Source: Paenibacillus sp. FSL R5-0912 (lineage in GTDB: Bacteria; Bacillota; Bacilli; Paenibacillales; Paenibacillaceae). From it: a stretch of DNA of 64,000 nt. Positions 1 to 64,000 of the stretch are shown here, one piece after another. The first letter of the stretch is position 1. Each line of letters begins with the position of its first letter. Made by a program: the position numbers and the translations under genes. The notes beneath the pieces are model-generated. The model was not told the origin of the DNA. It was given only the letters and a program-made list of their open reading frames with translations, and did no database searches. Where the stretch lies: NCBI RefSeq assembly GCF_000758605.1, contig NZ_CP009282.1, forward strand, positions 5,580,001-5,644,000, read 5' to 3'.

Positions 1-378
1 TTAACCAAGTTTTTGAACCAAAAAAACATCAACTGCACAGCAACAGACGACTATAGCTGGAAGCACTATATCGATTACCCCGGCTTCGTGGAACAGGCAG
101 ATGCCAAAGCTGCCCTTCATAAATACAGCCCGGTAGTAGTACTCTGCTCTTGGCCTGTACCCAAAAACCCGTATGAAAAACATGTATTTAAAACCGATTC
201 GGTTGACTTATATATCGTTCTTGGCACAAAAGATCCTGCGGTGACTGGAGATTTCGACGCTTATTACAGCGCGGATAAGTTCACCATGGAGCTCAGCGAA
301 CGATTGTCCTCCCTCCTGTTACCCCCTTCGCCTGATAATGCTGTTTATATTTTCAGGCGGAAATCGGTTACCTCCTAG
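1..378 (+). CDS. C-terminal fragment of an unknown protein, cut by the left window edge
   Basis: The frame is open from base 1 and ends at a TAG at 376-378, so about 125 C-terminal residues are visible. A TTG at 13 could serve as a start, but no ribosome binding site precedes it and the frame continues upstream, so the true start is outside the window. The segment has a hydrophobic VVVLCSWPVP stretch and an LYIVLGT strand, and it vaguely resembles the C-terminal part of uncharacterised SAM-methyltransferase-like proteins. That resemblance is too weak for a function. A GC-rich hairpin follows at 399-422. Confidence 0.55.
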   Translation, partial: LTKFLNQKNINCTATDDYSWKHYIDYPGFVEQADAKAALHKYSPVVVLCSWPVPKNPYEKHVFKTDSVDLYIVLGTKDPAVTGDFDAYYSADKFTMELSERLSSLLLPPSPDNAVYIFRRKSVTS

Positions 379-398
379 GATCGAAGCTTCAAAGTGAC

Positions 399-422
399 GC
401 TGCAGGAATGATCTTCTGCAGC
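399..422 (+). terminator. Hairpin after the edge gene, possible terminator
   Basis: GCTGCAG and CTGCAGC form a 7-bp perfect stem around a 10-base loop, 20 bases after the stop codon. There is no clear run of T behind it, so termination is only suggested. Confidence 0.35.
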
Positions 423-490
423 CTGACTTCATTCATACATTTCAGCATGGGTATGGTAAATGTTAAAAAAGGCTTTTGGTCACTTTTTGA

Positions 491-739
491 GTTAAATGTT
501 CTATTTTCGGCATCAACAAAGGTGAGAACTTCCAAAAGAATATTAAAATCGTTGATAAACTAGCGGAAATCGCCAAAGAAAAGAACTGTACGGTACCTCA
601 ACTAACAATTGCATGGACAGTAGAAAGAGGCACATTGCCGATTCCTGGTACGAAACGCCGTAATTATTTGGAGGATAATATCAAGGCACTTGACCGTATT
701 GATGCTGTTAGTCCAAATGCATTTGGTGGTCGTTATTAA
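491..739 (+). pseudogene. Remnant of an aldo/keto reductase (C-terminal part only)
   Basis: From about 518 to the TAA at 737-739 the frame encodes a clear aldo/keto reductase C-terminus: a GENFQKN segment, then EIAKEK, then a PQLTIAW helix, then the cofactor-binding PIPGTKRRNYLEDN stretch, ending in GGRY. In the intact family this follows about 230 residues of TIM barrel. Here an in-frame TGA lies at 488-490 and no earlier part of the enzyme is visible upstream, so the catalytic Asp/Tyr/Lys/His residues are missing. There is no start codon with a ribosome binding site. This is a decayed fragment; NADPH-dependent carbonyl reduction was the ancestral role. Confidence 0.75.
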
Positions 740-1008
740 TGTAATCGTCAAGGAGACTACGAGGCTTCTCTCAGTTATCTGCACCTTCTATTCCATCCAT
801 CCTGACCCTAATCACGTCGATGAGCCCTACAGGTAATTTCCCTTTGATTGTTTTCCTGTAAGATATACGTTCTTGTATAGGCTCCGTTTTTCGGGCGGGT
901 CGCCCGACATCGCCGCCACCTCTGGTTCACTGCATTCCGGGCTGGACTTTGCCTGCAGGCCCCTCGGATTCTTCCTCATGGAAGAACCCTGTCTATCCGA
1001 GCAACCTT

Positions 1009-1692
1009 TTAATTTCTTTCAAGTGTCGCCAAGGAAACCATTACCCAGGGAGAAAACTTATTGGATAAAGTGCCCTTAGGATTGTGTATCCGGAAAAGAA
1101 AAGCTTCCCCCGCCTGATTCTTCCATACCATGTAATCCACAACTCCTTTATCACCTGTAGCCTGCAAATACAATTCTGCAAACCCGAGCGGATGTTCAAC
1201 CAATTCCCCGCTATAATCTTTAGCACTGCCTGTAGCGGAAAGCTCAGTTTTACCTTGTTGCTTCAGCGCAGTGAGATCGTATTCAGAAGCCAAGCTTTCA
1301 ATTTCCGCATAGTAGGCCGGATCCTCCGTAAGTGATAAACGGTTAGTCTGTACATTCAATGTGAAATCCCCAGTGATATATAGGGAGTATCCATCACCTT
1401 GCTCCAGTGTAGCCGTTTGCCCGCTAACCCCGCCCTCCTGTTCACTGAATTCCCGGGTCTCTGGCCGTTCAGAGGTCTGAGGATCAGTAGGGTCAGGAGC
1501 GGCAGACGCCGCCTCCGTGGCTGAAGGAGTGGCCGATGGTACAGGAGTGGCTGTAGCTTCGGCCACAGGCATAGTCGCTGCACTTGTTGCTGTTGGCTCT
1601 GTCTCATTTGTAGCTTCATTGTTGCTGCACGCGCCTAGAATTGAGGCGGATAGAATAATAGTGGCAGCTGCCGTAACTAATTGTTTGTTCAT
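1009..1692 (-). CDS. Lipoprotein of unknown function with a Thr/Ala/Pro-rich stalk
   Basis: A 227-residue protein. Residues 1-22 form a lipoprotein signal with the lipobox LGAC, so Cys22 is the likely lipidated residue and the protein should sit on the outer face of the membrane. Residues about 25-85 are low-complexity (Ala, Thr, Pro, Ser, Glu), a typical wall-spanning spacer. The remaining 140 residues form a compact domain with a GDGYSLYITGDFTL strand and a VDYMVWKNQ strand; I do not recognise the family. The ATG at 1692 follows a GGAGGAGG site. It is transcribed divergently from the LytTR regulator at 1886, so the 190-bp gap may hold promoters for both. Confidence 0.75.
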   Translation of the reverse strand: MNKQLVTAAATIILSASILGACSNNEATNETEPTATSAATMPVAEATATPVPSATPSATEAASAAPDPTDPQTSERPETREFSEQEGGVSGQTATLEQGDGYSLYITGDFTLNVQTNRLSLTEDPAYYAEIESLASEYDLTALKQQGKTELSATGSAKDYSGELVEHPLGFAELYLQATGDKGVVDYMVWKNQAGEAFLFRIHNPKGTLSNKFSPWVMVSLATLERN

Positions 1693-1885
1693 TGTATACC
1701 TCCTCCATCTGGATAATAGTTATTACCCAATATCTACAATCTCCCCCCAGAGCCCGCATCCGTCTGCATTCCAAGGATTCCATTTTGCATTTGATCCCCA
1801 TGGTTGTTTGTTCTCTTTAAAAATGCTATATACTGTTGTGAATCTATTTATAGGACATTGCGCCGGAACGAAAGGGGTGGCATTC

Positions 1886-2641
1886 ATGTATAGAGTAGCG
1901 ATATGTGATGATGAGGAGAAGCAGCGAGAGCTTGTTAAGAGGACTCTGATAGGCTTATCCATCAAGACAAATATTGAATTCGAGATAGAGTTGTTTCACT
2001 CGGGCGAGCAACTGGCTGCTCATTATGAGCGTGGCGAAGCACCCTTCCATATTCTAATTCTTGACGTGGAGATGGGTGGAATGAATGGGATTCAGACGGC
2101 ACGGAGAATCAGGGAGCTGAAGCACTTTGATGAACAGATTATTTTCCTTACCAGCTACCCTCAATATATGGTGGAGAGCTTCGATGTCATCACATTCCAG
2201 TATTTAATCAAACCGGTAGTGCCTCTCCTCCTGGAAGAGAAGATCACCAAGCTATGCCAATATTTTCAGGCCCAAGATAAGAAATTCATGGTCATTAAAT
2301 CCGGTTATGATGAAGTTGTATTAAGATATGATGATATCCTTGCGATTGAGGTTGCCAAAAGCCTAACGATAAAAAGCAAGCTGCATGTGATCACCGAAGC
2401 CCAAATCTATGAGAGCAAGGGTATTATTGCAGATTATGCCGCAGCTCTAAAAGACAGTAACTTCCTGCACATCCACCGTTCGATTATTATCAACCTGCTG
2501 CATGTGAAGAAGTTCGCCAGCGGCTCCGTTCTCATGTCGAATGGGATGGAGCTTCCTATAGGCCGGTCCAAGATCAAAGAGGTTAAAGATTACTACACCA
2601 AATTTATGATCATGAAGGGTAATTCGTATGATTCTATATAA
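1886..2641 (+). CDS. LytTR-family response regulator (AgrA/VirR-like)
   Basis: A 251-residue DNA-binding response regulator. The receiver domain covers residues 1-120, with acidic residues Asp8-Asp9, the predicted phospho-acceptor Asp60 (LILDVEM) and Lys108 (YLIKP). The C-terminal half (about 140-245) is a LytTR DNA-binding domain with the FLHIHRSIIINL and VLMSNGMELPIGRS motifs. An open frame extends upstream of the chosen start, but the ATG at 1886 begins the canonical receiver strand MYRVAICDDE and has an AAAGGGG site 5-10 bases before it. The partner kinase gene starts 14 bases before this stop codon, so the two are translationally coupled. Confidence 0.9.
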   Translation: MYRVAICDDEEKQRELVKRTLIGLSIKTNIEFEIELFHSGEQLAAHYERGEAPFHILILDVEMGGMNGIQTARRIRELKHFDEQIIFLTSYPQYMVESFDVITFQYLIKPVVPLLLEEKITKLCQYFQAQDKKFMVIKSGYDEVVLRYDDILAIEVAKSLTIKSKLHVITEAQIYESKGIIADYAAALKDSNFLHIHRSIIINLLHVKKFASGSVLMSNGMELPIGRSKIKEVKDYYTKFMIMKGNSYDSI

Positions 2642-3926
2642 CCTGCCTATAGTCCTCTGTGTGCTGCTGGTGATGTGCTTTCAAACCAACTTTTTCTTCA
2701 CTTCCGTCTTTGACAAGTCCGCCAGGAAGACTAACCGGATCGTTTACTTCATCATTTACGGTTTGCTTTGTTTCATCTATTTAGTCATTCCGATGAATTC
2801 CTATGCAGCCTCTTGTGTCGCATTGCTGATGATCTTTGGTTTGGCGCAATCCTATGAGGTGGAGATTAAGACCAAGGTCATTTTTTCTATCCTGTATGCG
2901 GTTTTGATGACGATGGTCAGTTTTATCTCGCTTTATATTTTCTCAACCTTGGATGCCATAGATTTCACTACCCTGGATTCGGGTAACGGGCAGGACCGGC
3001 TGACCTTTACGAAGGCGTTAAGCCTTAGCTGTGTGATTATGTTTGCTGTGATTCAGGTGATCAGATTCATTTCCAAACGCAGAAGCTTCTCTTTGCCTTA
3101 CCGCTACTACATTTTCTTCTTGATCGTCCCCCTGATCAGTATCTATCAGATCAATGTACTTACTGTCACCAGTGAGAAAAACATCTATTATTTCATGGCA
3201 ATTATCGGATTCCTGTTCCTGAATGTGATGGTCGTCTATATTTTCGATACGATTATTGATAAATTTCAATTCATGCATGAGAATACGCAATTGCAGCACC
3301 AGATGAATTATCAGGATGCGAATTATGAGAAAACGGTGCACAGCTTCAAATCCATTAAGCGGATTATTCACGACACCCACCAGCAGTTTCTCTACATTGA
3401 AGAATGTATTAAACGTAATGATTCAGCGGCGGCACTGGAGCATATCAGCGTTACCTTAAATAAAGTCGAGGACGCCTACCAGCGGGTGAACACCGGACAT
3501 CTCGTTATAGATGCGCTTGTCACGAATACCCTTAATATTGGACAGGCCAACGGGATCAGAATGGATACCAGGCTTCAGCTCTATTCGCTGGAAGTGAATA
3601 TTGACCGTTATGACCTATGTGTCGTTCTTGGAAATATGCTGGATAATGCGATAGAAGCCTCTAAGAAGGTTAGGGTGGCAGAGGACCGGTACATGCTCAT
3701 CCAGATTCATTCGAATGAATCGGCGCTGTTCATCCACATCCTTAATCATATGGACAAAGAGACCGCCCCCTTGCACAGCCAGAAGCCGGACCCGGAGTAT
3801 CATGGCATCGGCTTAACCAATATAGCCAGAATATGTGATAAGTACGGCGGCAACATGACCATCGAGTCCGGACATAAAGTCTTTAACAATATGGTCGTCC
3901 TCCCCTTTCACACGGACAATCCTTAG
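2628..3926 (+). CDS. GHKL sensor histidine kinase (AgrC-like)
   Basis: A 432-residue membrane kinase. The N-terminal 210 residues hold about six hydrophobic segments with no large extracellular domain, as in peptide-sensing AgrC-type kinases. The dimerisation/phospho-acceptor region is near HSFKSIKRIIHDTHQQF. The ATPase has an N-box (VVLGNMLDNAIEAS) and a glycine-rich G-box (HGIGLTNIARICDKYGG). It overlaps the response regulator gene by 14 bases. In the family, signals are usually peptide pheromones, but no agrB or agrD-like gene is visible here, so the ligand is unknown. A strong terminator overlaps the stop codon. Confidence 0.88.
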   Translation: MILYNLPIVLCVLLVMCFQTNFFFTSVFDKSARKTNRIVYFIIYGLLCFIYLVIPMNSYAASCVALLMIFGLAQSYEVEIKTKVIFSILYAVLMTMVSFISLYIFSTLDAIDFTTLDSGNGQDRLTFTKALSLSCVIMFAVIQVIRFISKRRSFSLPYRYYIFFLIVPLISIYQINVLTVTSEKNIYYFMAIIGFLFLNVMVVYIFDTIIDKFQFMHENTQLQHQMNYQDANYEKTVHSFKSIKRIIHDTHQQFLYIEECIKRNDSAAALEHISVTLNKVEDAYQRVNTGHLVIDALVTNTLNIGQANGIRMDTRLQLYSLEVNIDRYDLCVVLGNMLDNAIEASKKVRVAEDRYMLIQIHSNESALFIHILNHMDKETAPLHSQKPDPEYHGIGLTNIARICDKYGGNMTIESGHKVFNNMVVLPFHTDNP

Positions 3927-3956
3927 ACAATACTATTGTTTAGGGATTGTTTTTTT
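3916..3956 (+). terminator. Rho-independent terminator of the LytTR/GHKL operon
   Basis: ACAATCCTTAGACAAT and its near-complement pair through a 16-bp stem with G-U wobbles and a short loop, followed by a run of seven T. The stop codon at 3924-3926 lies inside the left arm. Confidence 0.9.
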
Positions 3957-4049
3957 CGTTTCAGGGTACTTCGGATCTTCTCCCTCCTTCTTGCTTGTAT
4001 GATGAACCCAGATTTAAATTTCGAGCAGCAACAGGAGGAGGAAATAAGG

Positions 4050-6089
4050 ATGAAGAAGTTGATTGCAGCCGTATTGGCTTCGGTGTTAGTAATCCCCATG
4101 GCTCAGGCCTCGGCACAGGAGAAGGGGACCACCGTGGAAGACAAGGCCCGCGCGCTGGCTTCGGAGATCATCTCCAATTATGGGGTAAGCGGACTACAGT
4201 ATGCCATCAGGGATAAAGGTTCTATCACCCTGTCCGGGGGTGCCGGTGTGTACGATAAAGCCACTCAGGCACCGGTAACGAAGGATACGATGTTTGGGAT
4301 TGGCTCGGTCAGCAAAATGCATGTCTCTGCCGGGGCGATGATCCTGGCGGATTCCAAGGCTATTAATATCGACAAGCCCCTCACTACGTATTTACCGCAG
4401 TTTAAGATGGCCGATGCCAGATATAAGGACATTACACCGCGGATGCTAATGAATCATTCGTCAGGTCTTTACGGCAGCCACTATGGCAACAGCATGCTGC
4501 TGGATGACAACGACACACAGAATCATGATGAATTACTGTCAAGGCTGGAGTCCGAACATCTGAAATCCAATCCCGGAGAATATTCGGTCTATTGCAACGA
4601 TGGCTTCCAGCTGCTCGAGCTCATGATTGAGCAGGTGAGCGGATTAAGCTATTCCGAATTCCTGGACCGGTACCTAAGCAGTCCGCTGCAGTTAAGCTCG
4701 ACCCAAACGCCGCTCGATACGTTTGACAGACAGCAGCTGGCCAGAACCTATTTCCCGGGGCTGGAGCAGGCTCTGCCCGTTGAGAATGCCAACGTCATTG
4801 GAGCAGGTGGAATCTATTCCACGGCAGAAGAATTGACCGAGTTTGCTGAAGTGCTGATCGGAAACCGTACGGATATTTTATCCGAAGCCTCGGCCAAGGC
4901 TATGCAGGCGCCTGAATATAAGAATGGAATCTGGGTACCGGATGAACGAAATACCTTCAGCTATGGTCTGGGCTGGGATGCTGTGAGCCTGGCCCCGTTC
5001 AGCGATTACGGAATCACCGCACTAACCAAAGGCGGGGATACCATTATGTATCATGCTGCGCTAACTGCAATACCCGAATCCGATATTTCGATTGCTGTAC
5101 TCTCCTCCGGCGGGAGCTCGATCTTCAATACGATTTTCGCCTCGAATGTCCTGCTGGAGTACTTGAAGGATACCGGGAAGATTGACAAGCTCCTGCCGGC
5201 CCCAACCTTCGTGCCCCCGGTAAAAGCGGCCATGCCCGCTGAGCTACAATCCTATTCCGGATTATACGGTACAGTGGGCGCAACAACTGCTATAGCAGTT
5301 AAGGATGGAGAGCTTGACCTGCCTGCTCTGGAAGGCGGACTGATCCCCGCACAGAAATATATTTATACAGGCAACGGGCAATTTAAGAGCAGCGATGGCC
5401 GTTCCGCCGTAAGCTTCGATCCGCAGAAGAACGGCAAAACCTACCTAAAGCTTAGTGCCGAGTTGGATTTCCCCGGAGCCGGCCAGATGGTGATGGTAAC
5501 CTACGAATATCAGAAGCTGGAGTCCAATCCTCTAACCCCCGTGACGAAGCAGGCCTGGGAAAAGAGAAACGGGAAAAATTACTATGCTTTGGATGAGAAA
5601 ATCAATTCATTATTTTATCTGTCCCCTGCGATCCTAACGAAGAATATCGCTGTGGATGAGGGATATGCCTCGGGCACCCGGATTGTGGATGAGCACCAAG
5701 CTGTCAATGCGGCTGAAATACCGGTCATGAACGGAAGAGATGCGTTTGATTTGAACTTCTATACGAAGAATGAAGCGGAGTATTTAAGCATTGATGGCAA
5801 TGCTTATATCAGCGAAGATGCGGTTCAGCCTATCTATGGGGGCCGGTCATCAATCAGTACGGTATCTGCTAATGGTCAAGGGATATGGTTCAAGATCGGT
5901 GAGAAATCAGCCGGAAAAACAATGACTGTGACGGCTCCGGCAAGCGGCGGCTTCGCTGTCTACGATGCCGATGGAATGATCGTAAACTTCTCTGTGGTGA
6001 CCAAGAACCCTTCGGCAGTCTTGCCGCAAGTCGGTATGGTTGTCTTTGGCGGTCAAGCAGGAGATGTATTTAAGATTAATATGAAATGA
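4050..6089 (+). CDS. Secreted serine hydrolase, beta-lactamase/penicillin-binding-protein class C fold
   Basis: A 679-residue exported protein. Residues 1-22 are a Sec signal peptide ending in AQASAQ. The class C beta-lactamase-like domain spans about 30-390: the SxxK motif is Ser86-Val-Ser-Lys89 and the second motif is Tyr181-Cys-Asn183, so the catalytic machinery is present. The last 290 residues are a beta-rich extension without a family I can name. The frame is open further upstream, but the ATG at 4050 begins the signal peptide and is preceded by AGGAGGAG. Enzymes of this fold include D-amino-acid peptidases, esterases and amidases; the substrate cannot be told. A strong terminator separates it from the kinase upstream, so it probably has its own promoter. 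Confidence 0.85.
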   Translation: MKKLIAAVLASVLVIPMAQASAQEKGTTVEDKARALASEIISNYGVSGLQYAIRDKGSITLSGGAGVYDKATQAPVTKDTMFGIGSVSKMHVSAGAMILADSKAINIDKPLTTYLPQFKMADARYKDITPRMLMNHSSGLYGSHYGNSMLLDDNDTQNHDELLSRLESEHLKSNPGEYSVYCNDGFQLLELMIEQVSGLSYSEFLDRYLSSPLQLSSTQTPLDTFDRQQLARTYFPGLEQALPVENANVIGAGGIYSTAEELTEFAEVLIGNRTDILSEASAKAMQAPEYKNGIWVPDERNTFSYGLGWDAVSLAPFSDYGITALTKGGDTIMYHAALTAIPESDISIAVLSSGGSSIFNTIFASNVLLEYLKDTGKIDKLLPAPTFVPPVKAAMPAELQSYSGLYGTVGATTAIAVKDGELDLPALEGGLIPAQKYIYTGNGQFKSSDGRSAVSFDPQKNGKTYLKLSAELDFPGAGQMVMVTYEYQKLESNPLTPVTKQAWEKRNGKNYYALDEKINSLFYLSPAILTKNIAVDEGYASGTRIVDEHQAVNAAEIPVMNGRDAFDLNFYTKNEAEYLSIDGNAYISEDAVQPIYGGRSSISTVSANGQGIWFKIGEKSAGKTMTVTAPASGGFAVYDADGMIVNFSVVTKNPSAVLPQVGMVVFGGQAGDVFKINMK

Positions 6090-6119
6090 CAGTTCCACTC
6101 TAAGCGAGCAATATCATAA

Positions 6120-6160
6120 CAGTCGCAGGGTACCGGCATGATGACGGTACTCTGCGACTG
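6120..6160. terminator. Long hairpin between convergent genes, likely bidirectional terminator
   Basis: CAGTCGCAGGGTACCG and CGGTACTCTGCGACTG form a 16-bp stem with one mismatch around a 9-base loop. It lies between the ends of the serine hydrolase (6089) and the convergent secreted protein (6168). The T-run is short (TTTC), so the call rests on the stem and position. Confidence 0.7.
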
Positions 6161-6167
6161 TTTCATA

Positions 6168-7337
6168 CTAAGGATTCATAAAGACAACCTCGTAATCGGG
6201 AAAGTCTTCCGTCCATTTGGCAATCGTCTTCGGCAGCTCAGTTGTATTCGGCACGTTGGTGTAGAACCGGACAATGGCAATATCGAATTCCTCCAGGCTG
6301 TTCTCCTCATCCGTGTCGAGCACCGCTGCCCAATAGTGGCCCTGTTTGTCATACATAATAATCGCTTCTGTCAGTGTAAACAGTCCGCGCACGCCGCCTG
6401 AGATTACGCTTGCACCCAGACCATCCAGATCCTTCGGCTTATCCAGCAGCTGCATGCTGTACAAGAACAGATCATAATCATCGCCTACCACTGTGCGGAA
6501 GGCCTTGTCTGCTGCAGCTGTCTTGAAGACACCTGTATCCTTCAGCGTGTAGACACCCTCTTTGTATGGACCTCGGGCATATTCGCCGGTGTAGGTTACA
6601 TTCGCTCCCGCAGAGTACACTGGCGAAGGGCTGGTTACATACAGCTGGCCGTTCAGCAGGTAGAAAAAGACAACAGAACCGTCCTCTTCCTTATATACAG
6701 CCATCCGTTTGCGGACCACGGCCGACTCCTCATACAGCTGGCCGGAATGGCCGCCATCGAACGCATCGATGGAAAAGGTCAGCTTATCGCTCTTGACGTA
6801 GCTGAATGTTGCATATCCCCCATAGAAAGGCGATTTGCTCGCCATATACCATTCGCCGTTCCACTCGGCAGCTGCCGGAACCTTGACACTCTTGGAAGCT
6901 GTTGCCGTCAACGCCTCTACCGGCAGCTGGCGGGTACCGTCCGGATTGCTCCATACCCCGGCAAAACCGGTGCCGGCAATCCACCAGCCCTCGAAGCGGC
7001 CCGTTTCCTTGCCCTTGGCATCATATTCATACATATTGACTATTTTGCCGCTGACATCACCTGAGAGCTTGATCGTCTTTTTGTATTTGTCGTAATAATA
7101 ACTGCCTGTCAGCTTCCCGCTGCTCTCAATCTTGACCGACATATGAATCGGCAGATTCCCGTTAATTGCGCCGGTCAGCGGCACCAGTCCGTTCGTGGCC
7201 GGACTCTGGGTTGTCGCCGCTGCGACCTGAACCGGAGCAGCCTTGTCTTGTACCGGAGCGGCAGCCGCCGCCGGGATAATGAAGAGTGCGGGCAGCAGCA
7301 GCGCGGCAGCCAGCAGTGTACCTATTTTACGTATCAT
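6168..7337 (-). CDS. Secreted protein of unknown function
   Basis: A 389-residue protein with a clear N-terminal signal peptide (residues 1-27, hydrophobic core LLAAALLLPALFIIPAAAAA). An Ala/Pro/Thr/Gln-rich spacer follows to about residue 48, then a beta-rich segment in which GSYYYDKYKKTIKLSGDVSG and the FEGWWIAGTGFAGVWSNPDG region resemble repeats of uncharacterised extracellular proteins. The C-terminal third is a mixed domain ending in DYEVVFMNP. No catalytic motif was recognised. The ATG follows a GGGAGGG site. It is divergent from the cupin gene at 7532 and convergent with the serine hydrolase at 4050. Confidence 0.7.
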   Translation of the reverse strand: MIRKIGTLLAAALLLPALFIIPAAAAAPVQDKAAPVQVAAATTQSPATNGLVPLTGAINGNLPIHMSVKIESSGKLTGSYYYDKYKKTIKLSGDVSGKIVNMYEYDAKGKETGRFEGWWIAGTGFAGVWSNPDGTRQLPVEALTATASKSVKVPAAAEWNGEWYMASKSPFYGGYATFSYVKSDKLTFSIDAFDGGHSGQLYEESAVVRKRMAVYKEEDGSVVFFYLLNGQLYVTSPSPVYSAGANVTYTGEYARGPYKEGVYTLKDTGVFKTAAADKAFRTVVGDDYDLFLYSMQLLDKPKDLDGLGASVISGGVRGLFTLTEAIIMYDKQGHYWAAVLDTDEENSLEEFDIAIVRFYTNVPNTTELPKTIAKWTEDFPDYEVVFMNP

Positions 7338-7398
7338 AATGAACCCTCCCTTTCACGCCATCTACAACAGATATATTACACTGTATGCCATGAATTAC

Positions 7399-7470
7399 CC
7401 TATAGTTGTCAGATAGACCCTCAGATTATCAAGACCCGGGAGAAAATTATCAGCAAGAGGGAACTATAGG
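7399..7470. repeat. 72-base imperfect stem in the divergent promoter region
   Basis: The 9-bp arms CCTATAGTT (7399-7407) and AACTATAGG (7462-7470) are perfect complements. Inside them, CCCTC and GAGGG could extend the pairing next to the right arm. It lies between divergent genes starting at 7337 and 7532, so it could be a regulator site pair or a leader structure. No known riboswitch was recognised. Confidence 0.4.
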
Positions 7471-7531
7471 ATAGGCCAGGAAAGAGTTTGGGTAATGACA
7501 ACTAAAAACAAGGACAAGGAGATGATTAGGG

Positions 7532-8065
7532 TTGCCAGAATCTCATCATGACAGACCGAAGCAGGATGGCTCCATAGAAACCTTCGCCTTCAAAGCCGAC
7601 AAGCTGCTGCCGAATAATCCGGAGCTTCCGGCAGTTCTGTATAAAGGTGCATTTCAGGAGAATCCGGAAAGCGCAGAACAGATCTTCAATGACAACGGCT
7701 GGCTGAACAGCTGGGTGAACGGGGTATTCAGCTATCACCATTACCATAGCAATGCGCATGAGGTGCTCGGCGTAATGTCCGGCAGCGTCAGCCTGCAGCT
7801 GGGCGGCGATGCCGGCCGCAGGGTTGAGGTATCGGCCGGAGACGTACTGGTGCTGCCTGCCGGTACGGCGCATAAGCGGCTCACCTCCTCGCAGGACTTC
7901 CGCATCGCCGGTGCTTATCCCGGCGGAGCAGATTACAACACCCGCCGGGCCACGCCGGACGACTTCGAAGCGGCGCTCCCTGAAATCGGCCAAGTGCCGC
8001 TGCCGGATAGTGATCCTGTTTATGGTGAGGCAGGTCCGCTGTTGAAGGTATGGGGAAAGAGTTGA
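7532..8065 (+). CDS. Cupin protein, YjlB-like
   Basis: A 177-residue soluble protein with one cupin barrel. The first cupin motif is visible as YHHYHSNAHEVLGVMSGS (metal-binding His residues followed by the conserved Glu), and the second as GDVLVLPAGTAHKRL. The flanking sequence, including NNGW-type and DPVYG stretches, resembles Bacillus YjlB, a cupin of unknown function. The start is TTG, chosen because AAGGAG lies 10 bases upstream and the next Met codons fall inside the domain. The substrate is not predictable; a metal-dependent isomerase, dioxygenase or binding role would fit the fold. A bidirectional terminator follows. Confidence 0.8.
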   Translation: MPESHHDRPKQDGSIETFAFKADKLLPNNPELPAVLYKGAFQENPESAEQIFNDNGWLNSWVNGVFSYHHYHSNAHEVLGVMSGSVSLQLGGDAGRRVEVSAGDVLVLPAGTAHKRLTSSQDFRIAGAYPGGADYNTRRATPDDFEAALPEIGQVPLPDSDPVYGEAGPLLKVWGKS

Positions 8066-8097
8066 GCTTCCGGATAGTTGAAAGACTTTGCGAACCC

Positions 8098-8135
8098 AAA
8101 GAAAGAGCACATCCCTTAGAATGTGCTCTTCTTTG
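8098..8135. terminator. Bidirectional terminator between convergent genes
   Basis: AGAGCACAT and ATGTGCTCT form a 9-bp perfect stem, extended by flanking AAAG/CTTT on both sides. It sits between the ends of the cupin gene and the SLH-anchored hydrolase. Confidence 0.85.
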
Positions 8136-8143
8136 AGTCAAGA

Positions 8144-10261
8144 TTATTTACCCGCTTCGCCGGATTTCTCCGCCAGTCCGGCTACGATCTGATTCATCGG
8201 ATTCGTGAACAGGGCATACAGAATGGCAGCATTCTCCTGTTTACTTAGGGCTTCTCTGGACTTGAAGTCAACAGCGCCTTTGGCATCCGCCTTGATGTCC
8301 GGTCCGTATAATCCCAGAGCCACAGCCATCTTCACTGCCGGAACTGCCCATTTATCCGTATTCCCCGCCAGCTTCACATCCTGGAACAGTTTATCCGGGT
8401 ATTGTGCACTTAGCAGTCTCCATACCATGACCGCCGCCTCCTGGCGGGAGATGACCCGGTCAGGCTGGAATTCTCCGCCCGCTGTTCCCTCCACCATTCC
8501 GAGTTCTACAGCCATTTGTATATAGCCGGCATCCGGATGTCCCTGCAGATCAGGGAACGCCAGCTTGGTAGTCTTGCTCGCTTTGACACCGCTGCTCTCC
8601 AGCATCAGCCGCACATACTCGGCACGCGTGATTCCCGCCTCAGGCTGAAAGCTGAGCGCCGCATCATTCGGCAGATAGCCCAGCGACTGCAGCATCATAA
8701 CCGGGGTCGCATAAGGATGGCTTGCTGTGACATCGGAATAACCAACGCCGTCCGGCCCTTTCTGCTCATAGCCGTAAGGATTAAGGTACGGCTCTTTCAG
8801 ATAAGCTCCTTGTCCGCCCGGCGTCAATTCAAAGCCGGTAAATTTCTTGGTAAGCTCATCGATGAACAGATTATCATCTACCTGGCGCAGCTGGCGGGTG
8901 CCAAGGAAGGCGTCACTAATGGTAAGTGCACCCTCTTGCATAGCAACTGTAGAGACCAGGCTCTTGAGCCGGAGATCCGCATAGTATCCGGTGAACGCAT
9001 CCAGAGCTTCAGCGCTCAGCGGCTGGAAGGCGTCCAGCTTCGCCGGTGCGGCATATTGCGGGAAGAATGCCTGAATGAACGCCGGGTAGAACAGCTCCCG
9101 CAGTGCGCTCTGCTGATTATAGGCAATGAACACCCCGGTGTTCTGCTCCGGGATCAGGAACATATAAGTGCTGAAGCCGATTAAATCGCCTGCTTTGGTG
9201 ATAATCTTGGAGCTGCTGCCGGCACCGGGAAGCTGAATCGGTGCTTCGAAGCCGTAGGTGGTATTCGGCAGCAACGGGTGGATGGAGGAACGGTATTCCT
9301 CCATGGCATCTACGGTACTTGCAGCCAGAATGCGGTTATTCCCGGAAACGCCCCCATTCAGAAAAGCCGTCATGAACTTGCCGATATCATCCGCAGTAGA
9401 GAGCATCCCTCCTTGCGGCATAACAGTCGGAGTTACTGTATACAGATCAAGCGCCTTGCCGGTGGCATCATAGGCGGTAGCAAGCTCATCTTTCAGCTTG
9501 CCTTCCAGCAGGAAGCCGCTTGAATCCATATTCAGCGGGGCAAACACATGCTTCTCCAAGTAATCCTCATAGGGCTCGCCGCTGGCTTTTTCCACCACCA
9601 GACCGAGCAGCATTGAAGCGAAGTTGTCATACATGTAGGAAGTCCCCGGCTCTCGGACAACCGGCGGCATATTCCGCAGCACATAATCCTCGATCGACAC
9701 CTTGGTTTCGAAATCATCGTTGATATCTTCCGGCTGCGGGTCCTGAATCCGGAAGCCGGTGGTATGGGTCAGCAGATCCTCCACCGTTACCGGAACGCCG
9801 AAGGGATTGTCGAAGACAATAGGTCCGGTATAGACTTGAAAATCCGCTTTCAAATCGATTTTGCCTTGCTCTACCAGCTGCATGGCAGCAGCGGCAGTGA
9901 AGGTTTTGGATACCGAGGCCATGCGGAAGACCGTTTCATCCGGGTCTACCGCTGTTTTGGCAGCCTTGTCTGCGTAGCCGAAGCCTTCTTCAATCACCGT
10001 CTTGCCATCCTTGACCACAATGACAACCGCGCCGGCAAGCTGCGCTTTCACCTCATCCGAGCTGAAGAATTGCTTGAGGAATGCTGCGGCATTCTCCTTT
10101 GTTAGCGGCTTGGCTTGTCCGGCTACAGACGCCGGAGGTGCAGATACCGCAGGAGCGGCAGACGCTTGTACCGCCGGGGCCGCCAACGTTAGAATCAGGG
10201 CAGCAGCAAGCACTGTCCTCGTCCAAAAGGCCGAACGGTTACGCAATATAGACAACTTCAC
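8144..10261 (-). CDS. Surface-anchored serine hydrolase: beta-lactamase fold plus SLH repeats
   Basis: A 705-residue exported protein. The signal peptide ends near residue 36. The beta-lactamase-like domain spans about 55-410, with the SxxK nucleophile Ser116-Val-Ser-Lys119 and Tyr211-Asp212-Asn213. The C-terminal ~190 residues hold three S-layer-homology repeats (recognisable by ITRAEYVRLML, ISRQEAAVMVWRLL and LSKQENAAILYAL), which bind pyruvylated secondary wall polymers. The frame contains earlier GTG and ATG codons, but GGAG lies 8 bases before the GTG at 10261 and almost overlaps the others, so 10261 is the better start. It lies 79 bases downstream of the EPSP-synthase-like gene on the same strand with no clear terminator between, so partial co-transcription is possible. 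Confidence 0.85.
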   Translation of the reverse strand: MKLSILRNRSAFWTRTVLAAALILTLAAPAVQASAAPAVSAPPASVAGQAKPLTKENAAAFLKQFFSSDEVKAQLAGAVVIVVKDGKTVIEEGFGYADKAAKTAVDPDETVFRMASVSKTFTAAAAMQLVEQGKIDLKADFQVYTGPIVFDNPFGVPVTVEDLLTHTTGFRIQDPQPEDINDDFETKVSIEDYVLRNMPPVVREPGTSYMYDNFASMLLGLVVEKASGEPYEDYLEKHVFAPLNMDSSGFLLEGKLKDELATAYDATGKALDLYTVTPTVMPQGGMLSTADDIGKFMTAFLNGGVSGNNRILAASTVDAMEEYRSSIHPLLPNTTYGFEAPIQLPGAGSSSKIITKAGDLIGFSTYMFLIPEQNTGVFIAYNQQSALRELFYPAFIQAFFPQYAAPAKLDAFQPLSAEALDAFTGYYADLRLKSLVSTVAMQEGALTISDAFLGTRQLRQVDDNLFIDELTKKFTGFELTPGGQGAYLKEPYLNPYGYEQKGPDGVGYSDVTASHPYATPVMMLQSLGYLPNDAALSFQPEAGITRAEYVRLMLESSGVKASKTTKLAFPDLQGHPDAGYIQMAVELGMVEGTAGGEFQPDRVISRQEAAVMVWRLLSAQYPDKLFQDVKLAGNTDKWAVPAVKMAVALGLYGPDIKADAKGAVDFKSREALSKQENAAILYALFTNPMNQIVAGLAEKSGEAGK

Positions 10262-10340
10262 TAACATCACTCCATTTCCATTGAATTAACAGGCATAGTT
10301 GTTTCTACGCCATTTCATGGAAATGGGTTCAATTATTTCC

Positions 10341-11711
10341 CTACAATGGATGCAAAATATCAATATGCGCAAACTGTGAGAGATCCTCTACGAAGCCTGG
10401 ATAAGAAATATTGATACAGCCGCAGTTACGGATGATCGAAGGCTCCTCCAGGCTGCTGGCCAATACAGCGGCGGTCATGGCGATCCGGTGATCGCCGCAG
10501 CTGTCTACAATGGCAGGCGATAGACGCTGTCCGCCATGAATGACCATTTCGTCCTCACTGCAGGTAGTTTCCACGCCGAATGCTCTTAGCACCCCTGCAG
10601 TGGTCTGAATCCGGTTCGTATCCTTGTCTCTCAATTCCCGGCAGTTCCTGATCACAGAATCCCCTTCAGCGAATACCGATACCGCAGCGAGCAGAGGAAC
10701 CTCGTCTATCAAGCTCTGTATTTGCCCGTTGCCTTCAGCACAGACAGGGGACAAACGGGTTCCCGGCGTGCAACAGATATCTGCGATGGGCTCCCCGGAT
10801 ATCAGCTCCTGTTCCGCTTGCAGCGTCAAAGGAAGCCCCATCTCTGTGAGCAGACGGATGAATCCGCTCCGGGTTGGATTAACACCCACCCCCTTAATCA
10901 ACAGGCTGCCCTTGCGCTCCATTCCCCGGATAGCATAGGCAGCCAGCAGAAAAGCCGCTGAGGACAGATCCCCCGGAACCCTTACATCTTTGGCGGAAAA
11001 GGCACTTCCTCCCTTCAGGAAGGTAACATCATTATCAGAATGAATATCTATGCCGAAATACTGCATCAGGCGTTCGGTGTGATCCCGGCTTTGACAGTTT
11101 TGCCGGTAACATGTGATTCCGTCCGCGTATAATCCCGCGAACAGCAGGGCGGACTTTTCCTGTGCACTGAATACGGTGGCTTCCATTTCTATGGGGGACA
11201 AGGGTGATGCCCCCTGAATCCGCAGAGGCAGACAGCCCTTCACCCCAAGATATTCAATCACAGCCCCCATGTCTGTAAGCGGCTGAACAACCCAGTCCAT
11301 CGGTCTTGCCGAGAGCAGTGAGTTTCCCCCGAGTTCCGCTGCAAAGGACTGTCCTGCCAGGACGGACAACATCAACCGGGCCGATGTGGCCGTATTCCCG
11401 ACCTCAAGTCTGCCCGCCGGTGCCTGCAAGCCCCGCAGCCCTCTTCCATTCACAGACAGATCATCCCCATTCCATGCAAACGTTACACCTAATTGGCGGA
11501 GAATCGCGATACAGCTCTGAGTGTCTCGGGAACGCAGCACATTATACACCGTGGCTTGGCCTTCAGCGATAGCATTCAGGACGATCGCCCGCTGGGAAAT
11601 TGATTTGTCTCCGGGAACCGAATCGAATTGGAAGGAACCCAACTCCTGCTTCGCCTTAATCCGCAAATCACATTTGGCCGGTAGCCCGACCCTGCTTCGT
11701 CCCAATTCCAA
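10341..11711 (-). CDS. EPSP-synthase-like enolpyruvyl transferase with altered active site
   Basis: A 456-residue member of the AroA/MurA fold. AroA landmarks are clear: PGDKSISQRA (Lys36, Arg41, matching E. coli Lys22 and Arg27), GNTATSAR, SARPM (Arg136, the Arg124 equivalent), SAQEKSALL, an Asp336 matching Asp313, and GDHRIAM (Arg409). Several key positions differ: Ala108 replaces the Gly96 equivalent; the usual KE(S/T)DR motif reads KDTNR (Asp364 and Asn366 for Glu341 and Asp343); and Ile435 replaces the Lys before SYP (Lys411 equivalent). Positions are aligned by eye. The family moves enolpyruvyl from PEP to shikimate-3-phosphate, but these changes and the neighbours suggest another substrate or lost activity. 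The TTG start at 11711 has AGGTGAT 5 bases upstream and overlaps the FrhB-like gene by 44 bases. Confidence 0.8.
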   Translation of the reverse strand: MELGRSRVGLPAKCDLRIKAKQELGSFQFDSVPGDKSISQRAIVLNAIAEGQATVYNVLRSRDTQSCIAILRQLGVTFAWNGDDLSVNGRGLRGLQAPAGRLEVGNTATSARLMLSVLAGQSFAAELGGNSLLSARPMDWVVQPLTDMGAVIEYLGVKGCLPLRIQGASPLSPIEMEATVFSAQEKSALLFAGLYADGITCYRQNCQSRDHTERLMQYFGIDIHSDNDVTFLKGGSAFSAKDVRVPGDLSSAAFLLAAYAIRGMERKGSLLIKGVGVNPTRSGFIRLLTEMGLPLTLQAEQELISGEPIADICCTPGTRLSPVCAEGNGQIQSLIDEVPLLAAVSVFAEGDSVIRNCRELRDKDTNRIQTTAGVLRAFGVETTCSEDEMVIHGGQRLSPAIVDSCGDHRIAMTAAVLASSLEEPSIIRNCGCINISYPGFVEDLSQFAHIDILHPL

Positions 11712-12906
11712 TTCTGATCACCTCGTCATCCGAGAGTATTTGCGAGTAATCCATATCTCTTCCGGGAGCCAGCGGAATCCTCCGGTCGCCCATTGCTGCA
11801 TAGCTGCGGTACCGCTGCCGTTTCCGCTCCAGTCCAAGGTTATTCTCAAAGGTGTAATCGTACAGCTTGACCGCGTTCCGGCGCACCGCAAGCTCAAGCA
11901 GGTCAGCTCCTGTCTTCGTTCGCACCATTACCGTGGAAGAGGCTTTGGCAGATATCCCTTCCCTGCTGGAATCAAAAATATTAGGATCTCCATCCGAAAT
12001 CGAAATATCAGCAATGCCTGACCACCAGTCCGGACAAGCAAGACAGCGAAAGGTTTTAAACTTTTTGAATTCCTCCACCAGCCGGTAAAAGGGCAGATAA
12101 TGCTCCTGCCCCTGACGGGTCCTGACCATGAACTGTCCCGGATATTCTCCTTCCCGGTATCGCATCAAAACTACGTCAGCCAATTCGATCCCCAAGATCT
12201 CCGTAATCAGATGCTCGGTCCCCCCCAGTGAAGTGTTGGAGGCGCATCCAAGCTCAATCGTGAACGCCACTTTGTCTGCCAATACAGTGGACGGCGAGTG
12301 TTCCGGCAGATTTAGCAGCTTATGGATGCCTTGAATCTGGCAAGGTACGCCTATAATGCCGATCTTGTCATATCTGCGATCCTGCAGCAGATCCAGATTG
12401 GGGGTGATACAGTAGCTGGTCTGGGCACATTCGATAATCCGGTCCACTGAATCGGCAAGGTAGGCCTTCGGCACCCAGGGACGCTCCTTATCTCTTCCCA
12501 CAACAATCACCGCGTCAGCAAGCTTCTCCTCCAGCGCGGTAACCGCCAGGATTGTCCCTGCCCCGCCGGCTGCCGCCCGCCCGAGAATCTCCGGGTCTGC
12601 CGCCGACAATTGACAGGTAGACAAGTAGATGCCGGTCCAGCGTTCAAGCTCTGAACGGTTGCGGCCGAAGATGCGCCGCTCGGATTCCATAACGCCTGTA
12701 TCATAGCCCGGGCACACCTCCGAGCAGAGATTACAGCTTCCGCAGGTGTCGGCCGCCTGGCTCTCCAGACCCTGAAAGACCGGGAGCGAGATGGAATCTC
12801 CGTTCATCGCAAGCAGACCTTGGGGACACACTGCAGCGCACAATCCGCAAGAGGCGCATAGCGATAGATCTAGAATCTCTTCCTTGAGCGTTATAAAAGA
12901 TGTCAT
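11668..12906 (-). CDS. FrhB/FdhB-family iron-sulfur flavoprotein
   Basis: A 412-residue cytoplasmic protein of the coenzyme F420 hydrogenase/dehydrogenase beta-subunit family. Two ferredoxin-type motifs lie at the N-terminus: Cys17-x2-Cys20-x2-Cys23-x3-Cys27-Pro and Cys55-x2-Cys58-x2-Cys61-x3-Cys65-Pro, enough for two [4Fe-4S] clusters. The core carries the family signatures GVPCQIQGIHKL and RCLACPDWWSGIADISISDGDP, which in relatives bind flavin and a further cluster. Members transfer electrons between ferredoxin or F420 and a substrate, and some occur in polysaccharide and cofactor clusters as reductases. F420 synthesis is not indicated here, so a ferredoxin-linked redox step on the cluster's metabolite is the likelier role (inference). 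Confidence 0.82.
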   Translation of the reverse strand: MTSFITLKEEILDLSLCASCGLCAAVCPQGLLAMNGDSISLPVFQGLESQAADTCGSCNLCSEVCPGYDTGVMESERRIFGRNRSELERWTGIYLSTCQLSAADPEILGRAAAGGAGTILAVTALEEKLADAVIVVGRDKERPWVPKAYLADSVDRIIECAQTSYCITPNLDLLQDRRYDKIGIIGVPCQIQGIHKLLNLPEHSPSTVLADKVAFTIELGCASNTSLGGTEHLITEILGIELADVVLMRYREGEYPGQFMVRTRQGQEHYLPFYRLVEEFKKFKTFRCLACPDWWSGIADISISDGDPNIFDSSREGISAKASSTVMVRTKTGADLLELAVRRNAVKLYDYTFENNLGLERKRQRYRSYAAMGDRRIPLAPGRDMDYSQILSDDEVIRIGIGTKQGRATGQM

Positions 12907-12924
12907 ACCGGCATCTTCCCTTCC

Positions 12925-14103
12925 TTATAATCTCACGCCGCTCAGCGCGGAATAGACTTCTCTGGTTCTGTCAGCAATGGGGGTCCAGTCATACCGGAGC
13001 AGCACCTCCCGCCGGGCTGCTTCTGCAAGCAGGCTCCCCTCATCAGGCTCACGGAGCAACTGTAGAATCCGGCCTGCAAGCATGCCAGAATCCCCGGATA
13101 TGCTGGTGAGTCCGGTCCGCCCATGCTCGACAATCTCGGCCAGTCCCCCTTCTTCAGACACAATTACCGGTGTACCGCTGCCCATCGCTTCCAGTGCCAC
13201 AATGCCGAAGGGCTCATATAAGCTGGGAAAGACACAGACATCGGCAATTTGGAACAGATAGCTTTTCTCCAGGCTGTCCACGAAGCCGGTGAAGTGAATG
13301 CTTGTACCCAGCTCAGCCGCACTGGCCTCAAGCTCGGCGAACATCGGTCCCCGGCCTGCGATAATACAGGTGCAGTGCGGGAATTCCCGCACTACCTCAT
13401 GCATGCTTTGCAGCAGCACCTGTACTCCTTTTTCCTTCACTAGTCTTCCAATGAACAAAATAATCTTTCCGCCGTTCTGCGCATACTGCTCTCGTCTGAA
13501 GGAATGTGCGGTAATCAGCTCCAGTGAACGGAGATCAATGCCGTTCGGAATAATCACCGTCCTTGACTCCTCAAGACCATGCACAGTGCAGACCTCCCGC
13601 TGCATATGCAGGCTGCATACAATAACCTTGTCCGATGTTGAGACCAGTTCATTCTCAAGGGCATGAATCGTGTGCTGCTGAGGCGTGAATACTCCCTGGT
13701 TCCGTCCAAACTCCGTAGCATGGATTGTTGTAACAAGCGGTAACGACAGACGTTGACGGAGTATAAGGGCTGCGTAGCCGACCAGCCAATCATGCGCGTG
13801 AATAAGATCGAGGCTTACGTTCCCGATTAGCCGGGATACAACGTAATCTACAATCGCCAGATTGAACTCAAGCACCCAATCCTCGAAATCGGTCAAGTTC
13901 TCATAAGAATTCACACGGTGCACGTATACGCCGTTCTCCACTTCCAGAACGGGCCGCCCGGGAGCGCTGTTGGTGATTACATGAACCTCGGTCTGCCCGC
14001 TTGCCAAATGCCTGGACAATTCATAGACATGCGGGGCCATCCCTCCGATCACCATAGGCGGATACTCCCAGGACAGGATTAAGACAGATGCGCTGGACTT
14101 CAT
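12925..14103 (-). CDS. GT4-family glycosyltransferase, glycogen-synthase-like N-terminus
   Basis: A 392-residue GT-B glycosyltransferase. The N-terminal domain opens with SWEYPPMVIGGMAPHVYELSRHLA, the glycine-rich acceptor-side loop seen in bacterial glycogen synthases and related GT4 enzymes. The C-terminal domain carries GRLVKEKGVQVLL and the nucleotide-sugar E-x7-E type motif EPFGIVALEAMGSGTPVI. No transmembrane segment or signal is present, so it acts in the cytoplasm. An AGGAGGGG site precedes the ATG at 14103. Between a CGTase-like gene and an FrhB-like gene, it may start or extend a glucosyl chain on a small acceptor; donor and acceptor are not predictable. Confidence 0.85.
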   Translation of the reverse strand: MKSSASVLILSWEYPPMVIGGMAPHVYELSRHLASGQTEVHVITNSAPGRPVLEVENGVYVHRVNSYENLTDFEDWVLEFNLAIVDYVVSRLIGNVSLDLIHAHDWLVGYAALILRQRLSLPLVTTIHATEFGRNQGVFTPQQHTIHALENELVSTSDKVIVCSLHMQREVCTVHGLEESRTVIIPNGIDLRSLELITAHSFRREQYAQNGGKIILFIGRLVKEKGVQVLLQSMHEVVREFPHCTCIIAGRGPMFAELEASAAELGTSIHFTGFVDSLEKSYLFQIADVCVFPSLYEPFGIVALEAMGSGTPVIVSEEGGLAEIVEHGRTGLTSISGDSGMLAGRILQLLREPDEGSLLAEAARREVLLRYDWTPIADRTREVYSALSGVRL

Positions 14104-14124
14104 AGGTTGTCCCCTCCTAATCTC

Positions 14125-14559
14125 TCAATGTGTAGATAGTGAATATCCTGTGAAGAATTCCCACCATGTATTTTGCTCCAGCAGCGGAGGTGAAGAATGG
14201 TCTCTCTGGAAGGAAAGCCAGTCGGAATACTCAAGGCTGCCGTCATCACAAACAAATAACACATTAGATCTTAAAATTGGTACAAACGTTTGCACTTTTT
14301 TAATAATCCCTAAATCAGCATAATAGTAACGGTCTAGCGGCCTGGGAATCCGCATCTCCAGCGTTTGCCCGAGCGGCCTGTACACTGGGAACAGGAACTG
14401 GGCAAATTTGTTATCGGATGAGAGGGTGGTTAGCCGGACAGCCTGCTGCAGCTCAAGCCAGCCGCTTTTAAAATGCCAGGCAATCAGCCGCCTTGTCTCT
14501 TCGTCCAGTACCGTTCGGAAGATCAGACGCGTCCCGTCAAACTGCAATCTCTCATCCAT
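14125..14559 (-). CDS. Small protein of unknown function, cluster-specific
   Basis: A 144-residue soluble protein with no signal or membrane segment and no family I recognise. It is rich in aromatic residues and Arg, with an LQFDGTRLIFRTVLDEETRR start, a central PVYRPLGQTLEMRIPRP stretch and a Trp-rich tail (NTWWEFF). An in-frame ATG lies 9 bases upstream, but AAGGAG sits directly against it and exactly 9 bases before the ATG at 14559, so 14559 is the better start. It overlaps the CGTase-like gene by 8 bases, and the glycosyltransferase begins about 20 bases downstream. Tight coupling suggests it works with one of these two, for example as an accessory or carbohydrate-binding subunit (inference). 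Confidence 0.7.
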   Translation of the reverse strand: MDERLQFDGTRLIFRTVLDEETRRLIAWHFKSGWLELQQAVRLTTLSSDNKFAQFLFPVYRPLGQTLEMRIPRPLDRYYYADLGIIKKVQTFVPILRSNVLFVCDDGSLEYSDWLSFQRDHSSPPLLEQNTWWEFFTGYSLSTH

Positions 14560-16612
14560 ACGCAGCATCTCCTTCGGATAACAGATTAGCTTCCTGGTGA
14601 CATCCCTGCCACTCCACTATCATTTCCGATACACCCTCCGCAGGCGTATGAATGTAATGAGCCTCCCCTTGCTCCATGCGCACAATACCAGAGTCACCCC
14701 TTAGCAGAAAGTTGAACTCGATCCGGCAGTCTGCGGGCAGACTGATATCGCAATACCAGCTTGGATACCGGTAGACAATATAATTGTAAAACGGCCCTGC
14801 GGCCCTCTCTGCTTGCCATTCTCCAAGCTCATACACGTTTCCCGTCACATAGACCCGAGTATCATATTCGGTATGCAGATTCTTGACTACCAGCCTTACC
14901 GTGACCAGCGTTCCTGTCCACACCGTCAGTTCTTCCGCCAGCTGGAACTCGCTCTCCCCGCCTGTCAGACCTTGTACATAATGTGTTCCCGCCGGGACCG
15001 CCGGAATCTTGGCTACGATCTTCTCCGGTTGCCATGAGATTACATCAGCCTCATAACCGCCAACCCTCAGACGGCCGTTGTCCCCTAAATGTCTGCCCCG
15101 GATAATAAGCTCGCTTCCCGGCGCCGCTGCTTTGGGATAGAAGTGCAACGCATCCAGCTCCTCCAGATCTGACTCATGAACATAGATATAAGCAGACTGA
15201 GGTTCCAGTATCACATTTTGTATGTCCCCTTCGGCTCCGGCAACTGCCTGACGGTCTGGATAAATGTCCTTAAGCAGGCTGGAGTAAGCGCCTTGCGGCA
15301 GGGAAGTAACCAGCGGAGGCAGTGTATGTCCGCTTTCACCCTGATTAATTAGAATAAGTGCAACATCCTTCTTGTAGCTGCGCTCGAATACGAGCACTCC
15401 CGAATTCAAATACAGCAGCTTCGTATTACCGTAACCAATCGCAAGATTACATGCTCTTAAACGATTAAGCTGAGCCACTAACCGGTAGGCCGTAGTCTCC
15501 CTGCTGAAGGAGCTCATCATAGCACGATTGCCGGGATCATCCCCGCCGCTCATGTACTGCTCGGTTCCATAGTACACCACAGGCAGGCCTGCGGAAGTCA
15601 ACAGCAGCACAAGCGCCAAATCCGTAAGCCAAGGATCAGAATCCCGGGTAAACCGGCTCATATCATGATTATCCAGAAAAATAAGCTGGTCATTCAAATG
15701 CTTATAGCTGCCGGAGGATTCGCATAGCATTTCAGCGAAAGCACCGAAGCCCTGCCGCCCATGAAAGGCCTCGCGGATCGCATGGGTGAACATAAAATGC
15801 AGCAGACTCATCCCGCTCCCATTGGCAAAAGCTGCATTGTCCTGTGTGTGGCCATGTGCTTCAAGAAACCACTCCCCGAACAGATAGGCCGGTTTCCTGG
15901 CATGGATGAAGCCGCTCAAGGAGGTTAGCCAGCCTGGGGGAATATGTTTGGCCGCATCGATCCTCACACCGTCCACCCCCAGATCCAGCCAGAAGGCAAT
16001 CCCTTCCCGCAAAAGCTCATCCACTTGCGGGTTCATCTGATCCAATCCGGCAAGGTCATACAAATTCCGGTACTGCGAATCTTCGGCATCCCGAAAAGCA
16101 GTGCCGCCATTATGCAGAAATACACGCTCCAGGTCTCCCGAATAAGTAGCTACCAGCTGGCCCGCGCGGTATATTGCGCCATTCTCCATATAATCCGGCC
16201 GCAGTTCCAGTGCAGGGGACGTATGATTCGGTGTAAAATCAATAATTACCTTAAGTCCGTGCTCATGCGCTGTGCTCAGCAGGGCGCTGAATGTATCCAT
16301 AGAACCAAAATAAGGATTGGGCTTCAGGAAGTCTCTGGGCCAATATCCATGATAGGAAGCCGTGCCTTCTTCATCGTCCGTGCACACATGAATGTTCTCT
16401 GCCGGCTGGGAAATCAGGATCGCGCTGACCCCCATACCGGTAAGATATCCGTCCTGAATCCTGGCAATAATTCCTGCCCAGTCGCCGCCGAGATATTTTC
16501 GCAGATTGCCTGCTCCAGAGCTGAAGAGCTCCGCTCGCGGCCGGCTGGCAGGGTTGCCTTCGCAGAACCGGTCGGTGACAATCTGATAGATGCATTCGCC
16601 CGGATTCAGCAT
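14552..16612 (-). CDS. Cyclodextrin glucanotransferase-like GH13 enzyme lacking a signal peptide
   Basis: A 686-residue protein that follows secreted CGTases almost end to end. Domains A/B cover about residues 5-400: nucleophile Asp219 (GVRIDAAKH), acid/base Glu247 (FGEW) and Asp317 (LDNHD) are all present, and Tyr185 matches the central aromatic residue (195 in Bacillus enzymes) that favours cyclisation. Domain C follows, then an IPT/TIG-like domain D near 480-570 and a C-terminal CBM20 starch-binding domain near 575-675. Unlike secreted CGTases, it starts at the mature-like sequence CIYQIVTDRF with no signal peptide, so it should act inside the cell. Family activity is transglycosylation of alpha-1,4-glucans. 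The gene begins 2 bases after the upstream stop with no good ribosome binding site, so it is probably translationally coupled. Confidence 0.88.
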   Translation of the reverse strand: MLNPGECIYQIVTDRFCEGNPASRPRAELFSSGAGNLRKYLGGDWAGIIARIQDGYLTGMGVSAILISQPAENIHVCTDDEEGTASYHGYWPRDFLKPNPYFGSMDTFSALLSTAHEHGLKVIIDFTPNHTSPALELRPDYMENGAIYRAGQLVATYSGDLERVFLHNGGTAFRDAEDSQYRNLYDLAGLDQMNPQVDELLREGIAFWLDLGVDGVRIDAAKHIPPGWLTSLSGFIHARKPAYLFGEWFLEAHGHTQDNAAFANGSGMSLLHFMFTHAIREAFHGRQGFGAFAEMLCESSGSYKHLNDQLIFLDNHDMSRFTRDSDPWLTDLALVLLLTSAGLPVVYYGTEQYMSGGDDPGNRAMMSSFSRETTAYRLVAQLNRLRACNLAIGYGNTKLLYLNSGVLVFERSYKKDVALILINQGESGHTLPPLVTSLPQGAYSSLLKDIYPDRQAVAGAEGDIQNVILEPQSAYIYVHESDLEELDALHFYPKAAAPGSELIIRGRHLGDNGRLRVGGYEADVISWQPEKIVAKIPAVPAGTHYVQGLTGGESEFQLAEELTVWTGTLVTVRLVVKNLHTEYDTRVYVTGNVYELGEWQAERAAGPFYNYIVYRYPSWYCDISLPADCRIEFNFLLRGDSGIVRMEQGEAHYIHTPAEGVSEMIVEWQGCHQEANLLSEGDAAYG

Positions 16613-16614
16613 GG

Positions 16615-17754
16615 TTACTTACCAGAAGCGGCCAGAATAGCATTCGCTTCCTCCAAGATAAGATTCACCGCTGCTTCTGCTTGTTCGGTAAAGAGGACAT
16701 GAATATGAAATTTCTGTTCCAGTTCAAGCTTGCGGGCCAATCGTTGTTCAAGGGGATAGATCTCATAATGCCCATAAGAGGTTTCAAGCTTATCCGGCAG
16801 CAGCAGGGCAATCGGCCGCCTGGAGTAGATTCTTAAGATTTCAATCGCATCAAGTATAGCGCTGTCATCATCATAACCGGCAATCAGCAGAACATACTCC
16901 GGATCAAATGTCCGCAGCATCGCGTATCGCAGAGAATTGAAAGCAATATTCATTGTGGGGAGAATGGAGCTTTGCCCCGCCATAACGATCCAATCGCTGC
17001 CACTCTGCTGGGCTTGATGAATAACAGTATCGATATAATACGGGTACTGCTCCAACGGACGGTGCGCCAGGAATTTGAAGATATCCCCTTCAGGCTGCCC
17101 GAACAGGAATCCGGTTGGCTCTGTGATAAAGGCTGTAGCCGGAATGCCCAGCGCTCCGAACTGCCGATAGAGATTCATCTGCACGGTAAACTTGCCAATG
17201 CACCCCCGTGTAGCAAAAATACCCACTCTCTTAATCGTTCTGGGGCGGGCGAACATCAAGGCTTCCTTCTCAAACTGTCCCAGATAGCACTCAATATCTG
17301 TTCCGCCCGTGCTGTAACGCTCATCCATCTCCTGAAAGAGCTGCTCCTGAGGACTGTGAACCACATCGATTTTTAATTGCTGCTCTGCCATCCAGTTCAG
17401 GGTATCCCTGTCATAAATTTCATGAACACTGACTACCCTTAAGCCCCGGCCAGAAGCATACAAGACCAATTTCCGCCATAATTCCGCCAGATCATGCTCA
17501 GCGAATACACCTTTGTTCCCCCCAAAAGTAGTGCCGGGATCATTGAGAATCAGAGTGTCCGCATCCTTCAGACCAGCTTCCATAGACGAATGAATAAGAA
17601 TTCCCGAATGCTTCCCGTCCACCTGCTCTCCGGCATCTTGTCCGTCTTCCTGCACGAAGTCGATCACCGACACAATGTCCACGCTCAACAGGTCACGAAA
17701 GCGAAGCAGACCCTGCGTGATTTTATTGAAGGGATACAGGACAACCCTTTCCAT
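16615..17754 (-). CDS. DUF1611-like P-loop protein, copy 2
   Basis: A 379-residue cytoplasmic protein, paralogous to its upstream neighbour. The N-terminal Rossmann-like half (FRDLLSVDIVSVIDF, ADTLILNDPGTTFGGN, LRVVSVHEI) and the C-terminal P-loop half resemble DUF1611 family proteins. The loop ATRGCIGKFT at residues 181-190 matches the family's GTDCxVGKMT nucleotide-binding loop, and AGQSSILP matches its EGQGSLxHP motif. DUF1611 includes DgcN, an N-acyltransferase of D-glutamate metabolism, but most members are uncharacterised, so only nucleotide (or CoA) binding is predicted. An in-frame ATG lies upstream, but GGAGG lies 8 bases before the ATG at 17754, and the paralogue starts at the same residue. 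Confidence 0.72.
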   Translation of the reverse strand: MERVVLYPFNKITQGLLRFRDLLSVDIVSVIDFVQEDGQDAGEQVDGKHSGILIHSSMEAGLKDADTLILNDPGTTFGGNKGVFAEHDLAELWRKLVLYASGRGLRVVSVHEIYDRDTLNWMAEQQLKIDVVHSPQEQLFQEMDERYSTGGTDIECYLGQFEKEALMFARPRTIKRVGIFATRGCIGKFTVQMNLYRQFGALGIPATAFITEPTGFLFGQPEGDIFKFLAHRPLEQYPYYIDTVIHQAQQSGSDWIVMAGQSSILPTMNIAFNSLRYAMLRTFDPEYVLLIAGYDDDSAILDAIEILRIYSRRPIALLLPDKLETSYGHYEIYPLEQRLARKLELEQKFHIHVLFTEQAEAAVNLILEEANAILAASGK

Positions 17755-17774
17755 GTTCACCGCCTCCGCCCGGA

Positions 17775-18917
17775 TCATAATTTGACAGTCTTCTTATAGC
17801 CAGCCAGCTTGGCAGCCAATCTGCCAATGTCCAGCACCGATTCAACATTCTCGGCTGCAAACCGGCTGCGGATCTCTTCCTTGCGCTGTTCTATTTCTTC
17901 CGGGGTCTTCGAGATGTATTCTCCGAAATCAACTTCGTATTTATCCGGAATCAGAATGGCAAACGGCCGGCTGCTATTGCCGTAAACGCGAAGAATATCG
18001 AGGCTGTCTCTAATCTGCTCATCATCATCGTAGCCTGCGATCAGGATCGTCAAATCGGGCTGTAAAGCGCGCAAATAGGAGACCTTGGTCGCTGCAATCA
18101 CGAAATTCTCATTCGGAAGCAAGGAGCCTTGACCTGACAGCAGGACGTAATCACAGCCTTCCCTCTCTGCTTCCCGGACTGCCGCGTGAATGTAATACGG
18201 ATATTGGCTCAGCGGCTTATTGGCAATAAATTTCATTATATCGCCGCCCGGTTGATTGAAGAGTGCGGCTGTGGGCTCGGTTATAATCGCCTGGACCTTC
18301 TCTCCTGCCTGCTTAAGCGCCCGGAATAATGACATTTGGGCAGTGAATTTCCCGAGGCATCCTCTTGTTGCGAATATACCTACCTTGCATATATTGCGGT
18401 TATAAGCGGTTATTTGTACGTCCATTTCAAAATAAGATAAGTAAGTGGCTATTTCATCTCCAGGGGAAGGAAAAACATATTCTGTATGAAGCCGGCGCTG
18501 CAGACTTGCGGGGATTTGAGGCAGAATTTCAATCATGATTCCATTCTCGAGCAGCCATTCCAGGGTCGGACGGTCAATGATTTCGTGCACACTGATGATC
18601 CGCAGCTTGTGCTCATGGGCAGAGACAACGAGCATTCTCCACAGCTGGCTGAGCTTATGCTCACCGTACACACCCTCGTTATTTCCGAAGGAAGTTCCTG
18701 GATCATTCAGAATAAGAGTATCCGCTAAGCCAAATACCTCTTCAAAATTGTCCGTGACCGGAATGCCCGCCGCACGCCCTTCCACCAGCTCTGCTGCATC
18801 TTTGCCCTTATGCAGGACAAAATCAACAACCGCTCTTACTGTAAAATCCGTTAGATCCCTGAACCTGATGATCCCTTGCGTAATCTTATTGAAGGGATAC
18901 AACACTACATTGTCCAT
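17775..18917 (-). CDS. DUF1611-like P-loop protein, copy 1 (first gene of the seven-gene operon)
   Basis: A 380-residue protein, the same length and layout as copy 2. It starts MDNVVLYPFNKITQG, and its P-loop ATRGCLGKFT spans residues 183-192. SGQGSLLPNE and a PDLTILIAGYDDDEQ segment complete the DUF1611-like C-terminal half. Divergence from copy 2 is spread along the sequence, so the duplication is old and a heteromeric pair is possible (inference). The start at 18917 has GGGAGG 9 bases upstream, and an in-frame ATG at 18959 has none. A LacI-type operator candidate lies 51-64 bases upstream of the start codon, where it could overlap the promoter. Confidence 0.72.
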   Translation of the reverse strand: MDNVVLYPFNKITQGIIRFRDLTDFTVRAVVDFVLHKGKDAAELVEGRAAGIPVTDNFEEVFGLADTLILNDPGTSFGNNEGVYGEHKLSQLWRMLVVSAHEHKLRIISVHEIIDRPTLEWLLENGIMIEILPQIPASLQRRLHTEYVFPSPGDEIATYLSYFEMDVQITAYNRNICKVGIFATRGCLGKFTAQMSLFRALKQAGEKVQAIITEPTAALFNQPGGDIMKFIANKPLSQYPYYIHAAVREAEREGCDYVLLSGQGSLLPNENFVIAATKVSYLRALQPDLTILIAGYDDDEQIRDSLDILRVYGNSSRPFAILIPDKYEVDFGEYISKTPEEIEQRKEEIRSRFAAENVESVLDIGRLAAKLAGYKKTVKL

Positions 18918-18967
18918 ACATAACCGCCTCCCAATAATAGAGTAAAGAATAGACAACAATCGGTAGA

Positions 18968-18981
18968 CTTAACCGATTAAG
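18968..18981. promoter_or_regulatory. LacI-type operator candidate, site 1 (before the seven-gene operon)
   Basis: CTTAACCGATTAAG is a 14-bp near-perfect palindrome with a central CG, typical of LacI-family operators. It lies in the divergent promoter region between the P-loop operon and the LacI-type gene. The same pattern, CTTAANCGNTTAAG, recurs at 20045-20058. An overlapping inverted repeat AATCGGT/ACCGATT runs from 18958 to 18978. Confidence 0.65.
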
Positions 18982-19116
18982 CTGATACTACAATATTTTA
19001 CATATTATATCAACAACAAGAAATAAAAGGTTTATTATGACACATCACATCCAGGATTGACGACTGATCCAGCTAATGTTAATCTTTAGGAAATCAACAG
19101 ACAGGAGATTGGTGCG

Positions 19117-20028
19117 TTGAAAAAAACGACTATGAAGGACATCGCCATCCGTGCTAACGTATCCGTTGCCACCGTAAGCTATGTGCTGAATCGTGTGGAT
19201 AATCAGACCATTCCTGAGAAGACGCGCCGCCAGATTATGGAACTGGCTAAAGAGCTCCGCTATATTCCAAACTTAGCAGCCCGCTCACTGGCAAATCAAA
19301 AAACCGGTCTGATAGGTGTATTGGTCCACAAATCCAAGTCATTGCCCTACTGGAAGCTGCATGCCCAGCTCGCCTTCATTCATGCTTTGGAGCAGCGGCT
19401 TACAGCGGCCGGTTATCATACGCTCCTCTATTCTCTGGATACCGACACCCCTTCGCTGGATATTATCGTTGAACGCAAGCTGGAAGCCGTGTTCCTCATT
19501 GATGCACAAGATAATTCCTTCTACTCGATCTCCAGACACTTTGTGGAAGGCATCCCCCTGATTCTGATCGACAGCATGATAGAGGATAAGCTTTTCAAGC
19601 AGGTGGTGTTTAATTTCCGATCAGCGCTTGAAAAAGCTCTTCCCGAAGATCTGTCGCAGGTCTGCTTGATTTTGGAGGGCTTTAATAATTCGCTCCTCAC
19701 CCGCTATATCCGCAGCAGTGTTCCTCTGGCTGAGGATGCCGTATTTGAGATCCATGAACTTCAGGATTTGCTTCCGGCCATGGAGCACCACCGCTTCAAG
19801 CAGGCAATTGTGATCAATGAATTCATTGGCAGCTACGTGGAGAAGTCTGGAAAGTTCGAGCATCTTACGGTCATCTGCACAAGTAATTCCCCGGAAATGC
19901 TGGGTGAAGATGTGAAGAAGATTGTTTTTCAAGGAGATAAAGCGGAGGTTGCCTATGAACTCATGCAAGAGCTATTGCACCATCCGGACTACTCCGAGCA
20001 AGTGAATAACTGTTATTATGTCGACTAA
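19117..20028 (+). CDS. LacI/GalR-family transcriptional regulator
   Basis: A 303-residue repressor-type protein, shorter than the usual ~330. The N-terminal helix-turn-helix MKDIAIRANVSVATVSYVLN and hinge helix (LRYIPNLAARSLA) are clear. The effector domain (about 60-300) is a shortened periplasmic-binding-protein fold in which the usual sugar-binding residues cannot be traced. The TTG start has AGGAG 9 bases upstream. It sits between two copies of CTTAANCGNTTAAG, one before the divergent seven-gene operon and one before the MFS gene that follows by 47 bases, so it most likely represses both (inference). Confidence 0.85.
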   Translation: MKKTTMKDIAIRANVSVATVSYVLNRVDNQTIPEKTRRQIMELAKELRYIPNLAARSLANQKTGLIGVLVHKSKSLPYWKLHAQLAFIHALEQRLTAAGYHTLLYSLDTDTPSLDIIVERKLEAVFLIDAQDNSFYSISRHFVEGIPLILIDSMIEDKLFKQVVFNFRSALEKALPEDLSQVCLILEGFNNSLLTRYIRSSVPLAEDAVFEIHELQDLLPAMEHHRFKQAIVINEFIGSYVEKSGKFEHLTVICTSNSPEMLGEDVKKIVFQGDKAEVAYELMQELLHHPDYSEQVNNCYYVD

Positions 20029-20044
20029 TTTTTTTGAGGGTTAA

Positions 20045-20058
20045 CTTAAGCGTTTAAG
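20045..20058. promoter_or_regulatory. LacI-type operator candidate, site 2 (before the MFS exporter)
   Basis: CTTAAGCGTTTAAG, embedded in the 18-bp near-palindrome AACTTAAGCGTTTAAGTT (20043-20060), has a central CG and lies immediately before the AAAGGAG site of the MFS gene. Bound repressor here could block a promoter or act as a roadblock between the regulator and the transporter. Confidence 0.7.
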
Positions 20059-20075
20059 TTGAAAGGAGAGTAACT

Positions 20076-21341
20076 ATGCCAGAACCCGTTATAGCCAGCC
20101 AGGCGGCCCCTGCGGTACACTCCTATCCAAAACTGTGGGCCAACAAAAAATTCATGCTGCTGCTCTGCTCCTTTTCCATTTCCCTGTTCGGCAATACCTT
20201 TCACAGTATCGCTCTCAGTCTCTGGGTGCTTCAGACCACCGGCAGTGCCAAGCTGGTGGCTGTACTGACGGTCATTAATCTGTTGCTCAGCTCGCTGCTC
20301 GGATCCATTGGAGGAACGTTTGCAGATCGGATCAACCGCAGAACAATCATGCTGGTCACGGATCTGATCAGCTGCATACTGGTAGTAACGCTCGCCCTGG
20401 TCCTCTCTCTCTCTTCCGCTTCCTTCATTATCGTAGCCCTGCTTACTGCGTTGACTACTGTATCTGCCCTGTTCCAGTCCCCCGCCTACCAGTCCTCCAT
20501 TATCACCGTGGTTGGCAAAGAGCATGTCCAGCAAGCCGTAGGCATGCTTAACCTGTCAGAGAATATTTGCCGGACAGTTGGCTTTTCCATGGGCGGAATC
20601 TTTGTAGCGAGCTTCGGTGCGGCGGATGCCATTTTATTCGATGGAGTCACGTTTCTGGTCTCCTTCCTGCTGGTTCTTGCTGTCCGTTCCCTTCCCGTGC
20701 CGACACGCGTGAATTCCGAGCCCGGGCAGAAGAGGAATTTTATTCAGGACCTTGGGGAGGGCATACGGTATATCTGGAAATTCCCTTTTGCCAAGGCCGT
20801 CATCATTATGCTTCCGACGCTCACTCTATTCTTCATGCCCTCGCTGATGCTGACCCAGGTTATGGCCGTCAACGTATGGAAGGCAAGCCCGTTCCAGTTC
20901 GGACTCATGGAAGCTTGTATCCCGCTCGGCTATATGATCGGCTCAGGCATAATTATGATCCTGGGCTCCAGAATCAGACGGAGAGGATTATTTATTATGA
21001 GCGGCCTGTTCTGTCTGGGCCCGATGTACATCCTGTTATCATTCATCCCTTCTGCGGCCACAGCCATTCCTATCATTCTCCTGATTGGATTCATGTTCTC
21101 GTTCTGCACGCTGCTGATCAATATCATCCTCAGGCTGGAAATATCGGAAGAGATTCAGGGCCGGGTCTTCGGAGTACTTGGGTCGATTATGAGTGTCGCT
21201 CCGTCGATCGGTCTAACTCTTGTCTCCTACCTCTCGGATTATTTCAGCCCGGGTCCTGTCATGGGTTCCATTGGTCTGCTGCTGTTCCTGTTCGCCTTAT
21301 ATGCTTCCACCAAGCTCAAGATCATTCGGGATTATAAATAA
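20076..21341 (+). CDS. MFS transporter, EntS-like drug/siderophore exporter family
   Basis: A 421-residue integral membrane protein with about 12 hydrophobic segments. The loop between segments 2 and 3 carries the MFS-type GGTFADRINRRTIM motif, and the sequence best resembles the MFS_3/EntS group, whose known members export siderophores or drugs. GAAAGGAG lies 7 bases before the ATG. It follows the LacI-type regulator closely and has its own operator-like palindrome, linking it to the divergent glycosyl/enolpyruvyl cluster, so it is a candidate exporter of that product. It converges with and overlaps the end of the regulator at 21322 by 20 bases. Confidence 0.85.
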   Translation: MPEPVIASQAAPAVHSYPKLWANKKFMLLLCSFSISLFGNTFHSIALSLWVLQTTGSAKLVAVLTVINLLLSSLLGSIGGTFADRINRRTIMLVTDLISCILVVTLALVLSLSSASFIIVALLTALTTVSALFQSPAYQSSIITVVGKEHVQQAVGMLNLSENICRTVGFSMGGIFVASFGAADAILFDGVTFLVSFLLVLAVRSLPVPTRVNSEPGQKRNFIQDLGEGIRYIWKFPFAKAVIIMLPTLTLFFMPSLMLTQVMAVNVWKASPFQFGLMEACIPLGYMIGSGIIMILGSRIRRRGLFIMSGLFCLGPMYILLSFIPSAATAIPIILLIGFMFSFCTLLINIILRLEISEEIQGRVFGVLGSIMSVAPSIGLTLVSYLSDYFSPGPVMGSIGLLLFLFALYASTKLKIIRDYK

Positions 21342-22722
21342 AATTCCGCAGCACTTCTTCCATTTTCTTCAGTTTTCTGTAAATAACCGAGCGGTCCACA
21401 TTTAATTTCTTTGCCGCTTCTGTACCGTTTCCATAACAATCCTTCAGCACTTTTACAATATAACGTCCCTCTGCTACTGCAGTGAAATCCTTCAGCGCAG
21501 ACAGGTGATGTTTGTTCTTGGCTATGAAGTGGTCGATTGCAAACCAGTCCGCTACCTGATCCTCTTCCTCCTGGCTAATTCCCATGTATTCCGTAACCAC
21601 AAGCCGTTCGATATAATTCCTCAGCTCTCTCGCATTCCCGTGCCAGGGCTGACTCAGCATCTTCTCAAACTCTTCCGCACTTAAGACATATTTCTTCCCG
21701 TACATTTGATTGAAGCTGGCGATATAACTGGAGATTAGTCCTACAAGGTCCAGCTTGCGGTTACGGAGCGGAGGAATATGAATCGGGATCACATTAATCC
21801 TGTAATACAGATCTTCGCGGAATAGCCCTTTCTTCACCATACTCCACAGATCCCGGTTCGTAGCTGAGATCACACGGCAATGGACCGGTATATTCACGAT
21901 GCCGCCGACGCGTCTTACTTCATTATTCTCCAGAACCCGCAGTAGCTTGGCTTGCATCTCAAGCGGCAAATCCGCTATTTCATCCAGAAAAAGAACCCCG
22001 CCACTCGCAATTTCAATCATGCCCGCCTTCACTTCCGTCTGTCCTTCCATGACTCCTTTTTCGTATCCAAACAATTCATATTCGAATAGAGCCGGAGCAA
22101 TAGCTGCGCAATTAATCGCAATGAAGGGCCCCTTCCACTTTTCACTTCTTAGATGAATATATTTGGCTATTACCTCTTTACCGGTCCCGGATTCACCATA
22201 GATTAACACTTTACTGTCGTAGGACGCGATCTGGTTGCAGACTTTAATGATCTGTTTCATGGCCAGGCTTTCAGCTACAATCCCTTTGCCTTCCCCCGCT
22301 GCTGCTTCACCGAGCTGCTTGTTGATCTGCTGGGTTACAGGTACATTTGCTTCATAATAGGCGTGCTCCTGCTTGAATTCATTAGAAGTGGTGACTACCA
22401 GCTGCACCTCCCCATCCTTATCCAGAATAGGAATCGCTGTTGAGAAGATATGAAATCCTCTTGAGGTGATGACATTCTTCGAAACCTTTTGTTTACTTTG
22501 AATGGCCTCCATCGTAATTGAATGAGGATAATAGCCGGCCTTCACCAAGTCCTGGACATTCGCCTTCAGCAGCTCCTCCAATTGAACTCCGATGGTTAAA
22601 GCGGTAAATTCATTGGAGATTAATATATTTCCGTGTGGATCGGTAACAAATAAAGTGGACGGCAGCTCTTCCATAATTTCGTCTATCGTACGTTTACCTG
22701 ATTTTTTATTTCTTTTGGTCAA
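21322..22722 (-). CDS. AAA+ enhancer-binding-type activator (PAS, AAA+, Fis-type HTH) with degenerate GAFTGA loop
   Basis: A 466-residue regulator. A PAS-like sensor domain covers about 15-120, a sigma-54 activator AAA+ domain about 148-385 and a Fis-type helix-turn-helix about 420-460 (GNGTEAAKKLNVDRSVIYRKLKKM). The Walker A motif is GESGTGKE (176-183) and Walker B is GGVLFLDEI. The sigma-54 contact loop, normally GAFTGA, reads GVMEGQ (223-228), so open-complex formation with sigma-54 is doubtful; TyrR-type proteins also lack the motif and work with the housekeeping sigma. The start is a TTG with only a weak AGGA upstream. It lies behind the terminator of the CoA-transferase operon, its likely target. 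Confidence 0.85.
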   Translation of the reverse strand: MTKRNKKSGKRTIDEIMEELPSTLFVTDPHGNILISNEFTALTIGVQLEELLKANVQDLVKAGYYPHSITMEAIQSKQKVSKNVITSRGFHIFSTAIPILDKDGEVQLVVTTSNEFKQEHAYYEANVPVTQQINKQLGEAAAGEGKGIVAESLAMKQIIKVCNQIASYDSKVLIYGESGTGKEVIAKYIHLRSEKWKGPFIAINCAAIAPALFEYELFGYEKGVMEGQTEVKAGMIEIASGGVLFLDEIADLPLEMQAKLLRVLENNEVRRVGGIVNIPVHCRVISATNRDLWSMVKKGLFREDLYYRINVIPIHIPPLRNRKLDLVGLISSYIASFNQMYGKKYVLSAEEFEKMLSQPWHGNARELRNYIERLVVTEYMGISQEEEDQVADWFAIDHFIAKNKHHLSALKDFTAVAEGRYIVKVLKDCYGNGTEAAKKLNVDRSVIYRKLKKMEEVLRNFIYNPE

Positions 22723-22770
22723 ATTTATCAGTCCTATACTATTATAGTAACGCTTACATCCTTATATAGA

Positions 22771-22814
22771 AAAAAGCCAAACGATATCATTACGTAAATG
22801 ATACCACTTGGCTT
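22771..22814 (-). terminator. Rho-independent terminator of the CoA-transferase/OFA/FabK operon
   Basis: Read on the minus strand, AAGCCAAGTGGTATCATT pairs with AATGATATCGTTTGGCTT around a short loop, followed by six T. It lies between the fabK-like stop and the activator gene. Confidence 0.92.
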
Positions 22815-22830
22815 ATGATATGACACTTTA

Positions 22831-23790
22831 TTATGCGCCTACAACTGATAATGGCCCCAGCTGTAAATGTCCCAGCTTCCCGAGGGTTTCCTGCGCCTCT
22901 TCGAACATAGTGGTAATCATCTCTTCAACCGTAGTAATCTTATTCACCATCCCGCAAATCTGTCCAGCCATTACGGAGCCCGTATCTGTATCTCCTTCAA
23001 ATACGGCCCGGCGCAAAGATCCGAGGCTTAATTTCTCCAGCTCTTCGCGCGAAGCCTTCTCATTCTCAAGTCTCAGGAATTCAGCAATCATACTATTCTT
23101 GATGCTTCTTACAGGACCGCCCAGGCTGCGGCCAGTCACCGTTGTGCTAGTGTCATCTGCAGCAATGACGGCTTGTTTGAAGTTCTCGTGAGTAGGGCAT
23201 TCCACTGTAGCCAGGAACCGGGTTCCAACCTGAACACCCTGTGCTCCGAGTGCAAATGCAGCCGCGATGCCACGGCCATCCGCAATCCCGCCGGCTCCGA
23301 TTACCGGAATCGACACTGCACTGGCGACTTGAGGCAGAAGAGCCATCGTCGTGGTTTCACCCACATGTCCGCCTGCTTCGGTTCCCTCGGCAACAATTGC
23401 ATCCACACCTAAGGCTTCCATTTTCTTGGCGATTTTGACCGAAGGAACTACCGGAATAACGATAATGCCATGCTCTTTGAGCGTCTTCATGTATGGAGCA
23501 GGCGTGCCTGCACCTGTGGTCACAATCTTCACGCCTTCTTCGATAATGACCTCAATAAGCTCAGGGATATTGTTCATCATCAGCATCAAATTTACAGCGA
23601 AGGGTTTATCGGTGCTTGCTTTCACCTTACGGATCTCATCACGAAGACGGTCCGCGGTAAATCCGCCTGAACCGATAATGCCCAGCCCTCCCGCATTGGA
23701 CACAGCACCTACCAGAGGAGAAACTGCGATTTGAGCCATGCCCCCCTGAAAAATCGGATATTTAATCCCTAATAATTGTGTAATCGACAT
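22831..23790 (-). CDS. fabK: FabK-type FMN-dependent enoyl-ACP reductase / nitronate monooxygenase-like flavoprotein
   Basis: A 319-residue TIM-barrel flavoprotein. It tracks pneumococcal FabK closely: YPIFQGGMA near the start, SNAGGLGIIG, KPFAVNLMLM, EGVKIVTTGAGTP, IPVVPSV, the EAGGHVG motif with His142, PVIGAGGIADG and VQVGTRF. FabK uses FMN and NAD(P)H to reduce trans-2-enoyl-ACP; the related nitronate monooxygenases share the fold, so activity on an enoyl-CoA or another substrate is possible. An ATG lies 15 bases upstream in frame, but GGAGG is 8 bases before the ATG at 23790. It is last in an operon with a CoA-transferase and an OFA-type transporter rather than in a fatty-acid synthesis operon. 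Confidence 0.82.
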   Translation of the reverse strand: MSITQLLGIKYPIFQGGMAQIAVSPLVGAVSNAGGLGIIGSGGFTADRLRDEIRKVKASTDKPFAVNLMLMMNNIPELIEVIIEEGVKIVTTGAGTPAPYMKTLKEHGIIVIPVVPSVKIAKKMEALGVDAIVAEGTEAGGHVGETTTMALLPQVASAVSIPVIGAGGIADGRGIAAAFALGAQGVQVGTRFLATVECPTHENFKQAVIAADDTSTTVTGRSLGGPVRSIKNSMIAEFLRLENEKASREELEKLSLGSLRRAVFEGDTDTGSVMAGQICGMVNKITTVEEMITTMFEEAQETLGKLGHLQLGPLSVVGA

Positions 23791-23856
23791 TGTGTTAACC
23801 TCCATTTATATTGTTCGTTAATGTAACTTAGTTATTCATTAATGTAACTCAGTTTC

Positions 23857-25095
23857 TTAAGCGGCTTGGGTAACTTCAGGCTGCGGCGGCTGTTGTTTAT
23901 CCATTGCTTTGTACACAAAGGTTAGGGCAAAGCCCACCAAAGAGATCACCAGCGCGATGTAAAAAGCATTCGTGAACATTCCGTCATTGGCTGCTGCCAC
24001 TTTACCGGCAATTCTCGGTCCGAAGAAGGCAGCTCCTGAATAACCGATAAAGGTTACACCATAGTTGACACCGTAATATTTCATCCCGAATTTCTCGCCG
24101 ACAATCGAAGGGAAGATGCCCATGGTTCCGCCGAAGCACAAGCCAATGCCTGCGATGGCTACCGCAAATCCGGCGATGGATGTCGATAATGCTATTGTCA
24201 GCATCATGGCCGCAATGACCAGATAGATCATGAGCAGACATTTTACCCGGCCGATTTTGTCGGATACAGCGCCCCAGAATACACGGCCGATGCAGTTACT
24301 GAGTGAGTACAGACTTACATATAGTGCTGCGGCTGCGGCGGAGAGGCCAAACATCTTCTGTCCGATGACAGACGCATTGGCGGTTACCATCATGCCTGAC
24401 AGGGCACCGATTAGGAACAGGCAGGCGATGACATAGAAAAGCGGCTTCTTGATCATTTCATGCCACTGTACATTCACGCCGCCCTTGGCAGCTCCGGCAG
24501 CCGGAGGCGTCCAGCCCTCAGGGGCATAACCGGCCGGTGCAGGTCTAACGAGCAGACCCAGGCTCAGAATAATTACCAGGAAGACGGCACCGAGCATGAT
24601 CAATGCCGGCTGGACACCCTGACCGCTGATTAACGCGTTGGCTATAGGTGCGATAACAATGGTTCCGCCGCCGTAGCCCGCTGTAACAATTCCTGCAGCC
24701 AGGCCTCTTTTATCCGGAAAGAGCTTCACACTGTTGCCGATGGTCGAGGAATATACGATCCCCTGGCCGATCCCGGTAATAACACCGTAAGTGATATACA
24801 GCATCCAGGGCGCGGTTGCGAGTCCCGATAGAATGAAGCCGATCCCGAACATGGCTCCGCCAATAAAGATAGCCTTCCTCGCTCCCCCTTTATCGACCAG
24901 CTTCCCTCCCAGAATCATTGGAATTGGAGAGATTGCTGCATTGATCGTAAAAGCCATCATAATATCCGGCATCGAAACATCAAACACTTTGGTTAATGGA
25001 AGGGCGAAAATACTGAATGCGTATATTGCACCTACACAGATATTAATAATGGCCGATGCGATCAGTATCCTCCAGCGGTTTAACTGAATATTCAT
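23857..25095 (-). CDS. OFA-family MFS transporter (oxalate/formate antiporter-like)
   Basis: A 412-residue protein with 12 hydrophobic segments. The N-terminal NRWRILIASAIINICVGAIYAFSIFALPL and VITGIGQGIVYSS segments are typical of the oxalate:formate antiporter family, whose members carry small mono- and dicarboxylates. The frame is open to 25173, but AAAGGGA lies 7 bases before the ATG at 25095 and the sequence before it is not membrane-like, so 25095 is chosen. It follows the CoA-transferase by 40 bases and precedes the FabK-like gene by 66, suggesting it imports the acid that the transferase activates. Confidence 0.87.
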   Translation of the reverse strand: MNIQLNRWRILIASAIINICVGAIYAFSIFALPLTKVFDVSMPDIMMAFTINAAISPIPMILGGKLVDKGGARKAIFIGGAMFGIGFILSGLATAPWMLYITYGVITGIGQGIVYSSTIGNSVKLFPDKRGLAAGIVTAGYGGGTIVIAPIANALISGQGVQPALIMLGAVFLVIILSLGLLVRPAPAGYAPEGWTPPAAGAAKGGVNVQWHEMIKKPLFYVIACLFLIGALSGMMVTANASVIGQKMFGLSAAAAALYVSLYSLSNCIGRVFWGAVSDKIGRVKCLLMIYLVIAAMMLTIALSTSIAGFAVAIAGIGLCFGGTMGIFPSIVGEKFGMKYYGVNYGVTFIGYSGAAFFGPRIAGKVAAANDGMFTNAFYIALVISLVGFALTFVYKAMDKQQPPQPEVTQAA

Positions 25096-25135
25096 GAGAT
25101 CATCCCTTTTCATAGTGTATTGAAGCATTGATAGA

Positions 25136-26722
25136 TTAATATACTTCCAATAAGACCCGGTTTTTCTCGGCAATAATAGATTTCAGCTTCCCCCAGTGTT
25201 CGTGGAACATGGCTTGATCCATTTGCTTGAGTGCGGGTGAGATCACCGGTACAAAGTCCATCTGATCCAGAATATGTGTCTGCAGGTCAACACCCGGTGC
25301 GATTTCAGTTAAGGTTACTTTTCCATCCAGCAGTTCAAATACTGCGCGCTCCGTAACATATACAACCGGTTGCTCTACTTTGGCCGCATAAGAACCGCTG
25401 AACGTGATCTGCTGCACCTTCTTAATGAACTTTTTCACTTTTCCCTCTTGAAGGATGTGCAATTTCCCGTCTTCAACCTTGATCTCGAGACCGCCGGCGG
25501 TAAATGTACCTGCGAATACCAGCTTTTTGGCTGCTTGAGAGATATTAATGAATCCGCCGCATCCGGCTACCCGGGTACCGAATTTGCTGACATTTACGTT
25601 CCCGGATTCATCCATTTGAGCGAGGCCAAGGACAGATAAATCGATACCGCCTCCATCATAGAAGTCGAACTGTGCGTCATGATCTACGATGGCCTCAGAG
25701 TTATAAGCATGACCGAAGTCCTTCAGACCTGCGGGAACACCCCCGATAGAACCGGCTTCCGTGGTTAGAATCAGCTGGTCACTTACTCCCTCCTCTTCTG
25801 CTATGTTGGCAACATTTACCGGAATTCCAACCCCAAGATTCAGGATCGCATTCGGCTGAAGCTCAATTGCTGTGCGGCGGGAGATGATTTTGCGTTCATC
25901 CAGCGGCAGTGATTCAATAGATTCGGTAGGTACCTTAACATGACCGGAGAATGCCGGATTATATTGGGTGTTCTCTGTCTGGTAATGATTCTCCGGCTTG
26001 GACACGACAATATAATCTACTAGAATCCCCGGAACTTTAACATCCTTAGGGTTAAGGGTGCCGCGCTTGGCAACCGTCTCTACCTGGGCGATCACGATAC
26101 CTCCCGAGTTTCGGACTGCCTGGGCGATGGGCAGGACCTCCATATGCAGGCCTTCTTTTTCCAGCGTCAGATTGCCATTCTCATCAGCCACGGTTCCGCG
26201 GATCAAGCCGACATGAATGGGAAAACACTTATAGAATAACCACTCTTCGCCATCAAGTTCGATAACCTTTACAATGTCTTCCTTCGTGGACGGGGACATT
26301 TTGCCGCCTTCGACCCGGGGATCAACGAACGTCTCCATGCCTACTTTGGTAATCACACCCGGACGCTTGGCTGCAATTTCCCGGTAGAGCTGAGTAATTA
26401 CACCTTGGGGCAAATTGTACGCTTCACATTTGTCTTCTTCGATCAGCTTCGCCATCCCGGGGGAAGCAATGGCAATTCCGCCAATCCAGCGTTTAATCAA
26501 TCCTTCATGGCCTAAATGGCTCATCCCTTTGTCGCGGCGGTTGCCGACTGCACTGGCGTGCATGACCGTCAGATTTCTCGGCAGCCCCGTTTGCATGAAG
26601 CGGTCTTCAATGGCTATCCCCATCTCTTCTGCCCAGCAGGATAATCCAAATCCGCTGGCTGCCACTGTATCTCCGTCTTTGATGAGTTCCGCTGCTTTGG
26701 CGGCTGAAATTACTTTGGTCAT
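25136..26722 (-). CDS. Acyl-CoA:carboxylate CoA-transferase, fused alpha and beta subunits
   Basis: A 528-residue family I CoA-transferase. The alpha-type half covers about 1-270 (GDTVAASGFG, SHLGHEGLIKRWIGG, YNLPQGVITQLYR) and the beta-type half about 280-520. The catalytic Glu322 lies in LTTEAGSIGG, where it forms the covalent CoA thioester, and GVGIPVNVAN precedes it. The single-chain layout matches propionate CoA-transferase and YdiF-type enzymes, which activate short-chain acids using an acyl-CoA donor. GGGAG lies 8 bases before the ATG at 26722; an earlier in-frame start lacks a site. First gene of the operon with the OFA transporter and FabK-like protein. Confidence 0.9.
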   Translation of the reverse strand: MTKVISAAKAAELIKDGDTVAASGFGLSCWAEEMGIAIEDRFMQTGLPRNLTVMHASAVGNRRDKGMSHLGHEGLIKRWIGGIAIASPGMAKLIEEDKCEAYNLPQGVITQLYREIAAKRPGVITKVGMETFVDPRVEGGKMSPSTKEDIVKVIELDGEEWLFYKCFPIHVGLIRGTVADENGNLTLEKEGLHMEVLPIAQAVRNSGGIVIAQVETVAKRGTLNPKDVKVPGILVDYIVVSKPENHYQTENTQYNPAFSGHVKVPTESIESLPLDERKIISRRTAIELQPNAILNLGVGIPVNVANIAEEEGVSDQLILTTEAGSIGGVPAGLKDFGHAYNSEAIVDHDAQFDFYDGGGIDLSVLGLAQMDESGNVNVSKFGTRVAGCGGFINISQAAKKLVFAGTFTAGGLEIKVEDGKLHILQEGKVKKFIKKVQQITFSGSYAAKVEQPVVYVTERAVFELLDGKVTLTEIAPGVDLQTHILDQMDFVPVISPALKQMDQAMFHEHWGKLKSIIAEKNRVLLEVY

Positions 26723-27364
26723 TTCATCTGCTCCCTTGTATGTGAATAATTTCACTTCGGTGATTAAAAAAATAAAACGGTTGCTTCATACGCCTTGAAT
26801 GTATTGTGAAATATTTCGCAATGTCATCGTATTACAGAAAAAAGGACCGGTCAACCGTCCCAAAACGGCTTTAATTAAAGGTTTTTTTCTGTTGTTTTTT
26901 TGCGACTGGCTCTGTTGAACACACCCTTTTCAAGCAGGTTTTTTCTTCAATGCCTGATATGCAGGCCTGACTAAACAGCTGAAATACACGGTTGAATTTC
27001 CCCCACCCGGTCTAGAGGTATGAGTCGCAAAATAACCACACTATTTCATCCCTCTTAGTCTGGCCGTTAGTGACAACAACGCGGAGGCGGCCTTTCCTAT
27101 CCGGCGGATAATACAAATTGATGCAGAACCGAAATTAAGTTATTCCGTATCTGTCCAAAAAAAATAAAATATTTTTCCGATATTGCGTAAATTGCATTTT
27201 TGCAACAGCAGATTGAAGCGGAAGTACTCAAAAAATAATTCAAATCCATATTTTGTAGACGTAACTTTCCTTTTCACTGGTGCACTAGACCTTAGTCAAA
27301 GAAAGGGCATTGCCATGCGCATGTCCTAAAAATGAACGGCCGCTGAGAATGCCCCTAGGCCTAC
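26723..27364. other. Intergenic region upstream of the CoA-transferase operon, no gene seen
   Basis: About 640 bases, AT-rich in places, with no convincing gene. It holds the palindrome CTTTAATTAAAG followed by a T-run near 26870-26888 and several T-tracts. I looked by eye for a sigma-54 type GG-N10-GC promoter reading towards 26722 and found none convincing. Confidence 0.5.
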
Positions 27365-27559
27365 ATGATTCATAAGAACCCGCAGGAGAGCTTGGCTGAT
27401 TACCTGTCGACCAAAGTGTTCCATGCAGAAGAAGGGCAGGTGGTAGCTCCGGGCAGCGTTGAGGTGGATGGCTTCGCCTTGTTTATGGAGCGTTACACGG
27501 AAGGACTGGCCATTGAGCGGGCAGCAGTAGATCATTTTGTGGAGAATTGGAAGAAGTGA
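27365..27559 (+). pseudogene. Short remnant, possibly the C-terminal end of a FGGY-type sugar kinase
   Basis: A 64-codon frame with an in-frame TAG just upstream (27356-27358) and no ribosome binding site. The encoded LADYLSTKVFHAEEGQ and FMERYTEGLAIERAAVDHF stretches look like the tail of a carbohydrate kinase of the FGGY type, but the match is from memory and short. Nothing of the catalytic core remains upstream. A strong terminator follows directly, as expected for the end of a once-intact gene. Confidence 0.45.
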
Positions 27560-27571
27560 AAAATGCAAAAG

Positions 27572-27611
27572 AGCAGCCATCTTCCCGTCAATGGGCAATG
27601 GCTGCTTTTTA
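27572..27611. terminator. Bidirectional terminator
   Basis: AGCAGCCAT and ATGGCTGCT form a 9-bp perfect stem, with T-runs on both sides (TTTTT on the plus strand, CTTTTGCATTTTT on the minus strand). It serves the remnant at 27365 and the ABC-NIF3 operon ending at 27642. Confidence 0.88.
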
Positions 27612-27641
27612 TTTGGGGCATATGAAGCTGTTCCCCTTACC

Positions 27642-28448
27642 TCACAAATACACAAACGGCTCCTTCGCATCCACGAACGTGACCGGAAGCCCGTCTACCA
27701 GCGGCGTCAGCCACTCCGCCATATACTTCATGCCCCACTCCTCGGACCGCTCATGGCCGATTACGATCATCGCTTTGTTCATGCCCAGCATGGCGGCATC
27801 ATTCACATAAGCGCATAAGGTCCACTCCGTAATATCGCCGCAGATCATCACATCCAGGTTCTTCTCCTGCATCAGCTCCATCGGCATTTGCTCCCTGCCT
27901 AGCCCGAGGCTGCCGCCTCCCACCAGGATGCCGATACGGGCACAGGCTGCTTCCGGGTTACCGACAATCTGAATGACCTTCATGCCCAGCCGCTGCTTCA
28001 GGAAGCCGGCCAGCGCCCCGACGGTGGTCCCTTCAATCTGATACCCCCAGGCATCCTTATCGTCCAGCTTCTTGTCCTCCCAATCCAGCTCCTTGAGCAG
28101 ACCGTCATAAATCCGGTCCGTATCGGCCAGGTGCATGTGGTCATGGAACCGCCAGATCGTCATTCCGTGTTCATCAATCAGCTTCTTCTTGGCCAGATAT
28201 ACCGGGTCCTGCTGAAGCCAGTCCAGCGAATCCATTCCGGTAAAATAGGTGGGCTCATGGGTAATAATCAGGTTCGCTCCGATTGCAATGGCTTCCTTGA
28301 TCACATCCACAGTCGCCATGAACGTTGTGACAATCCCTGTGACCTCCATGTCTTCCTTGCCGCTGGCAAGCACATCACAGGTCTGTTCCAGCTTGCGTCC
28401 TCCGCAGCAATCGAGTAGAATCCGGTCAATAACCTCCTGGACATTCAT
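27642..28448 (-). CDS. NIF3/DUF34-family dinuclear-metal protein
   Basis: A 268-residue protein of the NIF3-like (DUF34) family. The metal-ligand signatures are visible: THEPTYF, FHDHMH and a C-terminal HERSEEWGMKYMAEWL. Members form hexameric toroids that bind two metal ions; hydrolase or metal-insertase roles have been proposed but not settled. GGAG lies 8 bases before the ATG. It is the last gene of an operon with an LplABC-type sugar transporter (gap 27 bases to the permease), an unusual partner for this usually stand-alone housekeeping family. It may act on the imported substrate, for example as a phosphoesterase or amidohydrolase (inference). Confidence 0.87.
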   Translation of the reverse strand: MNVQEVIDRILLDCCGGRKLEQTCDVLASGKEDMEVTGIVTTFMATVDVIKEAIAIGANLIITHEPTYFTGMDSLDWLQQDPVYLAKKKLIDEHGMTIWRFHDHMHLADTDRIYDGLLKELDWEDKKLDDKDAWGYQIEGTTVGALAGFLKQRLGMKVIQIVGNPEAACARIGILVGGGSLGLGREQMPMELMQEKNLDVMICGDITEWTLCAYVNDAAMLGMNKAMIVIGHERSEEWGMKYMAEWLTPLVDGLPVTFVDAKEPFVYL

Positions 28449-28475
28449 CGCTCATTCTCCTTTTCATTTCAGTTG

Positions 28476-29369
28476 TCAGCCTTTGACAGCACCAATAATC
28501 ACGCCGCGGGTCAGGTATTTCTGCATGAACGGCAGGACGAACAGCACGGGCACAATGCCCAGCACCGCCATTGCCATCCGCACGGCTGTGCTTGGAAGCG
28601 ATACGGACTCCGCACCCAACACGTTGCCGGCCTGACCGGAATTGAGGAATTGAATGTTGCTCATGAGTTGCATCAGCAGATTCTGAATGCCGTATAATTG
28701 CGGCTTCGATACAAAATATAACGCATTGATCCAGTCATTCCAATAGGCCAGGCCCATGAACATCCCCACGGTAGCCATCACCGGCATGGACAGGGGAAGC
28801 ATAATGCGGAAGAAGGTCCGCAGTTCTGAAGCCCCGTCGATCTGGGCAGCTTCGATAATCTCCAGCGGAACATTATTCTTGAAATAGTTACGGACCAACA
28901 GCACGTTGAAACCGTTCGCCAGCAGATTGGGCAGAATCAGCGCCCACATGGTATTTTTGATATGGAAATATTGGGTCCACATGATATACGAAGGCACGAT
29001 TCCCCCGCTGAACAGCATAGTGAAGAAGACGACAAACGCCAGCACATTATGATATTTGAAATCGGACCGCGACATCGGATAAGCAAGCATACTTGTTATA
29101 AGCAGTCCAATGGCAGTTCCCAGGATCGTAACCAGAAAGGAAACGCCATAGGCTCTGATGAAGATGTACGCCGAGGACTTAATATACCGGTACGCTTCAA
29201 GACTGGTATGCTCAGGGAAGAAGCTGTACCCGTTGCGGATCAGGGTCGTCTCATCGGTGAACGAGGCAATGACAATCAGAAGGAAAGGTAAAAAAGCAAA
29301 AACCGTCAGCAGGAACATCACGACCGCAGAAAACACAGTAAACGTCCGTTCTCCTCTTGTTTGGATCAT
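28476..29369 (-). CDS. Carbohydrate ABC transporter permease, LplC/YtcP type
   Basis: A 297-residue membrane protein with six hydrophobic segments. The EAA loop, which docks the ATPase, is visible as EIIEAAQIDGASELRTFFRIMLPLSMP, and the C-terminus ends in the family-typical RGVIIGAVKG. A GGAGG site precedes the ATG. It lies 12 bases behind the LplB-type permease. No ATPase gene is in the window; in this family a shared MsmX-type ATPase encoded elsewhere normally powers several such importers. Confidence 0.92.
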   Translation of the reverse strand: MIQTRGERTFTVFSAVVMFLLTVFAFLPFLLIVIASFTDETTLIRNGYSFFPEHTSLEAYRYIKSSAYIFIRAYGVSFLVTILGTAIGLLITSMLAYPMSRSDFKYHNVLAFVVFFTMLFSGGIVPSYIMWTQYFHIKNTMWALILPNLLANGFNVLLVRNYFKNNVPLEIIEAAQIDGASELRTFFRIMLPLSMPVMATVGMFMGLAYWNDWINALYFVSKPQLYGIQNLLMQLMSNIQFLNSGQAGNVLGAESVSLPSTAVRMAMAVLGIVPVLFVLPFMQKYLTRGVIIGAVKG

Positions 29370-29381
29370 CTGTATTTCCTC

Positions 29382-30305
29382 CTAGAACAATGCATTTTCT
29401 GGATTAACCTTCTTGACGATGGCATTGACCGTAAGCACCAGGGCAAAGCCGACCAGCGACTGATACAGACCGGCTGCCGCCGACATTCCAATATCATTCA
29501 GCTGCATCAAGGCGCGGTAGACATACGTATCAATCGTCTGGGTTGTGCTGTACAGCGCACCGGAGTTCATAGGCACCTGATAGAACAGGCCGAAGTCGGA
29601 GTTGAAAATCCGTCCCATAGACATCAGCACCAGCACGATAATGGTCGGCTTCAGCAGCGGCAAGGTAATCATGCGGATCTGCTTCAGCTTCCCGGCCCCG
29701 TCAATTTTGGCAGACTCGTAGATGCTCTTGTCGATGCCTGCGATAGATGCGAAATAGATAATGGAACCGTAGCCTGCCGTCTTCCAGATCTGAATAAGCA
29801 CCAGCAGATAAGGCCAATATTTCGCCTCCGAATACCAGTTAATCTCCGGAATCCCCAGCGGCCGGAGAATCGAATGATTCACGAATCCGCTGTCGGCGTT
29901 CAGAAAGGCGAAGACGAGTAACGAAAGGACGACCATCGAGATCAGATTCGGAAGAATCAGTCCGGTCATGAACAGCTTCGAATAGAGCTTGTTCAGCAGC
30001 TCCGACATCAGAATGGCGATGAGAATTGAAACTATGGTTCCAAGCGCGATAAAGGCCAGATTATACAAGAGTGTATTCCGGGTCATAATCCAGGCATCGC
30101 TGGTCTGGAACAGAAAGGTGAAATTCTTGAAGCCGATCCAGTCACTGCCGAAGATGCCCTTCGCATAGTTGACATCCTTGAACGCGATGAATACCCCGAA
30201 CATGGGGAAGTAGCTGTTGATTAGAAAGTACAGCAGGCCCGGGCCCGCCAGAATTAATAAAGGAAGTGTTTTTTTGAGTGGTTTGGATTTAGGTTTGGCT
30301 ATCAT
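29382..30305 (-). CDS. Carbohydrate ABC transporter permease, LplB type
   Basis: A 307-residue permease with six predicted membrane helices. The N-terminal LAGPGLLYFLINSYFPMFGVFIAFKDV is the LplB signature, and the EAA loop reads YESAKIDGAGKLKQIRMITLPLLKP. GGAGG lies 10 bases before the ATG. It pairs with the LplC-type permease downstream and the binding protein upstream to import an oligosaccharide, probably sensed by the two-component pair at 32278-35588. Confidence 0.92.
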   Translation of the reverse strand: MIAKPKSKPLKKTLPLLILAGPGLLYFLINSYFPMFGVFIAFKDVNYAKGIFGSDWIGFKNFTFLFQTSDAWIMTRNTLLYNLAFIALGTIVSILIAILMSELLNKLYSKLFMTGLILPNLISMVVLSLLVFAFLNADSGFVNHSILRPLGIPEINWYSEAKYWPYLLVLIQIWKTAGYGSIIYFASIAGIDKSIYESAKIDGAGKLKQIRMITLPLLKPTIIVLVLMSMGRIFNSDFGLFYQVPMNSGALYSTTQTIDTYVYRALMQLNDIGMSAAAGLYQSLVGFALVLTVNAIVKKVNPENALF

Positions 30306-30375
30306 GCCGGATTCACCTCCATTGCCGAGGGCTGAGCCTCCGTTAGCGGCTCAACCTTCAGCAGGCTTAATTAAA

Positions 30376-31920
30376 TTACTGTTTTTGCGCGGCAAGCCAT
30401 TGATCCAGTTGTTGCTGCTTGCTGTCTATAATGTCCTGTGCACCCGCATCCTTCAGCGCACTGTTGAATTTCGCAATAATGCTCTCAGGGTCTACCGATC
30501 CGCTGACAAGCGCCGGCAGGAATTGATTCACTACGTTGTTCACAGCACTCATCTGCGTCTTCACTTGGCCTTGGTCAAAGATAAATCCGAAATACGGGGA
30601 TCTGGTGGTATCCTTGTTCTCCTGGAGCTTCAGTTCCACATCCGACCAGTTGATTCCCTCCATCTGATACTGGAGGGACTCGGAGCCTACGATCCCGGAG
30701 CTAAGCATAGCTGTGTAAGGGACTGTATTGGCGTCCATGCCCTCAGGGAATTTCACATGATGCTCATCCACCTTGAGGTAATCCTCCCCTTCGATTCCGA
30801 AGAGAATGGTGTTGATCAGCTCTTTGTCGGTGTACAGCAGGTTCAGGAACTTGACGGCAGCTTCCGTCTCCTTGGAGGTACTGGAGACCATCCAGGTTAC
30901 GGAGTTCACGGCACTTGTATCGAAGTAGAACGGGGCGATCCGCTTGGTCTCAATGTTTTTCCCGACTTGCGCACTCAGCTGCTTGCCAACCTCCATACCG
31001 CTGTACCCTCCCAGGAAGGAGAATCCGCGCCCGGAGGAGACCATCTCCATCGCTGTAATCGTCGTAGTCGCAGTATCCTTCTGCAAGTATCCCGCATTGA
31101 ACCACTCCCGCATCATCTGTATCCCATTCTTGAATACATCGGATTCGTAGAAGTTTACGACCTTGCCGTTGTCGCCGATGACCACACCGACTCCGGTGGT
31201 ATCGGTCAGGTAATCCACCTTGCTGGCACCCTTCATCCAATTCACAAGTCCCGTATCTGTCGGGTTCACATTAATCGGGCCAAACGGAACCACATCGGGC
31301 AGCTTCTTCTTCACGGCAGCGAAGACAGCGGGCAGATCCTCCACCGATTGGATCGTGTCAGCCGAGACTCCTGCGTCTTTCAGCATATCTGCGTTGTAGA
31401 TGATATTCGTAGGTAAAGCCATCCCTTTATTTACTGGAATTCCATAGATATGCCCATCCATTGTAGTGCTCTTTAGGATATCCGGACCGAAATCCTTGTC
31501 CAGAATGGCGGATAGCTCCTTACCATGTTCGGGAAGCAGCTCTTCGAGCGGAGCTACCTGACTCTTGGACACATAGTTGGAGAATTGTCCTAGCGTGGTG
31601 AAGATATCCATTTTCTCTCCGCTCTGGAGCGCCAGATTGACCTTCTGGGCATAATCCGCCGGACCGAAGAGCCGGAAATCTACTTTGACACCGATCTTCT
31701 CGGTTGTAATGGCATTGATCGCATTCGTCACCTTGCTCAGATCATCAGGAATCCGGTTGAAGGACGGCAAGGCAAACACAATCTCAGCAGCCTTGGCCTT
31801 AGCTTCTGTATTCCCGGAACCCTCGGACGTTGTATTGGAATTGCCGCCGCAGGCGGAGAGCAGGGAACCGCAGATTACCATAGACAACAGCAGTGAACCT
31901 AACCCCTTTTTATTATTCAT
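30376..31920 (-). CDS. Sugar-binding lipoprotein of the LplABC-type transporter
   Basis: A 514-residue extracellular solute-binding protein. The lipoprotein signal ends in the lipobox LSAC near residue 24, followed by a Gly/Asn/Ser-rich linker. The body has the type II binding-protein pattern of the LplA/family 1 group (ITTEKIGVKVDFRLF, VNKGMALPTNIIYNADMLKDAG, TDKELINTILFGIEGEDY). Two ATG codons lie near each other; GGAGG is 7 bases before the second (31920) and almost touches the first, so 31920 is chosen. It is the first gene of the binding protein-LplB-LplC-NIF3 operon. The ligand is unknown; related proteins bind pectin- or hemicellulose-derived oligosaccharides. Confidence 0.9.
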   Translation of the reverse strand: MNNKKGLGSLLLSMVICGSLLSACGGNSNTTSEGSGNTEAKAKAAEIVFALPSFNRIPDDLSKVTNAINAITTEKIGVKVDFRLFGPADYAQKVNLALQSGEKMDIFTTLGQFSNYVSKSQVAPLEELLPEHGKELSAILDKDFGPDILKSTTMDGHIYGIPVNKGMALPTNIIYNADMLKDAGVSADTIQSVEDLPAVFAAVKKKLPDVVPFGPINVNPTDTGLVNWMKGASKVDYLTDTTGVGVVIGDNGKVVNFYESDVFKNGIQMMREWFNAGYLQKDTATTTITAMEMVSSGRGFSFLGGYSGMEVGKQLSAQVGKNIETKRIAPFYFDTSAVNSVTWMVSSTSKETEAAVKFLNLLYTDKELINTILFGIEGEDYLKVDEHHVKFPEGMDANTVPYTAMLSSGIVGSESLQYQMEGINWSDVELKLQENKDTTRSPYFGFIFDQGQVKTQMSAVNNVVNQFLPALVSGSVDPESIIAKFNSALKDAGAQDIIDSKQQQLDQWLAAQKQ

Positions 31921-32277
31921 GATCATGCCTCCTGTTCTATATTTACATTCTCATTGTACTGGTCCTGGAGGGGGGCAGGCTTTCAAAAAGACGGGCTGTT
32001 TTTATAAAAAAACGTACTGGAGCGTGATTCTCTGGCGGGCGGCGTGACCGCCCTGCTTCGGCCAAGCAAACAAGTGGAAAAAGGCAGCTTCGTTTCTCCA
32101 TTTCTACGAATGATGCCCAAGCAAGTGGACAAACAGCATCTATTATTTGAAATTTTTCAACTTTACAGGAAATGCCGCGAATTAAGTGTTGTTTATTCAG
32201 CAACAACTGTATACAATCCAACTAAAATCTCTATAGCAAGAAGCTCCGCTTCTCACGGGGAGATACGGAGCTTCCTG
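31921..32277. other. Intergenic promoter region between the response regulator and the binding-protein gene
   Basis: About 357 bases. It holds the terminator of the regulator operon at its right end and AT-rich sequence expected to carry the AraC-type-controlled promoter of the transporter. No clear direct repeat for the regulator could be named by eye. Confidence 0.5.
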
Positions 32278-32282
32278 CTATA
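32231..32282 (-). terminator. Hairpin overlapping the response-regulator stop codon
   Basis: CTATAGCAAGAAGCTCCG and CGGAGCTTCCTGCTATAG pair over 18 bp with one mismatch. The stop codon lies inside the arm. The T-run on the minus strand is short (ATTTTA), but the stem is strong. Confidence 0.75.
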
Positions 32283-33873
32283 GAACAGCCTTGTGCTTGG
32301 CACGATAAGCTGCCGGTGTTTCGCCGGTCCATTTTTTGAATACTGTCGAGAAATAGGAAATCGTATCAAACCCGGTATCCATGGCGATCTCCCCTATGCT
32401 GGCCGCACTCTCCAGGAGCATCTGCTTCGCCGCCCGGATGCGGCAATCGTTCAAATATTCCTTGACCGTCTGCCCGGTCCCGTTCTTGAAGACCTTCGCC
32501 AAATAGTCCGCTGTCAGATAGACGCTTGCGGCAACATCCTCACGGCTGAGGTCTTGAGTATAATGGTCCTGGATGAACCGTTTGGCCCGCTCGACTACGC
32601 CTTCCGACTGCAGCACTTCCCTGATGGAATCCACCGTCTTCTCCGTAAGCACCTGCGCCCACTTCATGAAGTCGAACACACTGCTCTCGGCATCCTGGGC
32701 CAATTGCTGGCTGAGTTCATCGGCAAACAACCGGTGTGCCTGAATATGATGCCGGGAGAGCAGCGAATAGACCACCTGAAGCAGATCTTCCCGGATGGCA
32801 TGGAGGGTTGCCGAATCCAGCTTGTTCCGGCTGGTCAGCAGCTCCAGCTCCTTCTTCAGCCGGTTCACAATCTGCGCCTTCTCCTTCTGGACGAACAGCA
32901 GGGTGAACAACTCGGTATCCAGGGTATAGCGCTCGGTTAGATCAACATAGAAGGGTTCGTTCGGCAGATGGACCCTTCCCCTGAAAATAAGATTCGACTC
33001 ATCCGCCTGCTCCAGCTCCGCCTTGAGCTGCGAGAGACCGGAGATGGCCGATGGCTCACTGAAATAACAGGTGGCGGTACACTTCAGATAATGTCTGCTG
33101 AGCCGAATGATCTCTCCGGCACTCGCCTCCAGCCACTTCTTATCCACCTGGCTCTCGGCAAGAACTGCATTATAGAACACCTTATCGACCTGGTAGGCGA
33201 TGATCCGCCCGCCGCTCACCTGGCTGCTGAGAATTTCAGAGACGAGGTTCGAGAGCGCGTAATGGAAGATACTTTCGTCCCACTCCCGTTCAATCTGGGA
33301 GCGGGGAACACTAATCAGCAGCAGCCTATAATCCGCCAGTACGGAGACAGGCAGCTCCCGCTTCTGCACTTCACTCTGAATAAGCCGGATTCGGGGAGAT
33401 ATCGTCGCTGTCAGGACCTCACTCCAGAAGCTCCGTTCCATCAGATCCTGATTCTTGAGCCATGCCTGACCCATTTTGCTGTATTCACCCATCATGATTT
33501 TGTTCTTCAGCGTATCCATGGACTTGCGCAGGGCCGCCTCCAGCTCCTGCTTGTCCAGCGGCTTAACCAGATAAGAGTCGGCATCATACGAGATGGCCTT
33601 AGAGGCGAAGCTGAAGCTCTCATGACAGGTCAGGAAGATGAACCCGCCTTCATATTGGCGGTCTCTCGCCCACTGGATCATATCAATCCCTGAGCCGCGC
33701 GGCATTTCGATATCGCAAATGATCAGATCCGGCTCGGCTTGCCCGAATAACTGCTTCGCATCCTGTATATTATGGGCGGCCTGCACTTCCGTAATCCCGA
33801 ATTCATCCCAATTGACAATCCTGCGCAGGGCTTCTACGGTTGGAATATCATCATCAATCAACATACAACGCAT
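32278..33873 (-). CDS. YesN-type response regulator with AraC DNA-binding domain
   Basis: A 531-residue regulator. The receiver domain covers residues 1-120, with Asp54 (IICDIEMP) as the predicted phospho-acceptor and SYLVKP as the conserved Lys motif. A long middle region (about 130-420) of the YesN type links to a C-terminal AraC domain with two helix-turn-helix units (LSREDVAASVYLTADYLAKVFKNGTG and SIGEIAMDTGFDTISYFSTVFKKWTGETPAAYR). It begins 2 bases after the kinase stop codon, with a GAGGGGGG site. It most likely activates the transporter operon directly downstream. Confidence 0.93.
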   Translation of the reverse strand: MRCMLIDDDIPTVEALRRIVNWDEFGITEVQAAHNIQDAKQLFGQAEPDLIICDIEMPRGSGIDMIQWARDRQYEGGFIFLTCHESFSFASKAISYDADSYLVKPLDKQELEAALRKSMDTLKNKIMMGEYSKMGQAWLKNQDLMERSFWSEVLTATISPRIRLIQSEVQKRELPVSVLADYRLLLISVPRSQIEREWDESIFHYALSNLVSEILSSQVSGGRIIAYQVDKVFYNAVLAESQVDKKWLEASAGEIIRLSRHYLKCTATCYFSEPSAISGLSQLKAELEQADESNLIFRGRVHLPNEPFYVDLTERYTLDTELFTLLFVQKEKAQIVNRLKKELELLTSRNKLDSATLHAIREDLLQVVYSLLSRHHIQAHRLFADELSQQLAQDAESSVFDFMKWAQVLTEKTVDSIREVLQSEGVVERAKRFIQDHYTQDLSREDVAASVYLTADYLAKVFKNGTGQTVKEYLNDCRIRAAKQMLLESAASIGEIAMDTGFDTISYFSTVFKKWTGETPAAYRAKHKAVL

Positions 33874-33875
33874 AT

Positions 33876-35588
33876 TTATCCCCCCTCTGATATGGGCTGG
33901 TCCACCCGGTTCACAGGTATCCAGAGCTCTACTCTTGCGCCTGTAGACTCTGCATTGGACAGCTTCAGCAGATCATCGCGTTTGTAGAGCAGCTTGAGGG
34001 TTTTGCGGATATTGGCGATTCCGACCCGGCCTCCATCCTCCGTCACCTGTACGGACTCCGGCGAATTCAGCCATTCGGCAGTGAAGCCTGCTCCGTTATC
34101 CTCAATCACAATACTGACAAACGGACGCCCGTCCCTGGTCTCTATCCGCACCCTGATGAAGATGGACAGCATCTCCTGATAGAACATGGCGTGCTTGAAG
34201 GTATTCTCCACAAAGGTCTGAATCATGAATTGCGGTATCGGTACCTGCCGGGCTTCCTCCTGGATCTCGATCATGAAGAAAATTTGATCCGGGTAACGGA
34301 TCTCCTGCATCCGGATGTAATTCTCAGTGTGCCGGATCTCTTCCTCCATCGTAACTTCCATCAGCCCGCCTCTGAACATATACCGGAGATGTTCCGACAG
34401 GCAGTGGATCAGGCGCCGGATTTCTTCATTCTTATTCTGATAGGTTAAGCTGGTGATCGTCGAGATCGCATTCAGGAAGAAATGGGGCCTGATCTGCATC
34501 TGCAGATATTTGATCTCTGCGCGGCTGATCTCGATCTGTTCTTCATAAGATTGAATCTTCAGATCCTTAATTTCACTGACCATGGATTCCAGCGCATGGA
34601 ACAGCTTCATGAATTCCAGGGAGTACGGTGTATTCTGGGGAATCTGGTATTCCAGCTGACCCTGCTCGACGGCCTTGGCCGCCTTCACCAGCTCCAGAAT
34701 CGGCCTCAGCACATCCCTGGTCAAGAATCTCAGCACTAGCGGTACAACAATCGCCGAGAGCACCGCCAGCAAGGCGATCCCCCACTGAATAAGCTGAAGG
34801 CCCGAGAACAATCCGCCCTTGGGGACCATATTGGTCATCTGGCCAAACTCGCCGATCGGTTCAGACACAATCAGGAAGCTGCTCTGATATTGCTCCGTTA
34901 AGCTCTCCAGGGTTGTGTCCGCCTCATTCAGGGAGATATTATTGGCAGCCAGTATTATCCCCCCTGCATCACTCAGTACATACCGGTTCTGATCATTGGC
35001 CCCTCTGTCTACCATAGACAACAGGTTGTCCGCCTTCACCAGGGTTCCGAAGCTGACGTCTGAATAGGTAATGTATTTGAACAAATAATATTCGTCCCGG
35101 ATCTGGAACACCTTCCATTCCCCGCTTTGCGCTACCGGAGCCGTATCGAACTTGTGCATATTCAGAAAATCAACCAGAGCCAGCTTATCCCCGGACTCCA
35201 TCCGGCTATTGAACTGCTCCAGCACCAGTTCTCCGGAGAGTCTGATGAACATGCCGTCACTGGAATAGCCGCCCGCCATTTTCGCCTGCAGGTTGGTTTT
35301 GAGCTGCTGGACCTTGAAATACCGGCTGCTCTCATCCATACCCGCTGTATTGACAGCGGTATCTATGTTATGGTCGAACACCTCAATCAGATCCTTGGAG
35401 AAATTGTTGAAGTTGTTATGAATATTCGCCTGATAGAGGGCAAGTGTATTCCGCGAGCTGGTCAGCGCATTACTTCGCACCACCTCCAGGGAGTATATAT
35501 TGCTCAGCACAAGGATGGACAGCAGGATCACAAGAATCACGGTCATCTGCAACGAAAATTTGAAAATGATACTGTTCGTTCGGATCAT
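33876..35588 (-). CDS. YesM-type sensor histidine kinase
   Basis: A 570-residue membrane kinase. A first transmembrane helix lies near residues 8-30, an extracellular sensor domain follows to about 260, then a second helix (LIQWGIALLAVLSAIVVPLV), a HAMP domain and a His-kinase domain of the LytS/YesM type with the phospho-acceptor in YLQMQIRPHFFLNAISTI. The ATPase has FVENTFKHAMFY and VEDNGAGF. The frame is open further upstream, but GGAGGAGGTGGGG lies directly before the ATG at 35588 and the first helix begins just after it. A GC-rich hairpin (35621-35658) lies in its leader. Its signal is probably the sugar carried by the neighbouring transporter. Confidence 0.92.
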   Translation of the reverse strand: MIRTNSIIFKFSLQMTVILVILLSILVLSNIYSLEVVRSNALTSSRNTLALYQANIHNNFNNFSKDLIEVFDHNIDTAVNTAGMDESSRYFKVQQLKTNLQAKMAGGYSSDGMFIRLSGELVLEQFNSRMESGDKLALVDFLNMHKFDTAPVAQSGEWKVFQIRDEYYLFKYITYSDVSFGTLVKADNLLSMVDRGANDQNRYVLSDAGGIILAANNISLNEADTTLESLTEQYQSSFLIVSEPIGEFGQMTNMVPKGGLFSGLQLIQWGIALLAVLSAIVVPLVLRFLTRDVLRPILELVKAAKAVEQGQLEYQIPQNTPYSLEFMKLFHALESMVSEIKDLKIQSYEEQIEISRAEIKYLQMQIRPHFFLNAISTITSLTYQNKNEEIRRLIHCLSEHLRYMFRGGLMEVTMEEEIRHTENYIRMQEIRYPDQIFFMIEIQEEARQVPIPQFMIQTFVENTFKHAMFYQEMLSIFIRVRIETRDGRPFVSIVIEDNGAGFTAEWLNSPESVQVTEDGGRVGIANIRKTLKLLYKRDDLLKLSNAESTGARVELWIPVNRVDQPISEGG

Positions 35589-35620
35589 CCCCACCTCCTC
35601 CTTCCCCCGGAATTCAGCAA

Positions 35621-35658
35621 GCCCCTGAAGCCGATACGAACTCGATGGGCCCAGGGGC
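35621..35658 (-). promoter_or_regulatory. GC-rich hairpin in the leader of the sensor kinase gene
   Basis: GCCCCTG and CAGGGGC can pair across 24 bases, 33 bases before the kinase start codon. No T-run follows on the minus strand, so it is not a clear terminator; a leader structure is possible. Confidence 0.3.
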
Positions 35659-35797
35659 GTGCAAGTATGCAATTTGCTGTTAGATAAACTGAACTTAAGA
35701 TCCAAACTTGAAGCTCTGTCGTCACTACGGTGAATGTTTGGCCCTCCGGCCGCTGTTGTCTCCAGATTTATTTAATTTTAACCGTTATCTATATTGT

Positions 35798-36589
35798 TTA
35801 ATTATCCGCCCACTCCAGCGCAGCTTCAATGTGCTTATCCCAGTACTCCCAGTTGTGGTCTCCCGGGCCTTCCACATAGTAGTGTCCGGCCCCTTCACCC
35901 TCAAGGAACTGATGGAACCGGCGGTTCACATCCAGCAGCATATCCTCTGTTCCACAGGCCATGTACAGCTTCGGCAGCGCAAGCCCCTTCGCCTTCACAT
36001 CCAGCACAAGCTGCTCCGGGTCTTTATCACTGCCCAGCAGCCGGCTCAAATCACCGAACACACTTGCGTAATAGGAATAGCTGGCGATGCCATCCTTATA
36101 GTCCGGGGAAATGCCCGCAATCCGGTAAGGGATCAGCGCCGAGGACAAAGCTATAATCCTGCCGAATTGCTCCGCATACTTCAGGCCGTTGCGGATCGCT
36201 CCGTAGCCGCCCATGGATAAACCGCCGATCCATGTATCCTCGCTCGCCGCAGACAGCGGGAACATCCGGCGCGTGAACTCTACCAGTTCCCTGCCGACAT
36301 ATTCACCGTAGAATGCGTCTCTGTTCTCATCATCCACATAGAAGCCATTCTCACCGGCAGGCATAAATACCGCAATCTGATATCTGTCCGACAGCTCCCT
36401 GATCCGTGAGAAGCTCATCCAATCATTATGGCTCCCGGAGAAGCCGTGCAGCAGATAGAGGGATCTTAAGGGCTGGCCCGCCCATACCGGCAGCCCCAGT
36501 CCCTCAGGCAGATCCACCGGCAATAACGCATTGAACGTCACTTCCCGCTTCAGACATTTCGATTGCAGGCTTATTTGCAGTGTAGCCAT
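35798..36589 (-). CDS. Alpha/beta-hydrolase esterase (esterase D / EstA-like)
   Basis: A 263-residue soluble hydrolase without a signal peptide. The nucleophile lies in GLSMGGYGA, the acid in GTEDMLLD and the His in GPGDHNWEYW, the layout of esterase-D-type acyl esterases such as lactococcal EstA. LLHGFSGSHNDW forms the oxyanion region. Of two adjacent ATG codons, GGGGG lies 7 bases before the second (36589). As the last gene of the sucrose-phosphorylase cluster, it may deacylate imported acylated sugars in the cytoplasm (inference). Confidence 0.85.
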   Translation of the reverse strand: MATLQISLQSKCLKREVTFNALLPVDLPEGLGLPVWAGQPLRSLYLLHGFSGSHNDWMSFSRIRELSDRYQIAVFMPAGENGFYVDDENRDAFYGEYVGRELVEFTRRMFPLSAASEDTWIGGLSMGGYGAIRNGLKYAEQFGRIIALSSALIPYRIAGISPDYKDGIASYSYYASVFGDLSRLLGSDKDPEQLVLDVKAKGLALPKLYMACGTEDMLLDVNRRFHQFLEGEGAGHYYVEGPGDHNWEYWDKHIEAALEWADN

Positions 36590-36616
36590 AATCATTCCCC
36601 CTTAACATGATTAGGA

Positions 36617-38083
36617 TTAGACCCGGTAAACCGCTTCCTGTCCTTGCTCATCCACATATTCAATCACAGTCTGGTAATTCTGCAGGTCAATGAACAGTCG
36701 GCAGTAGTCTCCGCCATGCTCCCACATCAGCCGGATCTCATGGTCTGCCGCCTCCAGCACCCGGAACGTTCCTCCGAAGGCACTGTAGGTATTGCGGAAA
36801 CGAATCAGCTTCATCAGCCGCTGCACCACCTCCCGCTGAGTTTCTGCTTCAATCTCCTCCAGCGTATAGTTATGGCGGTTGATCTCCCGCCCTTCACCCG
36901 TCAAGGCTACCTGCTCCAGATCATTACTGCCGGCCAGCAGGCCCACATAATAGACCTGCGGGATACCCGGTGCGAAGAATTGAATCGCCCGGGCCGCCAG
37001 ATAAGCATCGTCATCTTCATTCAGCGCGCTGTAATACGTGCAGCGGATCTGATGGACATCGAAGCCGTCCGGAGCCTTATGCTCCTCCGACAGAATCAGG
37101 CTCAGGTTCGCCCCCCGCTCCACGCAGAGATCCACCAGCTTCTGTGCTTCCTTCGTATCAATCAGATCATCCATATCCGGCTTCACCGGAACGCCGTCGT
37201 GACAATCCAGCATCGTGAACTGCTTATGCGGGCGGGTCTGCAGATAGGAGTACAGCTCCTTATTGGATCTGCCGGTCAGTGCCTCAAGCACCCGGTAGGG
37301 CAGGATGAAGTCGTAGATCCAGCAGCCGTATTCCGATAGCTTGTTCTGTATACTGTAATGTGCATGTACCTCGGGCAGCAGCTCTATATCCAGCGAATCC
37401 GCCATCGCTTTGATCCAGTCCAGAAATTCATAAATCTCCGGCTCCACAAAAAAACAGCTGGTGCCCAGCTTCTTGATCACATATCCCACCGCATCAAGCC
37501 GGACGATCTTGACATTCTGCGCTTTGAAATTCTCAAAGAACCGCTGCAGCAGCTCCCGGGTGAGCGGTGAATGGATATCGAGATCAATTTGCTCGGAGGG
37601 ATCAGTTTTGCCAAAGGTTGTCCAGACCTTCTCTTCCCCGCTCCCCGGGGTGGAGTAGGTGGAATAGGGCAGAGGCCGCCGCAGGAACATCTTCTCAATA
37701 TCCGCCTGGACAGGCTGGCCGTCCGCCCATATTTTGTCCAGGGTAATGAATAAATCGGCATATGCGGAAGCCCGCCCCTTCTCCAGGAAGTCCTGGAAAT
37801 AAGGCGATTGCCTGGAGATGTGATTCACCATCAGGTCTACCAGCACATCGAATTCTTCCCCTATGCTGCGGATATCCTCCCACGTGCCGAACTCCGGCTC
37901 AATCTCCAGATAAGTCAGCGGAGCGAACCCGCGGTCCCCGGAGGAAGGAAAGGGCGGCAGAATATGAATTCCGCCTGCAAACAGATCCGCGAACGGCCCG
38001 CGCAGCACCTGATGAAGCTGCTTCAGGTCGCCGCCCAGCGAATCGGGATAGGTAATCAATTGGACTTGATTCTTCAGTGTCAT
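36617..38083 (-). CDS. GH13 subfamily 18 sugar phosphorylase, sucrose phosphorylase-like
   Basis: A 488-residue cytoplasmic enzyme that follows streptococcal GtfA along its length: QLITYPDSLGGDL, GGIHILPPFPSSGDRGFAPL, NHISRQSPYFQDF, the nucleophile Asp197 (VRLDAVGY), acid/base Glu238 (LPEVHAHY) and LDCHDG. The family splits a glucoside with phosphate to give alpha-glucose-1-phosphate. With a PfkB kinase beside it, sucrose (giving fructose) is the likely substrate. The substrate loop (SEEHKAPDGFDVHQ) differs from the classical enzymes, so sucrose-6-phosphate, glucosylglycerol or glucosylglycerate remain possible. A GGAGGA site precedes the ATG, 10 bases after the kinase stop. Confidence 0.88.
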   Translation of the reverse strand: MTLKNQVQLITYPDSLGGDLKQLHQVLRGPFADLFAGGIHILPPFPSSGDRGFAPLTYLEIEPEFGTWEDIRSIGEEFDVLVDLMVNHISRQSPYFQDFLEKGRASAYADLFITLDKIWADGQPVQADIEKMFLRRPLPYSTYSTPGSGEEKVWTTFGKTDPSEQIDLDIHSPLTRELLQRFFENFKAQNVKIVRLDAVGYVIKKLGTSCFFVEPEIYEFLDWIKAMADSLDIELLPEVHAHYSIQNKLSEYGCWIYDFILPYRVLEALTGRSNKELYSYLQTRPHKQFTMLDCHDGVPVKPDMDDLIDTKEAQKLVDLCVERGANLSLILSEEHKAPDGFDVHQIRCTYYSALNEDDDAYLAARAIQFFAPGIPQVYYVGLLAGSNDLEQVALTGEGREINRHNYTLEEIEAETQREVVQRLMKLIRFRNTYSAFGGTFRVLEAADHEIRLMWEHGGDYCRLFIDLQNYQTVIEYVDEQGQEAVYRV

Positions 38084-38093
38084 CTTCTTCCTC

Positions 38094-39050
38094 CTACAGG
38101 TTATATTCTTGTTGTATGACTTCCAGGGCAGGCAGATTCACTACGGCCCCTGTAAATTTCAATTTGTACGCGCTGACGGCAAACCCCAGCTCCAGCGATT
38201 CTCTGAGCGTATACCCTTTAACGACTGCCGCATAGAAGCCGGACCAGAAGGCATCTCCCGCTCCTGTCGTATCTTCGATCCGGGTAGCTCTGGTAGCGAA
38301 CGCCAGCGTTTCCCTTCCATTGGACACCAGAGCGCCGTCTTTGCCCAGCGTCATAATTACCAGCTTGGCTCCAAGCGCCAGGAATCTCCCGACTTGCTCT
38401 GCCGGAGTTCCGGGTCCGAACAGACGCTCGGCATCATCCTCCGAAGGCTTGATGATATCCACCTTCGGGATCATGCTTTTGACATAGGCCACCCCGTCCT
38501 CACCCTGCTGCCAGATCAGGGGATGATAATTGGGATCGAAGCCGATGAGCAGGTTATGCTTCCTGGCCACCTCAATCACCCGTTCAACCGTATCACGCGA
38601 CGGGATTCTTGAGATCGGCCAGCAGGAGAAATGAATGATTTTAGAATGAATGACCGCCTGCTCAAGCTCATTATTATATTCCAGCCCGTAATCCGCCCCG
38701 CGGTAAAAGATCGGAGTCGGCGTGCTCTGACTCTTCGTAATCACCACCATACTGGTAGACGCGTCTACCTGCTGGATTCCGCTGGTATCCATCTCCGCAC
38801 TTTGCAAGCCCCTGATCAGAAACCCGCCCAGACCATCCTTCCCCACCGCCGAAGCGACATGAGACCGGATGCCGAGCCTATGGACATTAATGGCAATATT
38901 GGATGGCGATCCGCCGGAATATCTGGTATATCCATTACAAGCTGTGTCCTCGCCATACTCATTGGCAATCATATCAACGAGCAGTTCCCCCACCGTTAAC
39001 ACATCGTTCGTTTGATCTTCAAACGGTATTGCCTCACCGAGATTAAACAC
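38094..39050 (-). CDS. PfkB-family sugar kinase, fructokinase-like
   Basis: A 318-residue kinase. The N-terminal strand is VLTVGELLVDMIANE, the substrate region GGSPSNIAINVHRLG, and the C-terminal PfkB signature DTTGAGDAFWSGF supplies the catalytic Asp and anion hole. The start is a GTG with GGGGGAG 5 bases upstream. Lying next to a sucrose-type phosphorylase, it most likely phosphorylates the released fructose to fructose-6-phosphate. Relatives include ribokinases and 2-keto-3-deoxygluconate kinases, so the substrate rests on context. Confidence 0.88.
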   Translation of the reverse strand: MFNLGEAIPFEDQTNDVLTVGELLVDMIANEYGEDTACNGYTRYSGGSPSNIAINVHRLGIRSHVASAVGKDGLGGFLIRGLQSAEMDTSGIQQVDASTSMVVITKSQSTPTPIFYRGADYGLEYNNELEQAVIHSKIIHFSCWPISRIPSRDTVERVIEVARKHNLLIGFDPNYHPLIWQQGEDGVAYVKSMIPKVDIIKPSEDDAERLFGPGTPAEQVGRFLALGAKLVIMTLGKDGALVSNGRETLAFATRATRIEDTTGAGDAFWSGFYAAVVKGYTLRESLELGFAVSAYKLKFTGAVVNLPALEVIQQEYNL

Positions 39051-39154
39051 CCGTACTCCCCCTTGCCCTACAATATCCCTTCTTCATATCCATTCTATGG
39101 TTTCTGTAGCTGGTTTACTTTCAAAAAACCGTTCTCTTTTTTCAATTTAAGTGG

Positions 39155-39197
39155 AAACGGCTTTGCCGTCCTTCTATAGGACGGTACCGTTTCAGCG
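39155..39197. repeat. Dispersed hairpin repeat, copy 1
   Basis: AAACGG-CTTTG-CCGTCC-TTCTATA-GGACGG-TA-CCGTTT followed by CAGCG: two nested stems split by an internal loop. A near copy lies at 41279-41322 in the same orientation. Both lie in gaps between minus-strand genes. Confidence 0.75.
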
Positions 39198-39226
39198 AAA
39201 AATGATTCCAGATGTCCGGCCATCCC

Positions 39227-40165
39227 TCACGAATTCAAGGCCCTTGCCAGGGCATGAATATATTCTTCCCTGGCTCTGCGGCTAATTCCGGCTGTCGGAA
39301 CGACATGCTCGAAGCCGTGATAGCCCCCGGGATAGAGATGGAATTCCACTTCTACACCGGCCTGTGCCAGCCGGGTGACATACTCAATCGTCTCATCGCG
39401 GAACGGGTCCAGCTGTCCGACGCAAGTATAGGCGGGCGGCAACCCCGCCAGATGCTGCGCACGGCCGGGCGCAGCATAAGGGGAGGTAGCTTCGCCTCCG
39501 GCAGGTCCGCCCAGATACATCTCCCAGGCGATCAGGTTGTTGGCCCGGTTCCACACTGCCGGATGCGTAATCTCATGACTGGAGGGTGTAAGATTGCGGT
39601 CGTCAAGCATCGGGTACAGCGGAAGCTGGAAGCAGAGAGATGGACCGCCCTTATCCCTTGCCATCAGTGCCAGGGCAGCAGCCAGTCCCCCGCCTGCACT
39701 CGCTCCGCCGACTGCTATCCGGGAAGCATCAATATGAAGACCATTTGCGGCACCCGCCAGCCACACTAACGCCGCGTAGCTGTCTTCTATGGCTGCCGGG
39801 AACGGATGCTCAGGAGCGAGACGGTAGTCGGGCGATACAACGACACAGTTGGCCGTCTCTACGAAGCTCTCACATAACCCATCATCCCCGCCGGGATGAC
39901 CCAGAATGTAGCCTCCGCCATGGGTCCAGAGCAGAGCGGGCAGCCCATGTTGTTCCTTTCTCTGCGCCGGTTCGTAGATTCTGACCTGCATCTGATGGCC
40001 ACCGGCAACGGTCAGAACCTGTTCTGTAATGCGGACGCGCTCCGACTTCACGGCAGGCAGTGGAATGTTATTTCTGGCGGCAGCCAGATCCTCCGGCAAA
40101 TGAAACGGCGGTAATTCGGCAATCCCCTGTTGTAATTCCGGGGTTACCCGGTGAATGAATTCCAT
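39227..40165 (-). CDS. Alpha/beta-hydrolase esterase, hormone-sensitive-lipase family
   Basis: A 312-residue soluble carboxylesterase of the HSL group (bacterial family IV). HGGGYILG supplies the oxyanion hole, GASAGGGLAA the Ser nucleophile, GQLDPFRDE the Asp and GGYHGFEH the His; YRLAPEHPFPA is also diagnostic. No signal peptide is present. A GGAGG site precedes the ATG. It lies between the LacI pair and the sugar kinase. With the second esterase at 35798, it suggests that the imported sugar is acylated (inference). Confidence 0.9.
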   Translation of the reverse strand: MEFIHRVTPELQQGIAELPPFHLPEDLAAARNNIPLPAVKSERVRITEQVLTVAGGHQMQVRIYEPAQRKEQHGLPALLWTHGGGYILGHPGGDDGLCESFVETANCVVVSPDYRLAPEHPFPAAIEDSYAALVWLAGAANGLHIDASRIAVGGASAGGGLAAALALMARDKGGPSLCFQLPLYPMLDDRNLTPSSHEITHPAVWNRANNLIAWEMYLGGPAGGEATSPYAAPGRAQHLAGLPPAYTCVGQLDPFRDETIEYVTRLAQAGVEVEFHLYPGGYHGFEHVVPTAGISRRAREEYIHALARALNS

Positions 40166-40218
40166 CTATGTTTCCTCCATTATTGTTCGTATGTGAATGA
40201 ATCTTAGGTTCCTCAAGC

Positions 40219-41193
40219 TTAAGTGGTTCTCTTCTCCGCTAATCGGACCGGAAGAATCGTCTCCAGCGGGACCTGCTCACCGGCAATCTGCTGAAGCAGA
40301 TAATGCACCGCTAATTCGCCCATCTTCTTGATCGGCTGGACGATGGTCGTCAGATCCTCAGCATCTCCTGCCGCAATCCCATCATAGCCTATCACCTTCA
40401 CTTGCTCAGGCACCGTTCTGCCGAGCCTCCGGCATTGCTTGAGCACCTGCAGCGCCAGCATATCACTGCTCGCAAATACACCGTCGAGCTCAGGACATTC
40501 CTGAAATAGGCTGCTTACCAGCTTCTCATACTCCTTATACTTGAAACCGTTCAGATCCGTTTGTTTCACGATGAACTGGACATCTTGTCCGCTGACCTGC
40601 TCCAGGAAGGCCTCATGTCTCTGTTTAGCCAGGAGACTGAGCCGCAAATTCCCGCTGAGGTAGGCTATATTCCGGCATTTTTTCCGCAGCAGTAACCGGG
40701 TAGCCAGTACGCCTCCCTGATAATTATCAGAGGCAATAAACGGAATAGACCTGGAGATCTGCCGGTCCAAGGAGACCAGCGGCAGGTTAATCGACTTATA
40801 ATCGTTCACGCTCATTGTATGGCTGCCCATGATGATCCCATCGACCCGGCTGGCTCTCAGCAGATCAATATATTCTTTCTCTTTCTTCTTATGGTGCAGG
40901 GAATTGCACAGCATGAGCTTATACCCGTGTTCGTAGGCATAAGCCTCAATATGCTTGGTGACCTCTCCGAAGAACGGATGGGAAATATCCGGGAGGATAA
41001 GACCTATAATATTGGATTTCTTGCGCAGCAGGGAGCGTGCTACCTCACTCGGATGGTAGTTCATCTCCTCCATGACATCGTTCACTTTTTGCTTCAGGCT
41101 GTCACTCAGATATCCACGGTTATTGAGCACACGGGAAACGGTTGTGACGGAGACGCCCGCCTTCTCTGCAATATCTTTGATCGTTACAGCCAT
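40219..41193 (-). CDS. LacI/GalR-family regulator, paralogue A
   Basis: A 324-residue repressor with helix-turn-helix TIKDIAEKAGVSVTTVSRVLNN, hinge helix (YHPSEVARSLLRKKS) and a full periplasmic-binding-type effector domain (IGLILPDISHPFFGEVTKHIE, VDGIIMGSHT, LDGVFASSDMLALQ). GGAGGAGGG precedes the ATG. A perfect 18-bp CG-centred palindrome lies 60-77 bases upstream of the start. The recognition helix is nearly identical to paralogue B, so the two may share operators. Confidence 0.92.
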   Translation of the reverse strand: MAVTIKDIAEKAGVSVTTVSRVLNNRGYLSDSLKQKVNDVMEEMNYHPSEVARSLLRKKSNIIGLILPDISHPFFGEVTKHIEAYAYEHGYKLMLCNSLHHKKKEKEYIDLLRASRVDGIIMGSHTMSVNDYKSINLPLVSLDRQISRSIPFIASDNYQGGVLATRLLLRKKCRNIAYLSGNLRLSLLAKQRHEAFLEQVSGQDVQFIVKQTDLNGFKYKEYEKLVSSLFQECPELDGVFASSDMLALQVLKQCRRLGRTVPEQVKVIGYDGIAAGDAEDLTTIVQPIKKMGELAVHYLLQQIAGEQVPLETILPVRLAEKRTT

Positions 41194-41252
41194 CCGTACC
41201 CTCCTCCCCGGAATCAGCTCTCCTCCTTCGTTCAGGGAACGGGAGAGATCCT

Positions 41253-41270
41253 ATATTAACCGGTTAATAT
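41253..41270. promoter_or_regulatory. LacI-type operator candidate upstream of LacI paralogue A
   Basis: ATATTAACCGGTTAATAT is a perfect 18-bp palindrome centred on CG. Its core AACCGGTT recurs in the sites before the binding-protein gene at 45605. It suggests autoregulation. Confidence 0.7.
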
Positions 41271-41278
41271 ATAAGTGT

Positions 41279-41322
41279 AAAACGGGTTCGCCGTCCTTAA
41301 AAGGACGGTATCCGTTTCAGCG
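41279..41322. repeat. Dispersed hairpin repeat, copy 2
   Basis: AAACGG-GTTCG-CCGTCC-TTAAAA-GGACGG-TAT-CCGTTT followed by CAGCG. It matches copy 1 at 39155 in stems and order, with changes mainly in the loops. Confidence 0.75.
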
Positions 41323-41333
41323 GGAGCTTGTTT

Positions 41334-42323
41334 CTATGTCGTACCTCGTTCCACCACTGTCACCGGGAACGTGTTCACCATCGTAACGGCTTCGCCTTCA
41401 ATCTGCTGAACAGCCAGCTTAATGATAGCTTCGCTCATCTCCTGAACCGGCTGCCGGACCGTGCTTAGGCGCGGTGAGATCAGCGAGGCGATCTGTACAT
41501 CATCGTAACCTACGATTCGGACCTGCGAGGGAATATTCTTGTTCAGCAGGTTGCAGGCATGAATCACATCGGCGGCAATCACATCACTGCTGGCAAAAAC
41601 ACCGTCGATCTCAGGATGCTCCTGCAAATAGGCGGTAATGTCGGTGTTGCTTCCGGCGTAATTGCCCCCTTCAGCATCGAGCTGCAAATGCAGCGGCTGC
41701 AGTCCTGCGCGCTCCATCTCCGCTTCATACCCTTCCCTTCTCTGGCCCGCCAGCATCAGATGATGCTGGGGACCGTCAATTCCCCGGTAAATATAGACCG
41801 GATGAAGACAGCCCTTGCCGATTAATAACCGGGCAGCAAGTCTGCCGCCCTCCAGATTATTGGAGGTGACCACAGGAATCTCCTCCGAGATTATACGGTC
41901 GAAGGAGACAATCGGCAGATCCAGGTTCAGATAATGCTGGACATCCAGCACCGCACTGCCCATGATGATGGCATCGACCTGATTTTTTTTGAGCATCTCG
42001 ATGTATTCCACTTCCTTGGCTACGTTGCGGTTGGAATTGCACAGCAGTAGCTTGTAGCCCTTAAGATCTGCATAATATTCCAGATAGGAGGTTAGCTCGG
42101 CAAAAAAAGGATGCGAGATCGTCGGTATGATCAGCCCGATCATATTGGATTTTTTGCGGAACAGGGCCCGGGCCATTTCATTCGGCTGATAGTTCATTTC
42201 CTTCATCACCCGGTAGACCTTCTCCTTCGTCTTCTCACTGATATACCCTCTATTATTAAGCACTCTGGAGACGGTATTGACAGACAGGCCCGCTTGCTTG
42301 GCTACGTCTCTTAGATTCGGCAT
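41334..42323 (-). CDS. LacI/GalR-family regulator, paralogue B
   Basis: A 329-residue repressor, clearly paralogous to A: NLRDVAKQAGLSVNTVSRVLNN helix-turn-helix, YQPNEMARALFRKKS hinge and IGLIIPTISHPFFAELTSYLE effector domain. A GTG start 9 bases upstream is in frame, but AAGGTGG lies 5 bases before the ATG at 42323, so that start is chosen. It lies 71 bases downstream of the second permease, probably in the same transcript as the transporter. It probably regulates the transporter operon through the paired palindromes at 45605-45644. Confidence 0.92.
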   Translation of the reverse strand: MPNLRDVAKQAGLSVNTVSRVLNNRGYISEKTKEKVYRVMKEMNYQPNEMARALFRKKSNMIGLIIPTISHPFFAELTSYLEYYADLKGYKLLLCNSNRNVAKEVEYIEMLKKNQVDAIIMGSAVLDVQHYLNLDLPIVSFDRIISEEIPVVTSNNLEGGRLAARLLIGKGCLHPVYIYRGIDGPQHHLMLAGQRREGYEAEMERAGLQPLHLQLDAEGGNYAGSNTDITAYLQEHPEIDGVFASSDVIAADVIHACNLLNKNIPSQVRIVGYDDVQIASLISPRLSTVRQPVQEMSEAIIKLAVQQIEGEAVTMVNTFPVTVVERGTT

Positions 42324-42394
42324 AGAAACCACCTTGTTTTTAGTTTCAATTATAGATGAATTCTGCCTGCATTACAGCTACATCGTTCTACCTC

Positions 42395-43222
42395 TTATTT
42401 CAAAGCACCTTCCGTAATCCCCTTGATGATCTGCTTCTGCAGGAACAGATAGATGACCAGCACGGGGATAATCGTCATGATCAGCCCGGCCATCAGCGGG
42501 GCATAGTCTACCGAATAGGAGGAGAAGAACGTGTAAGTCGAGAGCGGAAGCGTCTTCTGGTTCGGCGACAGCAGCACGAGGCTGGGCAGAAGATAGTCGT
42601 TCCAAATCCAGAGCACATCGAGCACCAGCAGCGTTACGAATACCGGCCTCAGCAAGGGGAGCACAATACTGAAAAAGGTCCGCAGTGTGCTGCTGCCTTC
42701 GATAAAGGCCGATTCTTCCAGCTCATAAGGTATCCCTTTGATAAATCCGTGGAAGGTGAAGACGCCAAACGGAACCCCGAAGCCCAAATACATAAACAGC
42801 AGCGTCAGCTTGGTATTGAGCAGCCCCATATTCCCGTATAGCATAACCATTGGAATCATGAGTACCTGAAAAGGAAGCGCCATCGAGGCCAGCATGAGGA
42901 AGAACAGGATGGAGTTCACCTTCCATTTGTAACGTACGAATAAATACCCGGTCATGGCCGAGAAGATAATAATGACAAATACCGAAATCCCTGTAATGAT
43001 CAAGGAATTCATGAAGCCCTGCATAAAGTCCATATTCTCAAAGGCGCTTGCATAGTTCTTGAAATCTATCGTTGTCGGTAGGGACAAAGGACTCTCGAAG
43101 AATTGCTGGGTGGTCTTGAATGAGTTCATAATAATCAGCAGGAACGGCGTTAAAAAGGCGAACAGCAACAGGTATAATAATCCTGTTTTGAGTCCGGAGA
43201 GGATGCGCTGGTTACCATTCAT
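42395..43222 (-). CDS. Carbohydrate ABC transporter permease, MalG type
   Basis: A 275-residue permease with six predicted helices and an EAA loop reading ELEESAFIEGSSTLRTFFSIVLPLLRP. Its start codon overlaps the stop of the MalF-type permease by one base (TAATG), a classic coupled pair. It belongs to the CUT1 group, which imports di- and oligosaccharides. No ATPase is encoded nearby. Confidence 0.92.
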   Translation of the reverse strand: MNGNQRILSGLKTGLLYLLLFAFLTPFLLIIMNSFKTTQQFFESPLSLPTTIDFKNYASAFENMDFMQGFMNSLIITGISVFVIIIFSAMTGYLFVRYKWKVNSILFFLMLASMALPFQVLMIPMVMLYGNMGLLNTKLTLLFMYLGFGVPFGVFTFHGFIKGIPYELEESAFIEGSSTLRTFFSIVLPLLRPVFVTLLVLDVLWIWNDYLLPSLVLLSPNQKTLPLSTYTFFSSYSVDYAPLMAGLIMTIIPVLVIYLFLQKQIIKGITEGALK

Positions 43223-44103
43223 TAAGATTCCACCTCCAGTTTCTTGAGCAGATAGGACTGAGTCAAGGCTATAATCGCTACGACGGCAAACAAGACCACG
43301 GCTTCTGCCTGGCCGACACCGTATTGATTGGACAGAAAGGCTTTTTGAACGATATGGTAGGTGGCAAGCTCGGTCGAATTGAACGGCCCGCCTTTGGTCA
43401 AGGCAAGGTTGATATCATACGTAAGGAAGGAGCGGGACAGTGAGATGAAGATACAGATGACGATCGCAGGAACCGTAAGTGGCAGAATGATTCTGCGGAT
43501 TACCGCATACCGCCCTGCTCCGTCGATACTGGCGGCCTCCAGAACATCACCCGGCACGCCTGTGAAGCCGGCAATGTAAATGATCATCAGATATCCGACG
43601 AGCTGCCAGGCTGTCGCAATGATCAGTGCCCAGAAGGCGGTCCCTGTGTCTGTAAGCCAGGAGGTCTGGAACAGATCCCAACCGTACTTATTGCCCAGGT
43701 AAGGCAACACCTGTGAGAACAAGGTCTGCCATAGATATCCGAGGACGATCCCGCCGACCAGATTGGGGGTGAAGAAGCCGGTGCGCAGCCATTGCTCCCC
43801 CTTCCCTCCCCGGGTCAGTGCCAGCGCAATGAAGAAGGCAAACACATTGGCAATCACCACGGTAAAGAATACATACTTAAGCGTGAACCACAATTGGCTG
43901 AGGAAGACTTTATCCCGGAACACTTCCAGATAGTTCCCGAAGCCGATTAGGCTGCTGTCCCCTGTACGGACATCCCAATTCGTAAAGGTCAAATATAAGC
44001 CGACGATGAACGGTATGATCACAACGGCGGTAAAGGCAAAGATGGAGGGACCTCCGAAGACTAAGAAGGTCCCCGTGTTCTTCAATGATAACTTTTTGTT
44101 CAT
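43222..44103 (-). CDS. Carbohydrate ABC transporter permease, MalF type
   Basis: A 293-residue permease of the CUT1 family, with six hydrophobic segments and the EAA loop VLEAASIDGAGRYAVIRRIILPLTVP. AAGGGGGC precedes the ATG. It follows the binding protein gene by 85 bases and is coupled to the MalG-type permease. Context points to sucrose or a related alpha-glucoside as substrate. Confidence 0.92.
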   Translation of the reverse strand: MNKKLSLKNTGTFLVFGGPSIFAFTAVVIIPFIVGLYLTFTNWDVRTGDSSLIGFGNYLEVFRDKVFLSQLWFTLKYVFFTVVIANVFAFFIALALTRGGKGEQWLRTGFFTPNLVGGIVLGYLWQTLFSQVLPYLGNKYGWDLFQTSWLTDTGTAFWALIIATAWQLVGYLMIIYIAGFTGVPGDVLEAASIDGAGRYAVIRRIILPLTVPAIVICIFISLSRSFLTYDINLALTKGGPFNSTELATYHIVQKAFLSNQYGVGQAEAVVLFAVVAIIALTQSYLLKKLEVES

Positions 44104-44188
44104 AGTGCTGCCCCCTTTCCTCCATAAAAGATGGGCTGGGGCGCCGCCCCAGTCCCATCCAATCTTTTATCATAAACCAGCGGCCTCT

Positions 44189-45547
44189 TTATTTCCCCGC
44201 ATAAGATTTCCAATAATCCTGAACTTCCTGCGCCAGTCCCTGGCGGTCAGTATTTCCTACCAGATACTTCTGCATCGCAGCGCCGGTCTTGGCCCAGTAA
44301 TCCTGCGGCAAGTAATTAATCACACCGATATTGATGATGTTCCCTTGCTCTACGTATTTGCTGACGGCATTGGACATGATGTTGGTGCTCTGTGCCTTAA
44401 GATCCTTATACGGCATGGACAGCCCCATATCGGTAATAATGGCCTTTTGCCCGTCCTCGCTGGTTACCATCCATTCGATGAACGCTTTGGCGGCTTCCTG
44501 CTGCTCAGGTGTGGACTTCGAGTCATCTATGGCGAATAGCTTAGGTTCGCTGTAAGCCACTTGAGCGTTGCCGAAGTCTTCAGGGTTATTGCTGATTGGC
44601 AACGGAAGGATGCCGAATTCCTCGTCGCGGCCTTCAAGCGGTCCAATGACCGCCCAGCTCCAGTCTCCCATGAAGTAGAAGGCCGCGTCCCCTTTGGCAA
44701 AATCCGCGCTGTCCCGGTTATAATCGGATACAAGCGGGTCGCTCTTACGGGCGTTGTACGTCTTCAGCAAGTCGAAGGTATCCATCAGACCGGTAAATTG
44801 CGGATTCTCGGTTAGATTGACCTGCCCGTTCTTCAGCTCTTCCACGAATTTACGGTTGTCCTCCACCTTCTGCGATTGTAAGGAATAGGTCAGTCCCAGA
44901 TAGTGGGCACCCAGCGACCAATCTGCTCCGTGGACCATCACCGGTGCCTTGCCTGCCGCTTCGATTTTCTTAAAGACCGCTTCCAGATCGTCGCGGGTCT
45001 TCACGGATGCAGGATCAAAGGTACCGCCAATGCCCTCCTCTACCGCACGTTTGTTGTACAGCAGGCCGTAGCCCTGGGCCGTCCATGGAATACCCAGGAA
45101 TTGTCCGTCCAGCAACGCTCCATCAATGGCTCCCGGATTTGTCAGCGCTTCATACTTCGCCTTATCCGGCTCCAAGTTCAGAAAATCGTCCTTATATTGA
45201 AGTATCGTTCCTGCATCAAGGTTAACAATCGTTGCCGGATTACCGGAAGCCAGCAGGGATTGGAACTTCTCAAGCTGTGCCCCTCCGATCGGCGTAGGAA
45301 TCAGTTCAATGGTTACCTTCGGATTCAGCTCGTGATACTTCTTAAACATCTCCTCAAACACTGTATTGACTTCTGCAGAGGTATTGAAGAATGTGAGCTT
45401 AACGTCTTTGGCGGCTGGCTGTGTCTGTGCTGCGCCTTCTTCCCCTTTGACAGCGCTGGTTCCTGAATTACCCTTGGAGCAACCGGCCAAGAGCCCCATA
45501 GCCACCGTTAGACCCATAACGCAGCTTGCAAGCTTTCTCAATTTCAA
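44189..45547 (-). CDS. Sugar-binding lipoprotein of the CUT1 transporter
   Basis: A 452-residue extracellular solute-binding protein of family 1. The signal ends in the lipobox LAGC near residue 22. KLTFFNTSAEVNTVFEEMFKKYHELNP, FLGIPWTAQGYGLLYNKR and GDAAFYFMGDWSWAVI are typical binding-protein landmarks. The start is a TTG with GGGGG 7 bases upstream; no ATG is suitably placed. It is the first gene of the sugar cluster and has two operator-like palindromes 58-97 bases before its start. Confidence 0.92.
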   Translation of the reverse strand: MKLRKLASCVMGLTVAMGLLAGCSKGNSGTSAVKGEEGAAQTQPAAKDVKLTFFNTSAEVNTVFEEMFKKYHELNPKVTIELIPTPIGGAQLEKFQSLLASGNPATIVNLDAGTILQYKDDFLNLEPDKAKYEALTNPGAIDGALLDGQFLGIPWTAQGYGLLYNKRAVEEGIGGTFDPASVKTRDDLEAVFKKIEAAGKAPVMVHGADWSLGAHYLGLTYSLQSQKVEDNRKFVEELKNGQVNLTENPQFTGLMDTFDLLKTYNARKSDPLVSDYNRDSADFAKGDAAFYFMGDWSWAVIGPLEGRDEEFGILPLPISNNPEDFGNAQVAYSEPKLFAIDDSKSTPEQQEAAKAFIEWMVTSEDGQKAIITDMGLSMPYKDLKAQSTNIMSNAVSKYVEQGNIINIGVINYLPQDYWAKTGAAMQKYLVGNTDRQGLAQEVQDYWKSYAGK

Positions 45548-45604
45548 ATGAATTCCCCCTTACCAATAATGGTTTGAATGCGCATTCATTTCGGATGCAA
45601 CTTT

Positions 45605-45644
45605 ATGATAACCGGTTAACATATTTATGTCAATCGGTTATCAT
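45605..45644. promoter_or_regulatory. Two LacI-type operator candidates before the sugar-binding protein gene
   Basis: ATGATAACCGGTTAACAT (45605-45622) is an 18-bp palindrome with one mismatched pair. ATGTCAATCGGTTATCAT (45627-45644) is a weaker copy. Their CG centres are 22 bases apart, two turns of the helix, so two dimers could bind one face. The first shares its AACCGGTT core with 41253-41270. Confidence 0.68.
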
Positions 45645-45703
45645 ATTTAAATTTAATCTATTACAAAGGATTACAAATATGGTGTGGGCTGTTGTTTTTA
45701 AAA

Positions 45704-45729
45704 GAAAAAATCACCCTGCGGGGTGATTG
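45704..45729 (-). terminator. Rho-independent terminator of the LplB-to-YesN operon
   Basis: On the minus strand, AATCACCCCGCAGGGTGATT folds into a short tight hairpin followed by six T. It lies downstream of the response regulator ending at 45945. Confidence 0.85.
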
Positions 45730-45944
45730 AGGTAAGGACTTATGCGGCGCGTGCAGCTTATAAGACGAAGTGCATTTATCCATCTGCTGTTTACGATTAC
45801 TTTGTATTTCATTTATTCACATTGTTCTCTAGCTGGCTCTGGACAACTTGGGTCGCCAAATTTTGACCCATCCCTCTGCAAGTAGAAACGGCACCCGGTG
45901 AATTCAAGTGCTTCAGCTTTTGCCGGCTTCTTTCATCCATACAA

Positions 45945-47552
45945 TCACAGCTTCCCCCGGTAATCCTGGGGCGTCATGCCGAATTGTTCTTTGAACACTT
46001 TAATGAAATATTGGCTGTTGGCATAGCCGAGCTGCTCGGAGATTTCATAGATTTTCATATCGGAATTGCGGAGACATGCTACGGCCTGCTCCATCTTCAT
46101 GTTCAGAATATACTCGCTGATGCTGATTCCGCTGACCTGCTTGAACAGTCTGGAGACATAAGCCGGATGAAGCGAGACGGCGTCCGCTACGAACTGCTGG
46201 CTGGCTTCTGCCAGATTGGCGGCAATGCAGCTCTGCATCTCTTTGATAATGCCCAGCCGGTTATTCTGGGTATCCCGTTCCAGCTTGACCTGCAGGGTAT
46301 CCACCAGCGTTTCGCCCCAGCTGATCAGCTGGGATACGGAGCGGAAGAGTGTTTTATCCAGAAGCTCCCGTCCAACCAGGTCTGACAGCAGGGAATGATT
46401 CTTATGGGCAATATAATGAAAAGAGCCCAAGATCATACTGCGGATCTCCTCAATATACTCTTCATTATAGGCCGGCAGATTATTGCTGAGCTCCTTCATC
46501 TGCTGCAGTCTTTCTTTGTAGCCTTGCCACTGGCCGGTCTCCAGCAGATGCATCAGCGTCGGAGAAGCATATAAGTCCTTAAGCGGCTGTACCGGCGAGC
46601 TCCTCTGCTTATCCGTCAAGGAGATGAAATATCCCTTGTCATTCCCCACCTGCTGTCTCAGCGCCGACTGGGAATCCTCGTACATGGAGCGTATATCCAG
46701 CGGAAATCCCCCCGGGTAAGACAGAATGACCGAGATCCCGCCATTCAGATATTCGTTCACACTGCTATGCAGCTGATGGGTGTTATGGGTTAGCTGCTTC
46801 AATATTTTGTCCGCGTCCATAGCTTCCTCATCATTGCTCTTCACAAGAAGCACCAGATTCTCGTATGTATCCCGGCAGTGCCACACCTCAAAGCCTGCAC
46901 CCAGCAGTTCACAAGCGATATTGGTAACCGCATATTCAAAGAGCAGCTGGCTATCCAGCCCGAAGTTCGTGAAATGCTCCTCCAGGCGAATCAGGATCAG
47001 GAAGATCCGGTCTTTCTCCTGAAAATTCAATTGATATCCGCTCAGCTTCTCCTTCAGCCGTTGCTCTGGATAAGCTTTGCCCTGAATCAGCTCGGCCAGC
47101 AGCTTGTCCCGTAGTGCCGGAAGATGCTCCCGGAAGGCCAGCATCGCCTGCTCATAGGACGCCGTTGTGTCAATCTCCTTCTGAATGATCTTAATCGTGC
47201 TCTCCAGTGCAGCACGCAGCTTATGATGATCGAGCGGCTTGACCAGGTACTCCACCACCCCGTATTGAAGGGCTTCCCGGGCATATTCAAACTCGGCATA
47301 GCCGGTAAGCAGAATACACTTGACTCTCCGGTGGGTCCACCGCATCTGCTTCACCAGCTCAAGCCCGTTCATTCCGGGCATCGCAATGTCGGTAATGACA
47401 ATATCAATCGGGTATTGCAGAGCGATCTGCATGGCTTGGGCGCCTGAGTAGGCTTTGTATACTTTTTCAATCCCGAAATCCTGCCATGGAAAAGCAAGCT
47501 CCAGGTCATCTACGACATATTGTTCATCATCTACCAGCAGAATTTGCAGAAT
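45945..47552 (-). CDS. YesN-type response regulator with AraC domain, apparent ATT start
   Basis: A 535-residue regulator. The receiver domain starts LQILLVDDEQYVVDDLEL with phospho-acceptor Asp55 (VITDIAMPG) and EYLVKP. A long linker leads to a C-terminal AraC domain (FVADAVSLHPAYVSRLFKQVSGISISEYIL, IYEISEQLGYANSQYFIKVFKEQFGMTPQDYR). The family normally begins right at this strand, and a strong AAGGAGGG lies 8-9 bases before an ATT codon at 47552, with no ATG, GTG or TTG in place. Alternatives are the CTG directly after it or a TTG at 47573 without a site. It overlaps the kinase gene by 26 bases and probably controls the LplB-LplC-binding-protein operon it belongs to. Confidence 0.85.
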   Translation of the reverse strand: MLQILLVDDEQYVVDDLELAFPWQDFGIEKVYKAYSGAQAMQIALQYPIDIVITDIAMPGMNGLELVKQMRWTHRRVKCILLTGYAEFEYAREALQYGVVEYLVKPLDHHKLRAALESTIKIIQKEIDTTASYEQAMLAFREHLPALRDKLLAELIQGKAYPEQRLKEKLSGYQLNFQEKDRIFLILIRLEEHFTNFGLDSQLLFEYAVTNIACELLGAGFEVWHCRDTYENLVLLVKSNDEEAMDADKILKQLTHNTHQLHSSVNEYLNGGISVILSYPGGFPLDIRSMYEDSQSALRQQVGNDKGYFISLTDKQRSSPVQPLKDLYASPTLMHLLETGQWQGYKERLQQMKELSNNLPAYNEEYIEEIRSMILGSFHYIAHKNHSLLSDLVGRELLDKTLFRSVSQLISWGETLVDTLQVKLERDTQNNRLGIIKEMQSCIAANLAEASQQFVADAVSLHPAYVSRLFKQVSGISISEYILNMKMEQAVACLRNSDMKIYEISEQLGYANSQYFIKVFKEQFGMTPQDYRGKL

Positions 47553-49239
47553 GCGCTTCTCCCTCCTTATCAATCCGTATCCGGTAACTGGTGCCTTCGG
47601 ACAGCGCAGAGTCCACGGATAACCCGGAGTCCTTGCCAAAATATAAGCGCAGCCGCTGATTCACGTTCCTCAGTCCGGTTCCCAGCATTTTATTGTTCAT
47701 TAGATTGTCGTCGATATGGCGGCGGACTGTGCCGAGCCTGTCCTCGCTCATGCCGATTCCGTTATCCTTCACGGTAATCAGAAGATACGAATCCACTTCT
47801 TCCGCAGTAATCGAGATAATTCCGGGACTTAAATTCGGTTCAATTCCATGCTTAATACAATTCTCAACAAGCGGCTGCAGAATCATCCGGGGCAGACGGT
47901 ATTTCCCCGCCTCTGCCGTGACACTGAACTCAAAGGCAATCTCTTTTTTGCGCAGATGGACCATATGAAGGTAATGCTCTACAAATTCCAGCTCATCCTG
48001 AAGGGTTGAGTCCAGCTGTTCAATCTTGTGAATATACCGGCAGTACGAGGCCAGATGAAGCGTCATCGCAGTAACCGCCTGATGGTCTTCAATGCTGGCT
48101 TTGCTCTGTATGAAATTCAGGCAGTTATAGAGAAAATGCGGGTTGATCTGCGCCTGATACTGCTTCAGCTTCGCTTCCTTGACTTCAATCTCCCCTACCA
48201 AGACCTGCTCTATCAGAATTTGGGTATTCTCCGCCATCCGGTTGAAGGAATTGCCCAGCACCCTGAACTCATTGACCTGCAGATCAACGGCGCGGCTGGA
48301 GAAGTCGCCCCTGTCGAATCTGTCAATGGCCTTGCGTAGCGTAATCACGGGCTTCTGCACCTGCCTGCGAAGCAGGAGCGTGTAGAACATAATACCCACA
48401 AGCACAATCAGCACCGCATAGAGGAACAGCCTGTTGTTGCGGTTGATCGGCTCAATATACTGTCGTTTGGGATAGGCGTCAATGAAATATAGATCCAGCA
48501 TGTCCGACTTCATGTAATTGATCAAGTACTCTGCATGATGCTCATCCGCTGAAATCGTGCCGCTATTCCCGGTGATCCGGGGGATCATAGACTGCAGTAA
48601 CTCCTCGGGAAACACTGCACCGGTCTGAATGAACGCCTGCTGAGAGGCATCATATAGGATCGGCATCCCCGACACATATTGCTCCATCATTTTCACAAGA
48701 TTATCCAGAGAAATCCGCACTTCAATTAACAGCGAGCTGATATGACTGCGCATGATATTGGAGTAATACCCCTTACCCTCCTTATCCATATGCAGAGTCC
48801 AGCGGTTGTAGGTTTGCTCCGGAGGGGCAAAGGAGCTGAAGGAAAACGACGAGTCCGAGGATACCGTCTCCTTCTCATCTTCATAATACAGGATAACCGT
48901 GTTCTTCCAGGTGGTGGAAGCCGTGTTCAAAGCCAGCTTATCAATGATGGTCAGCTTCATCTCATATTTGGAATACTGATCCCCGAACTTCAGAATATAC
49001 GGATAACCCCGCACGGACTGATCCTGCGACAACGTAATTGTGTTGGCCAGCACCTGTTCAAACTGCGTGGATAGCTGGGAGGTCATGAATTCAACCTCAT
49101 ACATTTTATTCTTCCTCAGCTCACTCTGAATGTCCTTAACGTTCAATCTGTATATGATCCAAAAAGCCCCAACGATGATCAGGAGCATCAGCATCAGGAC
49201 AAACGACAGCCACTGAAAGATAGACAGACGATATTTCAC
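47527..49239 (-). CDS. YesM-type sensor histidine kinase
   Basis: A 570-residue kinase. The first transmembrane helix is at about residues 8-35, the extracellular domain runs to about 280, and the second helix (LFLYAVLIVLVGIMFYTLLL) is followed by HAMP and a LytS/YesM-type kinase domain with YQAQINPHFLYNCLNFIQ holding the phospho-acceptor His. VENCIKHGIEP and VKDNGIGM mark the ATPase. The frame is open upstream, but GGAGG lies 7 bases before the GTG at 49239, and the sequence before it is not family-like. It lies behind the binding-protein terminator hairpin and in front of the response regulator. Confidence 0.92.
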   Translation of the reverse strand: MKYRLSIFQWLSFVLMLMLLIIVGAFWIIYRLNVKDIQSELRKNKMYEVEFMTSQLSTQFEQVLANTITLSQDQSVRGYPYILKFGDQYSKYEMKLTIIDKLALNTASTTWKNTVILYYEDEKETVSSDSSFSFSSFAPPEQTYNRWTLHMDKEGKGYYSNIMRSHISSLLIEVRISLDNLVKMMEQYVSGMPILYDASQQAFIQTGAVFPEELLQSMIPRITGNSGTISADEHHAEYLINYMKSDMLDLYFIDAYPKRQYIEPINRNNRLFLYAVLIVLVGIMFYTLLLRRQVQKPVITLRKAIDRFDRGDFSSRAVDLQVNEFRVLGNSFNRMAENTQILIEQVLVGEIEVKEAKLKQYQAQINPHFLYNCLNFIQSKASIEDHQAVTAMTLHLASYCRYIHKIEQLDSTLQDELEFVEHYLHMVHLRKKEIAFEFSVTAEAGKYRLPRMILQPLVENCIKHGIEPNLSPGIISITAEEVDSYLLITVKDNGIGMSEDRLGTVRRHIDDNLMNNKMLGTGLRNVNQRLRLYFGKDSGLSVDSALSEGTSYRIRIDKEGEAHSANSAGR

Positions 49240-49257
49240 CTTGGCTCCTCCGAATGA

Positions 49258-49282
49258 AAGGACGGCCTTAGGGGCCGCCCTT
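49258..49282 (-). terminator. Hairpin between the binding-protein gene and the kinase
   Basis: On the minus strand, AAGGGCGGCC and GGCCGTCCTT pair over 10 bp with one mismatch around five bases, followed by TCATT. The weak T-run suggests partial termination, which would lower kinase/regulator expression relative to the binding protein. Confidence 0.7.
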
Positions 49283-49295
49283 GTCTCCTGTTTCT

Positions 49296-51002
49296 TTATT
49301 TCTGAATGGATTGATACCATTCATTGACCTCTTTGGTCACTTTATCGCCGCCCGTTGTTGTCCATTTCTCTACAAAGGTATCGAATTCATCCACCGGCGC
49401 TTTGTCATAAATAATCTTGTTCAGAATTTCTTTCTCCAGCTTCTCCAGCATATCGCCACGGGACAGCTGGGTTTCAGTAGGCGTACCCGTGAACATCTCC
49501 GGCATTACGCTGTCTTTTTGGTCGATGATGATTTTGGCCGCTTTGATCTGTTCAGGAATCCGCTCAGACAGATTCTTCTCATATTGGTTCGACGGCTCTG
49601 CACCTTCTGCCAGCTTAGCCAGCGTATTCATCATCAGGTTCGGAATAATGGCTCCGTCGTAGGTTAAGGTATAGCGGATCGCATCCACCCAGCCACCTGG
49701 AATCTTATCGCTGTCCTGCTCTTTTAGAATGGTTCCGTCTGGAGCAATATCATAGTCATAGCCTTTGGCGAAGCCATTGACGAAGGTCGTGCTGTCCGGA
49801 TTCGCCCAGTTGTCAAACAGATAATTCTGATAGACGAAGAAGGCATCCTTATGCTCCATATCCTTGTTGATGAGAACGGCCCCGGAGGCAATCTTCGTGC
49901 CGTGTCTGCCTACCTTGCCATCAGGTCCTGCCGGAAGCGGATAAGCCTTGAACTCGGCATCCGGAACGTTCTTCTGCAGATCCGGGAGCGGCCAGCCGGT
50001 CATCCAGTAAGGGCCGACAATAATGCCGGACTTGCCTGCTGTGAAGGCTTCAGTTGCTTTGGCTTCATCATACAGGCCGGATTCGGAGGAGATATATCCT
50101 TCCTTCATCCACTTCTGCATCGTCGCCAGCCCTTGCTTCATCTCCGGCTGGACAGAACCGTAAGCGAGCTGGTTATCAGCCGTCTTGTTCCACTGGTTAG
50201 GCATGGCGCCGAACATTCCAAAGACCCAGCCGGCTTCAGACATCCAGGTATTCAGGTTATTCTTAAATCCTACAGATAGCCCTGTAGTATCCTTCTTTCC
50301 GTTGCCGTCCGGATCTTGATTCGTGAAGGCATCCAGCACAGTCTCCAGCTCCGCGAGGGTAGACGGCGCCTTGAGATTCAGCTTCTTCAGCCAATCCTCT
50401 CTGATATACATGACAGGATCATTATTATAGGCATTCTCCAGAATCGGAATCCCCATACGTTTACCGTCTCTCATGTACGGATTCCATACGCTTGGCTCCT
50501 CTGCCATCGCTTGTTTGTAGATATCGGAGGCATATTTGTCGAATAATTCGCCGGCATCCGTGAACTGGCCGCTGTCAATCAGATCGGATATAAGCGATGG
50601 ACTACCCCGGAAAGAGATAATGTCCGGCATTTTCTCCCCAGATGTAAGCATCAGACGCAGCTTGGTTTCATAGGCGTTATTCTGGTCACTGACGGTCCAG
50701 AGATACTTGATGTCGATTCCCATTGTATCCTTTGCCCATTTGGTGTGCACGTTATTTTCAATATTTTCGCCATTTTTGAATTTCAGGCTGCTCGCAATGG
50801 GAAATACAGTCGTGATGGTCACGGGCGTTGTATATTTACCATTCTCAAAGGGAGCTGAATACATGGAGTCTTCACTAGCTGCCGGCTCGTTGTCTCCTTC
50901 TGCCTTCTCCTTATTGGTGTTGCCGCCGCATCCCGCTAGCAGACTCGCGAGCATGGCTGTAGATAACACCGCCATAGCAGAGAATTTCATTTTCTTTATC
51001 AT
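49296..51002 (-). CDS. Sugar-binding lipoprotein (LplA-like)
   Basis: A 568-residue extracellular binding protein. The lipoprotein signal ends in LAGC near residue 25, followed by a Glu/Ala/Ser linker. The body has the LplA-type pattern with a calcium-site-like DPDGNGKKD segment and VMYIREDWLKKLNLKAPSTLAELETVLDAFTNQ. It is third in an operon after LplB- and LplC-type permeases and before the YesM/YesN pair. The ligand is not determined; related proteins bind rhamnogalacturonan or other plant oligosaccharides. Confidence 0.92.
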   Translation of the reverse strand: MIKKMKFSAMAVLSTAMLASLLAGCGGNTNKEKAEGDNEPAASEDSMYSAPFENGKYTTPVTITTVFPIASSLKFKNGENIENNVHTKWAKDTMGIDIKYLWTVSDQNNAYETKLRLMLTSGEKMPDIISFRGSPSLISDLIDSGQFTDAGELFDKYASDIYKQAMAEEPSVWNPYMRDGKRMGIPILENAYNNDPVMYIREDWLKKLNLKAPSTLAELETVLDAFTNQDPDGNGKKDTTGLSVGFKNNLNTWMSEAGWVFGMFGAMPNQWNKTADNQLAYGSVQPEMKQGLATMQKWMKEGYISSESGLYDEAKATEAFTAGKSGIIVGPYWMTGWPLPDLQKNVPDAEFKAYPLPAGPDGKVGRHGTKIASGAVLINKDMEHKDAFFVYQNYLFDNWANPDSTTFVNGFAKGYDYDIAPDGTILKEQDSDKIPGGWVDAIRYTLTYDGAIIPNLMMNTLAKLAEGAEPSNQYEKNLSERIPEQIKAAKIIIDQKDSVMPEMFTGTPTETQLSRGDMLEKLEKEILNKIIYDKAPVDEFDTFVEKWTTTGGDKVTKEVNEWYQSIQK

Positions 51003-51095
51003 TAATCTTGCACCCCTTTAATCAAATTTTAGCAAAAGTTATGGATGAGTACATCTTTTTTAGCGTTTGCATCACCCCCTTTATAGGAAAGGCAG

Positions 51096-51974
51096 CTATT
51101 CCTTAACCGCCCCGAGGACAATTCCTTTCACAAAAAAACGCTGCAGGAATGGGTAGACGATGAGGATCGGTGCCATTCCGATGAAGATTTGGGCTGCTTT
51201 GACTGTTCTTTGCGAGATATTCTCAAGATCCTCCGGACGTACCGTCACCTTACTGAAGTCCTGCTGGACAATGACCGTCTGCAGGAAGGTGGCCAGCGGA
51301 TAGTTCCGGTGATTGGTCATATAGAGCAAACCGTCGAACCAGGAATTCCAATGCCCCACAATCGTAAACAGGGATAAGGTCGCAATCGCCGGCATGGAGA
51401 CCGGGAGATACACGCTGAACAATGTTCTGAAATGACCGGCTCCGTCAATAAAGGCTGCTTCCTCCATCTCTTTGGGGACCGCTCTGAAGAAGTTAAGCAG
51501 CAGGATGATGTTCCATACCGAGACGGCTCCGGGCAGAATCAGCACCCATAACGTATTCATCAAATGCAGCTTCTGAATCAGAATGTACATCGGAACCAGA
51601 CCGCCGCTGAACAGCATGGTGAACACCAGCAGCCAGATATACAGATTCCGGCGTCTGAACCGTGCATTCTCTTTGGATAGCGCATAGGCGGCCAGAATAA
51701 CTACTCCCATGCTGAATGCGGTTCCCAGCACCGTCCGCTGCAGCGTCACCCATATGGAACGGGTGAAATTCTCATTGGCTATGGTCTTCGTGTAGGCATC
51801 CACGGTGAAATCTATCGGCCACAGACCTACCAGATTGGCATTGGCTGCCGCCTTTCCGCTGAAGGATACAGCAAGGACATGAATGAGCGGAATAACACAC
51901 AAGACCGAAATCGCAATCATCAGGATATAGTTGAACACGGTGAAGATACGGTATGGTTTTGTCTTATGATACAT
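51096..51974 (-). CDS. Carbohydrate ABC transporter permease, LplC/YtcP type
   Basis: A 292-residue permease with six hydrophobic segments. The EAA loop is EEAAFIDGAGHFRTLFSVYLPVSMP, and the C-terminus ends FVKGIVLGAVKE. A GGAGG site lies 10 bases before the ATG. It is 18 bases behind the LplB-type partner. Confidence 0.92.
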   Translation of the reverse strand: MYHKTKPYRIFTVFNYILMIAISVLCVIPLIHVLAVSFSGKAAANANLVGLWPIDFTVDAYTKTIANENFTRSIWVTLQRTVLGTAFSMGVVILAAYALSKENARFRRRNLYIWLLVFTMLFSGGLVPMYILIQKLHLMNTLWVLILPGAVSVWNIILLLNFFRAVPKEMEEAAFIDGAGHFRTLFSVYLPVSMPAIATLSLFTIVGHWNSWFDGLLYMTNHRNYPLATFLQTVIVQQDFSKVTVRPEDLENISQRTVKAAQIFIGMAPILIVYPFLQRFFVKGIVLGAVKE

Positions 51975-51992
51975 GCCACGTTGGCCTCCATT

Positions 51993-52961
51993 CTAGAAAA
52001 TACGGTAGTTAGCAAATTTATACGAAATGCGGTAAGCTGACACGATCAGGACAAAGCTGACAACCGATTTGAACAGTCCGACCGCTGTGGAGAAGCTGAA
52101 CTTACCGTCGACAATTCCCAGTCTGTAGACAAACGTATCAATGATATCGCCTTTGTCAAACACAAGCGCATTATACAGGTTGAAGATCTGATCAAACCCT
52201 CCGTTGAGAACGTTTCCAAGTGCGAGCGTTCCAACAACGATCGTGATCGGCAGCATGGCCGGCATCGTAATCGCACGCGTCTGCTGCCAACGCCCCGCTC
52301 CGTCCACTTCAGCGGCTTCATACAGAGCCGGATTGATTCCGGCCAAGGAGGCCAGGAATACGATGGTATTGAAGCCGAACTCTTTCCATACATCACTTAC
52401 GACAACGACAAATCTGAACCAATTCCCGTCGCCCAGGAAAAATATCGGTTTGATTCCGAAGACACTCACCAGCACCTGATTGATGAGGCCTCCGTCTCTC
52501 GCCAGCAGGTCGGACAGGATACCGCCCAGTATGACCCATGATAGAAAGTGAGGCATATAGACTATGGTCTGCACCATTTTCTTAAATGCCATTTTCCTAA
52601 CTTCATTAAGCAGCAGCGCGAACAGGAACGGAACGATCAGGCCGGCAATCATCTTCAGACCGGCAATAATCAGCGTGTTCCAGATCACCTGAACGTTCTC
52701 GGGAATGCTGAACAGATACTCGAAATGCTCCAGCCCCACCCATTTGGAGGCATTGAATCCTAATCCCGGCTTGTAATTCTTGAAGGCAATGGCAAGGCCG
52801 GTCATAGGAATATAAGCAAAGATCAGGGTTAAGATCAACGCTGGCATGACCATCAGATCAAGACTAAGGCTTGTTCTCCATTTTGATTTCTTCCGGGGAC
52901 TCCCCGCACTCACATCCAGTTTCTCGCCTTTCACGCTGGCAGGCGTAACCAAGTTTTTCAT
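51993..52961 (-). CDS. Carbohydrate ABC transporter permease, LplB type
   Basis: A 322-residue permease with a ~30-residue charged N-terminal tail, then six helices. LILTLIFAYIPMTGLAIAFKNYKPGLG and the EAA loop YEAAEVDGAGRWQQTRAITMPAMLP are characteristic. AAAGGGGAG lies 7 bases before the ATG. It is the first gene of a five-gene operon (LplB, LplC, binding protein, YesM, YesN). Confidence 0.92.
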   Translation of the reverse strand: MKNLVTPASVKGEKLDVSAGSPRKKSKWRTSLSLDLMVMPALILTLIFAYIPMTGLAIAFKNYKPGLGFNASKWVGLEHFEYLFSIPENVQVIWNTLIIAGLKMIAGLIVPFLFALLLNEVRKMAFKKMVQTIVYMPHFLSWVILGGILSDLLARDGGLINQVLVSVFGIKPIFFLGDGNWFRFVVVVSDVWKEFGFNTIVFLASLAGINPALYEAAEVDGAGRWQQTRAITMPAMLPITIVVGTLALGNVLNGGFDQIFNLYNALVFDKGDIIDTFVYRLGIVDGKFSFSTAVGLFKSVVSFVLIVSAYRISYKFANYRIF

Positions 52962-53203
52962 GCTTCTGCTCCCCTTTACTGGTCAACATGTATCTCTTTA
53001 CTGTGGTTTATAGATTTATCATAACTAGTAGAGACTTTCAGATATATAATAAATCCAGAGCATAGATAACAATTTGATAACCATGATAATTGTGGGTACA
53101 TGAGGCAGAGCGAGATTACCCTACAGCCATGACACAGCGAATCGGGGCGGCCCTGTGTTTGGAGGAAGTATAAATGCTGGCACTTGGGTGGACGCTCCGG
53201 GTT

Positions 53204-53241
53204 GCTTCGAGATGCTTCGAGATGCTTGGGCTGCTTCGAGC
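53204..53241. repeat. 10-bp tandem repeat
   Basis: GCTTCGAGAT occurs at 53204 and 53214, with degenerate copies at 53224 and 53233. Short low-copy tandem array in the non-coding gap. Confidence 0.7.
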
Positions 53242-53286
53242 TAACTCGAGCCTGGAACAAGAGTTACACTCCCCTCTGGCAGCATT

Positions 53287-53470
53287 AGTTGGAAAAACGT
53301 ATCTTAAATTTGTCTGAATTGGAGTATTAGAGGAATTTAGTTGGAGATATGTATCTTATTTTCGTGGAAATCTTCTTTTTTGTGCCAATACAGGTATAGT
53401 AAGTGCTGTTTTTCCAACTACTGTCTGTCCATGGCCATTCTGCCCGTCAACAAGTGTTGAAAATCCAACT
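53287..53470. repeat. Two direct and two inverted copies of a TAGTTGGA motif
   Basis: AGTTGGA starts at 53287 and 53339 (52 bases apart), each followed within a few bases by GTATCTTA (preceded by AC or T). Its complement TCCAACTA recurs with CCAACT at 53414 and 53465 (51 bases apart). Together they make a large imperfect inverted arrangement. Confidence 0.6.
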
Positions 53471-53477
53471 ATTTCCT

Positions 53478-53530
53478 GACGCCAACACCGACGCCAACGC
53501 GACACCAACTCCAATGCCAACTCCAATGCC
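53478..53530. repeat. 12-bp tandem repeat
   Basis: CCAACTCCAATG is repeated exactly at 53505-53516 and 53517-53528, preceded by degenerate GACGCCAAC copies. Confidence 0.7.
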
Positions 53531-53579
53531 GGTGCAGCCGCCATAAGCTCACGCTGCTCACGCCATCGGTACCCGCATG

Positions 53580-53653
53580 CCTCAGGTGCTATACTCTACT
53601 TCAGGTGTCTCTCTCAGCTTCAGGTGACACTCTCTACTTCAAGTGTCACACTC
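53580..53653. repeat. Degenerate ~19-bp tandem repeat
   Basis: About four copies of a CTTCAGGTG-type unit separated by CTCTCT-type spacers, just before the xylanase terminator hairpin. Confidence 0.55.
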
Positions 53654-53665
53654 ACCCCATCACAA

Positions 53666-53699
53666 AGAGCAGCGGCCCCTATCGGGAGACCGCTGCTCT
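53666..53699 (-). terminator. Hairpin downstream of the xylanase gene
   Basis: AGAGCAGCGG and CCGCTGCTCT form a 10-bp perfect stem. The T-run on the minus strand is short (TTTG). It lies 35 bases after the xylanase stop codon. Confidence 0.7.
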
Positions 53700-53733
53700 G
53701 CTCAAAAGATCCTATAGGCTCGCTGACACTAAT

Positions 53734-56700
53734 CTACGGATTCAAAGCAATTATCCGGTACACCACCACAGCAGCCTGTTCCTTGGTCATCCGGGCCTTC
53801 GGCAGGAAGTAGCCGTTCTGCGCGCCTTGAATCACTCCGGCAGTCCGCAGCTTCTCTATTGCGGCCGAAGCCTCCCCGGTCAGCAAGTTTAGATCCTTGA
53901 AGCCTTGAACAGCAGCGGAGTCACCCTTCAGCCCGATCTGCTGCAACTGGACAACCCGATACATCATCAGCGCCATTTCCTGACGGCTGAGCGTATCGCT
54001 CGGACCGTAGAGCCCGTCTGCTCTCCCTTTGACAATATCCAAAGCTCCGGCAATGCCGATGGCCTTGGCATAAGGGGAATCCATGCTGACATCTTTGAAG
54101 CCTGGAGCGTCAGCAGCAGTCTGAAGGTCAAAGGCATTGACCAGCAGTTGGGCAAATTCTGCCCGGTTCATCAGCGCACCTGCCTCGTAGGAAGCCTCTG
54201 CTCCCAGAGGAAGTATTCCTCTTGCAGCCAGAGCTTCAATGCTCTCGGCGGCCCACTTGCTGCCCTTCTGATCTGTCAGCTTCACTGTAGCGACTGCATA
54301 TTGGCCCAGTACTTTCGCCTGGAAGGAGACATAGCCTGTGGCCGAATCATATTTACGGTCCTTCACCATCACAAGCTTGCCGTTCTCCAGAACCTGATAC
54401 ACCCCAATCTGATGTGCCCGTTCTCCTGCCTTAAGCTCATAAGGGAGCCTCACGGTGAGGGTAGCAGCGTCAACCTTAGTCGTCTTGACTCCATGGATAG
54501 TGAGTGCGAAGTCTAGCACATCGGCTCCATTCAAGCGGTCCTTAACTGCCGCAGGCCATCCGTCCTGCCCCACACGCTTCACCTGCAGCAGAAGGAAATC
54601 TCCGGCCTGTATATCCTGCAATTTCAGCAGTTGCCGGTTCAGGCTTAGGACAGCCCCCAATCCGGTTTCAATCTGAATTTCTGTAATATTCGGCTGTGTG
54701 CTCAGGCTCTGCAGCGGAAGCTGGAGCTGCAGCTCTCCGGCTTCTGCAGCCGGCTTGACCGCAATCTTCAGGATGCCGCCTCCGAGCGACTGGAGCACTG
54801 CCTGCTGCACAGCCTCAGGCGACAGCTTCACATGAAGGATGCCATCCTTATCCGCTACGGGCTGAACAACAATCCGTCCTTCGGTGAAGGTCTCGGCCGG
54901 AGCAGGGGCCCGGGACGTTGGAGCAGAGCCTGAAGATGGGGACGGGGACGTCCCTTCAGGCGGAGCCTCCGGTGCCGCCGTAGGCGACACAAAGCTTAGA
55001 ATCCCGAAATGGGAGGTATCCCGCCACGTATCCTCTCCCTTATCATTCCATTTGCTTGTACTGCGCTTCCCAGCACCTTGATCATCATTGACCTGGATAT
55101 CAAGCCCGATAGAGCTGCCCGGTGTTGCCTTGACCGTTCCGAAATCAATTTTGGCTTCTACACGATACCCGGTGTCCGTGTGAACGACCGCGCTGGTTAA
55201 TCTGCTCACCGAGGCCCCTCCTCCAAAGGAAGCCACATTATTGATATTAATCCGGTATTGACCGTCGTCCCCCTCATAGTACGGAGTTCTGTTGAAATTC
55301 TCATCAATGAAGATTTCAACGGAATCCTGGTCCCATGGATTCACGGCATCTGCCTTGAGCAAGGCATCCTTCACATCTAAGATCAGATATAGGCTGTCCT
55401 CCGTCCACAACGATCTCGCTTCTGCGGTGGTGCTGTAAGGAGCGGCAGACATTTTTACCTGAAAAGGCTTCGCTTTCTCCCATTCCGCATCCATCTGTCC
55501 GTCGATCTTCACCTGACCTTTCACCGATTCCGCAGAATTAGGCATCGCGGTGTAACGGATGACCCCGTAATGACTCGTATCCGTATCCTGGGATCTGCTT
55601 CTGTCATTCCAGTAAGCGGGTACGGCCTCCGGAACACCGGCATCGCTCACCCGGATATCCAGACCCATCTCCAAGCCTGCGGAGCCGCTGACCGATACGA
55701 GCGGAATCTTCGCTTCGATCGTATAGCCACCCCCCTGCCCGGTGCTTACGAAGCTGATCCCTTCTGTCCCGGTGCCTGAACGCTGGAGTGTAATCTTCCG
55801 GTCATCCGGCTCATAGGCAGAGGTCTTGCTGTTATTCTCATCCAGGAAGATTTCAACCTTATCTTCTCCGTTCAGACTTGGGTCGGTAACGTCTACCTTC
55901 ACATATAGGTTCTGCGGGTCCCACAGGGTATGAACCTTGGCAGTTACAGTACTCCCCTGTTCAAGCGGAACCGCCGCTGTCTTGTTCCACAGCGATTTCC
56001 CGGCTTCGCCGAACTTTGGCGTGCCTTCCAGAGCCAAAGCTACATTATGCAAGGCCGGGAGCTTGGAAGGATCAACCGCGCCCCAGTAGGCCGGCTTCGC
56101 TTTTAACTGCTCGTCGAATAACATGGCATGGTTATTGTAGCTTTTCTCATCCTGCACTCCCCAGATGGAGACCGAGGAGATGTTGTCCTTATACTTCTTG
56201 TAAAGTTCAAACAGATCCTTATACCGTTTCCCTTGCTGCGCAGCGATACCGGCCGGTAGCGGCGAGTCAGGGCTTATGCCTGTATCCACATCCAGCTCGG
56301 TGATCTGAATATCCAGTCCCAGCTGCGAATACATTTGAATGGTTTTTTCTATCTCCTGAGTGCTCGGGGAGTACAAACCATGATGTGACTGGAGGCCCAC
56401 ACCGTCAATCAGATTCTTCGCCTTAAGCCGCTTCAGCAACTGATAGATATGCTCACGCTTTTCCGGTACCTCGGTGTAATAGTCGTTATAATAGAGCTTC
56501 GCTTCCGGATCGGCCGCCCGGGCAAATTCAAAGGCCTTCTCGATATAGTCCGGACCAATCAGGTTATACCAAGTTGTCAGTCTCATTCCATTGGGACCGC
56601 CGCCATTGTCGGCAATCGCTTCGTTCACTACATCCCAAGCATAGATCTTGCCTTTATAGCGCTGCATGACGGTCTCAATATAGCTCTGCAGACGCTCCAG

Positions 56701-58062
56701 CAACAGCTCTCTGCTTGCCGGCTTCCCGGCATCGGTGAACATCCATTCTGCGGCATCAGTGTGCCATAGCAGCGCGTGTCCCCGGAGCCCCATTCCGTTC
56801 GCTTGGGCAAAATTCACATATTTATCAGCCCCGTCAAAGACATAGGTACCCTCTTCAGGCGCAATAAATTTAGGCTTCATTTCATAGGTTGCCGTGATAC
56901 TGTTGAAGTGCTTCTTCAGCAGCTCCCCGTAGATCCCTTCCATTTGCCAGGAATACGCAGCGGCTCCGATCGCGAAGTCGTCAGCGAAGACCTCTTTTAA
57001 CCCGGGAATATCCTGTTCAATACTCATCTCCGGGGCAGGCTCAATCAATACATCATCGACATAGAAGGATAAGGTATCTACGGTATCCTCCGTAATGTAG
57101 GGAGTCTCCACGAAAAGGTTCATTTCAGACGGCTGGTCGCTGTACTGGAATTTGCCCTTGAGCAGATGCCATTGCTCCCATTGATCCGCCTTAATACTAA
57201 CCTTATCAATCGCATTCCAGCTCTCGGAGCCGGCTTTCTTATACACGGTCATCTGCAGGCTTTGGTCTACCTCCGGCTTCTCCTTAAGGCGCACAGCCAT
57301 AGAGATCTGGTAGCTTTTGCCCGGCCGCAGATGCTCCTTCACACTCAGGCTTGGGCCATAAAAGCTGCGCTGTCTCTCCTCTACCAGCATACTGTGAGTC
57401 CCGGTGTTAGCGGCTTCCTGGCTCACCGTAAGCGATTCCGGTCCAATCCGGTTCTTCCAGCCCTGCAGCGTCCCGTCTTCAAAGTCCGTGCGCAGCCCTT
57501 CCTCCCCGTCCGGAATGTCAACCGCTGCGGCAGAGATCTTGACATCGTCCACGTAGAATGCGTTTCCTGCTGCGGCTTCTGCATAAATCTCCGTGAAGCC
57601 TACATTACTACCTGTAATAAAAGTACCTTCAAGATAAGTCCATTCCTCCGACCACTTCGCTCCGTTAAATTCCGCTACTGGCTTCCAGTCCTCGGTTTCA
57701 CCGATTTTGGTATGCACCGTAAATTTGACCGGCGCCGGAGATTTCACCCAAGCTCCCACGGTGTAGGCTGTATTCGGAGCCATGTGATCCGTCAGAACCT
57801 GATTGGGCCCTTCCCAATCCTTGGTACGTCCATCCACATACAGGCTGTAGGCGCCCCCATGATAGACCGCCTTCGTTACTGTAAGCTGTTCGTCGCCTTT
57901 CTTGGTCCAGCCCTGTACGGTGCCGTCCTCATAATCAGAAGCAAGAATAACGGCCGGGCCTCCCTCAGCCGCAGCATGGACCGGAGTCCGCATGGGCAGC
58001 ACTGAAGCAGCGAAGACCATCAGCGCAAGAGCCCCTATCATGATTTGTTTACGACCAAACAT
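53734..58062 (-). CDS. Multidomain SLH-anchored endo-beta-1,4-xylanase (GH10)
   Basis: A 1442-residue secreted enzyme. A signal peptide (about 1-31) is followed by two CBM22-type xylan-binding domains (about 40-185 and 195-350), a GH10 catalytic domain (about 360-690) with acid/base Glu in WDVVNEAI and nucleophile Glu in ITELDV, two CBM9-type domains (about 700-870 and 880-1060), a Pro/Ser/Ala linker (near 1075-1100), a beta-rich domain I cannot name, and three SLH repeats (about 1262-1442). This is the architecture of large surface-bound xylanases such as Paenibacillus Xyn10A. Earlier in-frame ATG codons exist, but AAGGAGG lies 6 bases before the ATG at 58062, which begins the signal peptide. 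It degrades xylan outside the cell while tethered to the wall. Confidence 0.95.
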   Translation of the reverse strand: MFGRKQIMIGALALMVFAASVLPMRTPVHAAAEGGPAVILASDYEDGTVQGWTKKGDEQLTVTKAVYHGGAYSLYVDGRTKDWEGPNQVLTDHMAPNTAYTVGAWVKSPAPVKFTVHTKIGETEDWKPVAEFNGAKWSEEWTYLEGTFITGSNVGFTEIYAEAAAGNAFYVDDVKISAAAVDIPDGEEGLRTDFEDGTLQGWKNRIGPESLTVSQEAANTGTHSMLVEERQRSFYGPSLSVKEHLRPGKSYQISMAVRLKEKPEVDQSLQMTVYKKAGSESWNAIDKVSIKADQWEQWHLLKGKFQYSDQPSEMNLFVETPYITEDTVDTLSFYVDDVLIEPAPEMSIEQDIPGLKEVFADDFAIGAAAYSWQMEGIYGELLKKHFNSITATYEMKPKFIAPEEGTYVFDGADKYVNFAQANGMGLRGHALLWHTDAAEWMFTDAGKPASRELLLERLQSYIETVMQRYKGKIYAWDVVNEAIADNGGGPNGMRLTTWYNLIGPDYIEKAFEFARAADPEAKLYYNDYYTEVPEKREHIYQLLKRLKAKNLIDGVGLQSHHGLYSPSTQEIEKTIQMYSQLGLDIQITELDVDTGISPDSPLPAGIAAQQGKRYKDLFELYKKYKDNISSVSIWGVQDEKSYNNHAMLFDEQLKAKPAYWGAVDPSKLPALHNVALALEGTPKFGEAGKSLWNKTAAVPLEQGSTVTAKVHTLWDPQNLYVKVDVTDPSLNGEDKVEIFLDENNSKTSAYEPDDRKITLQRSGTGTEGISFVSTGQGGGYTIEAKIPLVSVSGSAGLEMGLDIRVSDAGVPEAVPAYWNDRSRSQDTDTSHYGVIRYTAMPNSAESVKGQVKIDGQMDAEWEKAKPFQVKMSAAPYSTTAEARSLWTEDSLYLILDVKDALLKADAVNPWDQDSVEIFIDENFNRTPYYEGDDGQYRININNVASFGGGASVSRLTSAVVHTDTGYRVEAKIDFGTVKATPGSSIGLDIQVNDDQGAGKRSTSKWNDKGEDTWRDTSHFGILSFVSPTAAPEAPPEGTSPSPSSGSAPTSRAPAPAETFTEGRIVVQPVADKDGILHVKLSPEAVQQAVLQSLGGGILKIAVKPAAEAGELQLQLPLQSLSTQPNITEIQIETGLGAVLSLNRQLLKLQDIQAGDFLLLQVKRVGQDGWPAAVKDRLNGADVLDFALTIHGVKTTKVDAATLTVRLPYELKAGERAHQIGVYQVLENGKLVMVKDRKYDSATGYVSFQAKVLGQYAVATVKLTDQKGSKWAAESIEALAARGILPLGAEASYEAGALMNRAEFAQLLVNAFDLQTAADAPGFKDVSMDSPYAKAIGIAGALDIVKGRADGLYGPSDTLSRQEMALMMYRVVQLQQIGLKGDSAAVQGFKDLNLLTGEASAAIEKLRTAGVIQGAQNGYFLPKARMTKEQAAVVVYRIIALNP

Positions 58063-58293
58063 TCGTATCCTCCTTCGGTTCATCCCTATCCAGCGGATTC
58101 CTGATTGAATTATAGCCGTTTGGAAAACGTTTACAAATAACAATATGGATGGATAGATAACAAAATGATGAGCGGAGAGAGGAAATTAACCTGCGAGGGG
58201 GAAAAGCGGGCGACGGGGAGACCTGTTCTGCATTATAAGTGTGTTTTGTAGAACGAAAACCGGCCCGGCCCACGCACTCCAGCACATTGCGAT
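58063..58293. other. Upstream region of the xylanase gene
   Basis: About 230 bases expected to hold the xylanase promoter. No clear operator or second gene is visible. Confidence 0.4.
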
Positions 58294-58627
58294 TGTATTC
58301 GGTTTTTCGCATACATCCGCCCCGCTTGCCTACACGCTGCCCACTGTATTCGGTTTTTCGCATACATCCGCCCCGCTTGCCTACACGCTGCCCACTGTAT
58401 TCGGTTTTTCGCGTACATTCGGCCCACTTGCCTACATGCTGCCCGTTGTATTCGGTTTTTCGCGTACATTCGGCCCACTTGCCTACACGCTGCCCACTGT
58501 ATTCGGTTTTTCGCATACATTCGGCCCACTTGCCTGCATGCCTGCACATTGTATTCGGTTTTTCGCGTACATTCGGCCCACTTGCCTGCATGCCTGCACA
58601 TTGTATTCGGTTTTTCGCGTACATCCT
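58294..58627. repeat. 51/52-bp minisatellite, seven units
   Basis: TGTATTCGGTTTTTCGC occurs at 58294, 58345, 58396, 58447, 58498, 58550 and 58602: five units with period 51 by the first steps, then two steps of 52. The rest of each unit (ACAT-C-GCCC, CTTGCCT, CTGCCC-type) is also conserved, so this is a tandem array and not CRISPR. Each core begins TGTAT and ends near ATACA, giving a small inverted repeat. It lies between the GH95 gene end and the xylanase promoter. Confidence 0.92.
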
Positions 58628-58685
58628 GGGCTCCTCGTTTATCGTTTGGCCTGTCTGGTGGAATCCGGGCAGTGTCCGCTACAAC

Positions 58686-58723
58686 ACAAAAGCAGCACAC
58701 TCCATCCACCTGAAGTGTACTGC
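58686..58723 (-). terminator. Rho-independent terminator of the GH95 gene
   Basis: On the minus strand, GCAGTACACT and AGTGTGCTGC pair over 10 bp with one mismatch around 12 bases, followed by TTTTGTGTT. It lies 30 bases after the stop codon at 58753. Confidence 0.8.
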
Positions 58724-58752
58724 AATCTGTATGGACTATTATTTACTCTGCC

Positions 58753-61143
58753 TTATTTACTCTGCATTATTTGCTCGCCATACTGTACGACTATACGGTC
58801 CCCCGGCTGTGTCTGTAGACTAATCAGCCCGTCCGGAGAAAGCTCCAGGCGCTGTTGGTGTTCCCCGCTCATAACCTTCACAGGGCGTTCTGCCAGAATA
58901 GAGCATATTCCCCCGTGATGAGACGTAATTTCAACTTGCCCTAGGGCTCCCGCAGTCCAGGTCAGGCTTACTTCAAAGCCGCCGCGTGCCCGCAGTCCCT
59001 TCACCCTTCCCTCACCCCAGCTTGCCGGCAAGGCGGGCAGGAACTCCAGATACCCCTGGTGCGATTGCAGCAGCATCTCGGCAATCCCTGCCGTAGCTGC
59101 AAAGTTCCCGTCAATCTGGAACGGCGGGTGGGCGTCGAACAGGTTCGGATAGACACCGCCGCGTTCATTGTTAATGGCCTCCGGCTTGACCAGTGTTAAC
59201 AGATTGGAGATCAGCTGCTTGGCCCGGTCACCCTGTTTGAATCTGGCCCACAGTCCGATTTTCCAGCCCAGACTCCAGCCTGTTCCTCCGTCCCCGCGAT
59301 TCTCAAGTGAGGTTCTGGCCGCTTCATACAGTCCGGGAACCAGCTTCTCTGTAATCGATCTTCCGGGATAGACCCCGACCAGATGGGAGACATGGCGGTG
59401 ATGCACATCCTCGCCCTGCAGATCAACCGACCACTCCTGAAGCTGGCCTTGCGCACCGATCTGCAGCGGCAGCAGCCGCGCCTTGGCAGCTTGCAGAGTC
59501 TGAATGAATTCTCCATCAAGCTGGAGCAATTCCGCAGCCTGGATACAGTTTGTGAACAGCTCCGCAATCAGCGTCAAATCCATCGTCGCCGCTTCACTGA
59601 CCGCGTACCGCTTGTCCCCGTCTACGATTTTGTGTTCAGGGGAAGTGGATGGGGAAGTAATGAGATACCCGTCCTTGTTCTCAATCAGCCAGTCCAGGCA
59701 GAACATAGCCGATTCCTTCATCACAGGGTATGCGCTCTCCCGGAGATAGGACAGATCACCGCTGAATGCGTAGTGCTCCCACAAATGCTGGGTTAGCCAT
59801 ACTCCGCCCATCGCCCAGGATGCCCATACCGGATCGCCATCGCCGAAGCCTCCAACGGGAGCCGTCTGCGCCCAGAGATCCGCATTATGATGGGCTACCC
59901 AGCCGCGGGCGCCATAGTTCGTGCGGGCGGTCTCCCTGCCGTTGACTGCCAGCCTCCGGGTATAGTCAATCAGAGGCTGATGCAGCTCCGCCATATTGCA
60001 GACCTCTGCCGGCCAATAATTCATTTCCGCATTGATATTCAGCGTATAGTTGCTGCTCCAGGGCGCCCGGGTATCCTGATTCCAGATGCCCTGCAGATTC
60101 GCCGGCTGCGTTCCCGGACGGGAGCTTGCAATCAGCAGGTAGCGGCCATAATGGAACAGGAGCTCTACCAGACCCGGATCATTGCTTCCGTAGGCGGCAA
60201 TTCTCTGATCCATCGGCATACCCTCCGGGGCCAGGCTCTCTCCAAGGTGCAGCTCTACCCGGTCAAACAGCTCACGGTGGTCGGCAACATGACGGCCCAG
60301 CAGCCCGGCATAAGGCTCATCAATAATGCGCTGCACAACTTGCGCAGTGTGCTGCTGCACGTCGTAATCCGCCTTCACTGTGCCGGATTCCGCATCGAAG
60401 GAGGTCGCTGCGCTGAAATAGAGAACGGCTTCCGTCGCTCCCGTTACACGGATACCCTCTGCTGTGGCTTCAAGGGTTCCCCCGGTCTGCACAGCGGCCA
60501 GGCGGCCGTGGAACTCCAGACTTCGCGGAGACTCCCCGCCATAGCGGACCGGTTCATCCACATCGTAGTAATTCGGTGCCACATATTCCGGGGCATGTCC
60601 CATGATCGTGTAATGCTCCCCCTCTGCTTCCGAGCGGAAGCGGAGCGGACTGTCCAGCTTCGCCCGGAAGCTGATCGCATGGTCCTTGCTTGCCGAGAGA
60701 CGGACAACAATTACCTGATCGGGATGAGAGGCAAAGACCTCACGGCTATACCGGATACCGCCGATCTCATAGGAGACGGTGCCGATACCCGTTGACAGAT
60801 CCAGATTCCGGCTGTAGTCTCCTTGAATGACCTGTCCATGCTCCATCGTAAGGAGCAGATCCCCGAACGGCAGATACGACTGTACATACGGACCCATCAT
60901 TTGCTTGCACAGCTCATCTGCTTCTTCATTTTTGCCTTCTGCAATCAGTGCCCTTACTTTAGGGAGAATCTCCTTGGCCCCGGGGTTATTCCAGTCTGTC
61001 TTATATCCTGACCACAGGGTATCCTCATTCAGAGCCAGTCGTTCCTTCTCGATACCGCCAAAAATCATCGCTCCCAGTCTTCCGTTCCCGACTGGAAGCG
61101 CCTCCACCCAATAAGTGGCAGGCGTATTAAATGAAATATTCAT
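58753..61143 (-). CDS. GH95-family alpha-L-fucosidase/alpha-L-galactosidase
   Basis: A 796-residue enzyme with the complete GH95 pattern: [14 protein letters not shown] and LNEDTLWSG in the N-terminal beta domain, [13 protein letters not shown] and [40 protein letters not shown] and [19 protein letters not shown] in the alpha/alpha barrel. The conserved Asn/Asp and Glu residues of the inverting mechanism lie in these motifs. No signal peptide is present, so it acts on imported oligosaccharides in the cytoplasm. GGAGG lies 11 bases before the ATG at 61143; the ATG 18 bases upstream forms part of that site. It is downstream of a toroid protein and a sugar ABC transporter, so these four are likely one operon. 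Confidence 0.92.
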
Positions 61144-61226
61144 TGCGCAGACTACCTCCATACACCTTAATTTCTATACTGCTGAACCCTTCAATCCTGA
61201 CAACACTATCATTATATAAGCTTCCA

Positions 61227-62960
61227 TCAGGAAAGACGAATCCGCAGTGTATAATCCAGCGGTGTTATCAGTGTCACAATGACCTTCTGACAGCCGTCCG
61301 GATAGCTCATGCCACGGATGTCCGCCAAGTGATGCTCATGGCAGCCCTGGTCGAGCTCCATCCAGTCCTCACCGGAGCTGTAGCGCAGCGTGCCGTTTGT
61401 CCAGAATGCTGCCCCGTTCATTCCCGGCACCGGCGTCAGCGCAGAACCTTCAAGTCTGCCCTCGCTCCCAAAGAGCAGGACGATCTGGGTCAGCACATCC
61501 ACCGGGGATGGTGCAATGAAGTGCAGATCCCAACCGGCATCGTTCTCACTTACCTGGACGGAGACTCCGCTTACCTGAGAATGGGTGAGCGCTCTCTCTC
61601 CATGAGGCAGCAGATACCAGGGACTGCAGGGAAAACCGGATCGGGAAGGCAGCTTGTCCGCCGGAATCGTACCGTAGTAGCCCTTCTCAGCGACTGACTC
61701 AAGCCGGAAGCCGGTCTCCATCTCCGCAAGCGAGTCCATGGTAATCAGTCCCGGCTCGAAGCTCGAAGCCAGCTGAACCCCAAGCAGCTTTGCCCGGCCA
61801 TGCCGCAGAGAGAACAGAGAGGAGGCTTCGGTCATCACACTTACGCTGGTCGCTCCGCTGCGGACCCGGACGACCTGTGCGCCGAATTCCGTATGCTGCT
61901 TGCTGTGGCGGACAGGGCCACCGTAACCGTCCTGCCCGATTCTGCCCAACAACTCCTGACGGCCCCACATGCCATTGATTACCTTGCGGTACCGCTCAGG
62001 CAATTGTCCCGGTTGAACAGAAGAGGCCTGCATCTGCGGATACAGCAGGAAGCCCAGCATAATCTGATTGGGCAGCGAACCCGGATGTGTAATCGAGCCG
62101 CCCGCCAAGTCGGCGAGGGCAGCGAATTCAGGGTCGCCGTCATGCTCAGCCATCAGCTTATAGCACAGGTAATAATCTGCCAGCGAGTAGACACTTCCGA
62201 AATCCTGCCGCCCCGAATAATCGGTTACTACCTCCCCATCCGGATGAACCAGATATTTCATCATCCCAAGGTTCTGGCGGACCGGCTCCAGCAGCTCAGG
62301 CCGGCTCAAATCCTGCGCAGCATAATAGAGCATTATGTCACTGACCGTGTTATAGATTCCGTTACTCCGTTCTGTCCACTCTCCATCCGGGGTGATATCC
62401 ATCCCCTCCTGAAGCCATTCTCCGGCCCTGGATTGCAGTGATTCCAGCGCAAATATCCGGTATAAAGAACCCAATGCCGCTGTCAGCACCCAGCGGTGAT
62501 TAGGTGTATGTACGCCGCCGCTCAGCATCGCCGGAATCGTCCGCTCCAGGAAGGTTCTAATCTGCCCAGCCACCGGCATCAGCGGTTGCCAGGTCTGCCG
62601 CTCCAGCAGCGTGAGGATATTGGTTAATCCGACTACAACAAACGCCGTATCCGGCGGGGAATGATAATTCGTCCAGCCCGGTGATATCGTACCATCGTCA
62701 TGCTGAAACCGCAGCATGAAATCCATTGCCACATGCAACTGCTCCAGCAGCACCAGATCCCGGTAATATCGCGACAGAGGATTCACCAGCGCAGCAGCCC
62801 ATGCCGCAAGGTACTGGGCCGTACCTGTGTGATTCGGCCAGGCAACACCGCTTAGCGGATCACGCACGCCCCCGAAATACCGGCTCTCCCGGTCACCAAT
62901 TTGCTGCTCCATGGATTCCTGTGTCCATTTGTCATTAATGGCAGTTACCTTCTTGAACAT
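61227..62960 (-). CDS. Predicted alpha/alpha-toroid protein, possible polysaccharide lyase or hydrolase
   Basis: A 577-residue cytoplasmic protein without signal peptide. The N-terminal ~370 residues are helix-rich, with GTAQYLAAWAAALV, DDGTISPGWTNYHSPPDTAF and HTPNHRWVLTAALGSLYRIF stretches typical of an alpha/alpha barrel. The C-terminal ~200 residues are beta-rich. That order is shared by heparinase-like lyases and several glycosidase families, but I cannot place it in a named family and no catalytic residue can be asserted. GGGGGA precedes the ATG. It lies between an LplC-type permease and the GH95 gene, which argues for a role in degrading the imported oligosaccharide. Confidence 0.7.
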   Translation of the reverse strand: MFKKVTAINDKWTQESMEQQIGDRESRYFGGVRDPLSGVAWPNHTGTAQYLAAWAAALVNPLSRYYRDLVLLEQLHVAMDFMLRFQHDDGTISPGWTNYHSPPDTAFVVVGLTNILTLLERQTWQPLMPVAGQIRTFLERTIPAMLSGGVHTPNHRWVLTAALGSLYRIFALESLQSRAGEWLQEGMDITPDGEWTERSNGIYNTVSDIMLYYAAQDLSRPELLEPVRQNLGMMKYLVHPDGEVVTDYSGRQDFGSVYSLADYYLCYKLMAEHDGDPEFAALADLAGGSITHPGSLPNQIMLGFLLYPQMQASSVQPGQLPERYRKVINGMWGRQELLGRIGQDGYGGPVRHSKQHTEFGAQVVRVRSGATSVSVMTEASSLFSLRHGRAKLLGVQLASSFEPGLITMDSLAEMETGFRLESVAEKGYYGTIPADKLPSRSGFPCSPWYLLPHGERALTHSQVSGVSVQVSENDAGWDLHFIAPSPVDVLTQIVLLFGSEGRLEGSALTPVPGMNGAAFWTNGTLRYSSGEDWMELDQGCHEHHLADIRGMSYPDGCQKVIVTLITPLDYTLRIRLS

Positions 62961-63030
62961 CTGCCTGTTCCCCCTATCCGTCAGCCATTTTTGGGTATGA
63001 ATACTACAACACCTGCTCCAGGCGAGAGCC

Positions 63031-63903
63031 TCAGCCTTTCACGGCTCCGGTCATTACACCCGAGACGAAATATCTCTGCAGCCAAGGATAGACTAGCAGA
63101 ATAGGAACGGTTGCGAACATCACCGTTGCTGCCTTCAGACTCTCAGGTACAACCGTGCTGATCGCGTTCCCCTCCATCCTCATCAGGTCGGACACCTGGC
63201 TGTTCTGGATCATATGATAGAGCTTAAGCTGCAGCGGGTACAGCTCCGGTTTCGTAATATACATCAGCGTGTCCTGGAAACCATTCCATCTGCCCACAGC
63301 GTAGAACAGGCTCAAGGTGGCAAGCACCGGCATGGACAGGGGCAGAATAATGCGGATCAGTGTACCGAACTGGCTGCTGCCGTCGATCTCTGCGGACTCC
63401 TTCAACGCATCAGGAATACCAGCCAGAAATGAGATCAGGATAATCATATAAAAGGGGCTGATCAGCCCGGGCAGAATGAGCGCCCAGATTGTATTGAGCA
63501 AATGCAGCTCACGCGTCAGAATATATTCAGGAATAATCCCGCCGCTGAAGAACATCGTAACCACAATCACAAACATGAAGACCTTGCGGCCCTTCAAATC
63601 TCTCTTCGACAGCGCATAACCGGCCGCAACCGTCATCACCATGCACAGAACCGTAAACAGCACGGTCAGAAATATAGTAAAGGCCAGCGAGCGGATCATA
63701 GCGGCATCACTGAACACTTTTTTGTACGCCTCAACATTGAAGTCCAAAGGGAATAAAGTTACTTTTCCCGAAGTGATCGGCACCGTTCCGCTGAAGGATA
63801 CAGCCAGAATATGAAGAAACGGAATCAGACATGCCAGCACCGATAGGGTTAGACAGATCACAATCCATGTATCAAACGCCTTGTTAGCTGCTTTTCCACT
63901 CAT
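63031..63903 (-). CDS. Carbohydrate ABC transporter permease, LplC/YtcP type
   Basis: A 290-residue permease with six hydrophobic segments and the EAA loop KESAEIDGSSQFGTLIRIILPLSMP. It ends SGVMTGAVKG. A GTG three codons earlier is in frame, but it overlaps the GGAG site that lies 8 bases before the ATG at 63903, so the ATG is chosen. It follows the partial LplB-type gene by 27 bases. Confidence 0.92.
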   Translation of the reverse strand: MSGKAANKAFDTWIVICLTLSVLACLIPFLHILAVSFSGTVPITSGKVTLFPLDFNVEAYKKVFSDAAMIRSLAFTIFLTVLFTVLCMVMTVAAGYALSKRDLKGRKVFMFVIVVTMFFSGGIIPEYILTRELHLLNTIWALILPGLISPFYMIILISFLAGIPDALKESAEIDGSSQFGTLIRIILPLSMPVLATLSLFYAVGRWNGFQDTLMYITKPELYPLQLKLYHMIQNSQVSDLMRMEGNAISTVVPESLKAATVMFATVPILLVYPWLQRYFVSGVMTGAVKG

Positions 63904-63930
63904 AATGTTCACTCCATATCCAAAGGTTGA

Positions 63931-64000
63931 TTATAGGATGCTCTCGTCCGTAAGCTTCTTGGAGATATAGTTCGCCACCAGCAGGAATATCAATCCGACC
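63931..64000 (-). CDS. C-terminal end of an LplB-type permease, cut by the right window edge
   Basis: The last 22 codons and TAA are visible: VGLIFLLVANYISKKLTDESIL. A closing hydrophobic helix followed by a short charged tail is how LplB-type permeases end, and the LplC-type gene follows directly. Confidence 0.75.
   Translation of the reverse strand, partial: VGLIFLLVANYISKKLTDESIL

Follow-up and report, generated by a model that had tools for sequence, protein, structure and literature searches.

AroA2, a diverged class II EPSP-synthase-family protein encoded in a conserved FrhB–DUF1611 operon of some Paenibacillaceae, as a candidate dedicated enolpyruvyl transferase

The stretch of DNA analysed here, referred to as the window, comprises 64,000 nucleotides of Paenibacillus sp. 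FSL R5-0912 (contig NZ_CP009282.1, positions 5,580,001 to 5,644,000). A preliminary description had pointed out an EPSP-synthase-like open reading frame at positions 10341–11711. Our results bear this out and add that the gene, which we call aroA2, lies on the minus strand (Table 1). It is the last gene of a conserved operon in every genome that carries it, with the gene order DUF1611b–DUF1611a–(optional genes)–frhB–aroA2. The frhB and aroA2 genes overlap by 38–44 bases across the carriers, and by 44 bases in the window. In the genus to which the window belongs, the optional genes code for a GT4 glycosyltransferase and for a 147-aa protein; in most cases a GH13 amylase gene, which is missing in L067, precedes them. 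The closest relatives share the divergent LacI regulator, with an MFS exporter gene beyond it. An MFS gene also flanks the cluster of P. herberti, whereas P. fonticola and G243 have a MATE exporter gene after aroA2; an exporter of one type or the other lies next to the cluster in most carriers. Family-profile searches found no other shikimate-pathway or chorismate gene in the aroA2 cluster. Two large serine hydrolases resembling AmpH and class C beta-lactamases are encoded beside this region (window positions 3936–6089 and 8144–10270); in the relatives they lie outside the conserved cluster.

Table 1. Features of the aroA2 region, in window coordinates.
Feature	Position	Strand	Remarks
aroA2	10341–11711	−	456-aa product, a diverged class II member of the EPSP synthase family; TTG start
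Ile435 codon (E. coli Lys411)	10407–10409	−	Class II enzymes ordinarily have Ile/Val
Asn366 codon (E. coli Asp343)	10614–10616	−	Ordinary class II state
Asp364 codon (E. coli Glu341, general acid/base)	10620–10622	−	Asp throughout the orthologs; 27/27 class II enzymes have Glu
Ala108 codon (E. coli Gly96)	11388–11390	−	Ala throughout the orthologs; 27/27 class II enzymes have Gly
Shine–Dalgarno site of aroA2 (GAGGTGA)	11718–11724	−	Within the frhB 3' end; kept in 8/8 orthologs
FrhB-like protein, 412 aa	11668–12906	−	Two [4Fe-4S] motifs and FrhB domain; overlaps aroA2
GT4-family glycosyltransferase	12925–14103	−	Optional operon part
147-aa protein	14125–14568	−	Without family match; optional operon part
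Alpha-amylase-family (GH13) protein	14552–16612	−	TIG and CBM20 domains; optional operon part
DUF1611-family P-loop protein, copy a	16615–17778	−	
DUF1611-family P-loop protein, copy b	17775–18917	−	Reading frame opens at 18959, ATG at 18917
Promoter-like site upstream of operon	18985–19013	−	Consensus match only
LacI-family regulator, divergent	19117–20028	+	Kept with the cluster in the closest relatives
MFS exporter-type protein	20076–21341	+	Kept beside the cluster in several relatives

AroA2 matches the Pfam family EPSP_synthase (PF00275) over its full length (E = 1.7e-88; 297.6 bits, cut-off 22.8). It scores 336.3 bits against TIGR01356, the curated aroA equivalog profile, and thereby passes the cut-off of 287.25, whereas it reaches only 41 bits against the curated murA profile (cut-off 392.7). 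An identity as MurA was therefore rejected. The TTG start of aroA2 is credible, because all eight orthologs conserve the ribosome-binding site and have a start codon (ATG, GTG or TTG) at the corresponding position. Structural modelling, which the preliminary description had proposed, yielded a class II EPSP synthase fold. The predicted model (mean pLDDT 85.5, pTM 0.86; built from seven sequences) has class II EPSP synthases as its best structure matches, with TM values of 0.88/0.92 for 3slh; its loop 360–364, which contains Asp364, has a pLDDT below 50. Phylogenetically, the AroA2 family is monophyletic (100/100) and splits off with class II, away from class I, on a stem of 2.41 changes per site, in a tree whose bootstrap is not fully settled.

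The genome encodes five PF00275 proteins. Three were named MurA-like by reading their sequences and neighbours (the atp operon, ftsA/ftsZ and fba/rho), not by family search. A class I-type AroA adjoins the shikimate kinase gene aroK (L009:7232–8524), and an AroA of this type is present in all Paenibacillaceae genomes examined, including those without any other EPSP-synthase-like protein. Since this AroA is universal and aroA2 occurs in only 8 of the 295 genomes of the family, aroA2 is an extra, patchy paralog. The separate canonical aroA that the preliminary description had proposed to look for thus exists, and its view that the gene in the window is not a housekeeping aroA holds.

In all 15 genomes compared, the universal AroA (at the locus above and at L130–L143) itself carries S23N, T97A and Y200V at positions of the S3P site, a change to the active site that is arguably more striking than that of AroA2; in several genomes, it is the sole EPSP-synthase-like protein. 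A third type of EPSP synthase in some Paenibacillaceae (L070:7042–8397 and L071:7495–9024) adjoins aroC and a LysR-type gene; in this type, His replaces both Lys340 and Asn336, Ala replaces Asn94 and Gln replaces Ser197. Moreover, G031 has an EPSP-synthase paralog (L072:7347–8627) near genes for a TPP enzyme, a class V aminotransferase, an ATP-grasp protein and an iPGM-like protein, a neighbourhood that resembles a phosphonate-type cluster.

For the active site of AroA2, AroA of E. coli K-12 (locus L128), a class I enzyme, served as the residue reference. The alignment confirms all four substitutions that had been noticed before (Gly96 to Ala108, Glu341 to Asp364, Asp343 to Asn366 and Lys411 to Ile435), as well as the reported retention of Lys22, Arg27, Arg124, Asp313 and Arg386; Ser23, Ser169, Gln171, Lys340, Arg344 and His385 are also kept. 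It adds three further changes, of which S170A and N336E are ordinary class II states and V339D is family-specific. The seven intact orthologs all share Ala108, Asp364 and Asn366, and have either Ile or Val at position 435. This recurrence across seven orthologs indicates that the substitutions are not the result of chance or sequencing error. All S3P-binding residues are retained. Within the AroA catalytic set K22/R124/D313/E341/R344/H385/R386, only E341 is altered, being Asp in every AroA2 member. Glu341 is the general acid/base in the classical EPSP synthase (PMC12256929).

According to the preliminary description, the four substitutions together suggested a changed substrate or mechanism. 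Only part of this stands after comparison with 27 class II sequences, which were the best-scoring matches from a Bacillota-type phylum sample and hence represent the nearest class II enzymes to AroA2, not a random draw. Position 343 is Asn in 17 of the 27, and position 411 is Ile or Val in 26. D343N and K411I therefore carry little meaning, since they are the normal class II state and appear odd only against a class I reference. Conversely, Gly96 and Glu341 are invariant in all 27 class II sequences, while Ala and Asp take their places in 7/7 intact AroA2 members, so that G96A and E341D remain distinctive. With two of its four positions ordinary in class II, the set as a whole was rejected as a mechanism signature. 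Likewise, Ala at position 96 had been regarded as a feature of glyphosate-insensitive class II enzymes. It is not a general class II trait, as all 27 sampled sequences have Gly; it is known from the CP4 EPSP synthase, where it is tied to glyphosate insensitivity (PMC8983318).

Judged from the alignments, the real signature of AroA2 is G96A, E341D and V339D plus 16 other family-specific positions, 19 in total, which are invariant in the AroA2 family and differ in at least 90% of class II. Clustering of these 19 positions near ligand residues, by sequence distance, was not significant (P = 0.35–0.54). The substitutions are real, yet they are no proof of a new substrate. Because the S3P residues are all kept, a changed substrate is suggested mainly by the genome context and the long stem, and not by the active site.

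The genomes with a full-length DUF1611 pair are exactly the eight genomes with aroA2. The dN/dS ratios of aroA2 (0.17 and 0.19) indicate purifying selection. In Paenibacillus sp. HW567, an 11-base tandem duplication splits aroA2 (L013:10001–11382) but leaves the other operon genes open; aroA2 would thus be dispensable in HW567, provided that the assembly is correct. A search for related loci returned four of the same type, all from Paenibacillus, plus one distant locus. In 398 phylum genomes, in 398 class genomes and on plasmids, the DUF1611 pair did not turn up beyond the genus; a scan of 398 phylum genomes likewise gave no AroA2-type protein from beyond the family.

The FrhB-like protein is the only PF04432 member in the genome, and its two four-cysteine [4Fe-4S] motifs (C17/20/23/27 and C55/58/61/65) are both invariant. 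Its best matches are F420-hydrogenase beta subunits, and HCAR (5dqr) is also a match. A profile search of the genome for CofG, taken as the sign of an F420-making host, gave no match over the cut-off. F420 is therefore unlikely as the partner of this protein, and F420 dependence was rejected. For the predicted model of DUF1611 copy a (pLDDT 86), the structure matches are 2obn, 2g0t and 7xrj, the last being the N-acetyltransferase DgcN. In other Paenibacillaceae (L112–L115), proteins of 586–614 aa are fusions of subtilase and DUF1611-type P-loop domains; these fusions resemble peptide-maturation systems.

The strict linkage, the coupling to frhB, the adjacent exporters and the lack of other shikimate genes argue for a dedicated pathway in which AroA2 performs an enolpyruvyl transfer. 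On balance we think it probable, though far from assured, that a class II EPSP synthase was recruited as a dedicated enolpyruvyl transferase for a specialised metabolite of some Paenibacillaceae. The gene would have arisen by duplication or acquisition before a dedicated small-molecule pathway took it over. AroA2, presumably an active enzyme, would most likely move the enolpyruvyl group of PEP onto a hydroxyl of a phosphorylated, shikimate-3-phosphate-like acceptor. It would use the addition-elimination route of its family, with Asp364 taking over the acid/base work of Glu341. The retained S3P site suggests that the acceptor is a phosphorylated shikimate-like compound, or S3P itself; acceptor or product would probably differ from those of EPSP formation. 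The changed PEP side could tune the chemistry or give inhibitor insensitivity. In the presumed order of steps, reduction or another modification of the AroA2 product by the FrhB-like Fe-S flavoprotein, whose gene is translationally coupled to aroA2, would come first; activation or conjugation by the DUF1611 pair of P-loop proteins would follow, and the resulting compound, probably a secreted specialised metabolite, would leave the cell through an MFS or MATE pump. Several findings count against a dedicated transferase: the S3P site is kept and the protein scores above the aroA equivalog cut-off, the family-specific changes are unclustered, and aroA2 is broken in HW567.

Possibly, the four genes for the DUF1611 pair, the FrhB-type protein and AroA2 make an exported metabolite of a new class via enolpyruvyl transfer to a new acceptor, followed by a ferredoxin-type reduction to a lactyl ether. 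This would reproduce the logic of MurA and MurB with the folds of AroA and FrhB, but we consider so specific a scheme unlikely.

An alternative explanation might be that the acceptor is unchanged, which is suggested by the complete S3P site together with the score above the aroA equivalog cut-off. AroA2 would then form ordinary EPSP from S3P and PEP, and boost the EPSP/chorismate supply for the product of the cluster. Consistent with this, most PEP ligands are kept as well, and Asp in place of Glu preserves the carboxylate. However, such an auxiliary EPSP synthase would be surprising in a cluster without any other shikimate or chorismate gene, and it fits poorly with the long stem branch and with the change of both the acid/base residue and Gly96 in every AroA2 member and in none of the 27 class II sequences. 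We regard it as possible but rather unlikely.

Self-resistance seems quite unlikely. Here, the product of the cluster would be a PEP-site antimetabolite that inhibits EPSP synthase, with AroA2 as the insensitive duplicate of the target. In favour of this, both G96A and E341D affect the PEP side whereas the S3P side is unaltered, and an exporter adjoins the cluster. Ala at the place of Gly96 renders CP4 glyphosate-insensitive (PMC8983318), and 1mi4 is a glyphosate-insensitive G96A enzyme of E. coli. Yet, beyond the FrhB and DUF1611 proteins, no enzyme that would build a backbone is recognisable in the core cluster, and the divergence of AroA2 (stem 2.41) far exceeds what a target-site change needs. 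Literature searches on EPSP-synthase paralogs in clusters, DUF1611 and self-resistance, which left most subscription journals outside, returned no self-resistance EPSP synthase in a biosynthetic cluster and nothing on the aroA2 cluster.

The changed general acid/base residue and the one ortholog frameshifted by the 11-base duplication might also point to a non-catalytic or degenerate paralog, either a binding or regulatory partner or a decaying gene. This is improbable in view of the low dN/dS, the invariance of nearly all other catalytic residues, and the conserved start, ribosome site and frhB coupling. Finally, that aroA2 is simply the housekeeping aroA, for which the family assignment is the one argument, has next to no chance and was rejected by genome content, since a separate AroA, beside shikimate kinase, occurs in this and every Paenibacillaceae genome examined and aroA2 is missing from most relatives.

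To our knowledge, almost the only known enolpyruvyl transferases of the AroA fold are AroA, the target of glyphosate, and MurA, the target of fosfomycin. If AroA2 was indeed recruited as a dedicated transferase, an AroA with its S3P site kept and its PEP side changed in every member could illustrate how a catalyst moves to new chemistry. Alternatively, if self-resistance were true, the cluster would reveal a natural EPSP-synthase inhibitor plus its resistance gene. AroA2 belongs to a known superfamily, while its cluster, which is small and conserved, is without description in the literature searched; the strains have the named relatives P. helianthi, P. herberti and P. fonticola.

Among known systems, AroA2 is most like the class II EPSP synthases of B. 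halodurans (3rmt), S. pneumoniae (1rf4), C. burnetii (3slh) and Agrobacterium CP4 (2gg4), with which it shares the fold, a full-length alignment and about 31–38% identity. The motifs PGDKS, SAQ, SRDHTER, LIDE and DHR are common to both, as is the lack of Lys at position 411. In contrast, AroA2 has GNTAT for GNSGT, DKD for VKE (E341D, V339D) and SAQE where class II has SAQ plus a hydrophobic residue, and its gene lies in an operon with FrhB and DUF1611 genes. CP4 shares the Ala at the Gly96 position (Ala100; PMC8983318). Nevertheless, it is less similar to AroA2 than other class II enzymes are (198 bits versus 276 for 3rmt). We know of no FrhB/DUF1611 operon for CP4.

The partners of AroA2 have more distant counterparts. 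DUF1611 copy a shares about 15% identity with 2obn, 2g0t and DgcN, and only its P-loop part matches Pfam. DgcN, a D-glutamate N-acetyltransferase, is the only DUF1611 member with known chemistry, and its function is not transferable to the pair described here, the modelled resemblance being one of fold only. MurA and MurB, which combine enolpyruvyl transfer with flavin reduction to a lactyl ether, resemble the pair of AroA2 and the FrhB-like protein in idea only: AroA2 is AroA-like (336 versus 41 bits), and the FrhB-like protein is not of the MurB family. Although the latter differs from BciB and HCAR in best matching F420-hydrogenase beta subunits, all three are FAD/Fe-S proteins of the FrhB family outside methanogens, and BciB uses ferredoxin to reduce a vinyl group (PMC4836224).
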